Below are positions 1 to 64,000 of a stretch of DNA of 64,000 bases, piece by piece. The position numbers and the translations under genes are program-made. Source of the stretch: Aedoeadaptatus coli (lineage in GTDB: Bacteria > Bacillota > Clostridia > Tissierellales > Peptoniphilaceae); assembly GCF_900343085.1 (NCBI RefSeq), contig NZ_OPYI01000003.1, positions 1-64,000 on the forward strand. The letters run 5' to 3'. The notes under the pieces are model-generated. The model saw only the letters and a list, made by a program, of their open reading frames with translations. It was not told where the DNA came from and did not search any database. Position 1 is the first letter of the stretch. Every line of letters begins with the position of its first letter.

Positions 1-67
1 TGCACTTGTTTGCCCTCCTTTATTATTTTGTGGTGATTTAATTTTAGGTGATAGGGAAAACAAGTGC
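1..67. other. Left-edge inverted repeat and possible gene start
   Basis: A 10-bp perfect inverted repeat (GCACTTGTTT at 2-11 and AAACAAGTGC at 58-67) encloses a 46-nt loop. On the minus strand AAGGAGGG at about 13-20 lies 8 nt before a GTG at 3-5, so a minus-strand gene may start at or just beyond the left edge. Too little sequence remains to identify it. The long loop makes a terminator unlikely. Confidence 0.25.
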
Positions 68-128
68 TATCTTTTTGCACAAAAATATCCATTGAGGAGG
101 TTACTCCCCAACGGATATTATAGAGCCC

Positions 129-155
129 AAAAAAAGAGCGCGGTTTCGACCGCAC
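129..155 (-). terminator. Rho-independent terminator after cstA
   Basis: Read on the minus strand, a 7-bp stem (GTGCGGT/ACCGCGC, one G-T pair) with a CGAA loop is followed by seven T residues. It lies about 20 bases downstream of the cstA stop codon and would end that transcript. Confidence 0.85.
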
Positions 156-174
156 CCTTTGGGTTCAATAAAAT

Positions 175-1620
175 TTACGCTTTGGCCAAGTCTTGTTGCT
201 TGCTGCCTTCCTTCGAAACGATGTAGCCGTAAAGCAATGCGGCGACGACGCCGATAATATTTGCGGCCATATAGGGCAGGCGGAAACCGATCTTGGCGCC
301 GAAAATGTAGGCCATAATAATGTAGGTGTAGAACATTCCCGGAATCAACGAAATCAGATAGGCTCTGCCGTGGCGTTTCAGGTAAATGGCGATCATGGCA
401 AAGGCAAAGACCGCGATGGTTTGGTTTGCCCAAGCGAAGTATTGCCACAAGACATTGAAGCCGTTGGGGCTTAATTTCGCGAAAATCAAAATCACGAGCA
501 CGCCGGCGAAAATAGCCAAGGAAAGGCTCACGCGGTTTTTCATTTCCTTTTGCGAAATATTCAAGTGGTCGGCGATCATCAAACGGGCGGAGCGAAGCGC
601 CGTGTCGCCGGAAGTGATGGGAAGCACGATGATGCCGATGACGGCGATTAAACCGCCGACGGTACCCAGCATGTCGTTGGCCACGAGACCGATGACGGCG
701 GGTTTACCGATGAGGCCGGCGTCGATGCCCATGTTGTAAATACCCATGGCGGCGGCGGCCCAGATCATGGCGATAAAGCCTTCTAAGATCATCATATCGT
801 AGAATACGAAGCGGCCTTCTTTTTCACTCTTCACGGAGCGACCGATCAGCGTCGCTTGGGTGGAGTGGAAACCCGAAACGATACCGCAGGCCACGGTAAC
901 GAAGAACACGGGAAGAAGGTGGATGCCTTGGGGATGCACGCCGCTTAAATTACTCATGGTCAGATTATCCAAGGGATAGCCCTTGATAAAGAGGCCGAAG
1001 AAAATACCGATGGCGGAAAGCAAGAGGATGCAGCCGAAAATCGGGTAGACGCGGCCGATGATCTTGTCAATGGGGAACAGGGTCGCAATAATGTAGTAGG
1101 CGAAAATGCAGGCATAAACGATCCATACCACGGGGTTTGAAGCGACGGCTTCCTGATGCAAAACATTGGCGACGATTAAGTCCCCGGGGGTGTAAATAAA
1201 TACGGCACCGACTAAAACCATAAGTACGATGACGAAAATGTTGTACACGGAGTACACCTTGTTGCCTAAATTGCGCTTAATCAACGCCGGCATTTGCGCC
1301 CCGTCGGAGCGCAGGGAAATCATCCCGCTCATGTAGTCGTGAACGGCACCGCCGAGAACGCAGCCGATGGGAATTAAAATAAATGCGATGGGTCCAAATA
1401 AAATCCCTTGGATCGGTCCTAAGATCGGGCCGGTACCGGCGATGTTCAATAATTCGATTAATGCGTTTTTCTTTTTGTCCATGGGGACGTAGTCGACGCC
1501 GTCTTGGCTCTTAATGGCCGGCGTTTCTCTGTCGTCCGGTTGGAACACTTTCTCAGCGAAGCGACCGTAACCGATTCCGCCGACGAGCAAAATCGCGAGG
1601 CCGATGAGAAATGTAGTCAT
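175..1620 (-). CDS. cstA: CstA-family carbon starvation/peptide or pyruvate transporter
   Basis: A polytopic inner-membrane protein of 481 residues, nearly all hydrophobic helices. The CstA signature NIAGTGPILGPIQG sits at about residues 59-72, followed by a long Gly-rich helix and a second conserved GDTALRSARL stretch near residue 340. Family members (CstA, BtsT/YjiY) take up peptides or pyruvate during carbon limitation; the substrate here cannot be read from sequence. It is shorter than E. coli CstA (about 700 residues), as is usual for the compact Firmicutes forms. A TAGGAGGT Shine-Dalgarno precedes the ATG at 1620. It appears to be a single-gene transcript with its own promoter at 1691-1718 and a terminator downstream. 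The substrate assignment is uncertain; the family assignment is firm. Confidence 0.9.
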   Translation of the reverse strand: MTTFLIGLAILLVGGIGYGRFAEKVFQPDDRETPAIKSQDGVDYVPMDKKKNALIELLNIAGTGPILGPIQGILFGPIAFILIPIGCVLGGAVHDYMSGMISLRSDGAQMPALIKRNLGNKVYSVYNIFVIVLMVLVGAVFIYTPGDLIVANVLHQEAVASNPVVWIVYACIFAYYIIATLFPIDKIIGRVYPIFGCILLLSAIGIFFGLFIKGYPLDNLTMSNLSGVHPQGIHLLPVFFVTVACGIVSGFHSTQATLIGRSVKSEKEGRFVFYDMMILEGFIAMIWAAAAMGIYNMGIDAGLIGKPAVIGLVANDMLGTVGGLIAVIGIIVLPITSGDTALRSARLMIADHLNISQKEMKNRVSLSLAIFAGVLVILIFAKLSPNGFNVLWQYFAWANQTIAVFAFAMIAIYLKRHGRAYLISLIPGMFYTYIIMAYIFGAKIGFRLPYMAANIIGVVAALLYGYIVSKEGSKQQDLAKA

Positions 1621-1690
1621 AAATACCTCCTAAAATTAATTTCTAAGTAAAAGCCAATAAACAACAAAGACTTCTACTACTCACATCCTT

Positions 1691-1718
1691 ATTATAACGC
1701 TGATTGTGAAAATTACAA
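1691..1718 (-). promoter_or_regulatory. Probable cstA promoter
   Basis: On the minus strand a TTGTAA -35 element (1713-1718) and a perfect TATAAT -10 element (1691-1696) are separated by 16 bp, about 70 bp upstream of the cstA start. This is the best sigma-A-type match in the intergenic region. Confidence 0.6.
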
Positions 1719-1847
1719 CATCCTCCCGTGAAAAAATAGGTAAATTCTCCGGCTTCTCGCTCATTTTTTCTGTTCTGTATAATATATTTATAATATATTC
1801 GTCTTTATTCGAGTTGACGTGTTCCATTAAATCATGTTTTACCCATA

Positions 1848-1872
1848 GAAAAAAGACCGCCCGCGCGGTCTT
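1848..1872 (-). terminator. Terminator of the wal operon
   Basis: On the minus strand AAGACCGC pairs with GCGGTCTT around a short loop and is followed by a T-run. The stem begins immediately at the yycI stop codon, so transcription of walRK-yycHI should end here. Confidence 0.8.
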
Positions 1873-2711
1873 TAATGCAAGAGGACCAATTCCTCGCCTC
1901 CGTCAAGTTCCATGCGCCAGGCCACGGTGGCGTAGCCCCGGGTGCCGTGGGAGAGGTTTTCCACGGTGCCCTGTTCTTCGGGATTGAAGTAGTAGCAGGG
2001 GTCGATCTTTTTTATGGTCCTGCCTTTTAAGCTGTCGTGGCTGAGGAGGCGAAGGAGGGATTGGGTGGCCATGGGCAGGGGCTCCCGCTCGGCGGTTTCG
2101 TCGATGACGTCGATCCAGAGCCGGTCCATGCGCACCACTTTGTCTCCCACCAGGTCGATTTCCGTGTAGGCGGATTCCACGTAGTTGCTTTTGTAGGTCT
2201 TCGTAAACATGAGCTTCCTGCGATTGCCCGCAGCTTCGCTGTAAAAAAGGGCGATGTCGTCGGTGGGAAAGCCCCGCTCCGCCAAAAAGTCCAGGGCTTT
2301 TTTCTCCGCGTCTTTTTCGTTTAAAAAGGCGTTGGATGCGGCGTCGGCTTCGTAGATCAGGCGCCGCTCGTCAAGCACTTTCAGTTGCCCTCGGGCCGTG
2401 CGAAGCACGAGGCGCTGATCGTCGTCTTCCGCCACGCGGCCTTTTCCCTGAAAGAAGCGCTGATTTAAATTGTCCGTCGTGTCCGTTTCGTAGGCCACAT
2501 CCAAAATGGGCAAGGACGATCCGTCTTTCGGAATCTCCGCTTCCAAGGCGATGCCCGCGTCATTTAAAAGCTCTTTCGTCTCCCGATGAAAGGCGGCGGC
2601 GTTTTCTGCCGGGGCCACGCGCATGCGGTCCGCGTAGAGGACGCCGGCGAGGAAAAGGTCAGTGATGAGGAGGGCGACGATGAGGACGGTTTTTGCTTTT
2701 TCCCAATTCAT
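1872..2711 (-). CDS. yycI: WalRK regulatory protein YycI
   Basis: A 279-residue protein with one N-terminal membrane anchor (about residues 8-26) and a large extracytoplasmic domain, as in YycI. In Bacillus and staphylococci YycI and YycH sit at the membrane with the WalK kinase and modulate its activity. The family is poorly conserved, so the call rests mainly on topology, length and its position as last gene after walR, walK and yycH. Its start overlaps the yycH stop by 4 nt, indicating translational coupling. A terminator follows directly. No oddities seen. Confidence 0.85.
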   Translation of the reverse strand: MNWEKAKTVLIVALLITDLFLAGVLYADRMRVAPAENAAAFHRETKELLNDAGIALEAEIPKDGSSLPILDVAYETDTTDNLNQRFFQGKGRVAEDDDQRLVLRTARGQLKVLDERRLIYEADAASNAFLNEKDAEKKALDFLAERGFPTDDIALFYSEAAGNRRKLMFTKTYKSNYVESAYTEIDLVGDKVVRMDRLWIDVIDETAEREPLPMATQSLLRLLSHDSLKGRTIKKIDPCYYFNPEEQGTVENLSHGTRGYATVAWRMELDGGEELVLLH

Positions 2712-4045
2712 GATCTGTCACCGCCTACATAGGCCCCGCTCAGGGCGTCGAAAAGATACACCCGCTCCTCGTAGAGGACGTAGTAGCCGGGCACGAGGGC
2801 CTTTTTTTCTTCTCGACCGTCGTCTAAATAACAGAGGCTTACCCGCTTCAGGGGCTTGAGCAATTGATCGTAGCCGTCTTCTTTCGCCCCGAAGATTTCC
2901 GGATGCATGGCCACCACGTCGGCAAAGGCCATGCCTTCGACCAAGGTGTTTGCGCTTTCTTCCTCGGCTTTGTTGCGGTAGAGATAGGTCATACGCTTCA
3001 CCTGATTGTTGAAAAGTTCCACCACGATGGCATCGATCTTTTCGCCTTTTACGGGAAAAACGGGCAGGCCTTTTTCCGAATGGTTCATGACGACGCGGTA
3101 GCCCCGCCCGCCGTTTGCGGTGATGGGCTCCAGCTTTTCCAGATAGACGTCGTCGATGGTGCCGGTGTTTTTCGCCACAAATTCAAAGGCCCGCTCCACG
3201 GCGCCGGCGGGATCCATGACTTCCTTGGCCGCTTCCGTCTGATCTTTGTAGTCCAGAAGGCCGTTGTTGTACAGGCGCACGGTGCGCTGGCCCCAGACGT
3301 AGAGGGTGGAATCTTCTTCGCCGATTTCGTGAAGGTCGTCGATGCCGGCCTTCAACAGGCGGCGAAGCAGGTCGTTTTTGTAGGCGCTTTTCATATTGGC
3401 CAGGTCGTTTTCGTAGACCACATCGCCTTCAAAGACGGGCTTTTCGTCGGAAATGTACACGGCCCGCTGAATGCCGTAGCGCTCCCACAGGGAGCTGTAA
3501 GGTGGATTGTCTTCCCTCTCCAGGGAGCGAATGTACTTGTTGATGTCCGAAAGGTTCACGGCGAAGTCGGGCTTCATGGCGCCTTCTTCCGTTTCGAAGA
3601 TCACGCCTTCGGATTCGGAAAAGTAGATGGCGGCGATCTCGCCCTTCAGGTCGTGAAGATTGTACACGTCTTTAAAGAGATCGGAATAGGTGCCCTTGGC
3701 CACTTCAAAGACCACCGAGGGCTTGTCGTGGCATTTTAAATAATCCTTGTAGGCCATTCTTTCCCACTGCACCTTTTCTTTGCCGTCGAAACTTTGCTTT
3801 AAGATGTTGCGATAAAAAGGCCAAAGATTCTTCAGCTGCACCGTCTTCGTGTGGGCGCCGTCGCCGAAGTTTACCACCATGGCCGCGGGCATCATGCGCC
3901 CGATGACGGCATCGGTGAATTTCGTGTCCGCCACGGCGATGAGTTTGTTGCCCGTCGGCGGCGGGGCCAGCCAAATTTGCCGGGCTAGAACCAATGTGAG
4001 CACCAAGAGGGCGGCGAGAATGACGGTTTTTATTCGCTCTTTCAT
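2708..4045 (-). CDS. yycH: WalRK regulatory protein YycH
   Basis: A 445-residue protein with a single N-terminal transmembrane segment (about residues 8-25) and an extracytoplasmic remainder, typical of YycH (usually 430-460 residues). YycH acts with YycI at the membrane on the WalK sensor kinase. The call is supported by the invariant gene order walR-walK-yycH-yycI and the 4-nt overlaps with both neighbours. Sequence similarity in this family is low, so context carries much of the weight. Confidence 0.87.
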   Translation of the reverse strand: MKERIKTVILAALLVLTLVLARQIWLAPPPTGNKLIAVADTKFTDAVIGRMMPAAMVVNFGDGAHTKTVQLKNLWPFYRNILKQSFDGKEKVQWERMAYKDYLKCHDKPSVVFEVAKGTYSDLFKDVYNLHDLKGEIAAIYFSESEGVIFETEEGAMKPDFAVNLSDINKYIRSLEREDNPPYSSLWERYGIQRAVYISDEKPVFEGDVVYENDLANMKSAYKNDLLRRLLKAGIDDLHEIGEEDSTLYVWGQRTVRLYNNGLLDYKDQTEAAKEVMDPAGAVERAFEFVAKNTGTIDDVYLEKLEPITANGGRGYRVVMNHSEKGLPVFPVKGEKIDAIVVELFNNQVKRMTYLYRNKAEEESANTLVEGMAFADVVAMHPEIFGAKEDGYDQLLKPLKRVSLCYLDDGREEKKALVPGYYVLYEERVYLFDALSGAYVGGDRS

Positions 4046-5847
4046 GCTTCCTCCTGATCCATGGGAAAACTCAAGAGCACTTCCGTGCCCACATTCAGCT
4101 CGCTCTTAATGCGAATGCGCCCGCCCATGTTTTCCATGATGTCCTTGGCGATGGAAAGGCCCAGGCCGCTCCCGCCCATGGCGCGGCTCCTGCCCTTTTC
4201 CACGCGGTAAAAGCGTTCGTAGATGCGCTCCAAATCCCTGCGGGCAATGCCGATGCCGTTGTCCTTGATCTGGATGTGCACGCGGGAGCCGTAGTTCCTT
4301 CCGATGACCTCGATTTTTCCCGCGTAGGTGGTGTACTTAAAGGCATTGGTCAAAATATTGGTAATCACCTGATAGGCCCCGTGCTTGTCCGCCAAAAAGG
4401 GGCGAATGTCCACGGGAATATCCAGATACACCTTGTGGTGGCGCTCCTTGATCATGGGCTGCAAGGATTCCAAAATGGCCGTCACCACTTCGTAGGCGTC
4501 CATGGACACGGGTTCCCAACTGGTGCGCTTGGCGTCCATATTGGAAAGCTGCAAGAGGTCGGTGACCAGGTGGGTCATGCGGTCGCTTTCCCGGTCGATA
4601 ATGCCTAAAAACCGCAGCTGGGCATCGCGATTTAAGGAGGCTTTCATCAGGGTTTCCGTGTAGGATTTTATGGTGGTAATGGGCGTCTTCAGCTCGTGGC
4701 CCACATTGGCCACGAAATCTTTTCTGAGCACGTCCAAATTGTGTTCTTCCGTAATGTCCTGTAAGACGGCGATGATCCCCTGGGGCTGCTTGCTCTCCCC
4801 TTTGTAGGGGGCGTAGCGAATATTGTAGAATTTGTTTTTGATTTCGATTTGGCTGAGCCCCGTTAAGGAGCCCACGTCGTAGTAATTGATCTTCTCAATG
4901 TTCAGCCGCTTCATGTCGAAGGCCTCGCCCACGGCGTCGTCGGCGAGATCCAAAATCTCTTTGGCCACGGGATTCATGTGAACCAACCGCCCCATGGAAT
5001 CCACGGCGATGATCCCCTCGGACATGTAGTGAAACATGGTGTCCAGCTTGGACCGCTCGGAATCCATGCGGGAGATGGTCTCTTCCAGTTCCGTGGTGAG
5101 GTAATTAAACATGCTCCCCAAGCGGCCGATTTCGTCGTTGCTCTTGACTTCAACCTTTTGATCGAAATTCCCCTCGGCCATTTCCCGGGCCTGACGGGTC
5201 ACGTCCCGAATGGGCAGGGTGATGGAGCGGGCCAAAATATAGGCCAGAATGGTGGTAATGCCCATGGCCACCACCATGGCGTAGGTCATAATGACCCGGG
5301 CGTCGTCCACCACGCCGTAGAGGCCGCTTAAATCCGACACCATGTAAAATAAGCCCATGACGCTGCCGTCTTTTGCAAAAACCGGCATGGTGTAATGGGC
5401 GTAGCGTACCTTGGTCTTGGCATCTTCCCGAATCACCGAAGAGCCTTCGCCGCGAAAGCCGTCCAAGATCAGCTTCGGCGACAGATCGGAATCCCCCAGG
5501 GCGTTTTTTCCCGCCGCGAGGTCCCCGGAATTGTTGGTGGTGGCGACGATTCTCGGCACGCGGCCCGGGCCGATGACGTAAATTGCCTCGTCGCTACCGA
5601 TGCGCCAGGCGTCCAGGGTGTTTTGAATGCGGCTGTGCACCTCGTCCCAAGGCGTCTCCGTCAAATAGGGCGATGAATTGGCCATGGAACTCAAGGTCTG
5701 CTCCATGTCCGTCTGTACTTTCTCCAGCTGCGCGTCTTCCAGTCGGTTGACGATAAAGGCGCCGATAATGGCCATAACCACCAACACGAGGAGGACGTAG
5801 ATAAATATAAATCGCCACTTAATGCTGGAATAATGCTTATCCTCCAA
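4042..5847 (-). CDS. walK: WalK (YycG/VicK) sensor histidine kinase
   Basis: A 601-residue membrane sensor kinase. In order: TM helix about 12-34, an extracytoplasmic PAS-like domain about 36-183, TM helix about 186-207, HAMP about 208-260, cytoplasmic PAS about 266-365, HisKA with phosphoacceptor His384 in the HELKTP motif, and HATPase_c with DNGIG and GSGLGL boxes near the C-terminus. WalK phosphorylates WalR and controls cell-wall hydrolase genes in Firmicutes; it is normally essential. Two TM helices around an extracellular sensor and an internal PAS domain match the Bacillus/Staphylococcus architecture rather than the single-TM streptococcal VicK. It overlaps walR by 11 nt and yycH by 4 nt. 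Confidence 0.96.
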   Translation of the reverse strand: MEDKHYSSIKWRFIFIYVLLVLVVMAIIGAFIVNRLEDAQLEKVQTDMEQTLSSMANSSPYLTETPWDEVHSRIQNTLDAWRIGSDEAIYVIGPGRVPRIVATTNNSGDLAAGKNALGDSDLSPKLILDGFRGEGSSVIREDAKTKVRYAHYTMPVFAKDGSVMGLFYMVSDLSGLYGVVDDARVIMTYAMVVAMGITTILAYILARSITLPIRDVTRQAREMAEGNFDQKVEVKSNDEIGRLGSMFNYLTTELEETISRMDSERSKLDTMFHYMSEGIIAVDSMGRLVHMNPVAKEILDLADDAVGEAFDMKRLNIEKINYYDVGSLTGLSQIEIKNKFYNIRYAPYKGESKQPQGIIAVLQDITEEHNLDVLRKDFVANVGHELKTPITTIKSYTETLMKASLNRDAQLRFLGIIDRESDRMTHLVTDLLQLSNMDAKRTSWEPVSMDAYEVVTAILESLQPMIKERHHKVYLDIPVDIRPFLADKHGAYQVITNILTNAFKYTTYAGKIEVIGRNYGSRVHIQIKDNGIGIARRDLERIYERFYRVEKGRSRAMGGSGLGLSIAKDIMENMGGRIRIKSELNVGTEVLLSFPMDQEEA

Positions 5848-6520
5848 AGTAATAGCCCACTCCTCGCTTCGTTAAAATGTAGCGGAAATCTTCCCCGGGA
5901 TCTTCGATTTTTTCACGCAAACGGCGCACCGTCACATCCACCGTGCGAATGTCGCCGTAGTATTCGTAGCCCCAAACCTCTTCGAGGAGCGTCTCGCGGC
6001 TGAACACCGTGCCCGGCGATTGGGCTAAGTACTTCAAAAGTTCGAACTCCCGCAGGGTCAGCTCGATCACCTTGCCCCGCTTCGTGACTTCATACTTCAC
6101 GGGATCGATGTTCAGATCCGCCTCTTCGATGACCTCGTCGGGCAAATAGCCTTCGTTCTCGAAATCCTGGCGGCGGAAGTTCGCCTTCACCCGGGCGATT
6201 AATTCCCCCATGCTGAACGGCTTCACCACGTAATCGTCGGCGCCGAGCTCCAGGCCGCGAATGCGGTCGCCTTCGGAATCTTTCGCCGTGAGCATAATCA
6301 CCGGCACGCGGCTCTTCTTGCGAATCTCCCGCAGAGTTTCAAAGCCGTCCATGCGCGGCATCATGACATCCAAAAGCACCAGATCCGGCGCCCAGCTGTC
6401 GAAGGTTTCCAGGCAGGCCACGCCGTCTTTTGCCATGGCGGTTTCGTAGCCTTCGTTGGATAAATTGTATGCAATAATTTCGGCAATGGCCGATTCGTCT
6501 TCCGTAATTAATATTTTCAT
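5837..6520 (-). CDS. walR: WalR (YycF/VicR) response regulator
   Basis: A 227-residue OmpR/PhoB-type regulator. The receiver domain (1-115) has acidic residues E7 and D8, phosphoacceptor D51 in LLDVMMPRMDG and the conserved Lys in LTAKD. The winged-helix DNA-binding domain (about 130-225) contains the typical LTLREFELLKYLAQ and RTVDVTVRRLREKIE segments. It is partner of the adjacent WalK and first gene of the four-gene wal operon. An extended -10 promoter lies just upstream. The Shine-Dalgarno GGGAGGAGGG supports the ATG at 6520. Confidence 0.97.
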   Translation of the reverse strand: MKILITEDESAIAEIIAYNLSNEGYETAMAKDGVACLETFDSWAPDLVLLDVMMPRMDGFETLREIRKKSRVPVIMLTAKDSEGDRIRGLELGADDYVVKPFSMGELIARVKANFRRQDFENEGYLPDEVIEEADLNIDPVKYEVTKRGKVIELTLREFELLKYLAQSPGTVFSRETLLEEVWGYEYYGDIRTVDVTVRRLREKIEDPGEDFRYILTKRGVGYYFGG

Positions 6521-6538
6521 AGGATCCCTCCTCCCTCG

Positions 6539-6547
6539 ATTATATCA
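6539..6547 (-). promoter_or_regulatory. Extended -10 promoter of the wal operon
   Basis: On the minus strand TGATATAAT (TG plus one base plus a perfect TATAAT) lies about 20 bp upstream of the walR start. No good -35 is seen at 17 bp; a TTGATT occurs at about 20 bp. It sits in the 59-bp gap after the chorismate mutase gene. Confidence 0.5.
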
Positions 6548-6579
6548 TAGGTAAAATCGGTTATAATCAAGAGGAGCCA

Positions 6580-6828
6580 TCAGTCCTGAAGATTTCGGGA
6601 AAGTTCCATCATTTTTTCATAAAGGGCGCGCACCTCGCCGCCGTAGGGCGCAGCTTTCTCTTCCAATCGGGCGAGAAGGGCCGCTTCCCGCGCGGGATCG
6701 TAGACCGCACGGCCGATTTTTTTCTTCTCCTCGCCCATGGCCCGGGACAAATCGAAGCGGGCCTTTAAAAGATCCACCAATTCGTCGTCCACGGCGTCGA
6801 TTTTCTTACGAATAGATTCTACTGACAT
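6580..6828 (-). CDS. Monofunctional chorismate mutase (AroQ fold)
   Basis: An 82-residue all-helical protein. The N-terminus has the AroQ pattern: IRKKID at residues 6-11, then DELVDLLKARFDLSRAMGEEK with the active-site Arg and Lys, then VYDPAREAALLARL. Chorismate mutase converts chorismate to prephenate for Phe/Tyr synthesis. The ATG at 6828 was chosen because GGAGG lies 4 nt upstream and the family motif starts at residue 6; a much longer open frame continues upstream on this strand but is only a shadow of the divergent gene. It is divergent from the ATP-grasp gene at 6847 and upstream of walR in the same direction. Confidence 0.88.
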   Translation of the reverse strand: MSVESIRKKIDAVDDELVDLLKARFDLSRAMGEEKKKIGRAVYDPAREAALLARLEEKAAPYGGEVRALYEKMMELSRNLQD

Positions 6829-6832
6829 AATT

Positions 6833-6842
6833 CCTCCGGAGG
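6833..6842. promoter_or_regulatory. Palindromic Shine-Dalgarno shared by two divergent genes
   Basis: The 10-bp perfect palindrome CCTCCGGAGG reads as GGAGG on both strands. It is 4 nt from the ATG at 6828 (minus) and 4 nt from the ATG at 6847 (plus). Only 18 bp separate the two start codons, so each gene's promoter must lie inside or beyond the other's coding region. Confidence 0.8.
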
Positions 6843-6846
6843 TTAC

Positions 6847-7704
6847 ATGATTCACATAATTTATCACGGTTACTTTTCCTTCGCCATCCACAAAGTGGTG
6901 CAGGATCTCGCCAAAAAGGGCACAGACGTATTGGCCAAGCCCCACACAGACTACGTCCTCCTTGCGGAAAAAGAGGGCGTCGTCACCCGAGACATGAAGG
7001 GAGATCCCGCCCCGGACGCCATACTGTTTTTCGACAAAGACGTGCGCCTGGCGCGGGCCCTGGAAAAAACCTGCCCCCTCTTTAATCCGGCGGATGCCAT
7101 CGCCTTGGCCGACGACAAGATTTCCACCTACGACGCCCTGGCCCCATCCCTCCCCATGATCGACACCATCCCCGCCCCCTTTCACTACCGAGTGCAAGCG
7201 CCGAAAGACGACTTCCTCGATTATGTGGAGGCGAGATTCGGCTACCCCATGGTCATCAAAGCCGCCAAAGGCTCCTTCGGCGAGCAAGTGTTTCTCGCGA
7301 AAAATCGCGACGAGGCGAAGGAGATCGCGGAAAACATGGGGGCGGAAGATTATCTCTTTCAGCCCTTTATCGCCGAATCCGCCGGCGTGGACAAGCGAGT
7401 GCTCGTCATCGGCGATGAAATCGTCGGCGCCATCGAGCGCAGAAACGATCACGACTTCCGCGCCAACATCGCCGCGGGATCCACGGCCCGAGCCATCGAG
7501 CTCACCGAGGGAGAAAAAGAACTGGCCCTCGCCGCCCACAAAAAAGCCGGCCTCGCCTTCTCCGGTATCGACCTCATCGACTCCCACAATGGCCCCCTTC
7601 TCGTCGAGATCAATTCCAATATGAGCTACCTGGGCTTTCAGGAAGCCACGGGCATCGACGTATCGAAGAAAATCCTGGACTATGTGGAGAATCGGATCCG
7701 ATAA
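6847..7704 (+). CDS. RimK-family ATP-grasp ligase
   Basis: A 285-residue ATP-grasp enzyme. The central ATP-binding part includes YPMVIKAAKGSFGEQVFL (about residues 137-154) with the ATP-contacting Lys and Gly-rich loop, then KRVLVIGDEIVGAIER. The C-terminal metal-binding part has FSGIDLI and LLVEINSNMSYLGFQ with the Glu/Asn magnesium ligands. RimK/LysX-type ligases join an amino acid such as glutamate to a carboxylate of a protein, cofactor or small acceptor; the acceptor cannot be told from sequence. It stands alone on the plus strand, divergent from chorismate mutase. Confidence 0.8.
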   Translation: MIHIIYHGYFSFAIHKVVQDLAKKGTDVLAKPHTDYVLLAEKEGVVTRDMKGDPAPDAILFFDKDVRLARALEKTCPLFNPADAIALADDKISTYDALAPSLPMIDTIPAPFHYRVQAPKDDFLDYVEARFGYPMVIKAAKGSFGEQVFLAKNRDEAKEIAENMGAEDYLFQPFIAESAGVDKRVLVIGDEIVGAIERRNDHDFRANIAAGSTARAIELTEGEKELALAAHKKAGLAFSGIDLIDSHNGPLLVEINSNMSYLGFQEATGIDVSKKILDYVENRIR

Positions 7705-7795
7705 ATTCAGTGTAGCATGTTTCGGATAGGGGGACAATTGGGGCATCAGCCCATCGCCGAGACCGTAATCCAATGCAAAGCCGCCAAGCCGCGCT

Positions 7796-7830
7796 AAAAA
7801 GAAAACATCCTCTGCATTTGCAAAGGATGT
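7796..7830 (-). terminator. Terminator after hsdR
   Basis: On the minus strand ACATCCT pairs with AGGATGT, continued after a one-base mismatch by TGC/GCA, and is followed by TTTTCTTTTT. It lies about 100 bp downstream of the hsdR stop and would end the hsd transcript. The remaining bases between 7705 and 7930 show no gene. Confidence 0.75.
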
Positions 7831-7930
7831 CAGACTGCAGACAAGCTTCGTATAAATCTCGGGGTTTGCCTCTCTCTTTTCTTATGGAAAAAATTTTCAG
7901 CATTCATTATTAGAAAATGCAATAGACTCA

Positions 7931-10900
7931 TTAGCTTTCACTTGCATGTTCCTCGAAATTCTCCACTTGTTCCATCACCTTATTAAACACCTCCGGACTA
8001 TACTGTGGCGGATAACCATTCTTAACCAGACAAATCTTGATGTCAAGTCTTAACTGTTCGCGGACGTTGCGGTTGTTAAGCCAATCCGCAAATGAAGATT
8101 TTGTATCGATGATCTCTTTAACTTTTCGAGCCAATATTTTGCATTTCTCATTGACGACAACACCGTCTACTTCTTTATCTTCGCCGTATTCAAAATTATG
8201 CTGATCGCGTAAAGCGATTAAAATATCGTAAAATGCTTTTTCTTCAAAGGTCAATCCGAGTTTTCTGAAGCTCTCTTTACTTTCGTTCATTTGTTGAAGA
8301 ATCGCCAACGCTTGCTCCGTTGCTGTTTTAATAATATCTTCTGAAGCAGTCTCCTGTGTTTCGCCGGCCTCTTCTGCATCAAGATGCTTGCGACGTTCAT
8401 GGTACTGTTCGATGGTTTTCTCAAGCAATTCTTGAAACGACACCGCCGCTATGCGATTGACTTTCCCATAGTCTTTGATTTCCTTGCGCAACAGTTTAAT
8501 CAGCAGTTCCAATTTCGTTGCAGGTAATTTTACATCCGAAAGCTTCTCAAAATACTCCGGCGAAAAGATATCTTCATCTTCTCCTGCCTCGAGAACACTT
8601 TCCACTTGATTATATCTTAAAGCCTCCTCAACCATCTTCGATACCGCTAAATTCATCGTTTCGGTATCCAAATCGGAAGTTCCGCTCATTTTGCGGACAA
8701 ATCCCGCAATCGCCATAAAGCACTGGGCAAGCGCGGATTCTTCTTCCCCGAGATGACCTGAGGGCTGCGCAATATCATACGCACCTCTCATGCGCCGAAC
8801 CGATTCGAGGAAATATTTCTTAAAGGATACTTTTTTCGAAGGATCTTTACCTTCCATACTTAGCTTCACGGTAGAGGCGAATACATATTCCGCGGCCTTG
8901 GCAAGAAGCGTGTAACGTCTAATCGGATCACCGTCGGGGTCGAGAAATGGTTTGAAATCATAATTTGTAAAAAGACGCTTAATAATTTCGAGCTCTTCTC
9001 TGAAAACCAACGTTGCTTGTTCAACATCGTCTGCAGTCGGAGCAACAGAAGTATCGCCGCCATACATCTTCATGGCTTCACGCATGTTGTTTCGAATGCC
9101 GATGTAATCGACAATCATGCCATAGTCTTTACCGGGATATTTTCGGTTTACGCGACTGATTGTTTGAATGAGCAGATGCTTCTTAAGGGGCTTATCGTTG
9201 TAAAGATAAGTAAGTGCGGGGACGTCGAAACCTGTAATCCACATATCCACCACAATGACAATGCGGAAATTCGATTTTTCCTGCTTAAAAGCCGCATCCA
9301 GCTTTTCACTTCGCTTATCATTTTTAACGCCGCCGAGATAATTGTACATCGCAGGTTCGTCATTGCTTCCCACGCTGGATACCATGGCGATAAACGGCAT
9401 CGGCGATAGATTCTTAAGCTCCTCATCACTCGCTTCGATTTGATTCGGCGTTTTCTTCTCTTCAAACCACTCGGGATACTTCGCTTTAAACTTCATCAGT
9501 AAATCATAAGCAATCTTTCTGCTTGAACAGACGATCATCGCCTTTTGAATCCTGTCAGGATCATTTGCACAAGAGGAAAGGTAGTGGTCGTGAATGTCGG
9601 TAGCTAATCTTTCCAAACGAGAAGGCTCTGAAAGAATTATTTCCATGGAAGACATGGCCCGTTTGCTGGCTTCAATATCTTCGGCAGTTGCACCGTCATC
9701 AGCGCATTTTAGATAATAATCTTCGATCTCCTGTACCTTGCTGTTATTGAGCAACACTTTGGCGATACGAGGATGATACTTAATAGGCACAGTGAGCCCG
9801 TCGGCCACCGATTGATCCATCGTATAACGATCGATTTCATCACCGAACGTTTGATACGTTTCTGCAATGGGTGTGCCGGTAAATCCGACAAACGTCGCCT
9901 GCGGAAACGCCTCCTTCAAAACCTTGGCGTAGGGCTTCGAAACCATCGCTTTCATATTTTCGTCGGCATCTTTGCTGAATTGAATCTTTCTCGAATGTTC
10001 CAACTGTGTTCTGTGTGCCTCATCGGAAAAACAAATGATGTTGCGACGATCATTGATGAGGCCGATTTTGTCCTCTTCGCGATCGCAGAATTTTTGAATA
10101 GTGCATATATAAAATCCGCCACTTTGACGCGCACCCAGCTCCTCGCGCAGATGGGCTCTGTTTTTAACAACTTCCACTTCGCCTAAGTTTAAAAAATCCT
10201 TGCTCTTGGTAAAAAGCTCTCTCCCCTGCTTTTGCAGCTCTTCACGGTCAACGATCAAGATAATCGTCGGCGATCCGATTTCCTGAACATCTGTGCAGCG
10301 CAATGCCAACTGCCGGGCGAGAAAAGCCATCGTAAAGGTCTTGCCACAACCCGTGGCCCCGAAATACGTGCCGCCCTTGCCGCTTTTATTTATCACAGAC
10401 CTGATAATACTTTCTTTAAGTAATTTCGATGCAAAAAACTGAGGATACCGACAGACGATTTCTACTTCCTCACTGTCATAATTGCGATCTTGGAAATAGA
10501 TGTAATCTCGAAATATTTCTAAGAAACGATTCGGTGCATAGACCCCTTTAATCATCGTTTGCGTTTCGGCAAAAGGCATGGTGGAAATCGGATCGCTTTC
10601 GTTAACGCGCCGCCACGCGTAAAAATGCTCATAGGGCGCGCGCACGGTCCCGAGCCTCGTCTTGACGCCATCCGAAATACAGGCCAAGGGACAATAATGC
10701 AAAAGATGAGGAATGTCCCGCCAGTAGCGAATATTGACTTGTTCCCATGCATCGTAAACAGTTGCATTGGCATCCGCCGGATTTTTCAGCTCGATCGCAC
10801 AAACAGGCATGCCGTTCACATAGAGAAGCACATCCGGCCGGCGCGTTGCCTTCATCCCGTTGTTCATGTACTCGATACTCAATTGATTGACGACACGAAA

Positions 10901-11263
10901 AATATTCCTGTCGGGCGCTTCAAAATCGATTAAAGGAACCATCTTCGGCAAAGCATTTTGTGGGGTAAATTGAACGCCGTTCACCATCCAATCATACACC
11001 TTATGCAAGGTGGCAAAATCACTTTCCGCACCTACCAAACGCACTTGATCGTAAAGCTGCGTAATTTCATCTTCTTCGAGCTCCGGATTGGTATGGGCGA
11101 GAAAGCCCTTGAAGTCATCGGCGATTAACACATCCCTTTTGTTTTCGCGAGCAATCGCCTTTCCGTAAGTATATTGCCAGCCTTCCTCTTCTAAAAGCCC
11201 GATAAAGGCAGACTCAAAGTCCGATTCACAAAAATACCCGTTGTAATTTTGTATCTTTGCCAT
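7931..11263 (-). CDS. hsdR: Type I restriction enzyme, R (motor/nuclease) subunit
   Basis: An 1110-residue HsdR. The N-terminal nuclease domain shows the PD-(D/E)xK-type core with AIELKNP (about residue 155) after RPDVLLYVNG. Next comes a superfamily 2 translocase with Walker A GATGCGKT (about 303-310), DEAH box SDEAHRTQ, GFTGTPI, and a late motif VDMWITGFD with QTISRVNR. The C-terminal region (about 870-1110) is helical and would contact HsdM. HsdR cuts DNA only within the R2M2S complex. Here the methylase gene upstream is split by the mobile element, so this intact nuclease subunit probably has no functional partner unless another HsdM is encoded. Three nucleotides separate it from hsdS. 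Confidence 0.95.
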   Translation of the reverse strand: MAKIQNYNGYFCESDFESAFIGLLEEEGWQYTYGKAIARENKRDVLIADDFKGFLAHTNPELEEDEITQLYDQVRLVGAESDFATLHKVYDWMVNGVQFTPQNALPKMVPLIDFEAPDRNIFRVVNQLSIEYMNNGMKATRRPDVLLYVNGMPVCAIELKNPADANATVYDAWEQVNIRYWRDIPHLLHYCPLACISDGVKTRLGTVRAPYEHFYAWRRVNESDPISTMPFAETQTMIKGVYAPNRFLEIFRDYIYFQDRNYDSEEVEIVCRYPQFFASKLLKESIIRSVINKSGKGGTYFGATGCGKTFTMAFLARQLALRCTDVQEIGSPTIILIVDREELQKQGRELFTKSKDFLNLGEVEVVKNRAHLREELGARQSGGFYICTIQKFCDREEDKIGLINDRRNIICFSDEAHRTQLEHSRKIQFSKDADENMKAMVSKPYAKVLKEAFPQATFVGFTGTPIAETYQTFGDEIDRYTMDQSVADGLTVPIKYHPRIAKVLLNNSKVQEIEDYYLKCADDGATAEDIEASKRAMSSMEIILSEPSRLERLATDIHDHYLSSCANDPDRIQKAMIVCSSRKIAYDLLMKFKAKYPEWFEEKKTPNQIEASDEELKNLSPMPFIAMVSSVGSNDEPAMYNYLGGVKNDKRSEKLDAAFKQEKSNFRIVIVVDMWITGFDVPALTYLYNDKPLKKHLLIQTISRVNRKYPGKDYGMIVDYIGIRNNMREAMKMYGGDTSVAPTADDVEQATLVFREELEIIKRLFTNYDFKPFLDPDGDPIRRYTLLAKAAEYVFASTVKLSMEGKDPSKKVSFKKYFLESVRRMRGAYDIAQPSGHLGEEESALAQCFMAIAGFVRKMSGTSDLDTETMNLAVSKMVEEALRYNQVESVLEAGEDEDIFSPEYFEKLSDVKLPATKLELLIKLLRKEIKDYGKVNRIAAVSFQELLEKTIEQYHERRKHLDAEEAGETQETASEDIIKTATEQALAILQQMNESKESFRKLGLTFEEKAFYDILIALRDQHNFEYGEDKEVDGVVVNEKCKILARKVKEIIDTKSSFADWLNNRNVREQLRLDIKICLVKNGYPPQYSPEVFNKVMEQVENFEEHASES

Positions 11264-11266
11264 AGG

Positions 11267-12403
11267 TTAAGCCTCCTTTGTTCTTTTCCCTTCTTCCAGG
11301 GAACCTTTTATCAGAATCGGGCAAACGGCCTTAATTTGTGCTTTAAGCTTTTCATTAATGACTTGGCGGCGTTGGTAGACGGTGTAAATATCAACGATGG
11401 ATTGTTGGATTGGTAATGGCGGGATTGGGATTTCTATTTCATTGAAGCAATCCATATCTAGATTTGTCCTAATGCTGGCATCACTCAAAAACCACCCAAG
11501 TCTATCTATCTCATTGCGAGAAAACCACATCAACACATATTCCGAGAGTGCAGAGTCATCTTGATTGCTCAAGACTGTATAGGCGGGCGAAATAACTATA
11601 GGCTCAAGCTTGTCAAACAAAGCAATTCGAATACACTCATCTCTGCCGGTTTGCATTCCCGAAAAGGCAAAATCCCCTTTTGATACGACTTTATACTTTG
11701 TTAAATCAATTCCATTAACATTAGCATGAGATGGTATAAATTGTTTGTTAATGTTAATACCTTGAACATCAGAAATCGTGCCATCGCTGTTTCTGATATC
11801 AACTTCTCTTAACATATCAGCCACACGCTTTTTTGATGACTTATTTTTATAATTGTCGATTAACGCATCACAGGTGAGTTTCAGATCCTCCAATCCGCGC
11901 TCGTAAGCTTTTTGATTGGCGACCATGGCACTGTAAACATCCACATACTTTTGTTGAACGGAAAGGGGAGGAAGGTCGATATCCATATCGCATAATGCAT
12001 GCCATGAAAAAACTTCTGTCGAACTGCCCCATGATGAAAAGCATGCAGCTCTGTCCCACTCAGAACGATTAAAGTGTAAAAATATATATTGAGGCAATAC
12101 TAGTTTTCTCCCCTGCTCGGATAGCCTAAACGCAATATTATTCCAGCTAATCAAAAATGTCTTATTTGAATTGTTGTATCCAAAACCAATCTTTTTACCA
12201 TGCGTTCGAGGATTAAATATAAACTCATTTGGTTGTACAATTAAAAAATTACTTAAATCGGTATCTTTAACATTCGCCTTTGTCGGTATTATTTCCTTTG
12301 TTATCGTCACCCCTTTAACATCATCTGCCCGATATGTTAATTCCGAATTTGTCTCAGTGACTAATTCAATCAGCTCGCCTATCTTATACCTAGTCAATCC
12401 CAT
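11267..12403 (-). CDS. hsdS: Type I restriction enzyme, specificity subunit
   Basis: A 378-residue HsdS with two target-recognition domains. Each half ends with a helical spacer preceded by a PPLSVQQKYVD or PPLPIQQSIVD motif, the classic duplicated HsdS signature. The start was placed at the ATG at 12403 (MGLTRYKIGEL), whose coding region overlaps the hsdM stop by 14 nt with AGGGGG upstream; the frame is open a few codons further up to 12424. HsdS sets the methylation and restriction sequence. No inverted repeats or extra hsdS copies indicating phase variation were seen in the window. Confidence 0.93.
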   Translation of the reverse strand: MGLTRYKIGELIELVTETNSELTYRADDVKGVTITKEIIPTKANVKDTDLSNFLIVQPNEFIFNPRTHGKKIGFGYNNSNKTFLISWNNIAFRLSEQGRKLVLPQYIFLHFNRSEWDRAACFSSWGSSTEVFSWHALCDMDIDLPPLSVQQKYVDVYSAMVANQKAYERGLEDLKLTCDALIDNYKNKSSKKRVADMLREVDIRNSDGTISDVQGININKQFIPSHANVNGIDLTKYKVVSKGDFAFSGMQTGRDECIRIALFDKLEPIVISPAYTVLSNQDDSALSEYVLMWFSRNEIDRLGWFLSDASIRTNLDMDCFNEIEIPIPPLPIQQSIVDIYTVYQRRQVINEKLKAQIKAVCPILIKGSLEEGKRTKEA

Positions 12404-13346
12404 AGCCGATCCCCCTGAAGGCATCTTCCAGCATCGTTTGCGTGCGCTTCTCTTCTTTCATCAGTTCTTTCATCTCTGCTTGAATGCGGGCCATTTCTTT
12501 TTCATAGTCGATGTCCAAGTCATGATCAATGAATTCGATGTATTTGCTCGGCGTAAGGGTCCATCCCTTGCTTTCAATTTCTGAAATGTCGACGCTGCGA
12601 TACAGCTCCGCCACGGCATAGTTCTTTCCGTCTGTGCCTTCCCTTTGCCATTGGTGGTAAATCTCGGCGGCGCGCCGAATCTGTTCGATCGTTAGCCGCA
12701 CTTTTTTCTTTTTTTCGCCTTTTACGGCATTTTCCGTCCAGGTACGTAAATCCATAAATAATATTTCACCTGTGCGGTTGCGAAGCATTCGATCGTGATA
12801 ATTGCCGCCTTTTTTGTTTTGGTTGAGTATCCAAAGCGTCACGCTGATGTCGGTGGTAATAAACAGTTCTCGAGGTAATACGATGATCGCTTCCACTTTG
12901 TCGTTTTGAATTAATTTTTTACGAATTTCCAAGGTGTCGCTGTCGTTTAATGCGCCGTTGGCAAGCAAAAAACCGGCCACGCCGTCGGTAGGTTTCAGAT
13001 GGGAAAGCATGTGCAGTATCCAAGCATAGTTGGCGTTGCTTTTCGGCGGCGTTTCGTAATCTGCCCAGCGAGCATCGTTCTTGAGATTGTCGTCATACCA
13101 GCCTTTCAAGTTGAAGGGCGGGTTGGCCATGATGTAATCGAAGTACAGGCCTTGATGCAAGTCGTGGATAAATGACGAATCGTTCGTTTCTCCCAGGTGA
13201 TGGCTAATGCCGCGAAGGGCGAGGTTCATTTTAGCTAAGCGATAGGTGGCGGCTTCTTTTTCCTGACCGTACACGTTCACGCTTGAAATGCTTCCTTGCT
13301 TTGATTTTACGAGCTCGGCACTTTGAATAAACATGCCGCCGGAACC
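12390..13346 (-). pseudogene. hsdM: hsdM, 5'-truncated by the integrated element
   Basis: The C-terminal about 318 codons of a type I DNA adenine methylase. Present are GSGG-MFIQSAEL (the second half of the AdoMet motif DPxxGSGG), the catalytic motif IMANPPFNLKGWYDD, and the conserved SNANYAWILHMLSHL. Codons for GSGG are intact at 13335-13346; directly upstream comes GAG and then an in-frame TGA, in AT-rich DNA. The N-terminal half of the gene is therefore missing and is predicted to lie beyond the right end of the mobile element. Translation from the internal ATG at 13334 would give a fragment lacking half of the cofactor site. The break is inside motif I, so excision would rebuild the gene. 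Confidence 0.9.
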
Positions 13347-13375
13347 CTCTCATGTCAAGCTTATGACAAAAAAGG
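13340..13375. mobile_element. Left end (attL region) of the integrated element
   Basis: Host hsdM reading frame and GC-rich composition stop at about 13346. Immediately outside lies an imperfect palindrome TGTCAAGCTTATGACA (about 13354-13369) centred on AAGCTT, of the kind a serine recombinase dimer would bind. The crossover probably lies in or next to GGTTCCGGC of hsdM. The partner end is outside the window, so the exact core cannot be fixed. Confidence 0.6.
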
Positions 13376-13393
13376 GTTTATAGTTATGTAATT

Positions 13394-13417
13394 TAAAAGA
13401 GAGTGATTGCTCACTCC
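13394..13417 (-). terminator. Terminator after the recombinase operon
   Basis: On the minus strand GAGTGA-GCAA-TCACTC is followed by TCTTTT, 6 bp after the stop codon of the third recombinase. It would insulate the truncated hsdM-hsdS-hsdR genes from recombinase transcription. Confidence 0.75.
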
Positions 13418-13422
13418 CTTTG

Positions 13423-14916
13423 CTACTTCCATATTATGTTCAACACTTCGTTTCCTTCACAGAATACTGAATCTATATATTTCTCCATCAATTCTCTGGT
13501 AAGTTTAGTGTTGTCTATTACTTCTTTTTCTTCTTTTGCTTTTAGTATTTTTTCTTTTATTGCTTGTATTTCTTCATCTATCGAATTTTTAGAGTCAATG
13601 AATTTTTGTCTATTCATCTTGCCTAATTTATACTTTTCAAAATTTTGCATTTTCTTAGCTTCAAGATCTTCGATAGATTTTTCCATAGGTTTAACTTTTA
13701 CTTTTTCATTCTTGATTTGATCTTCTAGACCATATTTTTCTTTTATCGCTTCAAATACTTGTTCTTCAAGGCTTCCTGCTCTTGAGTTCTTGTGTTTTAC
13801 ATTATTACACTTACATATCCTACAAGTAAAATATGTGTGTACTCTAAGACTTCCATCAGGTCTTTTGTGTTTAGATTGAATACAGCCTAGAATGTGATTA
13901 CAAGTTGGACATTTTGCAAAACCTTGCAGTGGAGATTTTTTCCTCCATTCATAATCAGTGTTTTTACCTTTCATAAATAGATTCTTCTCTTTAATCTTTT
14001 GAACTTTTTCGAAGTCTTCTTTAGATATAATAGCTTCATGATTATTCTCAACTCTTCCCCACTCTTCTTTTGGTTTGAACTTAAAGGAAGATGGATTCAA
14101 TACTGACTTATCTTGCATATTGAAAGTGTAAGTTCCAGTATAATTTTCATTCGCTAATACATCTATTACATTACCATTAGTCCAAGTTGGTCTAGGTTTT
14201 TTCTCAGTTCTAATTATCGAATATTCAAAATCAAGATTTGTTAATTCACTCTTTCTTTTTGATGGTGTTGGTATTTTTTCTTCATTTAATATCTTAGCTA
14301 TATTTCTTGAAGATATTCCATCTAGTGCAAGTTTGAAAATCTTCTTTACTATCCAAGCAGTTTCTTCGTCAACTATGATTTTATGTTTATCATTAGGATC
14401 TTTCATATATCCCAATGGTGGACTCCAAGCTAAAAACTTTCCTTGCTTTTTAAGTGTGGTCATAGATGACTTTACCTTCTCAGAAATATCTTTTGTGTAG
14501 AAATCATATAATAGTCCCTTGAATTGAATATCTAAATCTGTTCCATTTCCTTTTTCTTTGTCACTATCATAGCCATCATTTATGGCGATAAATCTTACTC
14601 CTAGGAATGGAAATATATTTTCAAGATAATCTCCAAGTGTTATATAATCTCTCATAAATCTGGACAAGTCTTTTACAATTATCGTCTGGATATTATTTTT
14701 CTTTACATCTTCAAGCATTCTTTGAAAGGCTGGTCTATTTTCATTTGTTCCAGAATATCCGTCATCGACATATTCTTCTCTTGTGAAATTTTTAAATTCT
14801 TCATTCTTATCGAGATAATCATTTAGATATGCTCTTTGATTTATGATACTTTCACTTTCATCAGTCTTTATCATGTCTTCAACGGATAATCTAATATAAA
14901 GAGCAATCTTACTCAT
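13423..14916 (-). CDS. Large serine recombinase 3
   Basis: A 497-residue serine site-specific recombinase. The catalytic resolvase domain (1-150) carries YIRLS with the nucleophile at Ser10 and the conserved VKDLSRFMRDY segment with active-site Arg residues. A recombinase domain follows (about 160-290), then a zinc beta-ribbon with CPTCNHILGC and CRICKC, then a coiled coil (about 400-460). Such enzymes integrate and excise mobile elements by 2-bp staggered cuts. It is the last of three overlapping recombinase genes and the closest to the element's end; its start overlaps the previous stop by 8 nt. Which of the three does integration cannot be told. Confidence 0.93.
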   Translation of the reverse strand: MSKIALYIRLSVEDMIKTDESESIINQRAYLNDYLDKNEEFKNFTREEYVDDGYSGTNENRPAFQRMLEDVKKNNIQTIIVKDLSRFMRDYITLGDYLENIFPFLGVRFIAINDGYDSDKEKGNGTDLDIQFKGLLYDFYTKDISEKVKSSMTTLKKQGKFLAWSPPLGYMKDPNDKHKIIVDEETAWIVKKIFKLALDGISSRNIAKILNEEKIPTPSKRKSELTNLDFEYSIIRTEKKPRPTWTNGNVIDVLANENYTGTYTFNMQDKSVLNPSSFKFKPKEEWGRVENNHEAIISKEDFEKVQKIKEKNLFMKGKNTDYEWRKKSPLQGFAKCPTCNHILGCIQSKHKRPDGSLRVHTYFTCRICKCNNVKHKNSRAGSLEEQVFEAIKEKYGLEDQIKNEKVKVKPMEKSIEDLEAKKMQNFEKYKLGKMNRQKFIDSKNSIDEEIQAIKEKILKAKEEKEVIDNTKLTRELMEKYIDSVFCEGNEVLNIIWK

Positions 14917-16579
14917 CGTCTGTTCCTCCTACTAAATTATCTATATTGAATTTAAAGACTATTTCAAATTCGTGTTTATCATAAACTATTATTTTTTCAA
15001 TTAAGCTATGGATTAAATCGCCCGGTAGCTTTTCCAAATTCTTTGAAGCATATAAATCATTTATCCATTTTGTTGATTTTAATCTTTCTTTTTTAAGTTT
15101 TGATATATTAACTTCAATTGCTGAAATCTCGTTATCAAATGTAGACATATGACTTTGAGCAATCTCTCTTTTTAATAGATACTCGTCCCTATCAATCTTA
15201 CCTAGACTGTATTCTTCATAGGCTCTTTGAATGATATTTTCTTCATTTAGATTTTTCCTTTTAAGATTTTCAATGTCTTTCTTACAAGTATCTATTGCGT
15301 TATTAAATCTAGCCTTAATTCGATTAACAAACTTTGTCTTGCTAGTTGTCTTTATAATAAACTCAGAAATCTTATCACTAATAGCCTGATCCAAATCTCT
15401 TTCCATAATGAATACTGATTTTTCGGGTTTTATACTTCCACTAAATCTCTCATTCTGAAAAGAATAGTAAAGTCTATCTTTATTTTTACCATAGATACGA
15501 GTTCTTCTATTAAGTTCTTTGCCAGTATTATTATTGATTACAAGACCTTTAAATCTGTTCTCATAGTCCCTGTTTTCAAAATTGTGCATTGGCGAACTGA
15601 AAACATGATTTTTCTTTCTCTCTTGTCTTTCTCGTAAGATTCTTTCGTGAACTTCCTTAGAAATGATTGCTTCATGTGCATTCTCACAAATTATATACTG
15701 ACTTTCATTTACAAAATGTTGTTTAATTCCTTTTGCAAGATTTTGTTGCTTAACTCCTTGGACTAAAGTCCCCGTATAAGCTGGGTTTGTAAGCATTTTT
15801 GAAATTGTCCCTTTATTCCATTCAGGATCATCATTTTCTCTGTAAACTCTCCCAGTTTTATAGTAAATCATTCCAGGAGCATAGCCTTTTTCATTAAAAT
15901 GCTTTGCTACTTCATATTGGCTTTTGCCTTGAAGAGTTAAATCAAACATCTCTTCAACTATAAATCTAACATTTTCATCAATTACAAGTTTTTGACCTTC
16001 TTTAGATTTTTTAATCTTGTAACCATAAGGTGGAACAGATCCAATAAAGTATCCGTTTCTTGCCCTATTGTGTTTTGAGGTTTTTATCTTAACTGAAATA
16101 TCCTTAGCATACATATCGTTGATAATATTTTTAAGAGTAACCTCAAAAGATTTCTTTGAATCTGTTTCTTTGACTGTGTCTAATTTATCATTAACTGAAA
16201 TAAATCTAACACCTAAAAATGGAAACACTTTATCAATCAATCTTCCCATTTCGAGATATTCTCTTCCAAGTCTTGATAAATCTCTGATAATAATACAATT
16301 GATTCTTCTATCTCTAATATCTTGCATCATATTCTGAAATGATGGTCTTTCAAAGTTTGTCCCACTATATTCATAGTCAGTGTAAACTTCTAAAACATCT
16401 ATATTTTCTTTTAATGCATATTCTTTACAAGATAGGATTTGAGTTTCTATGGAATATGATTTTTCTCTCCACTCTTCTGTTCTTTCGTTAGATAGTCTTG
16501 TATAAATTCCGGCCTTAAAGACTTTTCTTTCTGTCTTTTCGCTTTTCTTTTCAATATATCTTTTGGAAGTTCTTGCCAT
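14909..16579 (-). CDS. Large serine recombinase 2, zinc ribbon without cysteines
   Basis: A 556-residue serine recombinase. The resolvase domain has YTRLSNE near residue 30 (nucleophile Ser) and IIRDLSRLGREY with catalytic arginines. The recombinase domain ends with the typical NEAH-like ICENAHEAIIS. Where the zinc beta-ribbon should lie (about 345-400, FKGLVINNNTGKELNRR to YYSFQNERF) there is not one cysteine, unlike recombinases 1 and 3. A coiled coil follows (about 430-520). The loss of all zinc ligands suggests altered DNA binding or a helper role beside the other two. Its ATG shares one base with the preceding stop (TAATG), so the three genes are translationally coupled. Confidence 0.92.
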   Translation of the reverse strand: MARTSKRYIEKKSEKTERKVFKAGIYTRLSNERTEEWREKSYSIETQILSCKEYALKENIDVLEVYTDYEYSGTNFERPSFQNMMQDIRDRRINCIIIRDLSRLGREYLEMGRLIDKVFPFLGVRFISVNDKLDTVKETDSKKSFEVTLKNIINDMYAKDISVKIKTSKHNRARNGYFIGSVPPYGYKIKKSKEGQKLVIDENVRFIVEEMFDLTLQGKSQYEVAKHFNEKGYAPGMIYYKTGRVYRENDDPEWNKGTISKMLTNPAYTGTLVQGVKQQNLAKGIKQHFVNESQYIICENAHEAIISKEVHERILRERQERKKNHVFSSPMHNFENRDYENRFKGLVINNNTGKELNRRTRIYGKNKDRLYYSFQNERFSGSIKPEKSVFIMERDLDQAISDKISEFIIKTTSKTKFVNRIKARFNNAIDTCKKDIENLKRKNLNEENIIQRAYEEYSLGKIDRDEYLLKREIAQSHMSTFDNEISAIEVNISKLKKERLKSTKWINDLYASKNLEKLPGDLIHSLIEKIIVYDKHEFEIVFKFNIDNLVGGTDDE

Positions 16580-18249
16580 TATAAAACACCTCCAACTAAT
16601 TGCATTGGAGTCTTATTTTCAAGAGAATTTCCAAATACCTTATTTATTGAAATCAAATTCTTCTTTACTTCGGACTTGCTTTCACTTTCTTCTTTTATAA
16701 GGGTCTTCAGTAAGTTAACTGTTTCCAAATTATTGAAGACAAAATTAATCTCATTGTTTTCTCCGATTTCTATTATATCTATAAAAGATACGATTGTTAG
16801 CCTATTTAGGCTGCTTAAATCAGTGGGAACAATTTCGGAAACCAAACTGTCCTTGTTTTTCATCTTTTCTTGCAAGTTGGCAAGTATATTTTTCTTTGTA
16901 GCAATTTGTTTCTCTATTTCCCTGATTTTAATAAGATAATTTTTTCTGAACCTTTCAAACTCTTCAGAAGTTATAAGTTCATCTTCTAAGTCCATATATA
17001 AAGATTGTCTAAGTCTTTCATATTTTCTTTTTTCTGAGTTTAAGCTTTCAAAGTCAATATTAAATGTAACTTTTGATACATCTAACTTATTAACTTGACT
17101 TAGTAATTCATTGTATTTTTTTAAATAATCTTTAAGTGCAAAAAGAGTCATATCAAGTAGATAGTCTTCTTTTATACTATGTCTTGTGCAATCTCCTTTG
17201 TTATTATAGTGAGAACAAATATAAAAAATATTATATCCATTCTTGGACTTAACCTTTCTTCTAACCATTGAAGATCCACAATCTTTGCAATAAAGCATTC
17301 CTGATAAAATATGTGGTATATCTGCCGATTGTTTTACATCTCGAAGCATCATCTTATTAGCCAAAGCATAAATGCTTTTTGAAATAATAGGCTTATGAGA
17401 GTCGTTTATTACAATCCAATCTTCTTCATTTACTTCTACTTCTCTCTTAGACTTGTAATTTAGTTTTCTAGTTTTTCCTTGTTCAAGCACTCCAATATAG
17501 ACCTTGTTTGTAATAATCCTATTGACCATTTTTGCATCCCATTTAGAGTCTTTAACAATAAAACCAGTAGTATGATTATCACCAGAATTTTCTTTATGCT
17601 TAGATGGTGTTACACAACCTATGCTATTTAAAAAATCTGCAATAGCCTTAGACGAATAACCGTCTATCTTCATATTGAAGATTCTTTCAATTATATGTGA
17701 AACTTCTGTATCAACGACTAACTTATGTTTGTTTTTGCTATCCTTCTTATAACCAAAAGGAGCAAATGCACCAATAAATTCACCATTCTTTCTTTTGATC
17801 TCTTTTGAAGATTTAACTTTCATAGAAATATCTCTACAATAAGAATCATTAATAAAGTTTCTTATTGGAAGAATTAAGTGTGTATCGCTTACATCTGCAT
17901 TTTCACTGTCATAGTTATCGTTTACGGATATAAACCTTATACCTTTTTCTGGAAATATCTTTTGTAGATATTTACCTGATTCGATATAATCTCTCCCAAA
18001 ACGGGATAAGTCCTTCACAATAATTGTTTTGAACTTCTTTTCTTCAAGATCTTGAATCATCTTCTTAAATTTTGGTCTGTCAAAATTAGATCCTGAAAAG
18101 CCATCGTCTACATATTCAGCAACAACTTTAAAATCATTGTCCCTTGCATATGATTTGATAATCTGTCTTTGATTTGAAATAGAATTACTTTCTGTGCTAT
18201 CTCCATCCTCTCTCGATAAACGAAGATACATACAAGCAAATTTTTCCAT
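16579..18249 (-). CDS. Large serine recombinase 1
   Basis: A 556-residue serine recombinase, first of the triplet. The catalytic domain has YLRLSREDGDS (nucleophile Ser near residue 11) and IVKDLSRFGRDYIESG. The recombinase domain is followed by a complete zinc beta-ribbon (about 320-360: YCKDCGSSM, then CSHYNNKGDC) and a long coiled coil (about 390-480). The ATG at 18249 lies 7 nt after AAGGAGG; a GTG one codon upstream is less well placed. It reads toward the element's end, as integration modules commonly do. Confidence 0.94.
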   Translation of the reverse strand: MEKFACMYLRLSREDGDSTESNSISNQRQIIKSYARDNDFKVVAEYVDDGFSGSNFDRPKFKKMIQDLEEKKFKTIIVKDLSRFGRDYIESGKYLQKIFPEKGIRFISVNDNYDSENADVSDTHLILPIRNFINDSYCRDISMKVKSSKEIKRKNGEFIGAFAPFGYKKDSKNKHKLVVDTEVSHIIERIFNMKIDGYSSKAIADFLNSIGCVTPSKHKENSGDNHTTGFIVKDSKWDAKMVNRIITNKVYIGVLEQGKTRKLNYKSKREVEVNEEDWIVINDSHKPIISKSIYALANKMMLRDVKQSADIPHILSGMLYCKDCGSSMVRRKVKSKNGYNIFYICSHYNNKGDCTRHSIKEDYLLDMTLFALKDYLKKYNELLSQVNKLDVSKVTFNIDFESLNSEKRKYERLRQSLYMDLEDELITSEEFERFRKNYLIKIREIEKQIATKKNILANLQEKMKNKDSLVSEIVPTDLSSLNRLTIVSFIDIIEIGENNEINFVFNNLETVNLLKTLIKEESESKSEVKKNLISINKVFGNSLENKTPMQLVGGVL

Positions 18250-18349
18250 CACAAAACCTCCTTAATTTGTATTTGGGCAAATATTCATTAAGGAGTTCTT
18301 CTACCACTTATATTTTACCGCACCCAAGTTTTTAAGTCAGCACCCCAGC

Positions 18350-18505
18350 TTATAGTCTTATACAAGCTCTACATAAATAAAGCTCAACAATATCTAGTAA
18401 GTCGAGGGACTCTTTATCACTTTGAGTGTAAGTAATTTTTTTAGAATAATCTTCTTTTGATATTTGCTCTTTAGGTTTATATTTCTTCTTTTCTTTTGTA
18501 TTCAT
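18350..18505 (-). CDS. Small basic protein upstream of the recombinases
   Basis: A 51-residue ORF starting MNTKEKKKYKPKEQ and ending CRACIRL. GAGG lies about 8 nt before the ATG, and it has the same strand and direction as the three recombinases. Lys-rich at the N-terminus; the C-terminal half could be a short helix with two cysteines. Small proteins in this position often act as recombination directionality factors or regulators, but I see no family motif, so its function is unknown. Confidence 0.5.
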   Translation of the reverse strand: MNTKEKKKYKPKEQISKEDYSKKITYTQSDKESLDLLDIVELYLCRACIRL

Positions 18506-18980
18506 AGGTTTTACCTCACAATATAAAATTAAAGTTTTTTGACATTAACAAGTGCCTTGGATTAGCAACATAGGAATCTCACCTCCGCCTCTGTTCAGGA
18601 TGAGCCGGCTTCAACCTTAGAAGTATCATTATCCTCATTTTCTTCATAGCGAATAGGGTATCCCTCCCTATATTCAAACTCTTACTTATCGCTCCCTTTC
18701 TTCTTCCCTTGCTTTTAGCTTAGCAGTACTTGTTTTGCCGAATTATTCAGCAGAAAGATCTTGGCGGATAGGTTATTACGCTCCAAAAATGATTAATGTC
18801 TTGTCTTGGTCTATTCAATTGTTAAGGTTCAAAATTTATCGAGAGTTATTAATCTTTTTAAATTTTGACCATCAGAAAATACTTATCTTGATGAAACAAA
18901 ATTGTTTAAAATTACCCTCTTATACTTAACAGTGAAAAGAAGTCTTTCTTGGTAACCAATTTTCAAAAATAAATTTGGTT
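18506..18980. other. Non-coding stretch with a GC-richer relic
   Basis: No convincing gene. Bases about 18,540-18,800 are noticeably richer in GC than the surrounding element. Read on the minus strand they contain short blocked frames: one ending AKLKAREEERER at about 18,697, another ending KVEAGSS at about 18,600, and GGAGGTGAG before a tiny frame MLLIQGTC. These look like fragments of genes from a different mobile element. Confidence 0.4.
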
Positions 18981-19030
18981 AAATAAAAAGGTCCAATTCC
19001 CACTGTATAAGTAACAGTGAAAATTAGACC
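18981..19030 (-). terminator. Strong terminator after the sigma-like gene
   Basis: On the minus strand a 17-bp stem with three G-T pairs (GGTCTAATTTTCACTGT with ACAGTGGGAATTGGACC) closes a TACTTAT loop and is followed by TTTTTATTT. It lies 17 bp after the stop codon of the 19048 gene. Confidence 0.9.
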
Positions 19031-19047
19031 CTCTTGGCAATTGTCAT

Positions 19048-19458
19048 CTAAAAGTCTTCCAACATTTCCTTTAGTTTTTCTAAGACTTTATTACACCTTT
19101 TAATAACGGCTGGATGAGAAATATTCAGTTTAGCAGCTACTTCTCTAATTGTTTCTTCTTTATAAAAAAGACTTTCTATCAAATCCCTTTCAACAGGATT
19201 GAGTTTAGAAATAGCTCTTCTTACTTCTTCAATCATTTCCTTTGTTTCGATAATTTTTTCAACATCAAATTCCAGATCTTCTAAATTTTCTTCAAAATTA
19301 CCATCATGATCATAGGAACAAAAAAAGAAACAGTTATTTAACCTGTCTCTTCTCATTTGATATTTCTCTTTGTTAAGTTCACTATGATAAGCAAGATATA
19401 CTTCCTTGCTAACAACTACTTTCTTTCCTTCTACAAATAAATAATATTCTTTGTTCAT
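19048..19458 (-). CDS. Small sigma-70-like regulator
   Basis: A 136-residue protein resembling the short sigma-like regulators of conjugative elements such as the Tn916 group. The C-terminal half is a sigma region 4-type helix-turn-helix: AISKLNPVERDLIESLFYKEETIREVAAKL, then NISHPAVIKRCNKVLEKLKE. The N-terminal half is not recognisable. The ATG at 19458 was chosen because GGAGG lies 8 nt upstream; the frame is open further upstream without a better site. It probably activates element genes. It has its own strong terminator. A 35-nt piece of this gene is repeated at 23109-23143. Confidence 0.75.
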   Translation of the reverse strand: MNKEYYLFVEGKKVVVSKEVYLAYHSELNKEKYQMRRDRLNNCFFFCSYDHDGNFEENLEDLEFDVEKIIETKEMIEEVRRAISKLNPVERDLIESLFYKEETIREVAAKLNISHPAVIKRCNKVLEKLKEMLEDF

Positions 19459-19554
19459 TAATTTTTCCTCCTTGTTGACATGAATTTCTTTTGTTTGAAA
19501 ATAAAATTCACACAAGGAGGGCTTCTAATTCTATGCATATACTCTCCTGGGCAT

Positions 19555-19589
19555 AAAAAAAGACCGAAAGAAAATAAATTCTTTCAGTC
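19555..19589 (-). terminator. Terminator between regulatory genes
   Basis: On the minus strand GACTGAAAGAA pairs with TTCTTTCGGTC (one G-T pair) around TTTATT and is followed by seven T residues. It would end transcripts coming from the 19728-20288 gene before the sigma-like gene. Confidence 0.85.
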
Positions 19590-19727
19590 AATGAATGCCA
19601 ATATTAAATTTAGGTGCTAATCACCCATCATGGATATTATATATGCACTTAAGTACATATAAAATTCGTATATGGTACTTTTTTCATTCGGAAATAGTAC
19701 GCAATCAGTTCGTCATAATTTAATTTT

Positions 19728-20288
19728 TTAAATGTTCATTATATCATCAATGCTACGACCGTCTTCAAGTTGACTAATAGCAGTTGGTAAAGTATATCCC
19801 CAAATTATTACACCAACCAATGCAATTGCTTCCTTCTTTCTTTGATAATAAACAGTTCTCTCTAAAGATACGCTTCTCATACAAGCTTCATCAGTAATCT
19901 TTTTTTCAGAAATATAGTAGTTGTAAATAATCTTATGATAGATTTCTCCATACTCTGGATAAACTTTTAGCCTAACACAGGCATCATAAATTATTAAAAG
20001 CATAAGCTTACTATCCATTACATTGGCTACTCTATTATTAAACTTTTCTTCAACTTTTTCTGGAGCAAATGTAGAAAGATACAAGTAAGCAGATTCTGAA
20101 GTTGATCCATAGTTTTCTTTACTCTCAAACATCATAAAATTTGCCCTGCTATCTACTGCCCAGGTAACTTGTCTATATAAACTTAAAATAAGTTTTGCAG
20201 CTGAACTAATCTCTTCAAATTTCAAGTTACTATCTGCATACATGTCCATTATATTCTTTAAAGTTTTACTTATTCTCAATCTAATCAC
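19728..20288 (-). CDS. Hypothetical element protein, possible HTH regulator
   Basis: A 186-residue protein without an obvious family signature. The C-terminal third (SVSLERTVYYQRKKEAIALVGVIIWG) resembles the end of ArpU/RinA-type phage regulators, where an HTH is built from this pattern; that is a weak similarity judged by eye. It is encoded divergently from the ImmR-like repressor, and the frame opens with GTG at 20288, so the start is uncertain. Its position suggests a regulator of element activation. Confidence 0.5.
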   Translation of the reverse strand: MIRLRISKTLKNIMDMYADSNLKFEEISSAAKLILSLYRQVTWAVDSRANFMMFESKENYGSTSESAYLYLSTFAPEKVEEKFNNRVANVMDSKLMLLIIYDACVRLKVYPEYGEIYHKIIYNYYISEKKITDEACMRSVSLERTVYYQRKKEAIALVGVIIWGYTLPTAISQLEDGRSIDDIMNI

Positions 20289-20302
20289 CCCAATACAGCT
20301 TA

Positions 20303-20331
20303 TTTACAAACTTGAATGTTTGTGCTATAAT
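20303..20331 (+). promoter_or_regulatory. Repressor promoter with embedded operator
   Basis: TTTACA (20303-20308) and TATAAT (20326-20331) are separated by exactly 17 bp. Between and overlapping them, ACAAAC-TTGAAT-GTTTGT (20306-20323) is a perfect 6-bp inverted repeat. This fits autoregulation by the XRE-type repressor encoded next, and could also control the divergent gene. Confidence 0.7.
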
Positions 20332-20437
20332 ATGAATATAAGTTCAGTTTGTATTATATCTCAAATTGAAAAATAATTCAAGCACTATTGTTCGTATTAA
20401 AAGTTATAAATGCACATTAGTACAGGAGGTTAAAGTT

Positions 20438-20839
20438 ATGGCTTTTGCGGATAGATTAAAGGATTTTCGTGAAAAAGAAAAGTTAAGTCAAGCCGATTTT
20501 GCAAAAATGATAGGAATAAGTACAAGAACTCTTGTACATTATGAAGACGGAGAAAGATACCCAAGAGATGTCGAGGTTTACAAAAAAATAGCTGAAGTTA
20601 TGGACTGTGATTACAATTATCTTCTAGAAGAAAGTGACGAATTTTTAAATCGAGTTTATAACATGGGTGGCAAAAGAGAATTAGAAAAAGCTAGAGCATT
20701 AACAGAAGGTCTAAGCTCTTTATTTGCTGGTGGAGAAATTTCTGACGAAGATAAAGATGCTGCTTTTGAAGCTATTACTCGTGCTTATTGGGAGGCTAAA
20801 AGAGAAAACAAGAAATACGGTCGTAAGAAAAAAGATTAG
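20438..20839 (+). CDS. XRE-family repressor (ImmR-like)
   Basis: A 133-residue protein with an N-terminal XRE helix-turn-helix (about residues 5-60: FREKEKLSQADFAKMIGISTRTLVHYEDGERYP). The C-terminal part is helical and acidic/basic mixed. The ATG at 20438 follows AGGAGG by 8 nt; an open frame upstream to 20369 lacks a ribosome site. It is followed by an ImmA-like metalloprotease gene after 8 nt, the ImmR-ImmA arrangement known from ICEBs1 and phages, in which the protease destroys the repressor on induction. An operator-like palindrome lies in its own promoter. Confidence 0.85.
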   Translation: MAFADRLKDFREKEKLSQADFAKMIGISTRTLVHYEDGERYPRDVEVYKKIAEVMDCDYNYLLEESDEFLNRVYNMGGKRELEKARALTEGLSSLFAGGEISDEDKDAAFEAITRAYWEAKRENKKYGRKKKD

Positions 20840-20847
20840 GTGATTTT

Positions 20848-21396
20848 ATGAGCATGAATCGCTATATATATGATAAGGTTAATCGACTTATAAAAAAATA
20901 TAAGACACGAGATCCTATCGAATTAATAGAAGCTTTGAATATTAACCTGGTATATCTACCTGAAACAAAAATACTTTTAGGAATGTACCATTATATTCAA
21001 AGGAACAGATTTATTTTTATCAGTAGCAACACAAATTTTAATAGAAAAACGATATTAGCACATGAATTAGGTCACGATCAACTCCACAGAGATTATTGTA
21101 TAAGTGGCGGAGCTTTTCATGACCAAACAGTGCTAAACCCTACAAATAAATTTGAAACTGAAGCTAATATTTTTGCAGCTCATTTATTAATAAGTGATGA
21201 AGATATCCTAGATAATATCAATGATCAAGTTTGTGATTATGAAATTGCTGGAAAATTAGGTGTGGATATAAATTTACTAAATCTAAAAATTTCTGAGTTA
21301 GCAAAAATGGGCAAGTTTAATAAACCAATTAATGTTAATACATCTCAGGGAGATTTTCTTAAAAACTATCGCCCTGAACATGATGATTATTATTAG
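20848..21396 (+). CDS. ImmA/IrrE-family metallopeptidase
   Basis: A 182-residue zinc peptidase. The HEXXH motif appears as LAHELGHDQLHR at about residues 72-83, and the third ligand Glu is expected in FETEANIFAAHLL (about 111-123), the family's hallmark. Homologues cleave the cognate repressor encoded next door; here that is the XRE protein 8 nt upstream. This supports a derepression switch for the element. A second ATG two codons downstream is possible as the start. Confidence 0.88.
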   Translation: MSMNRYIYDKVNRLIKKYKTRDPIELIEALNINLVYLPETKILLGMYHYIQRNRFIFISSNTNFNRKTILAHELGHDQLHRDYCISGGAFHDQTVLNPTNKFETEANIFAAHLLISDEDILDNINDQVCDYEIAGKLGVDINLLNLKISELAKMGKFNKPINVNTSQGDFLKNYRPEHDDYY

Positions 21397-21404
21397 GAGA
21401 CTCT

Positions 21405-21887
21405 ATGGGAATTTTTATTGCAGGATATTTTTTATTAATCCTTTCTGGAGTAGTTTTCTACTATCTCATCTCTACCTACTCTGTAAAAATCTCAGCATTT
21501 TTGATTGATTTTATAGTTGTAGGTTTAGGATTTTATATATCCATAAAAGATAAACTAGATAACAAATTGGCTATTCCCCTTTCAATTACAGTAGTAATAG
21601 TTTATGGAATATTGCTAGTTTTAATAAATCAAAAGCTACCAAAAATCAGTAAACTTTTAAACTATATAATTGCTTTTATAGGATCATCAGTTGCCCTATG
21701 GTTGGCACTTGATTTTATAACAAACACACTTACCGCTTTTAAAATAATAGGTCAAACTTATCATCAATTACCAATAACAAAATATATGATGATAAATTCC
21801 TTTATACATTATGTAATTGTATTCTTGATTAGTATTCCAGTGTTTAAAGGTAGAATGAAATTTATACTTGGAGGAAATTATGAGTAA
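21405..21887 (+). CDS. Small polytopic membrane protein
   Basis: A 160-residue hydrophobic protein with about five predicted transmembrane helices (roughly 2-24, 27-45, 52-70, 78-103, 130-148). No family recognised. It lies in the same operon as the repressor and protease, with TAGGAGACT just before the start, and its end overlaps the next gene by 8 nt. Its function is unknown; co-occurrence suggests a role in element maintenance or signalling. Confidence 0.6.
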   Translation: MGIFIAGYFLLILSGVVFYYLISTYSVKISAFLIDFIVVGLGFYISIKDKLDNKLAIPLSITVVIVYGILLVLINQKLPKISKLLNYIIAFIGSSVALWLALDFITNTLTAFKIIGQTYHQLPITKYMMINSFIHYVIVFLISIPVFKGRMKFILGGNYE

Positions 21888-22962
21888 AGAAATGGATAAA
21901 AATAAAGACGAAAATCATGATAAAAAAGAACTTCAAATCAGATCATCTGCTGCTGAATACTTGACTTTTATTGCAGCAAATGGTGATGATCAAGAAGCTA
22001 TTGAAATTAGATATGAAGATGAAAATATTTGGCTTACTCAAAAGATGATGGCAGCTCTTTATGGTGTCAGTACTGCAGCAATAAATCAGCACTTAAAAAA
22101 AATATTTGATGACAATGAATTACAAGAAGAAGCAACTATTAAGAATTTCTTAATAGTTCAAAAAGAAGGTTCTAGAAATGTTTCAAGAGAAACAAAACAC
22201 TATAACCTGCAAGCAATTATTGCAGTAGGTTTTAAAGTAAATAACGAACGTGCCGTCCAATTTAGAAAGTGGGCAAACCAAATTGTAAAAGATTTTACAA
22301 TTAAAGGTTGGGCAATGGATGATGAAAGATTAAAAAATTCTGGCACAAAACTTACCAAGGATTATTTCGAAAAATTACTTGTAAAAATTCGTGAGATTCG
22401 ATTATCTGAAAGAAGATTCTATCAAAAAATCACAGATATTTATGCCACTTCTTTGGACTATGATCCATCTGCAAAAGCAACAAAAAGATTTTTTGCCGCT
22501 ATTCAAAATAAATTGCACTACGCAATTCATGGAAAAACTGCAGCTGAATTAATCTTAGATAGAGCCAATCACAAAACGAAAAATATGGGACTTACAACTT
22601 GGGAAGGATCACCAGATTCAAAAATTCATAAATATGATGTAGTTGTTGCAAAAAATTATCTAAACGAAGAAGAATTAAATCAAATGCAAAGAATTGTTTC
22701 ATCATATTTGGACATGGCAGAACTACAAGCAGAAAGACATATCCCAATGACTATGGAAGATTGGGAAAAAAGATTAAATGGATTTTTACAATTATGGGAT
22801 AAAGAAATCTTAAATGATGCAGGAAAAGTATCTGCAGCTCTTGCTAAAAAACACGCAGAAAGCGAGTTTGAAAAATATAGAATTATACAAGACAGACTCT
22901 ACAAAAGTGATTTTGATAAGTTCCTAGAACTCGAGGATAATACAAAAGATTTAGAAAAATAA
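21880..22962 (+). CDS. RhuM-family protein
   Basis: A 360-residue cytoplasmic protein of the RhuM family. The N-terminal part has IEIRYEDENIWLTQKMMAALYGVSTAAINQHLKKIF, including a predicted HTH, then ETKHYNLQAIIAVGFKVNNERAVQFRKWA, both diagnostic. The C-terminal helical part (about 170-360) contains the Fic-like-neighbour region often seen in the family. The molecular function is not established; members are common on genomic islands. The start at 21880 follows GGAGG. A terminator lies 46 bp after the stop. Confidence 0.85.
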   Translation: MSKEMDKNKDENHDKKELQIRSSAAEYLTFIAANGDDQEAIEIRYEDENIWLTQKMMAALYGVSTAAINQHLKKIFDDNELQEEATIKNFLIVQKEGSRNVSRETKHYNLQAIIAVGFKVNNERAVQFRKWANQIVKDFTIKGWAMDDERLKNSGTKLTKDYFEKLLVKIREIRLSERRFYQKITDIYATSLDYDPSAKATKRFFAAIQNKLHYAIHGKTAAELILDRANHKTKNMGLTTWEGSPDSKIHKYDVVVAKNYLNEEELNQMQRIVSSYLDMAELQAERHIPMTMEDWEKRLNGFLQLWDKEILNDAGKVSAALAKKHAESEFEKYRIIQDRLYKSDFDKFLELEDNTKDLEK

Positions 22963-22970
22963 CTTAATAT

Positions 22971-22986
22971 ACGCTTAATGCTTATA
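22971..22986. repeat. Direct repeat, copy 1 (ACGCTTAATGCTTATA)
   Basis: Fifteen of 16 bases match 44650-44665 in the same orientation. This copy lies between the RhuM gene and the metallophore cluster; the other lies just before the oriT-like region, so the two bracket the cluster. Confidence 0.6.
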
Positions 22987-23007
22987 GGGGTTTGTAAATA
23001 ATTTTTT

Positions 23008-23056
23008 GTATCAACCTAAATCCTGATTAAAGGATAAGGGTTGATACATTTTTTTA
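23008..23056 (+). terminator. Terminator after the RhuM operon
   Basis: GTATCAACC pairs with GGTTGATAC, extended after a mismatch by ATCCT/AGGAT, followed by a run of T residues. It ends the plus-strand regulatory operon. Confidence 0.85.
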
Positions 23057-23108
23057 TGCTTAAATCATCATTTGTGTAGATACAACTTTTTTCTACACCA
23101 ACATTTTT

Positions 23109-23143
23109 ATCTTCTAAATTATCTTCAAAATTCCCATCATGAT
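23109..23143. repeat. Relic copy of part of the sigma-like gene
   Basis: Thirty-three of 35 bases are identical to 19276-19310, inside the sigma-like gene, in the same orientation. No surrounding reading frame survives. It is a leftover of a duplicated or recombined backbone segment at the edge of the metallophore cassette. Confidence 0.7.
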
Positions 23144-23152
23144 TTAGGGACG

Positions 23153-23188
23153 AAAAAAGAGCAAGTGGTTTTTCTCGTCCACCTGCTC
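23153..23188 (-). terminator. Terminator of the transport operon
   Basis: On the minus strand GAGCAGGTGG pairs with CCACTTGCTC (one G-T pair), followed by six T residues, about 40 bp after the last ABC transporter gene. Confidence 0.9.
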
Positions 23189-23229
23189 TAAATGCTTTTC
23201 CTTTTGAAAGACTTTAATATTTCTTCCTA

Positions 23230-24972
23230 TTAATTATTTAATTTCCATGATTCCGCCTTAGCTTTTGCATTGATAAGATCAGAATAAAGTCCATTATTTT
23301 TAATTAGTTCTTCGTGATTTCCACGTTCTACTATTTCCCCATCTTTTAAGACTAAAATTTGATCTGCATTTCTTATGGTTTTTAGTCTGTGGGCAATCAT
23401 AATTACTGTTTTATTTTTTGTTAATGATTCTATTGCTTCTTTAAGTTTATCTTCATTTTCTGGATCTATACTTGCTGTGGCTTCATCAAAGATTATGATG
23501 TCCGCATCTTTTAGCATAGCTCTTGCAATTGAAATTCTTTGTTTTTCTCCACCAGATAAACTTGCTCCACCTTCTCCTATTATAGTGTTATATCCTTCTG
23601 GTAAAGCTTCAATAAATTCATGGCACCTTGCCTTCTTTGCAGCTTGAACTACTTCTTCATGGCTTGCATTTTGTTTTCCAAATTTTATATTGTTTTCAAT
23701 TGTGTCTTCAAAGAGATAGACGTCTTGAAATACCATGGAAATTGAATTCATAAGGTTTTCTATCTTATAGTCCTTAATATTTTTTCCACCTATTAAAATT
23801 TCGCCAGAATTTACATCCCAAAATCTTGCAATAAGATTACAAAATGTAGTCTTGCCAGATCCAGATGGTCCTACAATAGCAGTCATGGTATTTTCATTTA
23901 TCTCTGCTGAGACGTTTTTTAAAATGGGTCTGTCATCATAAGAGAAGCTGACATTTTTAAAGACAATATCATGATTTTTTATAGGCTCTGTAATACTTCC
24001 TTCTCTCATATCAGGCATTGAGTCTATAAAACCTACAGAATCTATGGCATTTTCGCAAGCTCTTAGGATTGCCATGTTTGATCCTGCCCCGATTAAGCCT
24101 TCAAAGATAATAAATGATGCCATAATCATAAGAATTGTTTCAGCAAGTGGAAGTTCACCAGATAAATTTAATTTTAATGATACATAGACCATAGCTACTG
24201 TTGTTATTCCCATTACAATTCTTTGGATAACTGTGTAAGGTGCTACAGATATTTCTAAATCTAAAAGTATATTTGATGTATCTTTTATAGACTTTCTTAA
24301 AGCCCTGTTATTTTCTCCACCAAGATTATAGGATTTTATAACCTGCATACCTTGTAAAGTTGCTAATACTTCTTTTGTAAGTCTTGTTTGTGTTTCTGTC
24401 ATTTTGTCTGCATTAGCTGATGATTTTTTCTCCATCATTGATGTAACGATGAAAAATACTACCACACCTGCTACAGCAACAAGTCCTACCTTTACGTTAA
24501 AAATTAAAGTTCCAAGGACAAAGACTAGTGTATTTAAAACTCCACCAAGTACAAGAACCAAAAGCATAGGCACCCACATTTCTGCTTGGGAAAGTGAAGA
24601 TGTAGCAATAGTTGTTAATCTTCCTAGTGAAAAGCTTGAAAAGAAACCCATAGGAACTCTTTTTATCTTTTCTCCTATTTCTATTCTCTTGTGAGCTGCC
24701 ATAAAATATCCAGCGTGTGTTTGTGCCATTTGTGATGATTTTTGTGTCATTATCTTTCCAACAAGGGATATAACTAATATTCCAAGACAAATAAAGATAG
24801 CCTTATAGTCTAAAGTTTTAGAAAATATATTTACTAGCATATAGTAAATTGCTCCAAACTCAAGGGCATTAAATACTGCGTGCAAAAATCCAGCGAGAAT
24901 AGATTTCTTAATATATACCTGTTCCTCTTTTGAAAAATTCCATATCTTTTTAAACACATTAAGCATTTTCAT
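23230..24972 (-). CDS. ABC half-transporter, YbtQ-like
   Basis: A 580-residue fused ABC protein: six-helix exporter-type membrane domain (about 20-310) and ATPase domain (about 340-575) with Walker A GPSGSGKTT, signature LSGGEKQR, Walker B IIIFDEAT and the switch His in MIAHRLKT. Proteins of this type in the yersiniabactin (YbtP/YbtQ) and mycobactin (IrtAB) systems form heterodimers that import ferric metallophores despite their exporter fold; the equibactin cluster has the same pair. It overlaps the preceding ABC gene by about 14 nt. Import rather than export is inference from that context. Confidence 0.85.
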   Translation of the reverse strand: MKMLNVFKKIWNFSKEEQVYIKKSILAGFLHAVFNALEFGAIYYMLVNIFSKTLDYKAIFICLGILVISLVGKIMTQKSSQMAQTHAGYFMAAHKRIEIGEKIKRVPMGFFSSFSLGRLTTIATSSLSQAEMWVPMLLVLVLGGVLNTLVFVLGTLIFNVKVGLVAVAGVVVFFIVTSMMEKKSSANADKMTETQTRLTKEVLATLQGMQVIKSYNLGGENNRALRKSIKDTSNILLDLEISVAPYTVIQRIVMGITTVAMVYVSLKLNLSGELPLAETILMIMASFIIFEGLIGAGSNMAILRACENAIDSVGFIDSMPDMREGSITEPIKNHDIVFKNVSFSYDDRPILKNVSAEINENTMTAIVGPSGSGKTTFCNLIARFWDVNSGEILIGGKNIKDYKIENLMNSISMVFQDVYLFEDTIENNIKFGKQNASHEEVVQAAKKARCHEFIEALPEGYNTIIGEGGASLSGGEKQRISIARAMLKDADIIIFDEATASIDPENEDKLKEAIESLTKNKTVIMIAHRLKTIRNADQILVLKDGEIVERGNHEELIKNNGLYSDLINAKAKAESWKLNN

Positions 24973-26680
24973 CACCCCTTAAATTTGCAGCATACATTTC
25001 CTTATAAAGTTCTGATGACTTTAATAGTTCTTCATGAGTACCATAAGAATTTAATTTGCCATCTTTAATAACAAATATCCTATCTGCATCAACAATTGTC
25101 TTTAACCTATGAGCAATTATAATTAAAGTTTTACCCTTAACTAAATTAGCCAAGGCGTTTTGTATGAGTGCTTCATTTTCAGGATCTATATATGAAGTTG
25201 CTTCATCTAAAATTACGATTGGTGCATTCTTTAGCATGGCACGAGCAATAGATATTCTTTGTCTTTCTCCTCCAGATAGATGACCTCCACCTTCACCAAC
25301 TCTTGTATCATAACCATTAGATAGATTCATAATAAAATCATGGCAGGCAGATTTTTTGCACACTTCTATGATTTCTTCGTCACTAGCTTCTTTATTTCCA
25401 AGCCTAATATTTTCCTTTATAGTCATATCAAAAAGAAAATTATCTTGAGATACAAAAGAAATAAGTGAAGACAAGTTTTCGAGCGACACATCTTTTGTTT
25501 CTACTCCGCCAATTTTGATAGATCCCTTATCTACATTCCAAAAACCAGCAATAAGCTTTGCTATTGTTGACTTGCCTGACCCAGAAGGTCCAACGAGTGC
25601 TGAAACTGACTTTTCTTTTATTTCCATAGAAAGATTATCAATGACTTTCTTTTCTCCATCGTAAGAAAAGTCTACGTCTTGAAGTTCTATATTATATGAT
25701 TCTAAATTTTGTCCCTTGTCAATATTTTCTAACTCTCTTGAATCTAAAATCTTTCCTATCTCAGAAGTTATAGTCGATATTCTTGACATATCATCCATAT
25801 AGTTCATGATTTTTAAAATACTAGAAACTGTAGCAAAGGATAAGACTATTAAGGTAATTAAATTTCCTAAATCAATACTTCCATTTATATAAAATAAAAT
25901 CCCAAAAGGTATGATTGTAATAATTCCCATAGGAGAAAGTAATCTACCTATAGCAACCTTATTCATAGACTCGTCCATCCAGTTATAATAAAAACTTGCA
26001 TTGTCATAAACTGCATCAGCATATTTTTTATAAGATGATTCGCTTTGATTAAAAGTCTTTATTACTTCTATCCCATTTATATACTCAACAATAGAATTAT
26101 TCATGTGTTGACCAATGGCAACTGACTTTCCAAACATTTCCTTATAATGAGCATTCATAACAGACATCATAATAGACATTCCTACCACAAAAGGAATTAG
26201 TGATAGCAAAGTTAAACGCCAATCTAAGCTAAACATATAAATTAATAATAGAACAGGTCCTACTAAATTTGCAGTAAATTCTGGGACTAAGTGGGCAAGG
26301 GATGTTTCCATAGAATCAACCTGCTCAACTATAATATTTTTCAATTCTCCAGATGATCTTGATAATACATCTCCTAATGGCATCTTGAATAATTTCTTAG
26401 AAATATCATTTCTGATTTCTCCAAGTGAATTAAAAGTTGCTGTATGAGAAATACTTGTTGATATTCCCGCTGCCACTTCTTTAATAACAAATGTTAGAAA
26501 AATACTAAGGCATAATGGAGTATATAGGCTTATATCAGTTATGCCATTAATCAAATTTACAATAATTTTTGCCATATAAATATAAGAAAAAAGTCCAGCC
26601 ACTACCCCTACTATTGCAAGTAGTACAGAAATAAAATATGAGCCTTTTCTTTTATTTACATATTCTTTTACTAAATTCAC
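24959..26680 (-). CDS. ABC half-transporter, YbtP-like
   Basis: A 573-residue fused ABC protein, with six membrane helices (about 12-300) then an ATPase with Walker A GPSGSGKST, signature LSGGERQR, Walker B IVILDEAT and IIAHRLKT. It starts with GTG at 26680, 5 nt after AAAGGAGG. Together with the overlapping downstream gene it should form a heterodimer. By family and context it probably imports the iron-loaded metallophore, as YbtPQ does; export of the apo-compound is the alternative. Confidence 0.85.
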   Translation of the reverse strand: MNLVKEYVNKRKGSYFISVLLAIVGVVAGLFSYIYMAKIIVNLINGITDISLYTPLCLSIFLTFVIKEVAAGISTSISHTATFNSLGEIRNDISKKLFKMPLGDVLSRSSGELKNIIVEQVDSMETSLAHLVPEFTANLVGPVLLLIYMFSLDWRLTLLSLIPFVVGMSIMMSVMNAHYKEMFGKSVAIGQHMNNSIVEYINGIEVIKTFNQSESSYKKYADAVYDNASFYYNWMDESMNKVAIGRLLSPMGIITIIPFGILFYINGSIDLGNLITLIVLSFATVSSILKIMNYMDDMSRISTITSEIGKILDSRELENIDKGQNLESYNIELQDVDFSYDGEKKVIDNLSMEIKEKSVSALVGPSGSGKSTIAKLIAGFWNVDKGSIKIGGVETKDVSLENLSSLISFVSQDNFLFDMTIKENIRLGNKEASDEEIIEVCKKSACHDFIMNLSNGYDTRVGEGGGHLSGGERQRISIARAMLKNAPIVILDEATSYIDPENEALIQNALANLVKGKTLIIIAHRLKTIVDADRIFVIKDGKLNSYGTHEELLKSSELYKEMYAANLRGDENA

Positions 26681-26717
26681 TTTAAAACCTCCTTTAGTAA
26701 TATTTTTAAATAGTTTA

Positions 26718-28070
26718 TTATATTTTTTTTATTTCAGAGGGCATTCTATTAAGCTCTCCAATCATCATTGCTATTCCAGCTAAAATCATAATTAAATCTA
26801 CAAGAGGTTCAGCAAACCATACTGCCTTAACTCCAAATGTCATTGGTAGAATAATCATGGCAGGAACGAATAAAAATAATTGTCTTAGCATGACGATTAT
26901 GCCTGCCTTTTTAGCATTTCCTATTGCTTGGAAGAATGTTATAGACATAACCATTACTCCATATAAGATAAATATAGAATAGAATAGTCTAAAGTTTCCT
27001 ACTCCCTGAGTTATAATACTTTCTTCTACTCCAAATAAAGAAAGAATATTCTTTGAAAATGCTAATGCTGGTATCCAAAATATTGATGCAAGAACTAATC
27101 CTCCGATAGAAAATACTTTCATAGCTTCCTTTACTCTCTCATATTTCTTTGCTCCAAAATTTGTACCAACTACAGGTTGTAAACCTTGACTCATTCCCCA
27201 AAGTGGAATAAATGAAAAGGCATATATTCTAAGTGTTGCTGCCATCAAGATAGCATTTGTATCTCCGCCATATTTAAAGGACATTTTATATAGCATTGTT
27301 TGTTGAATCATAAATAAAATTTGCATCATCATAGCAGATGACCCTACGCCAAACATTTCTTTTTTTATTTCCTGATCCGATTTGATTTTATTTATTTTTA
27401 CAGATTTACTCTTGTATTTAAAGTAATGGAGTGTTATTATTGCTTGAACTAATTGTGCTGTAATAGTTGCAAGTGCTGCACCTTCAATTGCATATTTCCC
27501 CATTAATTTCATTAGAATAGGATCAAGAATTATGTTTAAGAGAGCTCCTAGCCCCATAATAAGCATGGCTTTTTTCATTAATCCTTCTCCACGCATAACC
27601 ATGTTTGCTGATTGAGTAAAGTTTACAAATAAAGAACCAATGAAAATCACGCGTAAATATCTGATACCATATTCTTTAATTTCGCCACTTGCCCCAACCA
27701 TATCTAAAAAATGTGGTGCAAGTAAAATTCCACCTATTGTAATAATTGATGAGAATAAAATAACCCAAAAGATTAAATTCCCCATAATTTTATCAACTGT
27801 TTTTTTGTCGCCCTTTCCTATAGCTCTTGATAAAACTGATGCTGAACCTACGCCTATAAGTGTAGATACACCACTATTGAAAAATGTAAGCGGCATAGCT
27901 ACACCACAAGCTGTCATTGCTGTTTGTCCTATAATATTTCCTGCAAATATTCCATCCATTAATGGATAAAGACCTATTACTATCATTCCTATTACAGCAG
28001 GAATAGATAATTGAAAGAGTAAATCTATAGGTCTTTTTGTTAATAATTGTTCTTTCATATCTTGTTTCAA
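26718..28070 (-). CDS. MATE-family efflux transporter
   Basis: A 450-residue protein with twelve predicted transmembrane helices in two homologous halves, as in the MATE family (NorM/DinF type). The start appears to be TTG at 28070: AAGGAG lies 8 nt upstream, whereas the first ATG (28058) has no ribosome site. Lying in a metallophore operon between ECF and ABC genes, it is a candidate exporter of the newly made metallophore; MATE genes also occur in the equibactin cluster. Substrate is inferred only from context. Confidence 0.8.
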   Translation of the reverse strand: MKQDMKEQLLTKRPIDLLFQLSIPAVIGMIVIGLYPLMDGIFAGNIIGQTAMTACGVAMPLTFFNSGVSTLIGVGSASVLSRAIGKGDKKTVDKIMGNLIFWVILFSSIITIGGILLAPHFLDMVGASGEIKEYGIRYLRVIFIGSLFVNFTQSANMVMRGEGLMKKAMLIMGLGALLNIILDPILMKLMGKYAIEGAALATITAQLVQAIITLHYFKYKSKSVKINKIKSDQEIKKEMFGVGSSAMMMQILFMIQQTMLYKMSFKYGGDTNAILMAATLRIYAFSFIPLWGMSQGLQPVVGTNFGAKKYERVKEAMKVFSIGGLVLASIFWIPALAFSKNILSLFGVEESIITQGVGNFRLFYSIFILYGVMVMSITFFQAIGNAKKAGIIVMLRQLFLFVPAMIILPMTFGVKAVWFAEPLVDLIMILAGIAMMIGELNRMPSEIKKI

Positions 28071-28082
28071 AAAATCAACTCC

Positions 28083-29531
28083 TTACACAATCAGTCCATC
28101 TTTAATAAATTTCAAAATTTCTTTTTCATGTCCCTGAATATTCACTTTCTTGTATCTATCTCCTCCAAGCATTAACACAGAATTACAAACTTTAAAAATA
28201 AGTTCTATATCATGAGTTATTATGGCAAAAAGATATATTTTTGAATATCTTTTTATTATTTCAGAAATATCATTCATTCTCTTGTAATCTAAACCTGACG
28301 TAGGTTCATCAAGAATTATTAATTTTCTACCACTTAAACAAGCAGTTAATAGAGCAAGTCTTTGTTTTTGTCCACCAGATAGATTTTGTGGATGGTCATA
28401 CCTATTTTCCCAAAGGTCAATATGTTTTAATTCGTTTCTAAGTCTATTTAAATATTCATCGTCATTAATTCTATCTTTTTGTAAAAGCTCATTTTCCACC
28501 GTATCAAAAAACATTTGGTATTCTACATCTTGCATCATATAATAAGAGTTTCTTAATCTTTCTTTTTTATTTCTCCCAAAGCTTGTCTTGCCTTTAAAGT
28601 TTAATAAACCAGCTAAGGATCTTGCAAGAGTCGTTTTACCTACTCCATTTTTACCTATAATCGCCATTATCTCATTTTCATATAAGCTTATATTTAAATT
28701 TTTTATTAATTCTTTTTTACCAGTAGAAATATCAGCTCCTCTTATATCCTCAACTACATTTTTGGAATTATCAATATTTTCAGATAGCAAAAAATTATAG
28801 TTAGTTGTTCTTAAAGAGTAATTTTTACAATCCTCTTCTGTTAATTCACCTTTTTTAAAAACTTTTTCGATTTTACCATCTTTCATATACAAAAAACGAT
28901 CATATAAATCATTTAAATAGAACAATCTATGCTCAGATATTATTATCGTTTTTCCTAAGGATTTTAATTTTTCAAGAATATTCTTAAGTTCGACTATTCC
29001 CCTATAGTCTAAATTTGATGATGGTTCATCAAAAAAAATTATTTTAGTATCATAAACAAGAGTAGATGAGATAGCAACTTTTTGCTTTTGTCCACCTGAT
29101 AAAGAATTGATATTTCTATATTTTAAATTTTCAATTCCCATCACACTCAAAGAGTCATCAACTCTTTTCTTTAATTCTGAAAGCTCCATTCCTAAATTTT
29201 CTCCAACAAAGGCAAGCTCATCTTCAACAATATTTGCGAAGAACTGATCTGTTGGATTTTGAAAAACATTTCCTATATATTTTGCCAATTCTCCATTGTT
29301 ATATTGCGAAATATTTTTTCCTAAAATAGATACTTGTCCATATAATTGTCCTTGATAATGATTCGGAATTAAACCATTTAATATTCTTGTTAGCGTGGTT
29401 TTTCCACAACCAGATAAACCACTTATAACAACAAGTTCCCCTTCTTTAATATTTAGCTCTATATCTTTTAAAATTACCTTATCATTTCCGTCATAAGAGA
29501 ATTTTTTAATATCTGCTTCTATTACATTCAT
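28083..29531 (-). CDS. ECF transporter ATPase, duplicated (EcfA-EcfA')
   Basis: A 482-residue protein with two complete ABC ATPase domains. Domain 1 (about 1-235) has GLSGCGKTT, LSGGQKQK, IIFFDEPSSNLD and a switch His in SEHRL. Domain 2 (about 255-480) has GKNGVGKTT, LSGGQKQR, LIILDEPTSGLD and THD. It powers the T subunit encoded directly upstream. The start at 29531 follows GGAGGTC; a longer frame begins inside that ribosome site. Confidence 0.88.
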   Translation of the reverse strand: MNVIEADIKKFSYDGNDKVILKDIELNIKEGELVVISGLSGCGKTTLTRILNGLIPNHYQGQLYGQVSILGKNISQYNNGELAKYIGNVFQNPTDQFFANIVEDELAFVGENLGMELSELKKRVDDSLSVMGIENLKYRNINSLSGGQKQKVAISSTLVYDTKIIFFDEPSSNLDYRGIVELKNILEKLKSLGKTIIISEHRLFYLNDLYDRFLYMKDGKIEKVFKKGELTEEDCKNYSLRTTNYNFLLSENIDNSKNVVEDIRGADISTGKKELIKNLNISLYENEIMAIIGKNGVGKTTLARSLAGLLNFKGKTSFGRNKKERLRNSYYMMQDVEYQMFFDTVENELLQKDRINDDEYLNRLRNELKHIDLWENRYDHPQNLSGGQKQRLALLTACLSGRKLIILDEPTSGLDYKRMNDISEIIKRYSKIYLFAIITHDIELIFKVCNSVLMLGGDRYKKVNIQGHEKEILKFIKDGLIV

Positions 29532-30208
29532 ATTGACCTCCACAATAAGAAAATAGCTAAAAGTAAGAATACGATATCAAAAAATTTAAAAGTTATTTTA
29601 TGATAATTGGTCCTTTCCCCTCTATATTCTGCTCCTTTAGATATAATAGATGAAGTCAAAGTTTCACTCACTTGCAAACATTTATAGATAAGAGGGATGA
29701 AGTAAAGTTCAAAAGACCTAACAGGATGGAGGGGACTTAATCTTAGTCCCCTTACCTTCATGCCATTCTTTATTTCATTAAGCCTTAACCCCATCTCTGA
29801 TATAAACTTCATTCCTATCACTATGCTTAAAGCAAACACATTTGGAATGTGTAAAAACTTAAGTGAACTCATCATTTTAAGTGGTGATGAATTCACAAGA
29901 ATACCACCAATAACAAATATTGGAAAGAGTTTTAATAAGATTTCTACAAGACCTAAAATTGCATTTCCACCTATTCCTAAGTCTGTAATAGTTAATGTTT
30001 TGCCAACAATTAACAAGATAAGAACTGTTGCTAGTTGTTTAATAAATTGTTTTAAGGAAAAAGTTAAAGTTAGAAACATTGATATTGCTATCATAATATA
30101 GTAGCCAATATCATCTGTTATAAATAATATAATCGAAAACGCTAAAATTAAAACAAATAAAATTATAGGATTTACAAGACAGTTGTCATCTCTCCTTATT
30201 TTTTCCAT
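29528..30208 (-). CDS. ECF transporter T component (EcfT/CbiQ-like)
   Basis: A 226-residue membrane protein with about five helices and the two Ala-Arg-Gly-like coupling motifs of EcfT: NGMKVRGLRLSP near residue 148 and SKGAEYRGERTN near residue 191. It links the duplicated ATPase to the S component. Its ATG shares a base with the preceding stop (TAATG), so the three ECF genes are coupled. Confidence 0.85.
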   Translation of the reverse strand: MEKIRRDDNCLVNPIILFVLILAFSIILFITDDIGYYIMIAISMFLTLTFSLKQFIKQLATVLILLIVGKTLTITDLGIGGNAILGLVEILLKLFPIFVIGGILVNSSPLKMMSSLKFLHIPNVFALSIVIGMKFISEMGLRLNEIKNGMKVRGLRLSPLHPVRSFELYFIPLIYKCLQVSETLTSSIISKGAEYRGERTNYHKITFKFFDIVFLLLAIFLLWRSI

Positions 30209-30786
30209 TACAATATTCCTGATTTTTTACTATTTTTAAAAAACTTATTATTTATATATAATCCAAATCTTCCTGCTATTAATACCAAGACGATATTAAT
30301 GCCTATTGAGATTAGCATTGCCTTTGGTGTAAAAAAGGCATCCATAAAGGCAGCCTGTTCTTTAGTAAATACGCTAAAAACTTCAACAATTTTTTCTGGT
30401 CCAAGTAGTCTTACAAATGTCATTGCATGCATTGAAATAACAAACATTCCAGCAGATACCGCTAAGGCAACTCTATTATCATTTTTATAGTTGCCTATAA
30501 TTAATTCTGCTACAATAGCTGCGATGGCATTTACTATAAGCATTGGCCAATATCCACTTAAAGCATAAAATACACCTAGCAACATGAAAAATATAAAAGC
30601 TATTCCTCTTTTTTGTAATTTTTTAGCCATAATTATAAATGGCGGAGCTACTACAAAGGAAGAAAATCCTGCCGCTATATATAAGGATAAAGTTCCTAAC
30701 ATTCCTGTGGCTGTTGATACAGCCATGTTTAATATAAACGCCACTACTGTAAAAATTGTAACTTGTACAATATCTTTTAATTTCAT
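30208..30786 (-). CDS. ECF substrate-binding (S) component, MptS/Trep_Strep type
   Basis: A 192-residue protein with six hydrophobic segments and the family's N-terminal KLKDIVQVTIFTVVAF pattern. S components of this type are seen next to metallophore genes in streptococci and clostridia, but their substrate is not known. The ATG at 30786 follows GGAGG by 6 nt. It forms a complete ECF transporter with the next two genes. Whether it imports a precursor, the loaded metallophore or something else cannot be told. Confidence 0.75.
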   Translation of the reverse strand: MKLKDIVQVTIFTVVAFILNMAVSTATGMLGTLSLYIAAGFSSFVVAPPFIIMAKKLQKRGIAFIFFMLLGVFYALSGYWPMLIVNAIAAIVAELIIGNYKNDNRVALAVSAGMFVISMHAMTFVRLLGPEKIVEVFSVFTKEQAAFMDAFFTPKAMLISIGINIVLVLIAGRFGLYINNKFFKNSKKSGIL

Positions 30787-30837
30787 ATAAACCTCCAATT
30801 TAAGATATATTTTTTCTTTCTGAGTAAACCCTAAGAT

Positions 30838-31404
30838 CTACTTAGCATTATTATCTAAGATAATTCCTATCATTTTTTTTAATGCAAGTTTGTTCTTCAC
30901 AAAATTTTCTCTTGCATTTAGAACTTCACAACCTAGAATAAATGTGTTAATCAAATCAGTTATTAATTCGATAGCTTCACTTAATTCACCTCTTACATCT
31001 TCATCAAATAACATTAGAATACTATCAGATGATGATTTTTTTAGTTTCTTATATAAGTCTTTTAACTTATCGTCATGGTTTAATTCCTGCAAAAACATTG
31101 CATAAATTGAAACATAGTCACTCTGATATAGCATTTTTTCTAAAATGATCTCAGATAAAACTTCGCTAAAATCCTGACTTGTTTTATTCATCTCATCATG
31201 GATTATCTTCTCTCTGTATTTATTTCCTTCTACCATAATGTCGTATAAAATTTCATAGGTAGAACCATAATGATGATACAACCCACCTCTAGAAAGCCCA
31301 GTAGCTTCCATTATGTCATTCATAACTGTATTTCTAAATCCTTTTTTTAAAAACACAGCTATTGATGCTTTTTTTATTTGATCCAATCTATCTTTAACAT
31401 TCAT
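30838..31404 (-). CDS. TetR-family regulator
   Basis: A 188-residue regulator. The N-terminal TetR HTH (about 8-52) reads IKKASIAVFLKKGFRNTVMNDIMEATGLSRGGLYHHYGS. The C-terminal ligand domain is helical and unassigned. It is first in the transport operon (ECF, MATE, ABC), so it probably controls transport genes in response to a small molecule. ATG at 31404 chosen; a GTG two codons upstream (31410) is possible. A promoter with an extended -10 lies at 31462-31488. Confidence 0.88.
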   Translation of the reverse strand: MNVKDRLDQIKKASIAVFLKKGFRNTVMNDIMEATGLSRGGLYHHYGSTYEILYDIMVEGNKYREKIIHDEMNKTSQDFSEVLSEIILEKMLYQSDYVSIYAMFLQELNHDDKLKDLYKKLKKSSSDSILMLFDEDVRGELSEAIELITDLINTFILGCEVLNARENFVKNKLALKKMIGIILDNNAK

Positions 31405-31461
31405 TCGCACTCTTGAAATACTACCATCTCCTTAAAGACATCTGTGTCGGTATTTATGAAT

Positions 31462-31488
31462 ATTATACCATATTTTTATGATAATCAA
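31462..31488 (-). promoter_or_regulatory. Promoter of the transport operon
   Basis: On the minus strand TTGATT (31483-31488) and an extended -10 TGGTATAAT (31462-31470) with a 15-bp spacer. Just downstream GACA-CAGA-TGTC is a small palindrome that could serve the TetR regulator. Confidence 0.55.
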
Positions 31489-31489
31489 C

Positions 31490-32242
31490 TCATTTAACTC
31501 TACTCTTTATCATCCCAATTATTATTTCTGGATGCTTACTTAAAGCTTCTGAATGCCCCATATCTTTTATTTCTTCTACTTCTAGTTCTTTTTTTATTAA
31601 CTTTTCTAAATAATTTAAAGAATCTTTTGCGTATATTTCTCTACTTCCAAAAGAAACAGATATGTCTTTCGTAGATAATTTGTCAGAATTTTTATTTGTT
31701 ATATCATAACTATATGCAGCTTTAAAGGTACTGTATAAAGTTTCATTACTTATAGACTTAAATAACATTGGTTTTAATATTTCAATGTCATTTTCATCAT
31801 ATCCCATGTTATCTCTGATTTCTTTTTGAAGATGATTATTTTCTAATAATCCAATAAATTGTTTAGACATTATATTTGAAAATAATTCAATATTTTCTCC
31901 CATATTTATATATTGACCACCATCTAGGATTACTTTTGTTATGTTAACTTCTCCGCACAATATCATTTCAAGAACAATACTAGCCCCTAAAGATATACCA
32001 TATGCTAGTTCAATATTATCAATTCTTAAATCTTTAATTTCCTTTATTATCCTTACAGCAACTTGTTCTACAGATTTAATTGGTTCTTCATTGATATCAC
32101 TATGACCTGGTAAAACAGGTAATAGTATGCAATAACTTGATTTTAAAGATTCTATTATTTCCCTAAAACAATTTTCCCAATAAAAGCCAGCACCATGAAC
32201 TAGCATAATTTTAGGATTGTTTAAATCACCCACTATCTTCAT
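31490..32242 (-). CDS. Alpha/beta-hydrolase
   Basis: A 250-residue alpha/beta-hydrolase: oxyanion-region motif LVHGAGFYWENCF near residue 14, nucleophile elbow YGISLGAS near residue 84, and a C-terminal KDMGHSEALS with the catalytic His near residue 233. It is last in the biosynthetic operon, 1 bp after the reductase. It could trim, release or hydrolyse the metallophore (iron release), or act as an editing enzyme. It is distinct from the GrsT-type thioesterase at 43149. Confidence 0.75.
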   Translation of the reverse strand: MKIVGDLNNPKIMLVHGAGFYWENCFREIIESLKSSYCILLPVLPGHSDINEEPIKSVEQVAVRIIKEIKDLRIDNIELAYGISLGASIVLEMILCGEVNITKVILDGGQYINMGENIELFSNIMSKQFIGLLENNHLQKEIRDNMGYDENDIEILKPMLFKSISNETLYSTFKAAYSYDITNKNSDKLSTKDISVSFGSREIYAKDSLNYLEKLIKKELEVEEIKDMGHSEALSKHPEIIIGMIKSRVK

Positions 32243-33298
32243 TTATAACACACCCTCCTCATATTCCTTTTTTTCTTTTTTGATATTTACTTTAACATTT
32301 TTAAATATCAAATCCCTTTCTATATCTTTAAAGTCTAAAATATCCATTGAATAATATAGCCCATTTTTATAATTTCCCTCCATAATTTTCTTAACAAGAT
32401 TAGAACAAATTACAGCACTCATTGTACTGCTTTCTTTACTTTCTACTTCAATCTCAATATTTTCCATAGAATTTTTCGCAGAAATTATTAGCTTGTTAAA
32501 ATTATTTTTAGAAACATTTGCTTTAAAAAATGAAATTATATTATCTATATCTTTACTATAACTACCTTCAAGTTTATCAGATTTTAATACTATGTCCTGC
32601 ATTTTTCGAATAACCTTATCGTCATAAATTTGATTAAACCAATTTGCAGTGTTAACATTAAATTTTTCTGCTACTCTTAAAAATTCTTTGGTGATATAGT
32701 TTGATAGCTTATAAATATCACCATTAATATTTACAAATTTAATTCCATCTTCATATACAAGCTCTCCATTTTTGTAATAATATAATGCTTTTCCAAACCC
32801 AGATAAATTTGTTAAAACAAAGTCTTCAATTGCTGATTTACTGGGAATTTCTTCACTTACATTAAAACCTGAAATAGAATCAACATTCTTTAAACAACTA
32901 CAAGCATAACTTGCCATAATTCCACTTAATCCAGGGAAATATCCCGAAGATAAAACAAATATGTTGTTATCTAATTCTTCTTTTATTTTATCCTCTAAAA
33001 ATGATTCACCTGATGGATCTATATATGGAATATTGCATTCACTTGCTATTTTAGCTATCTTTTCTCCATTTTTATATGATGCTCCAGCACAATTTATCAA
33101 AATATCAACTTGATTACAAAATTCAGCGACTTTACCCAAATCTTTTATGTCCACCTGTACATAAGTGCAATTTTCTGTATCTTGTTTTTTATTGTTCTTG
33201 TAGGTAGCATATAAAGGATATATCTCACTTATAATTTCTACACATTTTGAACCAATATTTCCACTTCCTCCCAATATTCCAATTATCGGATTTTTCAT
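32243..33298 (-). CDS. Saccharopine-dehydrogenase-like NAD(P)H reductase
   Basis: A 351-residue oxidoreductase with an N-terminal Rossmann fold (GILGGSGNIGSKCVE, residues 7-21) and a mid-section DILINCAGASYKNGEKIAK, IPYIDPSGE typical of saccharopine-dehydrogenase-like reductases. In pyochelin- and yersiniabactin-type pathways a reductase converts one thiazoline ring to thiazolidine while it is bound to the synthetase; position right after the NRPS genes suggests that role here. It is not of the Gfo/Idh type seen in PchG/Irp3, so the assignment is by context. Confidence 0.65.
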   Translation of the reverse strand: MKNPIIGILGGSGNIGSKCVEIISEIYPLYATYKNNKKQDTENCTYVQVDIKDLGKVAEFCNQVDILINCAGASYKNGEKIAKIASECNIPYIDPSGESFLEDKIKEELDNNIFVLSSGYFPGLSGIMASYACSCLKNVDSISGFNVSEEIPSKSAIEDFVLTNLSGFGKALYYYKNGELVYEDGIKFVNINGDIYKLSNYITKEFLRVAEKFNVNTANWFNQIYDDKVIRKMQDIVLKSDKLEGSYSKDIDNIISFFKANVSKNNFNKLIISAKNSMENIEIEVESKESSTMSAVICSNLVKKIMEGNYKNGLYYSMDILDFKDIERDLIFKNVKVNIKKEKKEYEEGVL

Positions 33299-33387
33299 AT
33301 ATTCACCTCTCTTTTAGTAAATAAAAACCAATATAGCTTCAATTTTTAGCTTGAATCATTAAATAATTTTATCATCTTGAATATTCC

Positions 33388-36300
33388 TTATTCATTAATG
33401 AATTTTAATATCTTCGTGCTATTTTGTTTTAGATTTTCTCCCGTTAAACAATCAAAATGTTGTCCTAATATACTGCTATACACTATATTTCCAGCTAAAT
33501 ACTTCTCCCAAGTTTCTTTATCTTCTCCAAAAAATTCTCCATAAAAACTTTTTTCTGTTTCTTCACAAGAGAAAACTCTTACATTCCCGCTATATTTTTG
33601 GGGTTTATAAGTTGATACACATCCAAAATTTTGAGAAAAGATGTTAAATAGTGTATTTAACATTCTTATTTCATTATCTAATAAATTTAACTTATCTCTA
33701 TTTATTGAATTATAAAGATTATTTAGTCTTTCGGAAATTGGAATTGAAGAAAGTCTTTTAAACTCAAGTCCTATATCCTCATACTCTCCAACAAGCCTCT
33801 CAAATGACTCTATTTTCAAGTCACCATCTAGATTTTTTACCATATATTTTATACAATCATCTAGTCTTTCATCACTTACAGTATGACCAGCTTTAAAAAT
33901 ATCAGCATTTATTAGCCTAGAAAATGTTCTTTCTAGCAGTAATTCATTTTCTAAACTCGTCCTTAGTGCTATATCATATTTATTTCTTGATAAACAATGG
34001 AAAACTGTTCTATTTTGTTCTCTTGGAATAGTCGTACTCAATAAAGTTACATCTGATACATTCATATTTTTATTGGTTATATAATTCGCAGTCTCAATAG
34101 CTATCAATCCACCAACGCAATGTCCAATAAGGATATACTTGGAATAACCGAGTTTACATAATACCTCTCCATATTTTTCTCCAAGATTTTTAAATGTATC
34201 CTCAGTTTTCATAGAAACATATTCTGCCTCATCTCCGAAAGAAAAGCCCAATACATCTTCGACATCATTACTATCTTTTATAATATAATCTAATAATTCT
34301 GTATATGCAGATAATGTGCCTGTCCCTGCGTGAAATAAAACTTTAGCAGTTTTCTTATCATTATCTAAATTGGATTTTTTTAATACTGATAAAGACTTAT
34401 CAATCTTTTTATCAATCTTGTCAAACCTGTTTTGAATTTTTTTGGAAATTTCTCTGATTGTCGGCGTTTGCATCATTTCAGTAAGCAAAGAACTCCAGTC
34501 CCAATCTTTTGCTTCTTCTACTTTTTCCAAAATTTCACTTATAATTTGTGCTATTAAAAGAGAGTCTCCTCCTACACTATAAAAGTTTTCATCTAATCCA
34601 ATAAAAGACTTATTTAGCTCTTTACACCATATATGTTCAATCTTTTTTTCTATCTCTGTCATTTGCGATTTATCAATACTAATATCATCATCTTCTACTT
34701 TGAATAAACTTGATATTGCCTCTTTGTTAATTTTCCCATTGCTTGTTTTGGGTAAACTTTGTAATATTTTTATATCAGATGGAATCATATAGTTTGGCAA
34801 AGAATCATTTAAATGCTCAAATAATTCTGTTTTGTCAATGTTATAATATTCATTTTTAAATCTCGTTACAAAAACACTTTGTCCTGATACTTCTAGTAAC
34901 TGACTACTTGGAAATGCATAAGTTATGTTGCCATCATTTCTATCTATAATATCTTCCCATTGCTTTTTTGAGAAAAATGTTTGTTCACTTTCTTTTCTTT
35001 CATCTTCAAATCCTATCAATCCATCCTTGAATTCCATTGATGTTAATAACATATAACTCATTTTTGTTTCCTCTAATATAATCAATGTCCCAGAATCTAC
35101 TAATAGATTTTTTAAGTTTTTTATAACGAAATCTATATTTCTAGAATTGTGTAATACATTTGCACATAGTATTAAATCAAATGAGAACGCATCTAGACCC
35201 TGCTTATAAAAATCTTCATTTATATCAAATATTTTGTATTTTATCCAATCATATTCATGAAATATGTTTTTTGCATTGTTAAAAAAGAATTCAGAAACAT
35301 CAGTGAAATAATATTCAACTTTTGAATCTTTCAATTTAGTAATCACATCAATAGTTGTTCCACCTACTCCTGCTCCAACTTCTAAAATCCTAAATGGTTT
35401 ATTGCTATTTTTTATTTTTTCATTATATAAATAATGTATTTCATTAGCTATAAAACCATTATTGATTCTATTTATTTTATTGTCGTGATATGATGCCAAA
35501 GCAGGTTTTAAATCCCCTTTTGGAAAAAGTAAATTTAACGGATCTTCGATTCCTGTTATTAGTTCAGGTAAAGAATCATTAGATCTTTTCAGATAAGCTA
35601 AAAAATCCTTACTGTAATTAAATTCATTTTCTACTTTATAAAAATCATTCCATAATTGTTCAAGTGTTTCTCCATTCTCTTCACCTAAATATTGGTATTG
35701 TTCCTCATCTAATTGTAATATTTTTTCTTTAACCAATACATTTAGCCATCTCTTTAATAACTTTTCTAACTTTTCAGGTACTTTTATTATTTTTTTAATC
35801 TCTTGAATGTTATATTTGCTTTTTTGGTCAGTAAAAATTCCAAAATGTTGAAATGTTCCTAAAATAGACTTCAATGATACCTTGTCAGCACAATCTCCCC
35901 ATTTTATTAATAAATCAAGATTCATATTCTCTAAAACACTTGATTCTAACTCTTTTAAAAACTCAATTTCATCGCAACCCAAATAAAAATCATTAGATAT
36001 ATAACTTTTAATTTTAGGAGTAACCACAGCATTTATTTTACCATCTAAAGATTTCCCTTTTGTATATACAACTTGTGCAGAATCTACTTTGTTATAAGAA
36101 ACAATTGCATCCTCTATTTCTGATAATTCTATTCTATATCCATGAATTTTTATTTGTCCATCTCCAGACTCTCTACCAGTAAAAATAATTAAACCATTTT
36201 TTAAATAATAACCTGTATCACCTGTTTTATATATAATTTCTCCATCTCTTGTTCTTATAAATTGTTCTTTATTTAATTTTTCATCTCCGATGTATCCCTT

Positions 36301-38907
36301 GGATATTCCCTTACCGCCAATATACAATCCACCTTTAACATAGTCGGGACAAGGATTTAAATCTCTGTTTAAAACGAAAAATTTTTGATTTGACATAGGG
36401 TATCCATATGGAACACTAATATCAAATTTCTCATTTTTACCTATATTATAATAGATAGACCAAATTGATGCTTCTGTAGCCCCACCCATGCTAACAAGCT
36501 TCACATTTTCAAAAATATTGTATACTCTACTTGGTAAATTTGTTGGAATCCAATCTCCCGACAACATACATAGTCTTAAATATTCACTCTTTTTTATTTT
36601 TTCAGATGCCTCTAAATAATTAACTATCAGTTGCATTTGAGCTGGCACAGAGTTCCAAATAGTTACTCTATGAAGCAACATTAAATCATAAATATACTTT
36701 GAATCATTTGTCTTCTCTGATTCTGGTAGTACTAATGTTCCCCCAATATCAAAACACCCAAATATATCATATACCGATAAATCAAAGGATAATTTTGCTA
36801 ATCCTAAAAACACGTCTGTTTCTTTTATCCTATATCTTTCATTGACATCAATTATTGTATTCATAACTGCATCATGCGTTATTCTTACACCCTTAGGTTC
36901 ACCAGTAGTCCCAGAAGTAAAGATTATATAAGCATCATCCATGTAATATTTTTCTAAATTTAAATCTTTCATGCTATTAAATTCACTTAAAGAAATATTG
37001 TGTAAATTTATATTTTTAAATTCAGAATTACTCAGCTCTTCATCACATGATAGAACCACTTTAACATCTGACTTTTTTAGAATCTTGTTTTTTCTATTAA
37101 TTGGCTGGTCTACGTCTATTGGAACATATACAGCGCCGCTTAATACAATAGCTAGTACAGATGCAATCTGCCACTCATTTTTTTCAATATTAACTGCTAT
37201 TCTATCTCCAGATTTTATTTTATTGTTTTTTAAAGCTTCCATTATCGAACTAACATACAAGCTTAATTTTCTATAAGAATAAGTATTTCCCTTGAAAATT
37301 AGAGCTGTTTTCTCTGGATTTTTATTTAGCATTTTTAAAAATCCATCTCCTAAAGTTCTTTTTGGAAATTTTCTTTGTGTTGAATTAATATCATGTCTAA
37401 CTTGCAGAATATTTTCAGGTAATTCCACTGGATTTTTCAAATCTAGGATTTTATACGGATTTTTACATAGTTCCTTAATTATATTTACAAAACCTGCAAA
37501 CATTTCATCCATAACAACTTGATCAAACACAAATTTTCTAATATCCCAATTTATCCTAGCTCCTGTCTTTTCTTCTGCTAACTGACAATCAATATAAACT
37601 TGAGGTGTTTGGCTGATTTTATAATTGACTTTTCGCTTTAACAATACGTCATTTTCATTTGACAGACCAACTGTGCTTGTAAAAACCAATGGCACTACAA
37701 CACTCTCACCTTTTAATCTGCTAAGCATTCTTAGAACTTCAACTCCAGAAAATGAGTTATGCTCCATATCCATCCATAAATTCTTTTGCAGATTTATTAT
37801 TCTATCTTTAAATGTTAATTTACTGTCTATATCTATTGCCGATACATTCACATCCGTAAAATCTCCCACTATTTCATTAATATCTTTTATATTTAAAGAA
37901 CTCCTCTTAAATAAAGTGGTGTTTATGCAAAATTTATTTGTACCTGACCAGTAATATACTATTTCTGACAATACTGACATAACCACAGCCGACACAGTTA
38001 CACCGATATTTTTTGACAAATCACAGAGTTTACTCCACATGTCTTCATTTAAAAAAATACTTTTTTGAAGAAAAGAGCTATCTTCTATATCTACAGTCTT
38101 TAGTGTCGGTAAGAAAGGTGAGTTTCCTATATTTTCTATCTTATTTTCCCAATATTTTTTATCTTCTTGGCTATTAGCACTTTTATTTTGTTTTCTCTCT
38201 TTTTCATATATAACGATATCTCTATAGCTACTAGAATTACACGCTTCTTTTTCGGGGTTATAATAAAAATCTTCTAAATCTTTCAATATGATATTCATGC
38301 TTATATAGTCAGCAACTATCATATCAACAGAAAAGTGAAGCAACGTTTTTTCATTTATTTTAGTTATTGCAATATCACACATTGGCCATTCACCAATTTT
38401 ATACTGTTTGTTAGCTAATTTCTCCCTCAAATCTAATTCTTTTTCATCTATTGAAAAATTCTCTTCAATTTCAACAAATGGTACATCCTTTTGCACTTTT
38501 TGTTTACCATTCTTATATATGATTGCTCTAAGCATATCATGCTTTTTTATGACTTTATTCCATGCTATCTCTATTTTGTCCTTATCTAAAAGCTCGTTAT
38601 ATTCAATTTCCATATACCCATGGCAACCCACACCGCCCAATTCAAATGCTGTATTCCTTCCCAATAAATATGAACTCTGTATTTCTGTTAAGTCAAATTC
38701 CTCATAACGATTTATTTCGTCTCTTTTAAAATATATGTTTTTTTCTTTATCCAAATATTCTAAAAGCATTGATTTATTAATCTTAAGTTGTTTTTTTAAT
38801 TCATCTGTTAAGCTTCCCTTTGGTGCTCTAAATTTTACGTTGCTACCCTCTTTCCAAACAACTATATTTTTATTGTTTAAAATATCTAGTAATTCTGTTA
38901 TACTCAT
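33388..38907 (-). CDS. NRPS: TubC-Cy-A(MT)-PCP-TE, pyochelin PchF-like
   Basis: An 1839-residue synthetase. Domains: TubC-type docking domain (1-57); cyclisation domain (about 70-500) with DMIVADYIS at 195-203 matching DxxxxDxxS; adenylation domain from about 515 with FTSGTTGEPKG (about 660), interrupted by a methyltransferase domain (EVGAGVGG about 1177) and ending with PKTSNGKINKE (about 1390); carrier domain with GGDSL (about 1450); thioesterase with GHCVGG, the predicted nucleophile being Cys1597. Specificity residues aligned by eye to GrsA read D-L-Y-N-M-S-M-I-W, close to the cysteine code. The architecture matches PchF (about 1800 residues). The ATG at 38907 has AAAGGA 8 nt upstream; an ATG three codons earlier has no spacing for one. 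Confidence 0.93.
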   Translation of the reverse strand: MSITELLDILNNKNIVVWKEGSNVKFRAPKGSLTDELKKQLKINKSMLLEYLDKEKNIYFKRDEINRYEEFDLTEIQSSYLLGRNTAFELGGVGCHGYMEIEYNELLDKDKIEIAWNKVIKKHDMLRAIIYKNGKQKVQKDVPFVEIEENFSIDEKELDLREKLANKQYKIGEWPMCDIAITKINEKTLLHFSVDMIVADYISMNIILKDLEDFYYNPEKEACNSSSYRDIVIYEKERKQNKSANSQEDKKYWENKIENIGNSPFLPTLKTVDIEDSSFLQKSIFLNEDMWSKLCDLSKNIGVTVSAVVMSVLSEIVYYWSGTNKFCINTTLFKRSSLNIKDINEIVGDFTDVNVSAIDIDSKLTFKDRIINLQKNLWMDMEHNSFSGVEVLRMLSRLKGESVVVPLVFTSTVGLSNENDVLLKRKVNYKISQTPQVYIDCQLAEEKTGARINWDIRKFVFDQVVMDEMFAGFVNIIKELCKNPYKILDLKNPVELPENILQVRHDINSTQRKFPKRTLGDGFLKMLNKNPEKTALIFKGNTYSYRKLSLYVSSIMEALKNNKIKSGDRIAVNIEKNEWQIASVLAIVLSGAVYVPIDVDQPINRKNKILKKSDVKVVLSCDEELSNSEFKNINLHNISLSEFNSMKDLNLEKYYMDDAYIIFTSGTTGEPKGVRITHDAVMNTIIDVNERYRIKETDVFLGLAKLSFDLSVYDIFGCFDIGGTLVLPESEKTNDSKYIYDLMLLHRVTIWNSVPAQMQLIVNYLEASEKIKKSEYLRLCMLSGDWIPTNLPSRVYNIFENVKLVSMGGATEASIWSIYYNIGKNEKFDISVPYGYPMSNQKFFVLNRDLNPCPDYVKGGLYIGGKGISKGYIGDEKLNKEQFIRTRDGEIIYKTGDTGYYLKNGLIIFTGRESGDGQIKIHGYRIELSEIEDAIVSYNKVDSAQVVYTKGKSLDGKINAVVTPKIKSYISNDFYLGCDEIEFLKELESSVLENMNLDLLIKWGDCADKVSLKSILGTFQHFGIFTDQKSKYNIQEIKKIIKVPEKLEKLLKRWLNVLVKEKILQLDEEQYQYLGEENGETLEQLWNDFYKVENEFNYSKDFLAYLKRSNDSLPELITGIEDPLNLLFPKGDLKPALASYHDNKINRINNGFIANEIHYLYNEKIKNSNKPFRILEVGAGVGGTTIDVITKLKDSKVEYYFTDVSEFFFNNAKNIFHEYDWIKYKIFDINEDFYKQGLDAFSFDLILCANVLHNSRNIDFVIKNLKNLLVDSGTLIILEETKMSYMLLTSMEFKDGLIGFEDERKESEQTFFSKKQWEDIIDRNDGNITYAFPSSQLLEVSGQSVFVTRFKNEYYNIDKTELFEHLNDSLPNYMIPSDIKILQSLPKTSNGKINKEAISSLFKVEDDDISIDKSQMTEIEKKIEHIWCKELNKSFIGLDENFYSVGGDSLLIAQIISEILEKVEEAKDWDWSSLLTEMMQTPTIREISKKIQNRFDKIDKKIDKSLSVLKKSNLDNDKKTAKVLFHAGTGTLSAYTELLDYIIKDSNDVEDVLGFSFGDEAEYVSMKTEDTFKNLGEKYGEVLCKLGYSKYILIGHCVGGLIAIETANYITNKNMNVSDVTLLSTTIPREQNRTVFHCLSRNKYDIALRTSLENELLLERTFSRLINADIFKAGHTVSDERLDDCIKYMVKNLDGDLKIESFERLVGEYEDIGLEFKRLSSIPISERLNNLYNSINRDKLNLLDNEIRMLNTLFNIFSQNFGCVSTYKPQKYSGNVRVFSCEETEKSFYGEFFGEDKETWEKYLAGNIVYSSILGQHFDCLTGENLKQNSTKILKFINE

Positions 38908-38927
38908 TAGATCCATCCTTTCTTTTA

Positions 38928-40868
38928 CTAAATTGAATAAACTTCTATATCTTCAAGAATTTCATCAATCTTATCCGATATTCTTTCTATTGTTAGATTT
39001 GTAAATATTAAGTTCATTGTAATTTGGTTTTCTAATTTAAAAACTCTTTTAATTTCATTGATTATACTCATAGCTTTTAAGCTATCACCTCCAATTTTAA
39101 AATAATTATCATAAATAGATATTTCTCTTATATCTAGATGCTTTTTCCATATATCAATCATTTTGTTTTGTGTTACTGTTAGATTTGTTGTATAAACTCT
39201 CGACTTTTCACCTAAAGGTACATCAATGCTTTGAAGCTTATTATAATTAAAACTACACTTTTTATACTCTCTATATTGTAAATAATTATTTGAAATTTCA
39301 TTTGTTGCAATCCAATCATCATATTTAGTTAGTCTTAAAAGTTGTTCTTCTAAAGAATTTAACATGTCATCTAACATTTTTTCAGGGAAAATTTCATCTA
39401 CACTGTCCCAGCATAAAATCAAATCTCCGTCTTTTATATAAGATTGGAAATCTAACCATACTCCTGGAGTTTGTGAAACCATATATGTAATTTTGCCCAA
39501 AGCTTTCCTTGAAATTTCAGTTTCTAGTGGATAGTCTATGTTGCACGCAAAAACTACAGGTGCTACATTAAGACTTGTACCCTGTGATTTTGATATATCT
39601 CTTTGAACTTGAACTCCACTATAAGATGAATGGCTAACATTGTCTATAAAGGTTTTGCTTATTCTATTCAAAGTTTCTAGGAAAGAAGTATCATTTTTTC
39701 TTTCATGCTCTACTAATAAGATATTTGTAAAGTCTGCCACCATATCTTTCATGTTTTCGTTTGAAAGATCTCTATTAAATAATGGTAAGTTTATAAAAAA
39801 CTTATCTTGGTTAGTCCATCTTTCTAGAATTAAATCATATGCAGTTAATAAAACCATTGATGGCGTAGATTTATAGCTTGCTGCAAGCTCTTTTATTTTG
39901 CTCCACTTATCTTTTTCAATAACTCGTTTTCTTCTAGTAAATCTTGTTTCTTTGATTTGTTCAGGATCTTTTCTTAATGGTAAATTAGGTCTTTCTATTT
40001 CAAATGAGTCTATTTTTTCTTTCCAAAACTCTTGGTCTTTTTTATAAATTTCAGAGTCTACTTCAAGATTATTTATATAGTCTTTAAAAGTATAACTGTT
40101 TGGATTGTCTAATTCTTTTCCTAAATACAATTCTCCTAATTCTTTTAAAATAAGGCTCAAACTCATTACATCAGCAACTAACAAATCTAAATCAAAGAAT
40201 ATTTTGTTTCTATTTTGTGATAGATTCGCAAGTTTTAATCCTGCGACTTCTCCCATTTCTACTCTAAGTTTTCTATGAGATAAATTTTCTCGTATTTTAT
40301 CTAGTCTAATTTTGGTTTCTTCTTCATCTAAATTAGACAAGTCAAAAACTTCAATTTCTTCGCTAAAAGGTTTATCTAATATTTCTTGTTTTCCATCTTC
40401 TGTGAATCTTGCTCTGAGCATTGGATGTCTATATTGAAGTTTATTCCATGCATCATTCAATCTTTTATAATCTATATCTTTTCCATCTATTTCAATATAG
40501 GCATGACAACCCACTCCACCTAGAGTTTGATCATCACTTCTGCCTATAAAATAAGAATATTGAACATCTGTAAGATTGAATGAATCTTTGCCATCATTTG
40601 ATTTCTTATTATCTTTTGAATGTTTCTTGATAATTTTTGAATTAGCTACTAGGTCAAACCATGAATTAAGTGTAGGCTTCTCTATGAGCTTTGCAAAGGA
40701 TATTCTAAGTCCTTCTTTTTTAAGAATTCCTGAAAGTTGCATTACTTGCATGGAACTTAAGCCTTTTTCTATTAAATTGTCATTTTCTTTTATATCTGAT
40801 TTCTTCAAGGTATCTTTTAACCATTTTTCAATTATTAATCTAATTTCTTTTCTCGCATCAAATTCCAT
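38928..40868 (-). CDS. NRPS: ArCP-Cy-PCP, no adenylation domain
   Basis: A 646-residue synthetase. An N-terminal aryl carrier domain (1-75) has the phosphopantetheine Ser39 in GLSSM. A heterocyclisation domain (about 95-530) has GGVGCHAY near 117 and DLLVADVMS at 228-236 (DxxxxDxxS, in place of the HHxxxDG of condensation domains). A C-terminal carrier domain has Ser596 in GGDSL. There is no adenylation domain, unlike PchE or HMWP2, so its carrier must be loaded with cysteine by the A domain of the next protein. It would couple the salicyl group to cysteine and cyclise it to a thiazoline. Confidence 0.92.
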   Translation of the reverse strand: MEFDARKEIRLIIEKWLKDTLKKSDIKENDNLIEKGLSSMQVMQLSGILKKEGLRISFAKLIEKPTLNSWFDLVANSKIIKKHSKDNKKSNDGKDSFNLTDVQYSYFIGRSDDQTLGGVGCHAYIEIDGKDIDYKRLNDAWNKLQYRHPMLRARFTEDGKQEILDKPFSEEIEVFDLSNLDEEETKIRLDKIRENLSHRKLRVEMGEVAGLKLANLSQNRNKIFFDLDLLVADVMSLSLILKELGELYLGKELDNPNSYTFKDYINNLEVDSEIYKKDQEFWKEKIDSFEIERPNLPLRKDPEQIKETRFTRRKRVIEKDKWSKIKELAASYKSTPSMVLLTAYDLILERWTNQDKFFINLPLFNRDLSNENMKDMVADFTNILLVEHERKNDTSFLETLNRISKTFIDNVSHSSYSGVQVQRDISKSQGTSLNVAPVVFACNIDYPLETEISRKALGKITYMVSQTPGVWLDFQSYIKDGDLILCWDSVDEIFPEKMLDDMLNSLEEQLLRLTKYDDWIATNEISNNYLQYREYKKCSFNYNKLQSIDVPLGEKSRVYTTNLTVTQNKMIDIWKKHLDIREISIYDNYFKIGGDSLKAMSIINEIKRVFKLENQITMNLIFTNLTIERISDKIDEILEDIEVYSI

Positions 40869-40880
40869 GTTCTGCTCCTT

Positions 40881-42467
40881 TCACTCTATTCTTTTTAATT
40901 TATTTCTATCAATTTTCCCCAAAGCAGTTAGCGGCCATGAATTTATATATTTTATAGAATCTGGCAATTTAAATTCCGCTACATTCTTATTTGCTAGAAA
41001 TGTTCTGATATCTTCTAATGAGAGTTCGTCCTTCTCATCTTTTAATATGAATACTCCTATTTTTTCTCCCAAAAGTTCGTCAGGTACCCCTACAACTTGA
41101 ACATCTCCTATATTCTCATTAGATAGTAAAATATCTTCAATTTCAGAAGGGGTAATTTTTTCTCCAGCCTTATTTATTGTTTCTGAAATTCTTCCAACTA
41201 CCTGATAATTCCCATCTTTTAGTTTCCTTGCCTTATCTCCAGTTTTAAAATATAAATCTTTGTCTATGCATTTTTTGTTTACTTCTGGGAGCTTATAATA
41301 GCCATAGATTGTGTAAGAACCTCTGACTATAAGTTCTCCGTACTCTTCATCTTTGACCTCTTCTCCATCTTCATCAACTATTAACAATTCATCAAACTCA
41401 CTTATAGGCTTACCTTGAGTTGTAAATATAGTTTTACTATCATCATCTAAAGAAGTTGTCATAATCAAACCTTCAGCTATTCCAAAAATTTGTTGAAGTT
41501 TGCAACCAAATTCTTTTTCTATCTTTTCAGCAAGTTTTTCTTCTAAAACTGATCCTCCAACTTGAAGAACCTTTAATGAAGATATGTCGTAATCATCTTC
41601 CTTTATAAAATCTATACATATATTTGCCATAGCAGGAACTAAGCCCGTTATCGTAACCTCCTCTTCCTCAATTAAAGGCAAGATTTCATCTGGACTTGTT
41701 ACTGGGCATAAAACAACTTTACCGCCTATAAAAAATGTCCCTAATATCCCTGGGCAACATAAAGGAAAGTTGTGAGCAATAGGAAGAGAAGCTAGATAGA
41801 TACTGTCTTGATCCATTTTACATCTCTTTGCCGTCTCTTTTGCTACATAGATATAATCGCAGTGTCTCCTTGGTATCAATTTTGGTATCCCAGTTGTACC
41901 TCCCGATAAAAGTAGTAATCCTATTTCTTTATAGTCAACATCTATATTTTGATATAGATAATCTTTATCTTTAAGATTGTAAAATTTTTTATATCCTTGA
42001 TTATCTCCAAGAATATAAACTTCAAAATCTATATTTAATTCTTCCTTTACTTCTCTTATCATATCAACATATGAAAAGCCAAGATATTTATCCTTAGCTA
42101 TATATGCTTTTGCCCCTGATTTTTCTAATATTCCCTTTATTTCATTTTTCCTATGAGCTGGAAGTGATAATACTGGAATCACACCAATCTTAAACATGGC
42201 AAAAAGGGTAATAACAAATTCGTGACAATTAGGAAGTTGAAGAACGATTCTATCTCCCTTTTTAAATCCAGCTTTCAATAAACCATTGGCATAATGGCAA
42301 GCTTTTCTATTTAATTCTTGATATGAAAGTTCAACATCTCCATCTACTAAGGCAATTTTACCCCCATATTTTTTAGCACAATCTTCAATAAATTCTCCTA
42401 AGGTCATATGCGGCCATACTTGTTCATCATAAATTTTTTCTAATTTTTCTTTTAATTCAATGTTCAT
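40881..42467 (-). CDS. Salicylate-AMP ligase (YbtE/PchD/DhbE-like)
   Basis: A 528-residue aryl-acid adenylating enzyme. Core motifs: LLSGGTTGIPKLIPR, QQIFGIAEGL, YFKTGDKARKL and a C-terminal ALGKIDRNKL with the catalytic Lys. It activates an aryl acid and transfers it to the aryl carrier domain of the next protein. Where DhbE (2,3-dihydroxybenzoate) has N-Y-P-L-S-S this protein has N-F-P-L-C-C; Cys at the equivalent of position 240 is the feature of salicylate enzymes. The ATG at 42467 follows GGAGG and overlaps the PPTase stop as TAATG; the open frame upstream is not the start. Confidence 0.93.
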   Translation of the reverse strand: MNIELKEKLEKIYDEQVWPHMTLGEFIEDCAKKYGGKIALVDGDVELSYQELNRKACHYANGLLKAGFKKGDRIVLQLPNCHEFVITLFAMFKIGVIPVLSLPAHRKNEIKGILEKSGAKAYIAKDKYLGFSYVDMIREVKEELNIDFEVYILGDNQGYKKFYNLKDKDYLYQNIDVDYKEIGLLLLSGGTTGIPKLIPRRHCDYIYVAKETAKRCKMDQDSIYLASLPIAHNFPLCCPGILGTFFIGGKVVLCPVTSPDEILPLIEEEEVTITGLVPAMANICIDFIKEDDYDISSLKVLQVGGSVLEEKLAEKIEKEFGCKLQQIFGIAEGLIMTTSLDDDSKTIFTTQGKPISEFDELLIVDEDGEEVKDEEYGELIVRGSYTIYGYYKLPEVNKKCIDKDLYFKTGDKARKLKDGNYQVVGRISETINKAGEKITPSEIEDILLSNENIGDVQVVGVPDELLGEKIGVFILKDEKDELSLEDIRTFLANKNVAEFKLPDSIKYINSWPLTALGKIDRNKLKRIE

Positions 42468-43159
42468 TAATTTTCCTCCAAGCATATTGCCCCGAAATAT
42501 TTGTCATCATAATTTAATGGCTGTAATCTACTTATTATATTGTTTTTATTATCGCTAATTTCTATAACTTTATTTCCATAAGAAATTATTTCAATTTCTT
42601 TCAAATTTCTTATAATACCAATCCCATCACATTTAAGATAGGCTTCTTTTGCAGTCCAATATCTATAGAAACTGATTATGTTGTTATCTATATTTATTAT
42701 TTCATCTTTAGTGAAACAATTTTCTAATATATCCTTAAACTCAAATTTATAATTTATTTTTTCAACATCTACTCCTACTTCTCTTTTAAAAAAAGCTAAC
42801 AGGACTAAGCCTTCAGTATGTGAGATGTTAAACTTTAATCCTAGAGTGCTTTCTACGTAGGGTTTATTATTTTTATCTCTTTTGACTATCAGATCATCAA
42901 TTTCTTTTTCTAGTAAACATTTTAGGACTAAATTAAGTATTGTCCTTGATGCTAGATAATTAATTTTTGCTATTTCTGATTTATAATCTTCTGATTTTAT
43001 TATCTCCTCTTTAGTTAAGTAAGAAAGTAATTTTTCTTCTAATAATTTATCTGTATAAGCCTTAATTAGTATTAAATTATCACTAGCTAATTTATCTTTT
43101 AAATCTTCTAAAGTAAGAAAATCATTAATTTTTCTTATTTCATATTCTTCAATTTTCAT
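42467..43159 (-). CDS. Sfp-type 4'-phosphopantetheinyl transferase
   Basis: A 230-residue PPTase with the family motifs FNISHTEGLVLLAF, VGVDVEKI and FYRYWTAKEAYLKCDGIG, containing the magnesium-binding Asp-Glu-Glu residues. It activates the three carrier domains of the two synthetases by adding the CoA-derived arm. It overlaps the thioesterase gene by 11 nt and the ligase by one base, indicating a tight operon. Confidence 0.93.
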   Translation of the reverse strand: MKIEEYEIRKINDFLTLEDLKDKLASDNLILIKAYTDKLLEEKLLSYLTKEEIIKSEDYKSEIAKINYLASRTILNLVLKCLLEKEIDDLIVKRDKNNKPYVESTLGLKFNISHTEGLVLLAFFKREVGVDVEKINYKFEFKDILENCFTKDEIINIDNNIISFYRYWTAKEAYLKCDGIGIIRNLKEIEIISYGNKVIEISDNKNNIISRLQPLNYDDKYFGAICLEEN

Positions 43160-43901
43160 TTACTTTTATAAACTCTTTTATCTCTTTAATGACACTTTCA
43201 GGAGATGTATTGACAAACATATGCTTGCCATCGATATATCTATAAGTGAATTCTTTTGTGGTATAATCTTGCCATTTTATAAGTTCATCTAAGGTCATTT
43301 CTTGATCTTTATCCCCCATAAGACCTAGTATAGGTGATTCTAATTTCTCAAATTTTGTGTCTTGATAGTCTTCATCTATTACAAAATCTGCCCTCAGTGT
43401 TGGTAAGAAAATGGAAATTAAATCCTTATTATCTAGAATTTCTTTTGGTGTTCCTTCATATCTTCTCAAGCCTTCTATAAATCCGTCATCGTCAAGATGA
43501 TAAATTGGATGAGGTTCTTTATATAATGGAGCACGCCCTCCTGATATAATTATTCCTCTTGGATTTATGTAATCCGAATTTTTAATTCTTAATGCTAATT
43601 CATAGACTATTTTTGTTCCCATACTGTGTCCAAATAAATAATAAGGTTTTCTAAAATCAAAATTTTCTTTCATATCTTCAAATAGATTATCTACTAAGAT
43701 GTTAATATCACTTATAGCCTTTTCAGAAAACCTGTTTTCTCTTCCTGGATATTGGGCAACAAGTAATTTTATATCTTCGAATTCATCTTTCCATTTTCTA
43801 AAGGCAGACACCCCGCCACCTGCAAATGGAAATATAAAAAGATTTGCTATTATATTATTTTCATTAATTTCTTTATTTAGTATTTCAAAGTTTTTTGACA
43901 T
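43149..43901 (-). CDS. Type II thioesterase (GrsT/YbtT-like)
   Basis: A 250-residue alpha/beta-hydrolase of the GrsT family: FPFAGGGVSAFRKW near residue 23, nucleophile elbow FGHSMG with Ser near residue 92, and a C-terminal His in GKHMFV. Such proteins clear misloaded carrier domains in NRPS lines. First gene of the biosynthetic operon, with AAGGTG before its ATG and a strong promoter and palindrome upstream. Confidence 0.92.
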   Translation of the reverse strand: MSKNFEILNKEINENNIIANLFIFPFAGGGVSAFRKWKDEFEDIKLLVAQYPGRENRFSEKAISDINILVDNLFEDMKENFDFRKPYYLFGHSMGTKIVYELALRIKNSDYINPRGIIISGGRAPLYKEPHPIYHLDDDGFIEGLRRYEGTPKEILDNKDLISIFLPTLRADFVIDEDYQDTKFEKLESPILGLMGDKDQEMTLDELIKWQDYTTKEFTYRYIDGKHMFVNTSPESVIKEIKEFIKVNEN

Positions 43902-43926
43902 AAATTCACCTTTTTATTTATTTTCT

Positions 43927-43942
43927 GTTAGCATTGGCTAAC
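43927..43942. promoter_or_regulatory. DtxR-type operator palindrome
   Basis: GTTAGC-ATTG-GCTAAC is a perfect inverted repeat of 6-bp arms at or just downstream of the predicted transcription start of the biosynthetic operon. The half-site resembles the GTTAG core of DtxR/IdeR boxes. The DtxR-family gene sits immediately upstream, so iron-dependent repression is likely. Confidence 0.7.
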
Positions 43943-43950
43943 TCAAAATT

Positions 43951-43979
43951 ATTATATACCATTTGATAGCTTTTATCAA
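43951..43979 (-). promoter_or_regulatory. Promoter of the metallophore biosynthetic operon
   Basis: On the minus strand TTGATA (43974-43979), a 17-bp spacer and TATAAT (43951-43956) give a near-perfect sigma-A promoter. TTGATA-N5-TATCAA is also an inverted repeat overlapping the -35 element. Confidence 0.85.
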
Positions 43980-44009
43980 TAGCTTTGAGATGTTTTTAAA
44001 AATATAATT

Positions 44010-44062
44010 TTAAAAATAAAAATAGCATAGACATCTCATTATGCGAGTCATCTATGCTATTT
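44010..44062 (-). terminator. Terminator of the DtxR-family gene
   Basis: On the minus strand AAATAGCATAGA and TCTATGCTATTT form a perfect 12-bp stem with an inner CTC/GAG helix, followed by TTTATTTTT. It starts 1 bp after the stop codon, so the regulator is transcribed separately from the biosynthetic genes. Confidence 0.92.
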
Positions 44063-44063
44063 A

Positions 44064-44435
44064 TTATAAATTATAATCGAAATGTTTTTTTAATTTTTTA
44101 AAAGTTTCATCAGAAATAACATGCTCTATAAGACAAGCTTCGTCTTCAGCATTTTTTGCATCTATTCCAAGTCTTATAAATACGTCCGTTAAATATTTAT
44201 GCCTTGTATACATTTTTTCGCAAAATATTTTTGACTCCTCTGTTAAACGAATTATTTTATCTTCACCATAAATAATCAGCCCTTTATTTTCAAGTTTTTT
44301 TAGCATTCTTGTAACAGTAGGTCTTTTATATTCTAAGTAATTAGCAAGATCCATATTTCTTACTTCCTCTTTTTCCAAAGATAAAATATATATAGCTTCT
44401 AAATAATTTTCCTCTGCAAATTCCCTGTGTAGAAT
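44064..44435 (-). CDS. DtxR/MntR-family metalloregulator, atypical start
   Basis: A DtxR-type protein of about 123 residues: helical start FAEENYLEAIYILSLEKEEV, winged HTH MDLANYLEYKRPTVTRMLKKLENKGLI, and a dimerisation and metal-binding part with KMYTRHKYLTDVF and EDEACLIEHVIS. It lacks a C-terminal SH3-like domain, as MntR and the equibactin regulator EqbA do. The conserved first helix runs upstream of the only TTG (44378); in that frame there is no ATG, GTG or TTG before a stop at 44439. An ATT at 44433-44435 lies 6 nt after GAGGGAGGGG, so ATT is the probable start. Otherwise the gene is damaged at its 5' end. Confidence 0.72.
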   Translation of the reverse strand: MLHREFAEENYLEAIYILSLEKEEVRNMDLANYLEYKRPTVTRMLKKLENKGLIIYGEDKIIRLTEESKIFCEKMYTRHKYLTDVFIRLGIDAKNAEDEACLIEHVISDETFKKLKKHFDYNL

Positions 44436-44649
44436 AGATTACCCCTCCCTCAAAATAAAAATAATTACAATCAAATTTAGTAAATACGAAATTAAAGAAC
44501 TTAGAATATGATTTCCTTAATTATTTACACTATTTCATTATACTTATAAAAATCCTTATTTAAAAGTAAATTTCGCAATAATCCTTGAAGTTTATCTTAT
44601 ATTGTTTATTTGCATCAATAAATGCGGTATAATTAATAAAACTGAATAA

Positions 44650-44665
44650 ACGCTTAACGCTTATA
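44650..44665. repeat. Direct repeat, copy 2 (ACGCTTAACGCTTATA)
   Basis: Matches 22971-22986 at 15 of 16 positions. Internally it holds CGCTTA twice. It lies just before the oriT-like inverted repeats. Confidence 0.6.
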
Positions 44666-44683
44666 ACTTTAATAGCAAGCACA

Positions 44684-44778
44684 GTAAGTGAGTACCCACT
44701 TACGAAAAATTGATGAAGCAGAACCTTTATGGACTGCTTCTTTTTTTATCAATTTTACCTTGTTAGGGAGAACCCTAA
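44684..44778. other. Probable origin of transfer (oriT) region
   Basis: A series of short palindromes immediately upstream of mobC and the relaxase: GTAAGTG-AGTACC-CACTTAC (44684-44703), GAAGCAG/CTGCTTC followed by seven T residues (44715-44747, terminator-like), and TTAGGG-AGAA-CCCTAA (44763-44778). Relaxases of the MOBP group nick beside such repeats. The nick site itself cannot be fixed from sequence. Confidence 0.6.
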
Positions 44779-44810
44779 GACCCCAATATTTTATGATAAG
44801 GAGATATACT

Positions 44811-45167
44811 ATGGATAATAGAAAAAGAAATAATCAACTAAAAATATATTTAACAGATGAAGAAAAAGAAATCTTTGAAAAGAAAATGAAACTTGCAAAT
44901 TGTAAAACCATGTCCCACTTTCTTAGAAAGTGCGTATTAGAAAAAGAAATTTATGTTGTAGATTTAGAACCATTTAGAAACCTACAATGGCTACTTTCAA
45001 ATGCAACAAACAATATAAACCAGATTGCAAAAGCAACTAATACAACTGGTGTTATTTACAAAAATGAAATCGACTCAATGAATAAACAGATAGAAAAATT
45101 ATCAAAAGAAATATGGCAGATCCATTCCCTACTTCTTAATAAATCTAAAGAAAGTTCTGGTGATTAG
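44811..45167 (+). CDS. MobC-family relaxosome protein
   Basis: A 118-residue basic protein with an N-terminal ribbon-helix-helix-like segment (KIYLTDEEKEIFEKKMKLA, then MSHFLRKCVLE) and the MobC signature LQWLLSNATNNINQIAKATN. It binds oriT DNA with the relaxase. The ATG at 44811 follows AAGGAG; the frame extends upstream through the oriT repeats without a start site. It is followed directly by the relaxase. Confidence 0.88.
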   Translation: MDNRKRNNQLKIYLTDEEKEIFEKKMKLANCKTMSHFLRKCVLEKEIYVVDLEPFRNLQWLLSNATNNINQIAKATNTTGVIYKNEIDSMNKQIEKLSKEIWQIHSLLLNKSKESSGD

Positions 45168-45168
45168 T

Positions 45169-46500
45169 ATGGCAATTACAAAAATACATCCTATAAAATC
45201 AACTCTAAATTTGGCAATAGATTATATAACTAAGAGTGAAAAAACTGATGAAAAAGTCTTGGTATCTTCATTCAAATGCCACCCATCTACTGCCCATATT
45301 CAATTTATGAAAACACGAGAAGACAATGATACTAAAGGAACAGTTTTGGCAAGACATTTAATTCAATCTTTTCTACCAGGAGAGGTTGATCCTACAAAAG
45401 CTCACGAGATAGGAATGAAATTATGCAAGAAAATTTTAAAGGAAGATTATGAATTTGTTCTTGCAACTCATATAGATAGAGGACATATCCATAACCATAT
45501 TATTTTTAATAATGTTAATTACAAAACTGGTAAATGCTACCAGTCTAACAAAAAAACTTACCATAAAATCAGGTATCAAAGTGACGAATTATGTAAAGAA
45601 AATAAGCTTTCAGTCATTGATGAATATTATGAAGCTTACAAAAGAAAATATAAAACTGCGGGTAAATCTTGGTACGAATATGACCAAAACAAGAAAGGAA
45701 ATTCTTGGAAGTCTAAACTACAATTTGATATAGACAGAATGATTAATAAGTCTAACTCGTGGGAAGAATTTTTAGAAAATATGAAATCTATTGATTATGA
45801 AATTAAGTTTGGTAAACACATTGCTTTTCGTCATAAAGATAAGCAAAGATTTACAAGAGCTAAGACTATCGGAGAAGATTATACCGAAGAAAAAATCAAA
45901 GAAAGAATAGATTTAGCTATTAAAAACAAAGCTAATCCTATTAAAAAACGTGTAGGAAACGTAATTGATATATCTACTAATAAAAAAGCTCAATCCTCTA
46001 AAGGTTATGAAGTTTGGGCAAGAAAACACAATATCAAAACAATGGCAGATTCAATAATTAAATTGAGAGAACAAGGAATTAATTCCATTACACAACTCGA
46101 TGATCTTATCAAAAAATCTGCTGATGATAGACAAGATTTGCTAGATAAAATTAAGAAAATTGAAACTGAAATGAAGAGTTTATCCGAGGATATGGAAAAT
46201 ATAAATACTATAAATAAGTATCGTGAAATATATAAATACCACAAGAAAAATCCTGAAGATAAGCAATTTGCAAATGAGTATTATAGCGAACTTTCCGTCT
46301 ATAAAATAGCCGCAAAAGAAATTTTAGAAAACTATAAAAAACTACCAAATACAAAAGAAATATTAACAAGACTCGATAAACTGCAAGAAAAAAAGAACAC
46401 CCTTATGCAAGAGTATTCTTTGAATAAAGAACAATTTTCTGATCTTGTTCAGTATAGGAAAAACTATGAAAATTATTATGGGAAGGAAGTAGAAAGATAA
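45169..46500 (+). CDS. Relaxase, MOBP type (MobA/VirD2-like)
   Basis: A 443-residue DNA relaxase. Motif I region starts MAITKIHPIKSTLNLAIDYI, with a catalytic Tyr candidate; motif III is THIDRGHIHNHIIFN (about residues 104-118), the three-His metal site. The C-terminal half (about 270-440) is a helical, coiled-coil-rich region. It nicks oriT and pilots the single strand during conjugation. The start at 45169 is 2 bp after the mobC stop; the frame opens 9 nt earlier but MAITK is the conserved N-terminus. Confidence 0.93.
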   Translation: MAITKIHPIKSTLNLAIDYITKSEKTDEKVLVSSFKCHPSTAHIQFMKTREDNDTKGTVLARHLIQSFLPGEVDPTKAHEIGMKLCKKILKEDYEFVLATHIDRGHIHNHIIFNNVNYKTGKCYQSNKKTYHKIRYQSDELCKENKLSVIDEYYEAYKRKYKTAGKSWYEYDQNKKGNSWKSKLQFDIDRMINKSNSWEEFLENMKSIDYEIKFGKHIAFRHKDKQRFTRAKTIGEDYTEEKIKERIDLAIKNKANPIKKRVGNVIDISTNKKAQSSKGYEVWARKHNIKTMADSIIKLREQGINSITQLDDLIKKSADDRQDLLDKIKKIETEMKSLSEDMENINTINKYREIYKYHKKNPEDKQFANEYYSELSVYKIAAKEILENYKKLPNTKEILTRLDKLQEKKNTLMQEYSLNKEQFSDLVQYRKNYENYYGKEVER

Positions 46501-46507
46501 AAAATTA

Positions 46508-46566
46508 GGGGAAGTCAATTCTTTATATAAACTATTACTCATAAAAGTTGACATTCCCATTTTTTT
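46508..46566. terminator. Bidirectional terminator between relaxase and ABC genes
   Basis: GGGAAGTCAA pairs with TTGACATTCCC (one bulged A) and is followed by seven T residues on the plus strand; on the minus strand the same stem precedes a T-rich run. It can end both the relaxase transcript and the ABC operon transcript arriving from the right. Confidence 0.65.
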
Positions 46567-48157
46567 ACAAAGTATATATGTTATCTGACAACATAGCTAT
46601 ATTATCATTTAGTCTATGAGTAATCATTACAACAGTTAAATTTGAATCTAAAAACAATTCTTTCTCTATATATTCTGAATTTTTAATATCCAAATTTGCT
46701 GTCCCTTCATCTATAAAAATCAAATCCCTTTCTGAGTATAATGCTCTTGCTAAACAAATTCTTTGAATTTGACCTGCTGAAAGGGTAAGATTGTTACTTT
46801 TCAGTTCTGTTTCCAAACCTCTAGGTAAATCTTTTATAAAATCTTCAATTTTTGTTCTTTTGATTACATTATAGAGTAGTTCAGCGTCATATTTTTTATC
46901 CAAAATGATATTGTTTCTTATACTCATATTAAATATATAATCATCCGAACTTACACATGCTATTGAATTTTTTATCAATTGGGACGATATTTCTTTATAA
47001 TTTTTACCATCCCAAAATATATTCCCTTCATACGATAATAAATTAGAGGAAATTATTTTCATTAGCGTCGTTTTACCTGTTCCGCTCTCACCTATAACTA
47101 TGTATTTTCCATTTTTTTTAATACATATGTCTGGAAAATTAATTTTCTCTTTATTATTGTAAGAATAAGATAGATTACTAGTTATAATTTTATCAGAAAA
47201 TATCATCTCGCTTTTATCTACCTTTTTCACCTGTAAATCTAAGTCATATTTTCTTAATATAGATTTTGATAAAATATATTTAGAATAAACTTCTCCAAAT
47301 GATTGCAATGAATTAAATAATTGATTTGATAAATTCCCTACTGAAATTATTATCCCATAGCTTACAATTTTATTATAAGCCAGCCATCCTGATATAAAAA
47401 TTAATAAAACTTGACTAAATGTATTCAAAAAATTTATCAAAATCCATAATTTAGATAAATTTTTTTCTAATGTTATTTTATCATTTCCTAAGGAGATTGA
47501 ATGATTTTTTATTACTCCTAACATTAATTTCAATGAAGAATAATTATTTAGTATATGACTCCCATTTATCATATTAAAAGAATTTGATTGCAACTCTTTA
47601 TATTTTTCTGATACATTGTTGATTTCATCAGATATTTTATCATCAAAAAATTTAGGTATCACCAAAATAATTAAGCCTAACAATATAGATGTTAACACAA
47701 TAATATAATGAAAACTAAACAATGCTAAACTTGAAAAAATTACTCCACTAAGTATTGAAACCAACTCAAAAAAACAACCTATCCCATCACTAATTATTTC
47801 TATATCATTTGTACATAAATTTACATATTCATCATAATTTACGAACTTATCTTGTTTTGAATTACTCGAAAATTCTGAAACCAGCTTCTTAATAGCAGCA
47901 CTTCTCAGATCAGTACAAATTTTTTGTGTTAGAGTCTCTTCTTTAATTCTACGAATATAATTTGAGAATAAACCTGATATCCAAGCAATAAAAGACAATA
48001 AAATATAGTATAAAAATTGATAAAAATTCTGTTTTAATAAAAAATCAATACTTTTAGCTATTAACAATGCACCTACCGTACTAGCTAAAACAAAAAAACT
48101 AGATAACAATGTAAGAATAATTGTTTCTTTAATATTTTTTTTTAATATTTTTATCAT
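46565..48157 (-). CDS. ABC half-transporter (possible lanthipeptide exporter)
   Basis: A 530-residue fused ABC protein: six-helix membrane domain (about 10-290) and ATPase (about 320-530) with Walker A GESGTGKTT, signature LSAGQIQR in place of LSGGQ, and Walker B LIFIDEGT. No C39 peptidase domain is present, so it would not itself remove a leader. As last gene of an operon facing the LanKC gene it is the best candidate exporter for the predicted lanthipeptide; that link is by position only. Confidence 0.72.
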   Translation of the reverse strand: MIKILKKNIKETIILTLLSSFFVLASTVGALLIAKSIDFLLKQNFYQFLYYILLSFIAWISGLFSNYIRRIKEETLTQKICTDLRSAAIKKLVSEFSSNSKQDKFVNYDEYVNLCTNDIEIISDGIGCFFELVSILSGVIFSSLALFSFHYIIVLTSILLGLIILVIPKFFDDKISDEINNVSEKYKELQSNSFNMINGSHILNNYSSLKLMLGVIKNHSISLGNDKITLEKNLSKLWILINFLNTFSQVLLIFISGWLAYNKIVSYGIIISVGNLSNQLFNSLQSFGEVYSKYILSKSILRKYDLDLQVKKVDKSEMIFSDKIITSNLSYSYNNKEKINFPDICIKKNGKYIVIGESGTGKTTLMKIISSNLLSYEGNIFWDGKNYKEISSQLIKNSIACVSSDDYIFNMSIRNNIILDKKYDAELLYNVIKRTKIEDFIKDLPRGLETELKSNNLTLSAGQIQRICLARALYSERDLIFIDEGTANLDIKNSEYIEKELFLDSNLTVVMITHRLNDNIAMLSDNIYTL

Positions 48158-48179
48158 CTTTATACCCCTACTAAAATAA

Positions 48180-49070
48180 TTAGCTTATATTTCTTAAATA
48201 AAATTCTTCCAATGTCTCTTCTTTTCTAAAAATTTCATAGACTTTAATGCCATTATTAACTAATAGACTAACAAGCTCTGAACTGTCTTCTATATTTTCT
48301 TTAACTCGAATCCTGTCATTTTGAATATCAATTTTGGAGATTTCCTGTTCCTTTAATATTTCTACTGTTCTATCAATATCTGAAGTGCAGATTTCTATAT
48401 AATTAAAATCTCTGTTATGCAAATCATCCAAACTTAATTTATCTATCACTTGACCGTCATTAATAATCGCTATTTTATTTACCAAGTTTTCCAACTCTGG
48501 AAGCACATGACTAGAAATAATAATAGTCACTCCATTTTCTTTATTTAGTCTTTTTAATAAGTCTCTTATTTCTACTATACCTTTAGGATCTATTCCATTA
48601 ATAGGTTCATCTAAAATTAAAAGTTCTGGTTTTCCCAAAAGACATACAGACAAAGCTAATCTCTGCTTCATACCTACTGAATAGTTTTTAACTACCTTAC
48701 CATCATCGTAGTTTAATCCAACTAATTCTAAAGATTTCTTTATAGTATTCTCATTAGTAATGCCTTTTTGAATTGCAAAATATCTCAAATTATCTCTAGC
48801 TGTCAAATTACCAAACAAAGTTGGATTTTCCAAAATTGCTCCAATTTTTTTTCTTCCTTCTGAAAGATTCTTTCCTCCAAACAATTCATAATCACCTTGA
48901 GTTTTCTCAGTAATTCCACAGAGAATTTTCATCAGCGTTGATTTTCCAGCACCATTTTTACCAATTATACCATAGATATCTCCTCTATTCACTATTAGCG
49001 AACAGTTATTTAAAGCGTATTTGTCATTATATTTTTTTGAAAGATTATCTGTTTTTACTATAGCATCCAT
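48180..49070 (-). CDS. ABC ATPase, BcrA/LanF-like
   Basis: A 296-residue ATPase: Walker A GKNGAGKST near 38, signature YSVGMKQR near 130, Walker B LLILDEPINGIDP near 148, and a C-terminal extension typical of bacitracin/lantibiotic-immunity ATPases (BcrA, LanF). The ATG at 49070 follows GAGGTGG. It pairs with the permease encoded upstream with 8 bp between them. Likely role: removing peptide antibiotic from the membrane. Confidence 0.82.
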   Translation of the reverse strand: MDAIVKTDNLSKKYNDKYALNNCSLIVNRGDIYGIIGKNGAGKSTLMKILCGITEKTQGDYELFGGKNLSEGRKKIGAILENPTLFGNLTARDNLRYFAIQKGITNENTIKKSLELVGLNYDDGKVVKNYSVGMKQRLALSVCLLGKPELLILDEPINGIDPKGIVEIRDLLKRLNKENGVTIIISSHVLPELENLVNKIAIINDGQVIDKLSLDDLHNRDFNYIEICTSDIDRTVEILKEQEISKIDIQNDRIRVKENIEDSSELVSLLVNNGIKVYEIFRKEETLEEFYLRNIS

Positions 49071-49078
49071 AATCCACC

Positions 49079-49813
49079 TCAATTGATTTCTTTTCTACTA
49101 AATCTTACATATCCATTCATTAGATAAATTACAAAGACAAAAACAAAACTAATACCAGCTGTCTTCATAAAGCTATTTCCAATTTGCTCTGTAGCCAATC
49201 CTAAATCTAATAGCTTGAATGGTTGTATAAGAAGAAGGTTATTAAGTACATCGTAGATTTTTCCTTCAGTCATATACATTCCTATTTGAAAAACTGATGG
49301 GATTATAACAAAAGAAGTTGCAATGCCTAGAGCCACATTATTTAACAAATAAGTTAAACCCATGACACCATTGTTTACATTTATCATCAATATTATCATT
49401 CTAATCAAGAAAAAGACAAATCCGATATATGATCCTCCAGTGTAATCAGATCCCACTAGATTTTTTAATACACTGAATAATAAAATCAATCCTCCCATTA
49501 TTACTATAGAAAAAAGAGTAAAAATTTGTAAAGTAATAAGGTCGCATACAAATATATGCTTTCTACTAAGCCCCATTGATAGTAGCTCTACTTTTATATC
49601 TTTTTTCTTAAAAATAGTCACGCTGAAAAAAATTGAAATTATAATACTAACAATCTTTAAAAAGGTTTCCATAGATTCAAAATATTCTCCCGAATTAGAG
49701 TCTATGGATGAATAAATCATACTTCCTAATAATATCAATGTAGTAGCAGCGATAAATTTAAGATAATTTCTTGTATGAAAAATTCTAAAAATCTCAGCTT
49801 TAATATATTTCAT
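49079..49813 (-). CDS. ABC permease, lantibiotic-immunity type
   Basis: A 244-residue protein with six hydrophobic helices, the layout of LanE/LanG or BcrB permeases. It starts KYIKAEIFRIFHTRNYLKF, the usual amphipathic lead-in. The ATG at 49813 follows AGAGGTGAAAAGATC. It is partner of the ATPase downstream. Only one permease gene is present instead of the LanE/LanG pair. Confidence 0.75.
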   Translation of the reverse strand: MKYIKAEIFRIFHTRNYLKFIAATTLILLGSMIYSSIDSNSGEYFESMETFLKIVSIIISIFFSVTIFKKKDIKVELLSMGLSRKHIFVCDLITLQIFTLFSIVIMGGLILLFSVLKNLVGSDYTGGSYIGFVFFLIRMIILMINVNNGVMGLTYLLNNVALGIATSFVIIPSVFQIGMYMTEGKIYDVLNNLLLIQPFKLLDLGLATEQIGNSFMKTAGISFVFVFVIYLMNGYVRFSRKEIN

Positions 49814-49820
49814 GATCTTT

Positions 49821-50606
49821 TCACCTCTCATTGATAAACTCAAATCTATTTAGTTTACCTTCTAATTTTATTTTATTGGGCGTATTTTGATTAAATATCT
49901 CATCATAATTTTTTAAACCAAGTTCGCCTTCAACAATAGAGAAATTCAATATATTATCTCCTTTAAACTCATTTTTTTCTCCAAAGATTCGAGATTTATT
50001 TAAATTTAGTTTACTATCACTAATATTTGTAGAACTCATACTTAAATCTGATAATTCTAAATCAAGATTTAATTTGTTAATCGTTGAATCAGTAAGATCA
50101 ATATCAATTGCATTACCCTTAATGCCTACATTCTTAAGCGTTGCATTCTTAATACTTATTGAACCAACTTTATCATTTATAGAAATCTTATCTATGTTTT
50201 CGATAGGTCCTTCAATTACCAATTTCAATTTAGATGATTCTTCGTCTAGTATTCCTATTGGTTTTTGTTTTAATAGCTTGTTAGAGATACTAATTACGCC
50301 ATTTTTTTCTTCGACCTCTATAGGACTCACATAGTCTGATTTTAAATTTTCAATCTCTACATTGTAATTTTCACTTGTATTGGATATTAACTCTATATTT
50401 GTAATATTTGTATCAATTTGTAATTCTTTGATTTTTTCAAATGTTTCTGTTCCTGTATAACTAGATGCCACTACAGGATCTAACCCATTTTTGTCAATAT
50501 AATATTCATCTTCAGATAATTTTAGGTTCAGCTTTCCTCCCATATTGCATCCGACAAGAGTTAAAACCATACCTAATGCCAAGGTAATCCATAATTTCTT
50601 TTTCAT
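49821..50606 (-). CDS. Lipoprotein with beta-helix-like repeat (DUF4097-like)
   Basis: A 261-residue predicted lipoprotein with signal peptide (about 1-19) and lipobox LVGC, Cys20. The mature part is rich in short repeated beta strands (KLVIEGPIENIDKISINDKVG, IKGNAIDIDLTDSTINK), resembling DUF4097-type proteins found beside HAAS-domain and PadR genes. Function unknown; it could bind or sense the peptide at the membrane. Confidence 0.68.
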   Translation of the reverse strand: MKKKLWITLALGMVLTLVGCNMGGKLNLKLSEDEYYIDKNGLDPVVASSYTGTETFEKIKELQIDTNITNIELISNTSENYNVEIENLKSDYVSPIEVEEKNGVISISNKLLKQKPIGILDEESSKLKLVIEGPIENIDKISINDKVGSISIKNATLKNVGIKGNAIDIDLTDSTINKLNLDLELSDLSMSSTNISDSKLNLNKSRIFGEKNEFKGDNILNFSIVEGELGLKNYDEIFNQNTPNKIKLEGKLNRFEFINER

Positions 50607-50620
50607 ATTAAAACCCCTTT

Positions 50621-51157
50621 CTAACTATTGATATTTCTTTCCTTGATTCTTTTTATTATTAATTTCCCAATTAGGTTAATTATTTCAATCAATATCCCTG
50701 TTGCCGAAATAACTAAAAGTATTACTCCCAGTAGCAAACATAAACTTGCTATCGAAAATCCACCTAAAAAGAAATTTTTTACTGTTCCAATAACCAATAA
50801 GATTACCGTGAAATAAGTAGCAGCTATTAAAAAAATAGCTGTAAATAACAAAGCCAAGAATACTACTAATCCTACCAAAATTGTTGGTAGTGATAAAATA
50901 CTTAAGGTAATTATTGGTATCCCTTTAAAAATTTTCTTAATCGAACTGTTTTCATCTTCCCAGTTATCTATTTTCATAGATAAATTTAAATCCCTAGCAA
51001 TTTTATTTACATCATATTGATTTGGTATTTGATCTTCATCCGCTAAATTCATTTCATCAAATAACTCTGAATAAAATAGAATTGCCTCTTCTCTTTCTTT
51101 GTTATCAAATTTCTTTAATTTTTTATCCAAAGTTTCTAAAAAAGATTTCCTAATCAT
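50621..51157 (-). CDS. HAAS-domain membrane protein (DUF1700-like)
   Basis: A 178-residue protein with an N-terminal HAAS-type cytoplasmic domain (about 1-60: FLETLDKKLKKFDNKEREEAILFYSELFDE) and three to four C-terminal transmembrane helices (about 75-165). Such proteins nearly always follow a PadR regulator, which they overlap here by 8 nt. They are thought to sense membrane state and modulate the regulator. Confidence 0.78.
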   Translation of the reverse strand: MIRKSFLETLDKKLKKFDNKEREEAILFYSELFDEMNLADEDQIPNQYDVNKIARDLNLSMKIDNWEDENSSIKKIFKGIPIITLSILSLPTILVGLVVFLALLFTAIFLIAATYFTVILLVIGTVKNFFLGGFSIASLCLLLGVILLVISATGILIEIINLIGKLIIKRIKERNINS

Positions 51158-51497
51158 CTCTACCCTCCTTACTTTTCATAATAAAATCATCTACTGTATT
51201 TTTATACTTCGACCAGCTTTCTAATTGCTTCTCCAATTCTTTTTTTCCATCATCCGTTAAAGTGTAATATCGCCTATTTCTTCCATTTATGGATTTATTA
51301 TATGTTGCAAGATAATTGGATTTTTGCAACCTTCTTAATACTGGATAAACGGTAGATTCTGAAATATTAAATTCATCTGATAACTCTTGGGTCAACTTGT
51401 ACCCATAGGTATCTTCTTTATCGATTGCTATTAAAACACATAGCTCTAAAACTCGAGTATCTATTTCAAACATCTGTATTGCATCATATCCTTTCAA
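51150..51497 (-). CDS. PadR-family regulator
   Basis: A PadR winged-helix regulator of 107-115 residues: LELCVLIAIDKEDTYGYKLTQELSDEF, then ESTVYPVLRRLQKSNYLATYN, then RRYYTLTDDGKKELEKQLESW. The frame opens with TTG at 51497; an ATG at 51473 (MFEIDTRVLELC) is an alternative start giving the more usual N-terminus, though it lacks a well-placed ribosome site. It faces the LanKC gene and probably controls both directions. Confidence 0.85.
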   Translation of the reverse strand: MKGYDAIQMFEIDTRVLELCVLIAIDKEDTYGYKLTQELSDEFNISESTVYPVLRRLQKSNYLATYNKSINGRNRRYYTLTDDGKKELEKQLESWSKYKNTVDDFIMKSKEGRDD

Positions 51498-51621
51498 AAC
51501 TATTCCGTTTCATTTATTACAAAACCATATTTGTTAATGCTTTAAAATTTATTTAATTTTAGTTCTTTCTTTTTATAAACTATGACCTAATTATAAGTTT
51601 ATCAACTAATCAACACAATAC

Positions 51622-51665
51622 TATATGACGTATAATATTGATATTTATATTATATGAGGTATAAT
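51622..51665. promoter_or_regulatory. Tandem 15-bp repeat, candidate PadR operator
   Basis: TATATGACGTATAAT (51622-51636) and TATATGAGGTATAAT (51651-51665) differ at one base and are 29 bp apart, about three helical turns, in the intergenic region between padR and lanKC. Equivalent spacing on one DNA face suits a bound regulator. Confidence 0.5.
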
Positions 51666-51713
51666 AATAAATGTCAAGATGTATGCCATTTAATTCTTGA
51701 TATTAACATTTTT

Positions 51714-51742
51714 TTGAATATTGTTAATTACCATGTTATACT
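51714..51742 (+). promoter_or_regulatory. lanKC promoter
   Basis: TTGAAT (51714-51719), a 17-bp spacer and TATACT (51737-51742). An AAGGAGG Shine-Dalgarno follows at about 51769-51775. Confidence 0.75.
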
Positions 51743-51781
51743 ATAAATAGTAATACTAATATGTATTAAGGAGGTCGTTGT

Positions 51782-54334
51782 ATGGATTTAAGATATTTTG
51801 AATATCTATTAGATGACGAAAAATACTATACAAAATTCACGGTAAACGATGTAGCTTTTACTCTACCCGAAATTTTTAAGAATAATTCAGATAAGTTTGA
51901 TATTTATTATAGTGAAGATCTTCACTGGAAAGAAATTCGAATGAAATATCCCCATCTATTAACTCAGGGATGGAAAATACATATATCAGCGATATTATCA
52001 GAATCACAAGATATACTTAATATTGTATCAAAAATTTGTTTCAATTATAATGTCTCTTTTAAATTTGTAAGAACTCATGGTGAATTAAAGTTTAAGAATG
52101 TTAAATATGCTGATAGAAGTTCTTCTGGAAAGTTTATTACTATCTACCCTAACTCTGAAGAACAATTCATACTTTTGTTAGATATTCTACATAACTCTTT
52201 ACTCGGATTTAAGAATGGTCCATATATCCTAACTGATAAAAGATGGAGAGACGGTAACGTGTATTTTCGTTATGGTGGATTCAAAACAATTAAGAAGGTA
52301 AATGATCAAAATAATTATTACATTTATACGCCTGAAGGCAATCTAATTGTAGATGATAGAGACCCTTATTATAAACTTCCTGATTTTATTAAAGAGCCAT
52401 CTTTTATCCAAAAAATAGAAAATGAATATATTATTGACGATGAAGAATTATCTAATTTAAACAAGTATGAAATTATTGACGTTATACACTTTAGCAACGG
52501 TGGAGGTGTGTACTTAGCTAAAAGCATTAATAATCATAGTAAATGTATTATAAAAGAGGGCAGATTGTCAGCCGGGCTAGATGGAGAAAATATTGATGCA
52601 TTTACAAGAATTAGTAGAGAGTTTAAATATCTCTCAAAATTATTTGATGTAAAAGGCGTAGTAGAACCTATAGAGTTTTTCAAAGAATGGGAAAACAATT
52701 ACCTTGTAGAAAAATATATTGATGGCTATGTTTTAGATGACTGGATAAGGCTTAATTTCCCTTTTATTGCTGATTCTACAACAAGAAATTCATACGCTAA
52801 TAGAATAATCAATATTCTTAATAAACTTTTGGACATAATAAATGAGATACACTCAAAAAATGTTGCTATAGGTGATTTACAACCAAATAATATAATAATA
52901 AATGATGAAGATGAAGTCACTATTATAGATTTAGAAGTTGCATCTGATGCAAACGCTGATAACTCTCTAAATATAAGAACTCCAGGATTTATGGATAAAA
53001 GAGCAAAGACATCTGAAGAAAATGATATTATTGCTTTAATTAACATTGCTTGGTATTGCTTTTTACCTATTGGTCCAATATCCAGCATTAATAAAACAAT
53101 TATAGCAAATCATTTTAATCATATTAAAAAAACTTTTAGTCCCTCTATTTCTAATAAATTCTATGAGTACATCTATAAATGTTCCAACTTATTATCTTTT
53201 GGAGATGACTATATCAAACTCCTTACAGAAAATAATAATATTTTAGAGATTGGTATAAATAAAATTATGGAGATAAAAAATTCATTATTGTATACACTTG
53301 AACAAGATGCAAATTATAATTCTATAAAATTATTTCATGGAGATATTAGACAATACGAAACCGAATTAGGTATGTACAATTTTTTATATGGATCTTTTGG
53401 AAATATTTATACATTGTATAAATATAATAAACTAAATGATTCATCACTAGATTGGATTGATAAATTCTGTGATTTTAAAAAATATAATGACCTTGGATTG
53501 TTTACTGGAAAAGCAGGCATTGCCTCAATATTATATAATATTGATTTGAAAGAGAGTGCAAATAAATTATTTAAAGAAGTTACTGATGAACTAGATTTAA
53601 ATAGTCCTGATATCACCCTATTATCAGGACTTTCTGGAATAGGACTTTCATTGATTGAATATTATAGAGTAACTAACGACTTAAACATTTTATATTTAGT
53701 TGAAGAAATCGGAAGAAAAATGATTCAAAACTTAACAGATAAATATTTTGAAATAGAACCTATAGATGATTTTTCTCCAATCGGTTTGTTAACAGGATGG
53801 ACAAGTATATCATACTTTTTAATCAATCTATATAAATTAACAAATAGAGACATATACATTAATTATGCTCATGTTGCTATAAAAAAGGATCTTGCTAAAT
53901 GTAAATTTGATGGTGCCTTATACACAGAATATAATTCAATCTTGTCACCATACTTGTTAGGTGGTTCTACTGGTATAGCTATTTGTATAAAAGAATTTCA
54001 AAAATTAGGCATTCATGATTATGATAATCAATTTGAACAAATACTAATAAATATTAATACTACAAATTTCTATGGAGTCGGTTTATTTAGAGGCGTTGGT
54101 AGTATGGTATTGTTATCCACATACGCAACAGATAATAAAACAACTTTAATAAATAAATCTTTATCTTTATTAGAATTGTTTTTATCCTATAATGATAATG
54201 AAATTTTAGTTCCTGGAGAATTTTCCTATAAATTCTCCAATGATGTTTTTTCTGGTACATCTGGTATTTTATTATTACTATATGACATCTTAAACAATAC
54301 TACAGACACGTGGATTCCAACAATCAAACAATAA
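51782..54334 (+). CDS. Class III lanthipeptide synthetase (LanKC)
   Basis: An 850-residue trifunctional enzyme. N-terminal lyase-type domain (about 1-210) as in LanKC/LanL. Central protein-kinase-like domain (about 235-480): ATP Lys258 in CIIKEGR, Glu in ISREFKYL, catalytic loop GDLQPNN (Asp365) and IDLE (Asp383) in place of DFG, the form seen in LanKC kinases. C-terminal LanC-like cyclase (about 520-850) with repeated Gly-rich turns GLFTGKAGIAS, LLSGLSGIGLS, LLTGWTSISY, LLGGSTGIAI, FSGTSGILLL. The CHG and Cys zinc ligands of LanC and class IV LanL are absent, so class III. It phosphorylates, eliminates and cyclises Ser/Thr and Cys of the 54422 precursor. Confidence 0.9.
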   Translation: MDLRYFEYLLDDEKYYTKFTVNDVAFTLPEIFKNNSDKFDIYYSEDLHWKEIRMKYPHLLTQGWKIHISAILSESQDILNIVSKICFNYNVSFKFVRTHGELKFKNVKYADRSSSGKFITIYPNSEEQFILLLDILHNSLLGFKNGPYILTDKRWRDGNVYFRYGGFKTIKKVNDQNNYYIYTPEGNLIVDDRDPYYKLPDFIKEPSFIQKIENEYIIDDEELSNLNKYEIIDVIHFSNGGGVYLAKSINNHSKCIIKEGRLSAGLDGENIDAFTRISREFKYLSKLFDVKGVVEPIEFFKEWENNYLVEKYIDGYVLDDWIRLNFPFIADSTTRNSYANRIINILNKLLDIINEIHSKNVAIGDLQPNNIIINDEDEVTIIDLEVASDANADNSLNIRTPGFMDKRAKTSEENDIIALINIAWYCFLPIGPISSINKTIIANHFNHIKKTFSPSISNKFYEYIYKCSNLLSFGDDYIKLLTENNNILEIGINKIMEIKNSLLYTLEQDANYNSIKLFHGDIRQYETELGMYNFLYGSFGNIYTLYKYNKLNDSSLDWIDKFCDFKKYNDLGLFTGKAGIASILYNIDLKESANKLFKEVTDELDLNSPDITLLSGLSGIGLSLIEYYRVTNDLNILYLVEEIGRKMIQNLTDKYFEIEPIDDFSPIGLLTGWTSISYFLINLYKLTNRDIYINYAHVAIKKDLAKCKFDGALYTEYNSILSPYLLGGSTGIAICIKEFQKLGIHDYDNQFEQILININTTNFYGVGLFRGVGSMVLLSTYATDNKTTLINKSLSLLELFLSYNDNEILVPGEFSYKFSNDVFSGTSGILLLLYDILNNTTDTWIPTIKQ

Positions 54335-54353
54335 TTACTTTGGTATAATACTT

Positions 54354-54387
54354 CATATGTCAGATAAATATTTATTTCTGATGTGTG
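54354..54387 (+). promoter_or_regulatory. Stem-loop between lanKC and the precursor
   Basis: CATATGTCAGA pairs with TCTGATGTGTG (11 bp including three G-T pairs) around a 12-nt loop, without a T-run. It may stabilise the precursor mRNA or partly attenuate transcription, giving different amounts of enzyme and precursor. Confidence 0.45.
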
Positions 54388-54421
54388 ATTTATTATAAAT
54401 ATTTTGAAAGGAGGATGCTTT

Positions 54422-54544
54422 ATGTCAAAGAAGATTCTAGAGTTGCAAAAAATGCAATCAAAAAAAGCTGATAAAGTTGTATCTAGAAAATCTGGTACAA
54501 GTGGATCTTGTACACTTAAGAGCGCAATCAGCCTATTTTGCTAA
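54422..54544 (+). CDS. Class III lanthipeptide precursor peptide (LanA)
   Basis: A 40-residue peptide, too short for routine gene calling. AAAGGAGGA precedes the ATG by 7 nt. The leader (about 1-23) has ILELQ at 5-9, matching the ILxLQ motif by which class III synthetases recognise leaders, and ends in basic SRK. The core (24-40) contains two exact S-x2-S-x2-C modules, Ser24-Ser27-Cys30 and Ser34-Ser37-Cys40, the spacing used for labionin or lanthionine rings, and the peptide ends on the last Cys. Both its position 87 bp after lanKC and the motif support the call. The mature ring type cannot be read from sequence. Confidence 0.88.
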   Translation: MSKKILELQKMQSKKADKVVSRKSGTSGSCTLKSAISLFC

Positions 54545-54562
54545 TTCTTTAAATAGCTGATT
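54526..54562 (+). other. Hairpin overlapping the end of the precursor gene
   Basis: AATCAG-c-CTATTT pairs with AAATAG-CTGATT across the stop codon. It begins inside the last six codons of the precursor. With no T-run it is more likely an RNA-stability element than a terminator. Confidence 0.5.
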
Positions 54563-54607
54563 TATGAGTCTGTTTATTTATTTTTGAATAATTAAACAGA
54601 AAATACG

Positions 54608-54668
54608 AAACAGTTGCTATTATGTGTTGTAATTTAAGCACAAATATGGCAACTGTTTTGTTCTTTTG
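54608..54668 (+). terminator. Terminator after the lanthipeptide genes
   Basis: AAACAGTTGC pairs perfectly with GCAACTGTTT, with an inner TGTG/CACA helix, followed by TGTTCTTTTG. It would close the lanKC-lanA transcript. Confidence 0.7.
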
Positions 54669-54750
54669 TTTGACACTCCTATAAATTATACGATAGCCAT
54701 ATTTTAAGTAATTACATTTACGATTGATAATATTATAATTGATTATTTGC

Positions 54751-54779
54751 AAAAAAATAAAGACAGTCCGAAGACTGCC
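54751..54779 (-). terminator. Terminator of the element backbone operon
   Basis: On the minus strand GGCAGTC-TTCG-GACTGTC is followed by TTTATTTTTTT, 5 bp after the stop of the ssDNA-binding-like gene. Confidence 0.9.
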
Positions 54780-54784
54780 GATAT

Positions 54785-55441
54785 TTATCTTTCTGCACCT
54801 TTGCTATGGTCTTTCTTATTTAACTTAGCTTTGTCATCTGTCTTAAAGCTTTTTATTTGCCCTAATATGGACTTTTTATCCTTATCTTGACCCTTTACTT
54901 GTTCTTTTGCTTTTAAGAGCTTAGAAGACAAGATACGAACATTCTTATGTTCCTTTCCGTTGTAATCAATGCTTGTTTTTACTTGACCGAAGATTTTAAC
55001 AAAATCTCCTTGTTTCAGGTTCTCTAAATCTTTTGTCTTATCTCCATAGGCTGAACAATTCGTATAAATTTTATTCCCATCGTCATCTTTTGAAACAAGA
55101 GAAAAATTACTTACTTTGAACTTTTCTCCATTAGCATTTTCTCGTTCAAGATTTTCTACTTTACCAGCTATATTACCCACGAGATTTATAAGATCATCTT
55201 TTTCTTCAATATCACTGACATTTTCAACAATCTTACCTTGTTCTTTCATATCATCAATCATATAGTCAAAGTCATCATTTAGTAGACCTGTTGTGTCATT
55301 GTTCATATATAAAACATAGACTTCTTCAAGTGCCTTTTCATCATTAACACCTTTTTCTATGCTCACAAGTGCTTTTATAAAATCCTTGTAGTTATCATTC
55401 ATCATTTCTTGTAAGTTTTCTCTAATATCTTTGTATTCCAT
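54785..55441 (-). CDS. OB-fold single-strand-DNA-binding-like protein
   Basis: A 218-residue protein. The N-terminal half (1-90) is helical and acidic. The C-terminal half (about 105-175) resembles an SSB-type OB fold: KVSNFSLVSKDDDGNKIYTNCSAYG, then GDFVKIFGQVKTSIDYNGKEHKNVRI. The tail is very basic and ends SILGQIKSFK-type residues, which recur at the end of the neighbouring helicase exon. In Tn5252-like elements such genes lie beside the methylase/helicase gene and may protect transferred single strands. AAGGAGG precedes the ATG. Confidence 0.7.
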   Translation of the reverse strand: MEYKDIRENLQEMMNDNYKDFIKALVSIEKGVNDEKALEEVYVLYMNNDTTGLLNDDFDYMIDDMKEQGKIVENVSDIEEKDDLINLVGNIAGKVENLERENANGEKFKVSNFSLVSKDDDGNKIYTNCSAYGDKTKDLENLKQGDFVKIFGQVKTSIDYNGKEHKNVRILSSKLLKAKEQVKGQDKDKKSILGQIKSFKTDDKAKLNKKDHSKGAER

Positions 55442-55484
55442 ATTTTCCTCCTTGTATTAAATAAGGAGAACTTTTCGCCCTCCT

Positions 55485-56852
55485 CTATCTTTCTTGTCCT
55501 TTTTCATTTTTTTCTTGATTTTTATCTTTTTCTTCTTCTGATTTGAATTTGGATATTTGTCCCAATATTGATGGTTTCTCTTCCCTTGCGTGAAGATTAT
55601 CCTCTACATCATAAGTTGATTCAAAGTAATCACTATCTTTAAAATCATTGTCATACCTACCTGGTATTCCATCATTGTCAAGATCTTTTGCCAGTGGATC
55701 ATAGAAGTTTCCATCATCATCTATTTCTAATCCTAGAGCTTGTTTTAAATCTTCTTCATCTACTGATACCAGATCATCAAAACTAGACATCTTTATGGCT
55801 TCGGTCATATCTTTAATAGCTTGTGAATTAGATATATCTTCTTCTACAAAAGATTCTGTTCTAATAGCTACATCATCTACATACTGAGTCCATGTTTTTT
55901 CTTCCAAATTTACCTCATATTGGATAGAGTGCTTACCATCAGGTGTCTCTGTATAGGCAAGTCCTATATGACTTAAATCGGGGTATAGTTTGTCAAAATC
56001 TTCATAGCTATTAGATTCTGAAAACTCATAGTTAGAATAATCAACTATCGCCCTCTTTAAATCTTCTAATAGTGGTGACTCATTTTCTAATTCTTCCACT
56101 TCTCCCATATCTAAAAGTTTATTAATCTCAGCTAGTCTTAGTGTCTTTTCCCTTAATTCATCTGCTTTTTCAAATGGTTTAGTTAATTCTACTTTGGCAT
56201 TTTCTAAAGATTCTTTATAATTTTCTAGGTTTTGATTTAACCTTTCAAGTCTTGAAGGTATTTTTTCAATGGCATTATCAAGCCTTGTTATATTACCATC
56301 AGTAGAGTTTGAAAACTCTCCGAAGTATTCTGCTTTTCCTAGGAGTTTAAAAGTGTGAGTATTAGTCATAAAGTTATACGAAACTTGTAAATCTAGATTT
56401 CTATATTTACCAATAACCTTGCTATCATTTATCTTTACTTTTTTTATTTCTTCTAATAATTTCTCTCCAGCTTCTTTCTTATCTAAAATTTTATTTTCAC
56501 CAAGACTGATTGAAGTGAATTTGCTATCTCCTTCTCCTAATTTCTCAACATTTGCAATATCTTCTTTAACTGCTTGTATTTCCATTTCAGTTTTTAAAAT
56601 ACTTTGAGGATAAATTTTATTTACCTTATCTTCAAGCTTATATTTATTAGACTTGTAGTTTGCTTCAAGCATTTTTAGCTTTGTAACTTCGTTATCTAAA
56701 TCCATTTTTTCTTTAATTAAAGGATTTCCAGTAGCTAAAGCCTTAATTTCTGAATAGGATAGACTTGCTTCATCAACATCTTCTGCAACACGCACAGGCG
56801 TCTTGCTTGTCATTATTTGGGATATGAATTTCTGCTTATTCTCTATCGTCTG
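55485..56852 (-). CDS. Methylase/SNF2 helicase protein, 3' exon
   Basis: The C-terminal part (about 455 codons) of the gene whose 5' part starts beyond base 64,000. The frame is open from the intron's 3' edge (56852) and reads QTIENKQKFISQIMTSKTPVRVAEDVDEASLSYSEIKAL in two contiguous stretches, the usual continuation of such helicases after FDSYLW. An ATG at 56813 exists but is internal. A coiled coil occurs near the middle. The C-terminal SILGQISKFK recalls the end of the adjacent ssDNA-binding-like protein. Function depends on splicing of the intron, which would give one continuous frame. Confidence 0.9.
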   Translation of the reverse strand, partial: QTIENKQKFISQIMTSKTPVRVAEDVDEASLSYSEIKALATGNPLIKEKMDLDNEVTKLKMLEANYKSNKYKLEDKVNKIYPQSILKTEMEIQAVKEDIANVEKLGEGDSKFTSISLGENKILDKKEAGEKLLEEIKKVKINDSKVIGKYRNLDLQVSYNFMTNTHTFKLLGKAEYFGEFSNSTDGNITRLDNAIEKIPSRLERLNQNLENYKESLENAKVELTKPFEKADELREKTLRLAEINKLLDMGEVEELENESPLLEDLKRAIVDYSNYEFSESNSYEDFDKLYPDLSHIGLAYTETPDGKHSIQYEVNLEEKTWTQYVDDVAIRTESFVEEDISNSQAIKDMTEAIKMSSFDDLVSVDEEDLKQALGLEIDDDGNFYDPLAKDLDNDGIPGRYDNDFKDSDYFESTYDVEDNLHAREEKPSILGQISKFKSEEEKDKNQEKNEKGQER

Positions 56853-59193
56853 GTCGAGTAGGTCGGGGATATTACTATCCCTTTCCCCTCTAAGAACCGT
56901 GCATGAGAGTTTCCCCTCACACGGCTCAAGTTTTTATAAGCCCTAATTAAAGAGCCAGCGTGTTTTCTTCATCATTTATATGCAATCTTCTATGACACCA
57001 AGGGTGTACTAAAGTTTTAAGGGTAATGTTATTTTGAATTGTTTGATGTACTCTAAAGTCTGTATCAATAGTTATTTTCTCTCCACAAACAGGGCATATT
57101 CCATTTTGCGTTTTATACAGTCTATTTATAACTGTACGTCCTTTAAGTTCGTTTCGTATTTTTAACTCTTCTCTTTCTTCAAAGTATATTTGCCAATTTT
57201 CATCAAATGGATTTGCTTCAGCTTGTATCTTGGTAAATCTTTTAATATCAGTGTCTGTAGCATATTTAAGACGAAGATAGTATTTCTCGCCATTTTCCAT
57301 TCTGTCGCCAGTTGCTACACTGAAAGTCCAGGTTCTATTTCCAATGGTATGGAAGTATTTCTTAGCTATCCATTTTCTACCTTTCTTTGGGTGTCTACGA
57401 ACGCACCAGGTCCACAAGCTCTTATATATTTCATAATCAAGTTTTTCAAAGGCTTTAGATGAAACATTATATTTCTGATAGTTTACCCAACCTATAATGA
57501 TTGGATTTAATTTTCTAATCAAAATTTCTTGTTTCATTGACGGATTATCTTTTATGATTCGTCTGATTTTATCGACAATAGCCTTGAAGTTCTTATCAGA
57601 TGGTTTTGTAAGCAACTTATCTTTATACATCCTAATATTAACTCCGAGAAAATCAAAACCATCATTTATGTGTGTTATGAGTGTCTTTTCCTCTGATAAT
57701 TCTAAACCTCTTTCAGCCAAGAATTTTACAATGATTGGCTTTACACCATTTTTAAGCAATTCTGCACTTTCCCCTGTAACGATGAAATCATCTGCATATC
57801 TAACAAAGTTAACCTTTGGGAAATATGTTTTCTTATTTACTGTTCTTCTATGGTATTTCTCTTTGATTGCTTTTTCTAAACCATCTAATACCATATTGGA
57901 AATAATAGGTGATATTGGCGAGCCTTGTGGACTTCCTGTTTCTGTTGGAAATAGTTTTTGTTTTTCTATATATCCACACTCAAGCCAGAGTTTTAATAAT
58001 TTCTTGTTCATTGGGATATTATTTAATATCCATTCATGACTTATATTATCAAAACAACCTTTTATATCTCCCTCAAGTACCCATTTTGCAGACTTCTTTT
58101 TATTGAGTGACGTAAAACACTGCTCGATAGCATCTTGTGTACATCTTTTTGCCCTAAATCCATAAGAATTAGGGTCAGCAGTAGTTTCTGCTATGGGTTC
58201 AAGTGCAAATTTATATAGGGTTTGCATTGCTCTATCTGTCATTGTAGGAATGCTGAGAGGTCTTTTCTTCCCGTTTTTCTTTGGTATATACACTCTTTTA
58301 AGAGGCTTAGGTTTATATCCTCTTAAATTTAACTTTTCTATCGCCTTATACTTTGCCTGTGGTGTTAGCCATAATTCGCCATCTACACCACTTGTTTTCT
58401 TGCCTTGATTTTCAGTTACCCTCTTAATAGCCAAGGCTTTTGCATAAAATGAAGTTGTGAGTAAATGTTGTAAAGATTTTACCTTTCCATATTTACTCAT
58501 TTTCCACGCTTTCACAATACGCATTTGTAGTTTTTTAACATAGCTTTCTGCTAGAGAAAAATCTATACTTTCCCAGTCTTTAGCTCTGTTAGTAGTAGCA
58601 CACATTTTACTGTTCATTTGCTTTCTCCTTTCAAAAATTCTACAAGTTCTCTTGTGATTAAAAACCAAATGGAAGTCTGCACTCTTTCAAGTTAGGGCAA
58701 ATTTTGAACCCCTATCCATCTCATTACAAGATGGCATTCGCTTTTTCCATTCTCCTTTACCTGCACCATTATCAGCATTTCTTACGATTTGCCTTGCCTT
58801 TTGGCAATAGTACAGGCTTACCATGTTTCACTTAATTAACATTGATAACTTAGGCTCTACCTCTCTGCCGGTAGTCTTTTTGTCCGTGTAATCCCACTGT
58901 GGAAAGGATTATCCGACTACACACCATTTTGGTTCAGGCTTATCAGCAACTTTAGCCTGTTCACCTTAACGACATTTATCAGTAGTTCACATATGTTAGC
59001 CATATTATCAAGCCTCGCTCCCTAACCGCCTTGTTGCTGGCAGTTTCGGTATTCCCTCACGGTTTTACCTCAAGTAGGGCTACTTTAATATCGGCTTACC
59101 ACACCTAAGTGCAGTCGATACTTGGCTCAACTAACGGAATAGTTGGTTTGGTCATTATGCCAAACAGTTAAATTAAGCGACTTCATGTCGCAC
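56853..59193 (-). mobile_element. Group II intron, full length
   Basis: A 2341-nt intron in sense orientation within the helicase gene. The 5' end is GTGCGACATGAAG (from 59193 on the minus strand), the standard group II start. The 5' noncoding RNA (about 58,620-59,193) precedes the maturase gene. The 3' end shows domain V (stem GAGCCGTGTGAG with CTCTCATGCACGGTTC, about 56,895-56,930) and domain VI before the final ...CTACTCGAC at 56853. Removing these bases joins TTGTGG to CAGACG in frame. The 525 bases before the maturase are ribozyme, not gene. Confidence 0.92.
56947..58617 (-). CDS. ltrA: Group II intron reverse transcriptase/maturase
   Basis: A 556-residue intron-encoded protein. The reverse transcriptase has GDIKGCFDNISH and FVRYADDFIV (the YADD catalytic site), with QGSPISPIISN before it. 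Maturase domain X follows (about 350-430: GWVNYQKYNVSS). The C-terminus is an HNH endonuclease: CPVCGEKI, then HPWCHRRLH. It splices the intron and inserts it at a matching DNA site. The ATG at 58617 follows GGAGA by 6 nt; the open frame extends 17 codons upstream but without a ribosome site. All domains appear intact. Confidence 0.94.
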   Translation of the reverse strand: MNSKMCATTNRAKDWESIDFSLAESYVKKLQMRIVKAWKMSKYGKVKSLQHLLTTSFYAKALAIKRVTENQGKKTSGVDGELWLTPQAKYKAIEKLNLRGYKPKPLKRVYIPKKNGKKRPLSIPTMTDRAMQTLYKFALEPIAETTADPNSYGFRAKRCTQDAIEQCFTSLNKKKSAKWVLEGDIKGCFDNISHEWILNNIPMNKKLLKLWLECGYIEKQKLFPTETGSPQGSPISPIISNMVLDGLEKAIKEKYHRRTVNKKTYFPKVNFVRYADDFIVTGESAELLKNGVKPIIVKFLAERGLELSEEKTLITHINDGFDFLGVNIRMYKDKLLTKPSDKNFKAIVDKIRRIIKDNPSMKQEILIRKLNPIIIGWVNYQKYNVSSKAFEKLDYEIYKSLWTWCVRRHPKKGRKWIAKKYFHTIGNRTWTFSVATGDRMENGEKYYLRLKYATDTDIKRFTKIQAEANPFDENWQIYFEEREELKIRNELKGRTVINRLYKTQNGICPVCGEKITIDTDFRVHQTIQNNITLKTLVHPWCHRRLHINDEENTLAL

Positions 59194-62100
59194 CCACAAA
59201 TAAGAATCAAATGTATTCTCTGTTACATATCTAAAGATATTGACTTTATCATTTTCATTACCTTGACGAACAATTCTACCACTTCTTTGCTCTAGGTCAG
59301 ACGGTCTCCAAGGGACGTCTAAATCGTGTAAGGCTATTAGCTTATTTTGTACATTTGTACCTGCTCCCATTTTTTGAGTAGAGCCTAATAATACTCTTAC
59401 TTCTCCTCTTCTTACCTTAGAGAACAATTCATCTTTTTGTTTGTCTGTATCTGCTTCGTGAATAAAGGCTATTTCTTCTTTAGGTATTCCCATATTCACT
59501 AGCTTATTTCTAATATCATCATAGATATTAAATTCTCCATCTCCTTTTGGTGTGGACATATCCGAAAACACTAATTGGGTCGATGAATTTTCTTTTGTCT
59601 TATCCCAGATCGAAAAGATATTTTTAACGCATACATTAACTTTTGAATTAGGATCATCGGGAAGTAGTGGATTTATTAATCTTTGGTCAAGGGCAAGTTT
59701 TTTACCATCATTTGTAATCTTTAACATATTGTCTTCTGTTGGCTCTACTTGGTTATTTCTAACCGCGTCAGCTCTTTCTGAAATAGCTTCTAATATTTCT
59801 TTTTGTTCCTCAGTAGGTTTTGTTTTAATAACTTCGAAGTTTGCTTCTGGTACTGGTAAATTTAACATATCTGAGGTCTTTATATCTGCTACTTCTTTAA
59901 ACATGCTCATCAGTTCTGGCAAGTTATAAAACTTTGAAAATCTTGTCTTTTGCCTATATCCAGTGCCTTCTGGAGATAATTCAAAAGTATTTTCTGTTTC
60001 TCCAAAAGTAGAAGCCCAAGCGTCAAAATGTTCTAATCCCCTTGCCTTTAAATCGTCATATTGAAGGTATCTTTGCATGGTATAAAGCTCTGTCATTGAA
60101 TTTGATATTGGTGTACCAGTAGCAAAAACAACTCCCTTTCCATCTGTCATTTCATCCATATACCTACATTTCATATACATATCCGAAGACTTAAAGGCTT
60201 CACTTTGACCGATACCAGCCACATTTCTCATCTTTGTATGCAAGAATAAGTTTTTGTAATTATGAGCTTCGTCTATAAATAACTTATCTACTCCTAGTTC
60301 TTCAAAGGTTATTACATCATCTTTTTTAAAGTCATCATTTAGTTTTTCAAGTCTAACCAAGAGTTTCTTCTTTGTTTTTTCCAGTTGTTTTACTGTAAAA
60401 TTTTCTCCTCTATTTCTTTTGTTCTCATCAATAAAGGAAACTATATCATCTATTTGGTCTTGTATATGTCTTACCTGGTATTCCTTAGACATTGGTATTT
60501 TTTCAAATTGAGAGTGTCCTATGATGACCGCATCATATTCTCCTGTTGCAATCCTACCAATAAATCTTTTCCTATTTTTGGGTTGAAAGTCTTTTTTATC
60601 GGCCACCATAATATTTGCTGACGGATATAATTGCATAAACTCTCTACCAATTTGAGTGGTTAAATGGTTAGGAACTACAAATAATGACTTACTTGTAAGT
60701 CCTAACTTTTTAGATTCCATAGCAGAAGCTACCATTTCAAAAGTTTTTCCTGCTCCTACTACATGGGCAAGTAGTGTATTTCCACCATAAAGAGTCCTTG
60801 CTATGGCATTTTTTTGATGTTCTCGAAGTCTGATTTCAGTATTCATTCCATCAAAAGTTAAGTTAGAACCATCAAATTCTCTATTTCTAATTGAATTGAA
60901 TTTTTCATTATAAATCTTCTCTAGCCTATATCTTCTATCAGGATCTTCAAATATCCAATTCTTAAATTCTTCTTTAATCAGTTCTTGCTTTTGGCTTGCA
61001 AGCATAGTTTCTTTTTTATTTAATACAGAAGTCTTAGAACCATCATCATTTATTACTTGGTCAAATACTTTTGTATCTTTTAGATTAAGAGCATTTTCAA
61101 TTAACTTATAGGCATTAACTCTACTTGTACCATAAGTCATGTTAGCAAGGTCATTAGTTGAGTCAACACTTTTACCTTCAATGTTCCATTCACTTGTATG
61201 TGGTGAAAACCTAACATTTATATTCCACCTATCATAACCTGGTGTTTTTAAAAGGTTAAAAGTAAAGTCTTCTATATCTTTCTGAGGTATCCATGTTGCT
61301 CCTAACCTTACATTTATATCAGAAGCAGTGAGTTCTTCAGGCATAACTTCTTGTAATTTTTCTCTTTGATATTTGAGTTTGCCTAACTCGTTTAATAGTG
61401 TGTCTTTCTTTTCAGAAGGTGCTAAATCTATTACATTTTCAATTTCTCCGATATATGAATTGAGATAACCAATCTTTTCTCTGATATTACCACTTAAATA
61501 TTCATCAGCCGATACATATGAAAAATGAAATGGATCGTCATTGTTAAAGTTTTCAAAGGGCATTCTGTTATTTATTAGGTCTGTATCCTTAATGTCTAAA
61601 AATATTTCGCCCTCAAGTTCAGCAATTAAGGTGTCCCTATCTTTACTTGTGATAGATTCCATATATTCAAAATCTACATATCCCTTTTGTGAAACAGATA
61701 AGACCAAAGCTTCAAGGGAAGTATCTACATGGTCTACTACTTTCGCCTTTGTGATTGTTCTTTTTGAGAATATATCACTCTTAGCTTTGAAATTATCCTC
61801 ATCATCAAGTATTTCTATTGATGAAACCAAAGGAAAGTTTGAGTCTTCCTTTAAGGCTCTAGTATTTGATAAGGAGTTAATAAAGCCATGTTTCTTTGAA
61901 AAATTATCATAAACTTCATTTAACTTTGCTTGTGACTCTTTTATTTCTTCATTTGAAAAATCATCTTTTTGCTTTTCTATTACATCTTTTAAAGCATTCA
62001 TTACATCAAGATAATCTTTTATCTTTTCTTTGTTTTTATCTGATATATCTTGCTTAATTAAGACTGAGTTTTCTCTTAGGTAGACCTCTTCGTCAATAAT

Positions 62101-64000
62101 AGTGTAGGAAAAATTCTTAACATCGTCTGTTGCTGGAAGACTTAATTCTTCATCTTCCAATAGCTCGACTTCTTCATATTTTGAATTCGAAGATATTTCC
62201 TTACTTGAAAGATCCATTAAATCTTTTAACTTTTCATTTTCTTTTTCATCACAAGTAATAGTATTGCCAAATCTTCCAGATACTTCTTTCATATCCCCTA
62301 ATACCATCTGAGGATTATCTACAAAGTATTTATTGTAGGTCAAACCCTTTTTATCAGTTGCAAGATGAATCCAATCATCATCTCTTTCTATAACTGAATC
62401 TCTCTTCTTTAAGAAAATAATATCTGAAGTAACTTCTGTACCAGCAAGACCTTTAAATGTTGTATTAGGTAGCCTCATAGCTCCTAAAAACTCACATCTT
62501 GCATTAATATATTTTCTAACAGATTCATCTTTTTTATCCATAGTTCCAGATGATGTTATGAAGGCTATAATTCCTCCATTCCTAACCTTATCTATTGACT
62601 TTGCAAAAAAATAATCGTGAATCAGAAAGTTATTTCTGTTATATTCACGATCGTTAACTTTAAAATCTCCAAAGGGAACATTTCCTATTACCAAGTCAAA
62701 GAAATTATTTGAGAAGTTTGTTTCTTCAAAGCCTTTAATTTGAATATTAGCTTCAGGATAAAGTTCTCTTGCTATTCTTCCGCTTAGACTATCTTTTTCT
62801 ACTCCATAGACTTTAGAGCCTTGTATTTCATTTGGCATATTACCAATAAAATTACCGACTCCCGCAGATGGCTCAAGGATATTCCCAGTCTTAAAACCCA
62901 TATCTGTCAGAGTTTTATATATTCCATCCATTACCTCTCTAGGTGTATAAAACGATGTTAAAGTAGACTCTTTAGCATTCAAATACTCATCATTTGTTAG
63001 ATTTTCTTTTAAAATATTTCTTGCTTCAAGCCATTGCCCTCCCTTTTCTTCATCGAAGACATCGGCAAGACCTCCCCAACCTAGATAGTCAGCAAGGTAG
63101 GCTTGCTCATACTCTCTTGGACTCCTATTTTCATTTTCAAGTCTTTTTAGCATTTTAATAGCTTTTATATTTTTATCTAGTCTTTCTGATGGTGTTAGGT
63201 ATTCTGAGTAGATATGAGTTTTCAAGTCATAATTTCTAGCAAAACTTAACCTTTCCTTATTAAGTTCATAGCCTAGATTCTTTAAATCTTCTTTACCTCT
63301 CAATAAGTTTTCGGCTGCTTCTCTTGGCACATTGTACCTATCCATCATTTGGTCAATTTCTGGATTGTGGGTATCAATAAAGCTTTCTTGCTCTACTTGT
63401 CTTTCAATTTGATTTTCATGGTCAGATAATTTGTATATCTCATAATTTCCACTATCTAAAAGGTCACCAATCTTTCTACTTTCTTCAAATGTTTCACCCT
63501 TACATAAAGGAAATTCTTCCCCATTAACTTCTACATAAGTTCCAGTTTCAATTAAATTAATTCCATCAAAGGTGTTCTCATCTTCTAAAATAAATTCTTT
63601 TCCAACCTTTACTGCTAATTTTTCTGATGTTTGACTTAGATTTTCAAAGATTTCTTCAAGGTATGAATCGTTTCTATATGGAATTACTTCCGAACCCCTA
63701 ATCATACCTCCCATATACTCCATATTATCTCTTATGGTTACAGTTTTAAGTCCTTCACTTAGTTCATCAAAATCTGTAATGGTAAAGTCCTTGTCCTTAT
63801 ATCTAACCTGATCCCCTATCTTAAATTTAGGCTCTATCTTTTCCTTAATTTCTTCTTGTAAAGATTTTTCCTCGCTTAGTGCAACTTGCTCTTCTAAATA
63901 TGAAAATTCACGCTCATTTACTTCTTCACCATCACCAAGGTCAATCCTATAGTGTTCGACAACTTCGCCATCTAAATAGTGGTCAAAATAGAATTTGAAA
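59194..64000 (-). CDS. DNA methylase/SNF2-type helicase, 5' exon (incomplete)
   Basis: More than 1600 codons, open to the right edge of the window: the frame continues upstream of the ATG at 63723 to base 64000 with coding-like sequence, so the true start lies outside. Order: acidic N-terminal region; N6-adenine methylase-like domain (EPSAGVGNF and [10 protein letters not shown], the NPPY-type site as NVPF); a linker; then an SNF2/superfamily 2 helicase with [30 protein letters not shown] and [10 protein letters not shown]. It stops at TTGTGG, where the intron begins; intron sequence adds VRHEVA and a stop. Proteins of this kind mark Tn5252-like conjugative elements. Confidence 0.92.

Follow-up and report, generated by a model that had tools for sequence, protein, structure and literature searches.

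The window analysed here, a 64,000-nucleotide stretch of DNA from Aedoeadaptatus coli, very probably carries a complete class III lanthipeptide cluster as cargo of a pAPRE01-like conjugative element of Peptoniphilaceae, with probable export, immunity and PadR control. The enzyme class, its domain residues, the pairing of enzyme and precursor, the element and a shared promoter region are read directly from the sequence. The chemistry is that of an ordinary, known class with a complete gene set. The features discussed below are as follows (window coordinates, strand, description).

45160..46500, plus strand: relaxase (Pfam Relaxase, 6e-38), at whose stop codon the cargo bay has its left edge
46565..48157, minus strand: ABC half-exporter without a peptidase domain, likely lanthipeptide export (nearest intact relatives in lanKC genomes)
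48180..49082, minus strand: ABC ATPase, likely immunity transporter (best match TIGR03740; true start probably an ATG a few codons inside)
49079..49843, minus strand: ABC-2-type permease, part of the likely immunity transporter (between ATPase and lipoprotein, one operon)
49821..50606, minus strand: DUF4097 (toastrack) lipoprotein (Pfam DUF4097, 2.4e-08; lipobox-like LTLVGC)
50621..51157, minus strand: DUF1700/HAAS-like membrane protein (weak Pfam HAAS match, 0.0047)
51150..51497, minus strand: PadR-family regulator (Pfam PadR, 1.6e-19; likely true start ATG near 51473)
51617..51677, no strand: overlapping divergent promoters and two operator-like repeats ATATGANGTATAATA (promoter scan, repeat scan)
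51782..54334, plus strand: lanKC, 850-aa class III lanthionine synthetase with RamC_N lyase, Ser/Thr kinase and zinc-less LanC-like cyclase
54335..54421, plus strand: stem-loop between lanKC and lanA (RNA fold -19.4 kcal/mol, z -3.3)
54422..54544, plus strand: lanA, 40-aa class III precursor (NF038159, homologue alignment, Shine-Dalgarno AAAGGAGG)
54545..54690, plus strand: strong hairpin 3' of lanA, likely transcription terminator (RNA fold -42.5 kcal/mol, z -6.5)
54785..55441, minus strand: backbone gene of 218 aa whose terminator ends at about 54750, the right edge of the bay (junction survey)

Between 23 and 89 kb the contig is collinear with the backbone of plasmid pAPRE01, with the genes from DtxR to RepA mostly 85-99% identical and the T4SS and relaxase mostly 95-99% identical. 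The backbone runs from siderophore-type NRPS genes through the relaxase, the 218-aa and 442-aa genes and a group II intron to a helicase, a topoisomerase, VirB4, VirB6, VirD4 and RepA. Judged by its relaxase, VirD4, VirB4, VirB6 and collinear backbone, the element is a conjugative one of the pAPRE01 type, in agreement with the original prediction, which had placed the locus on a conjugative element. The NRPS cluster on the minus strand (23230-44378) encodes condensation, adenylation, methyltransferase and thioesterase domains together with a phosphopantetheinyl transferase, an iron-dependent repressor and ABC exporters, and those of its genes that match pAPRE01 are 89-99% identical; we take it to resemble the equibactin or yersiniabactin type of siderophore cluster. 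The group II intron reverse transcriptase/maturase (56947-58668, minus strand) has a 97% copy in pAPRE01.

The lanthipeptide cluster occupies the interval from the relaxase stop codon to the 218-aa gene (46500-54785), the terminator of the latter lying at 54779-54762. The stretches behind relaxases of 94-98% identity were compared at 40 related loci (L159-L198). Their content varies from element to element, and LanKC is present in none of the 40. Similarity ends at 46497-46503 in 46 of 53 left junctions and at 54749-54752 in 36 of 45 right junctions, and on these alignments a cargo bay with sharp limits and element-specific content extends from the stop codon of the relaxase to 54,750. The sharp edges may simply be the limits of functional sequence, a stop codon on one side and a terminator on the other, and we therefore claim no integration enzyme. 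Cargo sampled in other bays comprises a radical-SAM RiPP maturase, QatA and QatC anti-phage proteins, McrBC, an OLD-like nuclease, restriction methylases and FtsX or ABC transporters. In four elements (L167, L174, L178 and L182) a segment encoding relaxase residues 180-446 starts 26 bp beyond the 218-aa gene and leads into a second bay; the second bay holds the same genes in three of these four tandem elements, while the first bay differs and is empty in one. Relaxase 3' ends also lie at the borders of the lanthipeptide cassettes in A. prevotii and P. lacrimalis. It stands at even chances, in our estimate, that the bay is a general one of a conjugative element widespread in Peptoniphilaceae. 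Cassettes would then be exchanged there at almost fixed edges, weapons (class III lanthipeptide, radical-SAM RiPPs) as well as anti-phage or efflux genes, and would be piled up as units of relaxase 3' end, cargo and 218-aa gene; the five-gene operon described below would be an orphan immunity kept after the loss of lanKC. Relaxase 3' remnants were also seen bordering other RiPP cassettes (L034 10532-10830, L035 10361-10722).

The half-exporter has its nearest intact family relatives in genomes with a lanKC locus (G113, G114 and G121, E about 1e-102), the next best relative standing at E 2e-64 with broken copies left out; its family relationships suggest that it probably exports the lanthipeptide. 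The remaining minus-strand genes form a PadR-DUF1700-DUF4097-permease-ATPase operon divergent from lanKC. The best NCBIfam match of the ATPase, TIGR03740 (lantibiotic protection ABC ATPase), scores 215 bits, below the cut-off of 310, and the search for a family model of the permease returned no match. PadR shares 38-46% identity with its counterparts next to lanKC in Staphylococcus and Priestia, and the DUF1700-like protein is 31-32% identical to staphylococcal DUF1700 proteins adjoining lanKC. The permease is found at no less than 95% identity (95-98%) in six other genomes (G003, G010, G037, G038, G122 and G045). The five of them other than G045 have copies of the five-gene operon, the G003 copy lying at a contig end and covering just a part of it. 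Among the permease carriers, LanKC exceeds the cut-off just in G045 and the window.

An operon that also travels without lanKC might be unrelated envelope-stress cargo, and the product of the cluster a surface-active or signalling peptide like SapB of Streptomyces; morphogens are among the class III products of actinobacteria. We regard this possibility as somewhat doubtful. Against it stand the recurrence of PadR, DUF1700 and lipoprotein genes next to lanKC in other Firmicutes (S. simulans, S. epidermidis and Priestia), the finding that in other elements this bay houses different RiPP clusters and defence genes, and the exporter remnants of G010 and G037, where two ends of the gene survive around internal deletions and flank the operon. 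The last observation suggests that lanKC was lost in these two genomes and protection was kept. A search of the lanKC-less copies for remnants of LanKC or lanA found none. Homology with these copies ends at 51472, the PadR start codon, and the sequence beyond differs, so that recombination may have replaced the lanKC region just as well as a simple deletion may have removed it. The lanKC-less copies tested display dN/dS of 0.04-0.43 without internal stops, one stop flagged in the G122 ATPase being read as preceding the likely true start. Since the operon appears to be under purifying selection in genomes devoid of lanKC, we favour its interpretation as a probable self-immunity operon.

Both operons appear to be read from overlapping promoters. 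The minus-strand promoter, TTGACA-17-TATAAT, spans 51677-51649 (12/12 in the scan), and the plus-strand promoter, TTGATA-16-TATAAT, spans 51638-51665 (11/12). Exact copies of ATATGANGTATAATA are located at 51623-51637 and 51652-51666 and nowhere else in the window, and the pattern allowing one mismatch has 7 matches in the window against 1.5 expected. Similar palindromic sites lie upstream of PadR also in the lanKC-less copies. The position of these candidate operators on the promoters suggests that PadR probably represses both operons.

LanKC exceeds the model cut-off in 5 of 130 Peptoniphilaceae genomes searched, Peptoniphilus and Anaerococcus among their named members. The precursor model matches six, namely the five genomes with a full LanKC and G114, which has a LanKC fragment close by; this co-occurrence across the 130 genomes indicates a pairing beyond chance. 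The window enzyme groups with the LanKCs of Peptoniphilus and Anaerococcus (95/93), and this clade nests in a Firmicutes-rich group that includes ThurKC of Bacillus thuringiensis, enzymes encoded on staphylococcal and streptococcal plasmids, and two actinobacterial entries. G045, a member of a different genus, shares 16.9 kb with the window (47076 to the window end) at 97% identity; its LanA protein is identical (dN/dS 0) and its LanKC is 98.9% identical at the protein level (dN/dS 0.17). Such a long stretch of near identity with an identical peptide indicates that the lanthipeptide region was recently transferred between genera. The G045 exporter (L032 17545-18747) is cut after residue 374, at window position 47076 where the 97% identity stops, and lanKC and lanA are intact there. 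Phage records searched for LanKC gave no match, and a literature search linking lanthipeptides with Peptoniphilus or Anaerococcus found nothing relevant.

Decay is common among the relatives, with the exporter truncated in G045 and internally deleted in G010 and G037, and with only a fragment of LanKC in G114. It is nevertheless improbable that the cluster of the window is itself a decaying remnant whose product is no longer made: all of its genes are open and full length, and the G045 copy combines an unchanged peptide with the low dN/dS of lanKC given above.

The 850-aa product of lanKC combines RamC_N (4e-53), Pkinase (1.8e-13) and LANC_like (1e-13) domains on one chain and scores 750.8 bits against the class III equivalog model NF038151 (cut-off 575). 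The kinase residues Asp365 (GDLQPNN) and Asp383 (IDLE), named in the original prediction of a LanKC-like synthetase, are both present and are invariant across 19 aligned LanKCs. ThurKC residue numbers were mapped onto the protein through an alignment with 8SAP, in which 19 of the 19 residues named in PMC10604976 fell in place. In this numbering, lyase residues K65, H67, K94, K117, D152, R163 and R191 and kinase residues D364, D382 and E384 are conserved in 48 of 48 LanKCs compared, and the window enzyme retains all 10 of the catalytic positions checked. The zinc ligands Cys284, Cys330 and His331 of NisC correspond to Ser726, Phe770 and Asp771 of ThurKC (PMC10604976), and these positions are occupied by Leu726, Phe769 and Arg770 in the window LanKC; a separate MAFFT alignment of the 48 LanKCs with ThurKC places the same three residues there. 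The predicted zinc-less cyclase is thus confirmed at the level of alignment: a Cys/His zinc site, named beforehand as the feature that would speak for class IV, was looked for and is absent. A synthetase of class IV (LanL), which would have a zinc-dependent cyclase and share the lyase and kinase domains, is ruled out with near certainty by these positions and by the model scores, as the class IV model reaches 274 bits of the 650 needed, over the lyase-kinase part, and the class III cut-off is exceeded. By its sequence, the protein belongs to the class III lanthionine synthetases.

The AlphaFold model of LanKC (mean pLDDT 88) matches ThurKC (8sao) with Z 54.1 and rmsd 2.8 over 821 residues at 36% identity, followed by SalKC, PneKC and CuvL. 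PneKC (with PneA, Streptococcus pneumoniae) and SalKC (with SalA, described as a class III salivaricin) are Firmicutes class III enzymes with solved structures, matching the model at Z 35-41 and the window LanKC at 24-26% identity. R610, D667 and D771 of ThurKC, required for labionin formation (PMC10604976), align with L614, T671 and R770. Arg770 was considered as an oddity of the enzyme and rejected, the position being occupied by R, H, D, N, T, A, Q or Y among LanKCs. As all three positions vary widely among LanKCs, they provide neither an argument against activity nor a prediction of ring type.

The favoured start of lanA is the ATG at 54422 behind AAAGGAGG, and with the stop codon ending at 54544 it yields the 40-aa peptide MSKKILELQKMQSKKADKVVSRKSGTSGSCTLKSAISLFC; initiation at an alternative TTG codon, 54404, would lengthen it to 46 aa. 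Both partners were searched against databases and pass the NCBIfam class III models, the peptide reaching 32.5 bits against NF038159 (cut-off 30). The predicted 40-residue precursor with an ILELQ leader is supported by this match and by an alignment of eight precursors that have the I-L-x-L-Q motif in common. Its core contains S24-x2-S27-x2-C30 and S34-x2-S37-x2-C40, two exact modules of which the second closes on C40, as had been noted, and the S, S and C of both, in modules of the form S-x2-S-x2-3-C, are invariant in the eight homologues at identities down to 38%. The peptide possesses both motifs described for class III precursors, the LxLQ leader and S-x2-S-x2-5-C core modules (PMC7268733, PMC8960859), and on this alignment it is the precursor of LanKC. 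The exact core was not met in our search, so that its earlier description as unrecognised holds for the sequence itself, yet it falls within an existing NCBIfam model. The claim that gene callers would miss the peptide stands in part: most of the homologous precursors bear the name 'class III lanthipeptide' in RefSeq and the curated NCBIfam model detects lanA, but the Lactobacillus homologues are just 'hypothetical protein', and in one survey 55% of the class III precursors lacked annotation (PMC7268733).

Ring type, export, immunity, regulation and an antibacterial role are inferred from these genes. The LanA leader helix (ILELQ) would dock on LanKC, whose kinase would phosphorylate Ser/Thr residues of the core and whose RamC-like lyase would take off the phosphate to give dehydro residues. 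The metal-free cyclase would then form one ring system, lanthionine or labionin, per S-x2-S-x2-C module. The product would probably leave through the half-exporter, the leader being cleaved by a protease encoded outside the cluster, and the PadR-controlled five-gene operon would probably protect the producer. No leader protease is encoded in the lanthipeptide cluster. The genome has one M16 peptidase (973 aa), and no pair of adjacent M16B genes like that of the Bacillus class III systems was found in it; an uncalibrated search found no relative of the trypsin-like protease of some Firmicutes lanKC loci.

One of the closest known systems is ThurKC/ThurA (andalusicin; 8SAM, 8SAO, 8SAP; PMC10604976), which likewise has three domains, a metal-free cyclase and a LELQ-type leader motif. 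The Thur cluster contains seven precursors and a methyltransferase (PMC10604976), whereas the lanthipeptide cluster of the window has one precursor with two ring modules and no methyltransferase was seen in it; it also lacks the prolyl oligopeptidase and CAAX proteases of the S. pneumoniae clusters (PMC7268733). The class III cluster of pAPRE01 (Anaerococcus prevotii, NC_013164) belongs to the same family and lies on the same conjugative backbone and in the cargo bay. Its LanKC is about 38-39% identical to that of the window, and its precursors are annotated as class III lanthipeptides in RefSeq. It differs by several precursors, other exporters and additional radical-SAM RiPP genes within the bay, and, unlike in the window, a PadR-DUF1700-DUF4097 operon was not seen nearby. 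Plasmids of Staphylococcus simulans, S. epidermidis and Priestia aryabhattai share lanKC, an ABC exporter, PadR, DUF1700 and a lipoprotein with the window, and their precursors of 39-47 aa carry two S-x2-S-x2-3-C modules. These clusters have an extra upstream gene of about 200-220 aa related to trypsin-like protease, and their lipoprotein is of the NDxxF type and not DUF4097; the ATPase-permease pair is absent.

The supposed rarity of class III lanthipeptides in Firmicutes did not hold up. Published mining describes class III clusters as abundant in Firmicutes (PMC8960859), and Actinobacteria and Firmicutes are the source of the majority of LanKCs (PMC7268733). Our tblastn search found LanKC on plasmids of S. 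simulans, A. prevotii, S. salivarius, Priestia, S. epidermidis, L. helsingborgensis, Jeotgalibaca and L. plantarum. Several of these carry genes annotated as 'class III lanthipeptide', and on such Firmicutes plasmids RefSeq usually has names for synthetase and precursor alike. Streptococcal ICEs are known to carry bacteriocin clusters (PMC7168690).

The cluster adds one more class III system, with a new core, from a poorly studied family of human-associated anaerobes. Worth pursuing are its setting on a mobile element, the five-gene operon as a probable orphan immunity, and the cargo bay. Self-protection is little known for class III lanthipeptides, and near-identical natural elements with and without lanKC offer a direct test of whether the mobile five-gene operon confers class III immunity; the same elements could show whether PadR couples production to protection. 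The cargo bay, in turn, provides a defined site for finding new RiPPs and defence genes in the elements of Peptoniphilaceae.
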